In this document: positions 1-5,083 of the stretch, in pieces | Position numbering within the stretch: position 1 is the stretch's first letter | How the letters are laid out: each line of letters opens with the position of its first letter | DNA from: a methanogenic archaeon | GTDB taxonomy: Archaea; Thermoplasmatota; Thermoplasmata; Methanomassiliicoccales; Methanomethylophilaceae | Reading direction: 5' to 3' | Length of the DNA: 5,083 nucleotides | Assembly: GCA_902787415.1 (NCBI GenBank) | Contig: CADAGG010000075.1 | Span: 1 to 5,083, forward strand | Position numbers and translations under genes: made by a program | Notes under the pieces: generated by a model | Told to the model about the DNA's origin: nothing | The model's input: only the letters and a program-made list of their open reading frames with translations | Databases searched by the model: none

Positions 1-1
1 C

Positions 2-103
2 CTCATCAGAGAGGTCTACGACGTCGAAGCATCGGTCGGATTCGATAAGGATGGAGAAATCTACGTCCTCCCCAAGAGATTCGTAGGAGACTACAATCTT
101 TGA
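2..103 (+). CDS. C-terminal end of an ABC transporter ATP-binding protein, iron-siderophore/cobalamin (FecE/BtuD) type; 5' part lies outside the window
   Basis: An open frame enters at the window edge and ends at TGA 101-103, giving 33 residues. Its segment [20 protein letters not shown] resembles the short tail of FecE/FepC/BtuD-type ATPases, where a 'VYGVEA' element is followed by a beta hairpin containing D-G-x-P/Y-x-V-x-P. Known members bind and hydrolyse ATP at the inner face of the membrane to drive uptake of iron chelates, heme or corrinoids with a FecCD-type permease and a binding protein. Walker A, Walker B and the signature motif would all lie upstream, so the call rests on the tail alone. 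The stop overlaps the start of the next gene by four bases (TTGA), which implies cotranscription and translational coupling. A different ABC ATPase subfamily, or an unrelated protein with a similar tail, cannot be excluded. Confidence 0.55.
85..90 (+). promoter_or_regulatory. Ribosome binding site supporting the TTG start at 100
   Basis: AGGAGA lies 9-10 bases before TTG 100-102 and matches the archaeal anti-Shine-Dalgarno. It decides the start. The next in-frame methionine is residue 30, which would remove the P-loop at residues 10-18, and no other credible start falls between. The site lies inside the end of the upstream ABC ATPase gene, as expected for coupled translation. Confidence 0.65.
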
Positions 104-2256
104 CGCCAAGGAAGATAGCAATCTATGGAAAAGGCGGCATCGGTAAGTCTACAGTATCCTCCAACCTCACCGCCGCCCTCTCCGACATGGGCATAAAGGT
201 CCTGCAGATCGGCTGCGACCCCAAGCACGATTCCACCAGGGCCCTCATCGGCGGCACCGTCCAGAACACGGTACTGGATTACCTGAAGGAGGTCCGCCCG
301 GAGGACCGGAAGCTCGGCGATGTGGTGTCGGAGGGATACAAGGGCTGCCTCTGCGTGGAGGCCGGAGGTCCCGAGCCCGGCGTCGGATGCGCCGGCAGAG
401 GCATCATCACGGCCTTCGACCTGCTCGAGAGGCTGGGTTCCGGCGAGGTGGATTCCGACATCACGTTATACGACGTCCTCGGCGACGTGGTCTGCGGAGG
501 CTTCGCCGTCCCGCTGCGCAACGACTACGCAGACACCGTATACATCGTCACCTCCGGGGAGTTCATGGCCATCTATGCCGCCAACAACATCCTCAGAGGA
601 ACGGCCAACTACAATCCCGACAGGATCGGGGGCATCATATTCAACAGCCGCGGGGACCCGGAGGAGGACTCCCGCGTGGAGAGGTTCTCGGAGGCGGTGG
701 GCATACCCATCGTGGCGAGGATCCCCCGCTCGCCGATCTTCATGGAGGCGGAGCAGCGCGGGGCCACCGTCATAGAGGCCTTCCCGGATTCGGAGATAGC
801 GGATACCTTCAGGGATCTGGCACATGCGGTGATAGAGGGCAGGAGGCACCACGCGAGGTTCCTCTCGGAGTCCGAGCTCGAGAAGCTCATCCTCGGCAGA
901 GATACTTCCTCTAAGAAGGAGAGGCCGGTCAGGGAGGAGCTGAAGGTGACGGGGGCGGTGTTCCGCCCGTACACCTCCAAGAACGCCGCCTACGACGAGC
1001 CCCTGCACGGATGCGCCTTCTCCGGCGCCTCCTCCGTGTGCACCTCGGTTAAGGGGCTGACCACCGTCCTCCACGCCCCCAGGAGCTGCGCCATGCTCAC
1101 GGTGCAGCTCGACTCCAAGAGCGTGAAGGGGGCCTACACCAGGGGGTACCGCACCTCGGAGAGCTTCCGCGACCCGGACGTGATCTGCACGGACATGGGC
1201 GAGGACACCATGGTCTTCGGAGGGAACGCACTCCTGAAAAGGAAGATAGAGGACCAGGTCGCCCTCGGGAAGAGGGATTTCGCCATCATCACAGCCTGCC
1301 CGCCCGGGATAATCGGCGATGATCCCAAATCAGTGGCACAGGAGATCGAGAAGGAGCATCCCGGCGTGAGGGTGGCGGTCTTCGAGGAGGACGGCAACGC
1401 CACCGGCGACTTCATGCAGGGCACCCTGGATGCCGGTATCGGGTTGATGGAGCGCTTCTGCTCCCCATCGGAGAAGAGGCCCCTGACCGTCAACCTGGTG
1501 GGGGTGAAGACCATGGCCAGCAGCGCCGGGTCCGAGATCGCCCAGGTCGAGGGGTACCTGAACGAGCTGGGCATCGAGGTCAACTGCGTCCTCCCCGGGT
1601 TCAGCACCGTGGAGGAACTGGGGAGGATCCCCGCGGCGGCCGCCAACCTCAAACTAAATCCCGACCTGTTCACCGAGAAGATGTGCATGTACCTGGAGGA
1701 CAGGTTCGGCATCCCCGCCGTCGAGCTACCCGTCCGCGGGGGCCTGGCGGGCACCTCGGATTGGATAAGGTGCGTCGCATCCTTCTTCGGGAAGGAGGCG
1801 GAGGCCGAGAGGCTCATCGCCCGCCTCGCGGAGCAGTACCGCGAGCTGATGGAGGGCCCCCGCAGGCTGCTTTCCGGGAAGACGTGCTGCATCCTGACCA
1901 TCGGGAACGATGTCACCTGGATCCGCGAGGTGGCGGAGCTGGCGGGCATGGAGATGTTACGTGCATATCTGCTGAAGCGTTCCGACTACAGCTCGAACCT
2001 CACCTCGGATTACCTCGACAAGGCCTTCACGCCGATCACGGAGAAGGATGTGCCAGACGTGCTGAGGGAGATAGATTCGCTGAAGCCTGATATATTGCTG
2101 GTGCCGGCCACCGTGAAGGTCTCTCCGGAGATCTACCAGTGCCGTCTGCCGTACACCAACGCCACCGATCCCTTCGCGGGGAGGCTGCTGGCGGAGGATT
2201 GGATCAGGGGAGTCCTCGCTCCCAGGAAGGAGGGGTGGAGGGACGATGTCGCTTGA
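100..2256 (+). CDS. NifH-NifD fusion: nitrogenase-like (group IV) Fe-protein domain joined to a NifD-like catalytic subunit
   Basis: This 718-residue chain joins two proteins that are normally separate. Residues 1 to about 266 are a full NifH-like ATPase. It has P-loop GKGGIGKST (10-18), the GCDPKHDST switch I region, C97 in [12 protein letters not shown] and C132 in [10 protein letters not shown] as ligands of the bridging [4Fe-4S] cluster, and switch II D125/D129. A charged linker (about 267-284) leads to a NifD-like domain (about 285-718). There C305, C330 and C400 ([10 protein letters not shown]) match NifD P-cluster ligands Cys62, Cys88 and Cys154, and [12 protein letters not shown] matches the NifD core. 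The FeMo-co cysteine (NifD Cys275) aligns near P521, and no histidine stands at the NifD His442 region (about 680-700). It is therefore probably not a nitrogenase but an ATP-driven low-potential reductase of unknown substrate. The TTG start is set by the RBS and the P-loop. The gene overlaps both neighbours, and the next gene is its likely partner subunit. No stop or frame break is seen at the junction. Domain assignment is strong; the function is not known. Confidence 0.9.
2227..2242 (+). promoter_or_regulatory. Ribosome binding site region for the NifK-like gene, inside the fusion gene
   Basis: Two purine-rich Shine-Dalgarno-like stretches, AAGGAGGGG (2227-2235) and GGAGGG (2237-2242), lie within the last codons of the fusion gene, just before ATG 2246. 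GGAGG at 2229-2233 has a spacing of 12 bases; the second is very close at 3. They support reinitiation or coupled translation across the 11-base overlap and support the start that keeps C5 of the partner protein. Confidence 0.5.
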
Positions 2257-3523
2257 CTGCGAGCGCCCGGAGAGCTATCTGGGCATGCTGATGGCGCTGG
2301 AAGGGGTGTCCGACGGTTTCACCATAATACACGGGCCCACCGGATGCAAGTACTATCCCGCCTCCGTCTCGGAGACGGCCTTCCCCGACAGGGGAGGGGA
2401 GGTGAAGGCCAGGAACCTGTTCCGTTATTCGTGCAAGTACTTCTTCAGCCAGCCCCGGCTGCCCTGTACATATCTCGACATGGGGAGGTTCGTCACCGGC
2501 GCCACCGAGAGGCTGAAGGACCTGTACTCCAGGGCGGAGAAGCTGGATCCGTCGCTGATCTCGGTGATCAACTCCCCCGGGGCCTCCCTCATCGGCGAGG
2601 ACCTGAACGCGGTGTCCGGGGACATCCCCACCGTGAGGATCGACCATGCCGAGTACTCGGGGACCTGCGCCGACGGGTTCCAGGACGGGGTCCTGGAGAT
2701 CCTGAAGGTTATCAGGCCGGAGAAGGCCGCGGAGAGGAAGGGAGTGAACCTCCTGGGTCTCAGCCTCCTGCACCTCAACTGGGAGGACACCGCGGAGGAC
2801 CTGAAGGCATTGCTGGGTCTTTGCGGAATCGACGTCAGGTGCACCGTCGGGGCGGGCTGGTCCGTGAAGGACATCAGGGAATCCGCGGGAGCGGAGCTGA
2901 ACGTCCTGGTGTATCCCGAGTACGGCGACAGGGTCGCCTCCTTCTACGAGAGGGAGTACGGCATACCGTCCGTCGACGAGGGGGTACCGTTGGGATTCGG
3001 CAATCTCGAGAGATGGATCTCCGCCGTGTGCGGAAAGCTCGGGAAGGACCCATCTCCCGCCCTCGCGAAGATCAAAGAGGGACGCAGGATGGCCGCCCGC
3101 TCGGTGGCCCTGATGGAATCATTCCACCTGCTGCCCAAGGGACACACCTTCTCCGTCCACTGCGACGGATCTCTGGCGCTCGCCGCGACGGAGTTCCTGT
3201 ACGATTACCTGGGCATGGTGCCGGTGGCCGTGACCTGTCCCAGCGGTGCCGGATGGGAGCGGAGGGCGAAGGAGTTCGTCTCCTCCCACTGCATACCGTT
3301 CTCGGACGATGCCCTCCACACGGAGGCGGAGATCATGCTCACCAGCGGCACGCTGGGTATATCGTGCGTCTCCCGCGGGCTCGTGAAGGGGTACGCCGAA
3401 CTGGAGGCCCCCGGGACGAAGTACGTGAACGTGCGTCCGGAGCCCCCCATAGGCCTCACGGGAACGCTCCGTCTGGTGGATTCGGTGCTGAACATCATCG
3501 CCTCGAGGCAGAGGTTCGTCTGA
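2246..3523 (+). CDS. NifK/NifD-like subunit of a nitrogenase-like reductase, probable partner of the upstream fusion protein
   Basis: This 425-residue protein belongs to the nitrogenase component 1 superfamily. It is shorter than NifK (about 520) and close to BchB/BchN-type subunits. The N-terminus has C5 and then IIHGPTGC with C34, matching NifK Cys70/Cys95 in order, although C5-C34 spacing is a few residues longer. [15 protein letters not shown] (72-86) aligns with the NifK SCVSDSMTEDAAVFGG region. [14 protein letters not shown] (110-123) matches the third-ligand motif, but the cysteine is replaced by P111. Additional cysteines are C63 and C74. The C-terminal Rossmann-like part includes [20 protein letters not shown] (303-322). 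C34 sits where BchB of protochlorophyllide reductase uses Asp36 as the fourth ligand of a [4Fe-4S] cluster. It could therefore complete a cluster with C305, C330 and C400 of the fusion protein. The gene overlaps the fusion by 11 bases, implying a 1:1 complex. Substrate unknown; heterotetramer formation is inference from the family. Confidence 0.83.
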
Positions 3524-3527
3524 AATC

Positions 3528-3546
3528 ATTATAGGATGGAAAGGAG
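3528..3546 (+). promoter_or_regulatory. Possible TATA-like element and ribosome binding site ahead of the dcd-family gene
   Basis: The 34-base gap after the NifK-like gene holds ATTATA (3528-3533), centred about 27 bases before ATG 3558, and GGAAAGGAG (3538-3546), a good Shine-Dalgarno with an 11-base spacer. The RBS is the firmer element. If the TATA-like box is active, transcription would begin at or near the start codon and the RBS would be left out, so the two readings compete. Simple read-through from the operon and use of the RBS is at least as likely. Confidence 0.3.
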
Positions 3547-3557
3547 TTACGAGGCTC

Positions 3558-4049
3558 ATGGCAGTACTGTCGGACAGGGACATCCTCGCGGGGATGGAGA
3601 GCGGACGCATCGGCATCACGGATTACAGCGAGAAGAGCCTCACGCCCAACGGCTACGACCTCAGGGTGGCGGAGATCTCGGTCAACGGGGTCGTCCACGG
3701 GGCGGAGGAGAAGGTCGTGAGGATCCCTCCGAAGACCATGTTCTTCGTATCCACCGTCGAGAGGGTCAGGATGGGCGACGACGTCTGCGGCAATCTGTGG
3801 CTCAGGACCTCCTGGATCAGGAAGGGTATCATCGCTGCTTTCGGTATGGTGGATGCCGGTTTCGAAGGCACTCTGACACTTGGTTCCTACAACAGCTCCG
3901 ACAGTGAGTTGGAGATTCCAATCGGGGAGAGGTACTGTCAGCTGGTGTTCCAGACCATGACCTCCGATTCCGAGAAGAGTTATGCCAAGAGGAGCGGACA
4001 TTACCAGGGACAGACCGGTGTGACCCTGAAGCCTATCGAACGTAAGTGA
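3558..4049 (+). CDS. dcd: dCTP deaminase/dUTPase family protein, likely dUTPase-type because the deaminase glutamate is missing
   Basis: This 163-residue protein of the trimeric Dcd/Dut fold acts in the cytoplasm on deoxypyrimidine triphosphates, to make dUMP for dTMP synthesis and keep uracil out of DNA. Visible motifs are the Dcd-like N-terminus LSDRDIL (4-10), TPNGYDLRV (29-37), LRTSWIRKGI (82-91), GMVDAGFEG (96-104), IPIGERYCQLVF (120-131) and the Dcd-type tail HYQGQTGVTL (148-157). D99 matches the dUTPase water-activating aspartate (Asp135 of the bifunctional M. jannaschii DCD-DUT). Ten residues on, where that enzyme and E. coli Dcd have the deaminase glutamate (Glu145/Glu138), this protein has G109. 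It may hydrolyse dUTP without deaminating dCTP. Length is shorter than E. coli Dcd (193). The ATG at 3558 keeps the family N-terminus. It follows the nitrogenase-like operon but has no obvious functional tie. The family is sure; the exact reaction is inference. Confidence 0.85.
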   Translation: MAVLSDRDILAGMESGRIGITDYSEKSLTPNGYDLRVAEISVNGVVHGAEEKVVRIPPKTMFFVSTVERVRMGDDVCGNLWLRTSWIRKGIIAAFGMVDAGFEGTLTLGSYNSSDSELEIPIGERYCQLVFQTMTSDSEKSYAKRSGHYQGQTGVTLKPIERK

Positions 4050-4101
4050 GACGCCCTCATGCCGGAGTGAGTATACCTTAATCCGGAAGCAAAAGAACAA
4101 A

Positions 4102-4133
4102 GGGAAGGCCCTGAATATGTTTCGAGCCTTCCC
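4102..4133. terminator. Probable bidirectional terminator between convergent genes
   Basis: A perfect 8-bp inverted repeat, GGGAAGGC (4102-4109) and GCCTTCCC (4126-4133), with a 16-base loop, fills the gap between the dcd-family gene and the minus-strand gene. Read on the minus strand it is followed at once by TTTGTTCTTTT (complement of 4091-4101). Read on the plus strand, a T5 run follows at 4143-4147. Archaeal RNA polymerase stops at U-rich tracts, so the tracts may matter more than the stem. The remaining bases from 4050 to 4138 show no RNA gene or ORF. Confidence 0.55.
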
Positions 4134-4138
4134 CGATA

Positions 4139-4357
4139 TCAGTTTTTCAGCAGGTCTTTAGCCACTCTGAGGACGTCTTCCATCATATCCTCAGGTACTT
4201 CGGCTATTTCTGCGGCTTCTTTGATGGAGCAGTGCAGTCTATTTGATATTCCAATGACCGCCTTTGCCATGCCCTTGGCTTTACCATCGGCCAAACCCTC
4301 ATCATACGCATCCTGTCTGATCTCCAGGCCCCAGTCGGTAAAATGCTCAACTTCCAT
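4139..4357 (-). CDS. Small protein of 72 residues resembling the C-terminal tail of an Rpn/PD-(D/E)XK nuclease-transposase family protein; possible remnant
   Basis: The protein begins MEVEHFTDWGLEIRQDAYDE, followed by a G-K/D-rich helix, GLADGKAKGMAKA (21-33). It ends in a short helical domain, SIKEAAEIAEVPEDMMEDVL, that resembles the tail of Rpn (recombination-promoting nuclease) proteins, where a 'YDEGxxEGKxKG' hinge precedes a 'xxAxxxxGxxxEEI' helix pair. No nuclease residues are present, so it cannot act as a full Rpn enzyme. It may be a decayed remnant or a stand-alone internal product like the C-terminal Rpn fragments. Its GC is about 45-53 percent across its length, against about 60-70 percent in the nitrogenase-like genes, which suggests a different origin. 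No Shine-Dalgarno precedes the ATG, but a TATA-like box sits at leaderless spacing. It is almost entirely charged and helical, with no membrane segment. The family link is from tail motifs only. Confidence 0.5.
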   Translation of the reverse strand: MEVEHFTDWGLEIRQDAYDEGLADGKAKGMAKAVIGISNRLHCSIKEAAEIAEVPEDMMEDVLRVAKDLLKN

Positions 4358-4380
4358 CAGTGATAGTAGGTAGTGAGCAT

Positions 4381-4388
4381 TTTTAAAA
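4381..4388 (-). promoter_or_regulatory. TATA-like promoter box for the 72-residue minus-strand gene, consistent with a leaderless mRNA
   Basis: TTTTAAAA, read on the minus strand inside CACTTTTAAAAATGC, is centred about 27 bases before the ATG at 4357. That is the usual archaeal distance from TATA box to transcription start, so the transcript would begin at or next to the start codon. No Shine-Dalgarno is present, in agreement. The box lies in the 35-base gap between this gene and trm5. Confidence 0.45.
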
Positions 4389-4392
4389 GTGT

Positions 4393-5082
4393 TCAGCAGG
4401 TCCTGCGGATATCGAAGACGTAGACGCTCATGGTCGGGGAGTAGGTCTTGAGCTCGGAGACCTGCACGATCTCCATGCCGAATCCCTTCTCCGCCATCTC
4501 CCTCACGAGATTCTCCCTGTAAGCGGGGAGGTCCTCCCTCTCCATTATCTTGTGCATGTGGATGACCGCACCCACTTTGGCGGCTCCGAGTGCCGAATCC
4601 AGGAACCTGTCGGCAATCTGCGGCAGGTTCATGATGATCCTGTCCGCTTTAGGGAGCGATTTCACGAGCTTTGTGGAATCCCCAATCATGCATTCCATGT
4701 TGGTGATGTGATTGAGCCTCACGTTCTCTTTCATGTAATACTCACATTCAGGATTCAGGTCGATGGAGTAGACCTTTTCAGGGTGTGCGTTCCTGCAGAT
4801 TACCGATCCGAACGGAGCCACGCCGGCGAACATGTCGATGATGACCTCTCCCGGTTTCACCATGGCAGTGACACGTGCCCTCTCGTTGGCGAGACGGGGG
4901 TTGAAGTAGACCTTGGCGGGATCGGTCTTCATCCTGGTCCCGAATTCCTTGTGCATGGTCTCGGAGGATCCGGATCCCGCTATGAGCTCGAGCTCGCGGA
5001 TGCGGAACTCGCCCTTGACGCCGCCGTCGAGGAAGACAGCGCGGATGTTGGGGCAGACCTTCATCATGGCTTCGCCGATCTC
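4393..5082 (-). CDS. trm5: tRNA (guanine(37)-N1)-methyltransferase Trm5, 3' part; 5' end lies beyond the window
   Basis: Trm5 transfers a methyl group from S-adenosylmethionine to N1 of G37, next to the anticodon, and so prevents +1 frameshifting. The frame stays open to the window edge: codons E-I-G-E-A precede the first visible methionine at 5067. The family's D2 start (GVKGEFRIRELELIAG, 16-31 from that Met) lies close to the visible beginning, so about 100 or more N-terminal residues (domain D1) are probably outside. Visible motifs are VYFNPRLANERARV (53-66) with the probable catalytic glutamate E62, the SAM-binding loop DMFAGVAPFG (78-87), the acidic SAM-ribose region SIDLNPECEYY (101-111) and the family signature MNLPQIADRFLDSAL (146-160), where NLP replaces the NPP(Y/F) of other methyltransferases. 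R22 and E62 have the 40-residue spacing of M. jannaschii Arg145/Glu185. This is an archaeal/eukaryotic enzyme, unlike bacterial TrmD. Its stop is 35 bases from the next gene on the same strand. Confidence 0.9.
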   Translation of the reverse strand, partial: EIGEAMMKVCPNIRAVFLDGGVKGEFRIRELELIAGSGSSETMHKEFGTRMKTDPAKVYFNPRLANERARVTAMVKPGEVIIDMFAGVAPFGSVICRNAHPEKVYSIDLNPECEYYMKENVRLNHITNMECMIGDSTKLVKSLPKADRIIMNLPQIADRFLDSALGAAKVGAVIHMHKIMEREDLPAYRENLVREMAEKGFGMEIVQVSELKTYSPTMSVYVFDIRRTC

Positions 5083-5083
5083 C

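Follow-up and report, generated by a model that had tools for sequence, protein, structure and literature searches.

A fused NifH–NifD-like gene of methanogenic archaea with a NifK-like partner and a family-level link to corrinoid genes

Results

The fusion gene and its surroundings

The window, that is, the whole stretch of 5,083 nucleotides analysed here, carries a gene on its forward strand (100–2256, TTG to TGA, zero in-frame stops) whose 718-residue product, HD, joins a NifH-like Fe protein to a NifD-like domain. The Fe-protein domain (residues ~1–265; 100–894, +) contains the P-loop (127–153), C97 (388–390) and C132 (493–495). It is followed by a linker (residues ~266–298; 895–993, +), mostly disordered by prediction as judged from pLDDT and length distribution, and by the NifD-like domain (994–2253, +) with C305 (1012–1014), C330 (1087–1089) and C400 (1297–1299). 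Pfam annotates Fer4_NifH at residues 4–264 (315 bits) and Oxidored_nitro at 305–667 (197 bits). The uninterrupted NifH and NifD-like chain described in an earlier note on this DNA is thus confirmed, the ORF being open throughout and both domains complete. Named relatives from Methanomethylophilus and Methanomassiliicoccaceae (P0014, P0015, P0017) are 58–61% identical.

Sharing an 11-base overlap with the end of HD is the gene of a 425-residue NifK-like partner, K (2246–3523, +; PF00148, 138 bits), with C34 at 2345–2347 and C74 at 2465–2467. The combination of a fused H-D protein and a downstream NifK-like gene places the locus among the fused H-D plus K proteins (PMC3464626).

The window opens with the last 33 codons and stop of a gene for a BtuD/FecE-type ABC transporter ATPase (2–103, +), recognized by alignment: the 33-residue tail matches ABC ATPase C-termini with scores of 116 (L060 gene 11) and 115 (L048 gene 2, assigned to ABC_tran by Pfam), the best of 60 shuffles reaching 52. 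The two genes are likely to be translationally coupled, because the ATPase TGA (101–103) overlaps the HD TTG (100–102). This transporter gene end, absent from the earlier note's entry, is the best local hint of HD function. L034, the ATPase closest to the partial gene, scores about equally with the F420-0, Fe-dicitrate and corrinoid transporter models, in all cases below the cut-offs.

Farther downstream, the window contains a dCTP deaminase-like gene (3558–4049, +; NCBIfam dCTP_deam, 125 bits against a cut-off of 92.8), a 72-residue ORF with no Pfam or NCBIfam match (4139–4357, −), and a Trm5/Taw-like tRNA methyltransferase gene cut by the contig end (4393–5082, −; NCBIfam scores below cut-offs). 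Elsewhere in the same draft genome we found three CobN matches (among the matches listed) and, on a different contig, a separate CfbC-like H (L002).

Conservation of the H-D junction

The earlier note had proposed searching related archaeal genomes for the same H-D order, and had named a sequencing error concealing a stop/start pair at the junction, or two separate genes at this locus in close relatives, as what would overturn the fusion. Fused HD is present in 87 of 147 genomes of the order (best E <1e-90, among the matches listed; copies cut by contig ends included). The same junction occurs in complete single-contig genomes and in proteins of many assemblies, and its retention across separately assembled genomes gives no support to a missed stop or indel. 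A junction stop masked by sequencing error is untenable. The window's draft genome is indeed fragmented (166 contigs, 82.6% complete), but as complete single-contig genomes and the 83 aligned proteins share the same junction, the chance that two genes were joined by an assembly or sequencing artefact is next to nil, and we rejected this reading on the conservation of the junction. In a phylum-wide sample, 36 of 389 genomes match P0157, a fused protein, with an E of 1e-90 or lower, and all 36 belong to this order; the 389 genomes thus yielded no independent archaeal lineage with fused HD for a neighbour test.

In alignment A3, which comprises 83 fused proteins chosen from 237 fetched, the spacing from L260 to C305 varies between 42 and 117 residues (median 44). 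The linker looks coding, since its third-position GC (0.89) resembles that of H (0.85) and D (0.88). An AlphaFold model of HD has a mean pLDDT of 87, with linker segments 271–288 and 295–298 below 50; the linker is therefore predicted to be flexible, which is what a tethered Fe protein would need.

In-frame stops were seen in some HD copies among the matches listed, at least three (two TGA in G036:C6, one TGA in G111:C4, one TAG in G037). The last of these, in the orthologue of the window HD at L004, lies at residue 478 of the aligned stretch, where the window has A. TAG is present in several CobN genes of the order too, and these in-frame codons, in HD and CobN alike, could be pyrrolysine codons or mutations. 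D without H also occurs in the order: in genome G073 (L089:2929–5507), an H-less D-K pair lies beside CbiZ, a BtuD-like ATPase, FecCD and CobN, with an HD-K pair a few kb away in the same genome; the H-less pair may borrow its H from elsewhere.

Cluster ligands

Residues C97, R100, C132, C305, C330 and C400 are invariant in the alignment of fused proteins (83/83). This bears out the two NifH cysteines and the three NifD-like cluster cysteines pointed out in the earlier note. Among 36 K proteins adjoining HD in the fetched loci, C34 is present in 36 and C74 in 33, whereas C5 is variable; K residue P111 occupies the aligned position of a BchB cysteine. The six-cysteine P-cluster set, three in D and three in K, was not found: D has all three, and in K only C34 is invariant. 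Neither the window nor the sampled alignment rows have a cysteine at the position of NifD C275, the FeMo-cofactor ligand; the same numbering appears in PMC3464626. To judge from their conservation, the HD-K cysteines would fit a [4Fe-4S] relay that lacks the FeMo-cofactor cysteine. Nitrogen fixation was rejected on these ligands, there being neither a C275-like cysteine nor the six-cysteine set.

Proteins with two Fe-protein domains

Twenty of the 237 fetched proteins carry two Fe-protein domains followed by one D (P0108, P0111, P0114, P0121–P0133, P0136–P0139; mostly 1079–1106 residues), and all three H motifs occur twice in 17 of them. In 17 near-full-length H-H-D proteins, H1 and H2 are 48–59% identical. 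In a tree of H domains, H1 (support 100/97) and H2 (100/97, including one HD protein, P0141) form sister groups (100/80); a single duplication inside the HD family is thus the likely origin of the tandem. The tree holds four separate Fe proteins from the 15 loci scanned, the motif and ORF filter having removed others, and leaves the number of fusion origins unsettled. The AlphaFold model of an H-H-D protein reached a pLDDT of 78 and a pTM of 0.54. Two scans of genome contigs for the DNA context and taxonomy of the H-H-D proteins confirmed no relative, and a plasmid search with the bacterial HD P0178 (Desulfobulbus elongatus) showed separate nifH and nifD genes in the best 15 of 265 records. 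Three further proteins (P0134, P0140 and P0142; 807, 636 and 609 residues) repeat H motifs, only one motif in the case of P0142, and have no D match; they could be truncated H-H-D proteins.

Co-occurrence with corrinoid genes

HD was scored as present at a best E <1e-90 per genome and CobN by PF02514, both among the matches listed; on this basis CobN occurs in 84 of 147 genomes. Both are found in 77 genomes, HD only in 10, CobN only in 7 and neither in 53 (Fisher 6e-22), with the proviso that divergent fused copies score weaker (2.9e-88 for G038:C3), so that some HD-negative genomes may carry one. The seven CobN-only genomes (G017, G022, G046, G065, G070, G096, G109) may include such missed copies. 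Among 74 good genomes (at least 90% complete, at most 5% contaminated), the corresponding counts are 41, 4, 0 and 29 (Fisher 1.3e-16), or 40, 4, 1 and 29 if G032, whose truncated HD (a 460-residue frame) had scored as HD, is reassigned. The four good genomes with HD and without CobN are G016, G056, G071 and G116. By genus, both are present in 18, HD only in 1, CobN only in none and neither in 11.

Because relatives are not independent, we also shuffled HD labels within genera, which gave p 5e-5 for CobN and 0.50 for the control PF09820, an unrelated accessory family (scored among the matches listed). Raw Fisher tests are significant for this control as well (6e-4 in 147 genomes, 0.04 in 74), and for this reason the within-genus test alone is clean.

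Distances point in the same direction. They were counted in 29 low-contig genomes; G040 was part of the CbiZ, CbiB and MatE searches but was omitted from the counts. CobN lies within 15 kb of HD at 12 of 30 loci (1.6 expected), CbiZ at 9 of 32 (0.8 expected) and CbiB at 3 of 32 (0.6 expected, p 0.03; one CbiB match per genome where found). FecCD permeases, which are numerous (3–22 matches per genome), lie within 7.5 kb at 17 of 32 loci, with at most 4.3 expected (both among the matches listed), while the MatE control lies within 15 kb at 2 of 32 against 2.3 expected. The FecCD and MatE copies entered were solely those close to HD loci, and genome totals were taken from match counts, halved for MatE, which gives two matches per protein. 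Co-occurrence and distance together tie the HD family to corrinoid genes.

Gene neighbourhoods in the order

The corrinoid gene context is seen at the level of the family, and in the window through the ATPase gene end only. In G015 (L054), G021 (L063) and G023 (L090), co-directional genes for a transporter, CbiZ, chelatase I/D, HD and K stand together, with CobN nearby. The operon of G023 reads permease, ATPase, CbiZ, chelatase I, chelatase D, HD, K, with CobN on the opposite strand. G015 and G021 have the same gene set preceded by a binding protein; chelatase I and D are fused in G015, and the genes of the G021 operon were assigned by sequence clustering rather than Pfam. In G047 the order is HD, K, CbiA, binding protein, FecCD permease, ATPase. 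There, CbiA exceeds the cut-off curated for cobyrinate a,c-diamide synthase; the best models of the transporter are corrinoid ones, yet below cut-off. In G056, one of the genomes without CobN, genes for a binding protein, permease and ATPase lie downstream of K.

Within the clade of the window, HD of G037 and G041, its nearest relatives on longer contigs, is preceded on its own strand by genes for a related ATPase and a FecCD permease; one long gene in G037 and two genes in G041 lie in between. The HD-K pair of both genomes lies ~11–13 kb from a CbiB-CbiZ-CobS block. The orthologues in G038, G040 and G044 lie closer, with 1.2–1.8 kb between HD-K and CbiB, after which come CbiZ and CobS; a CobC-like aminotransferase stands in front of the CbiB block in G038 and G044. 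These shared neighbours can be plain descent, since the synteny of the window genus also takes in the dCTP deaminase and Trm5-like genes. CobN is distant from HD in G035, G037, G038 and G044, and the G035 orthologue is near none of CobN, CbiZ and CbiB. Orthologues in g4, g10 and g13 (L043–L045, L047, L049–L052) have no neighbours that group with the corrinoid gene clusters, and a Pfam scan of four of their neighbour clusters yielded zero corrinoid genes. The corrinoid link of the window's clade is accordingly weaker than that of its paralogues. In eight loci scanned, every Rfam family stayed below its gathering score.

Discussion

Relation to described systems

The earlier note knew of no described example of this fusion order, without taking that as proof of novelty; the order is in fact described in the literature. 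Fused H-D plus K nitrogenase-like proteins were described in Archaea by Dos Santos et al (2012; PMC3464626), Borrel et al (2014; PMC4153887) use a "fused nifH/nifE" of "Ca. M. intestinalis" as a landmark, and a 2024 fusion survey (PMC11237513) reports NifH-NifD/E fusion in Methanomassiliicoccales, and in Methanosarcinales and Methanomicrobiales the composite as well as the split form. The database name "NifEH" also exists for P0193. The window shares architecture and order with the Dos Santos proteins and is a member of that kind; the present analysis adds the link with corrinoids and the H-H-D form. In the accessible portions of the same three papers no gene context is given for fused HD, and the available literature on fused nitrogenase-like proteins yielded no function for fused HD or for the H-H-D form. 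The architecture is thus already in print, and the gene context and inferred function are new.

Among characterized systems, CfbCD comes close in several respects. The best NCBIfam model of the window H is CfbC (332 bits, below the cut-off of 402), CfbCD works on a tetrapyrrole, and a single [4Fe-4S]-type relay is predicted here. In contrast, CfbC is a separate protein and CfbD a homodimer (available text of PMC11423573), whereas the window H is fused and a K partner is present. DPOR (BchLNB) and COR (BchXYZ) also differ in their separate Fe protein, and the neighbours of the HD family are corrinoid genes; the window proteins score far below the curated NCBIfam cut-offs of BchL, BchN, BchB, BchX and BchZ, the best model of K being DPOR BchB at 72 bits against 490. 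The group IV enzyme MarHDK has both a P-cluster and an [Fe8S9C] cluster (PMC12552129). In MarD the [Fe8S9C] cluster is bound by Cys270; the window D lacks a cysteine at the C275-like position, which may correspond to it, and the ligand of the large cluster would then be absent.

A close counterpart of the partner genes is found in Dehalobacter restrictus, whose operon-2 encodes FepBCD/BtuCDE-like transporters, two CbiZ, CobN and magnesium-chelatase subunits after a cobalamin riboswitch, and rises 346-fold in RNA and on average 46-fold in protein under corrinoid starvation (available text of PMC4285132). It shares the partner set of HD and K (together, HDK), with the differences that the host is a bacterium and that a nitrogenase-like gene is unnamed in this text ("nitrogenase" gives zero matches). 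This shows that, in a bacterium, HDK's partner genes make up a corrinoid-salvage unit.

Proposed function and alternatives

We propose, with about even confidence, that HD and its NifK-like partner form an ATP-driven iron-sulfur corrinoid reductase that brings cobalt to Co(I) in cobamide salvage, the substrate being read from the gene neighbours only. More broadly, the substrate could be a corrinoid or another tetrapyrrole, with Co(II) to Co(I) as the preferred step. Two H domains would pair with MgATP, and single electrons would pass from the [4Fe-4S] cluster of H to a [4Fe-4S] cluster ligated by three cysteines of D and one of K, and on to the bound corrinoid. Reduction of Co(II) to Co(I) comes after cobalt insertion and before adenosylation, and by this pathway order HDK would sit between CobN and the adenosyltransferase. 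The corrinoid reading draws on the operons of G015, G021, G023 and G047, the co-occurrence with CobN, the proximity of CobN, CbiZ, CbiB and FecCD, the ATPase gene end in the window, the CbiB, CbiZ and CobS neighbours in its clade, the Dehalobacter partner set, and the action of other family members (DPOR, COR, CfbCD) on tetrapyrroles. It is weakened by the abundance of FecCD permeases, which serve other chelates too, by the unspecific transporter scores of L034, and by the four good genomes that have HD without CobN. If true, corrinoids join the tetrapyrroles handled by the nitrogenase-like family, enzymes in print since 2012 gain a testable role in corrinoid salvage, and there is a possible answer to the questions of how cobalt becomes reduced in these anaerobes before it is adenosylated and why CobN is present in them.

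The same gene context admits other readings. HDK might instead reduce a double bond in the ring of a metallated tetrapyrrole, with CobN and chelatase I/D as that pathway's own chelatase and no cobalt redox. The placing of a CobN/BchH-type chelatase next to a nitrogenase-like reductase is reminiscent of the pairing of BchH with DPOR; BchB is the best model of K, albeit at 72 bits for a cut-off of 490, and several HD paralogues per genome could imply several substrates. Reduction of ring bonds is also what DPOR, COR and CfbCD perform (PMC11423573, in the part available). The neighbours CbiZ, CbiB, CobS and CbiA indicate corrinoids specifically, however, and we regard ring-bond reduction as rather unlikely. 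Since transporters of the FecCD and FecE types are the most frequent neighbours, and the next of kin of the window ATPase is not specifically corrinoid, the transporters could be siderophore or haem importers and HDK could release iron or another metal from imported chelates (metallophores, haem) by reduction; this is improbable, as it leaves unexplained the near one-to-one co-occurrence with CobN and the presence of CbiZ in HD operons.

A role on proteins rather than free cofactors is a further alternative, with HDK as an activator that spends ATP to bring corrinoid methyltransferases, or a different protein-bound cofactor, back to the reduced state, or as a NifEN-like scaffold. Unrelated ATP-driven activators do reduce protein-bound Co(II), and the hosts are methylotrophic methanogens. 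Against this, methyltransferase genes are single cases among the annotated neighbours, and the operon partners of HDK are import and salvage genes, which makes such a role quite improbable.

Stoichiometry of the Fe protein

Returning to the proposed corrinoid reductase, it is a reasonable inference that a tethered Fe protein would alter the docking cycle. In known complexes, each DK half docks one Fe-protein dimer. An (HD)2K2 tetramer with one H per D would have a single Fe-protein pair for two docking sites, and its halves would take turns, or H domains would be shared among tetramers; in the H-H-D relatives, the second H is carried within the same chain. The H-H-D form is what would be expected if D performs best when every copy has an H pair to itself. 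A more far-reaching version, which we offer tentatively and at less than even confidence, makes the fused HDK a separate corrinoid-dedicated class that reduces Co(II) to Co(I) after CobN with its Fe protein tethered. H-H-D proteins would then be single-chain Fe-protein dimers on their own docking site, one chain plus K running a whole half-reaction cycle. H-D and H-H-D chains are natural cases of Fe-protein docking at fixed stoichiometry, useful for asking if the Fe protein must leave after every electron.

Some genomes carry several fused HD genes, among them G072 with four and G015, and CobN matches number up to seven in G072 (among the matches listed). These multiple HD and CobN copies suggest parallel pathways with different substrates.
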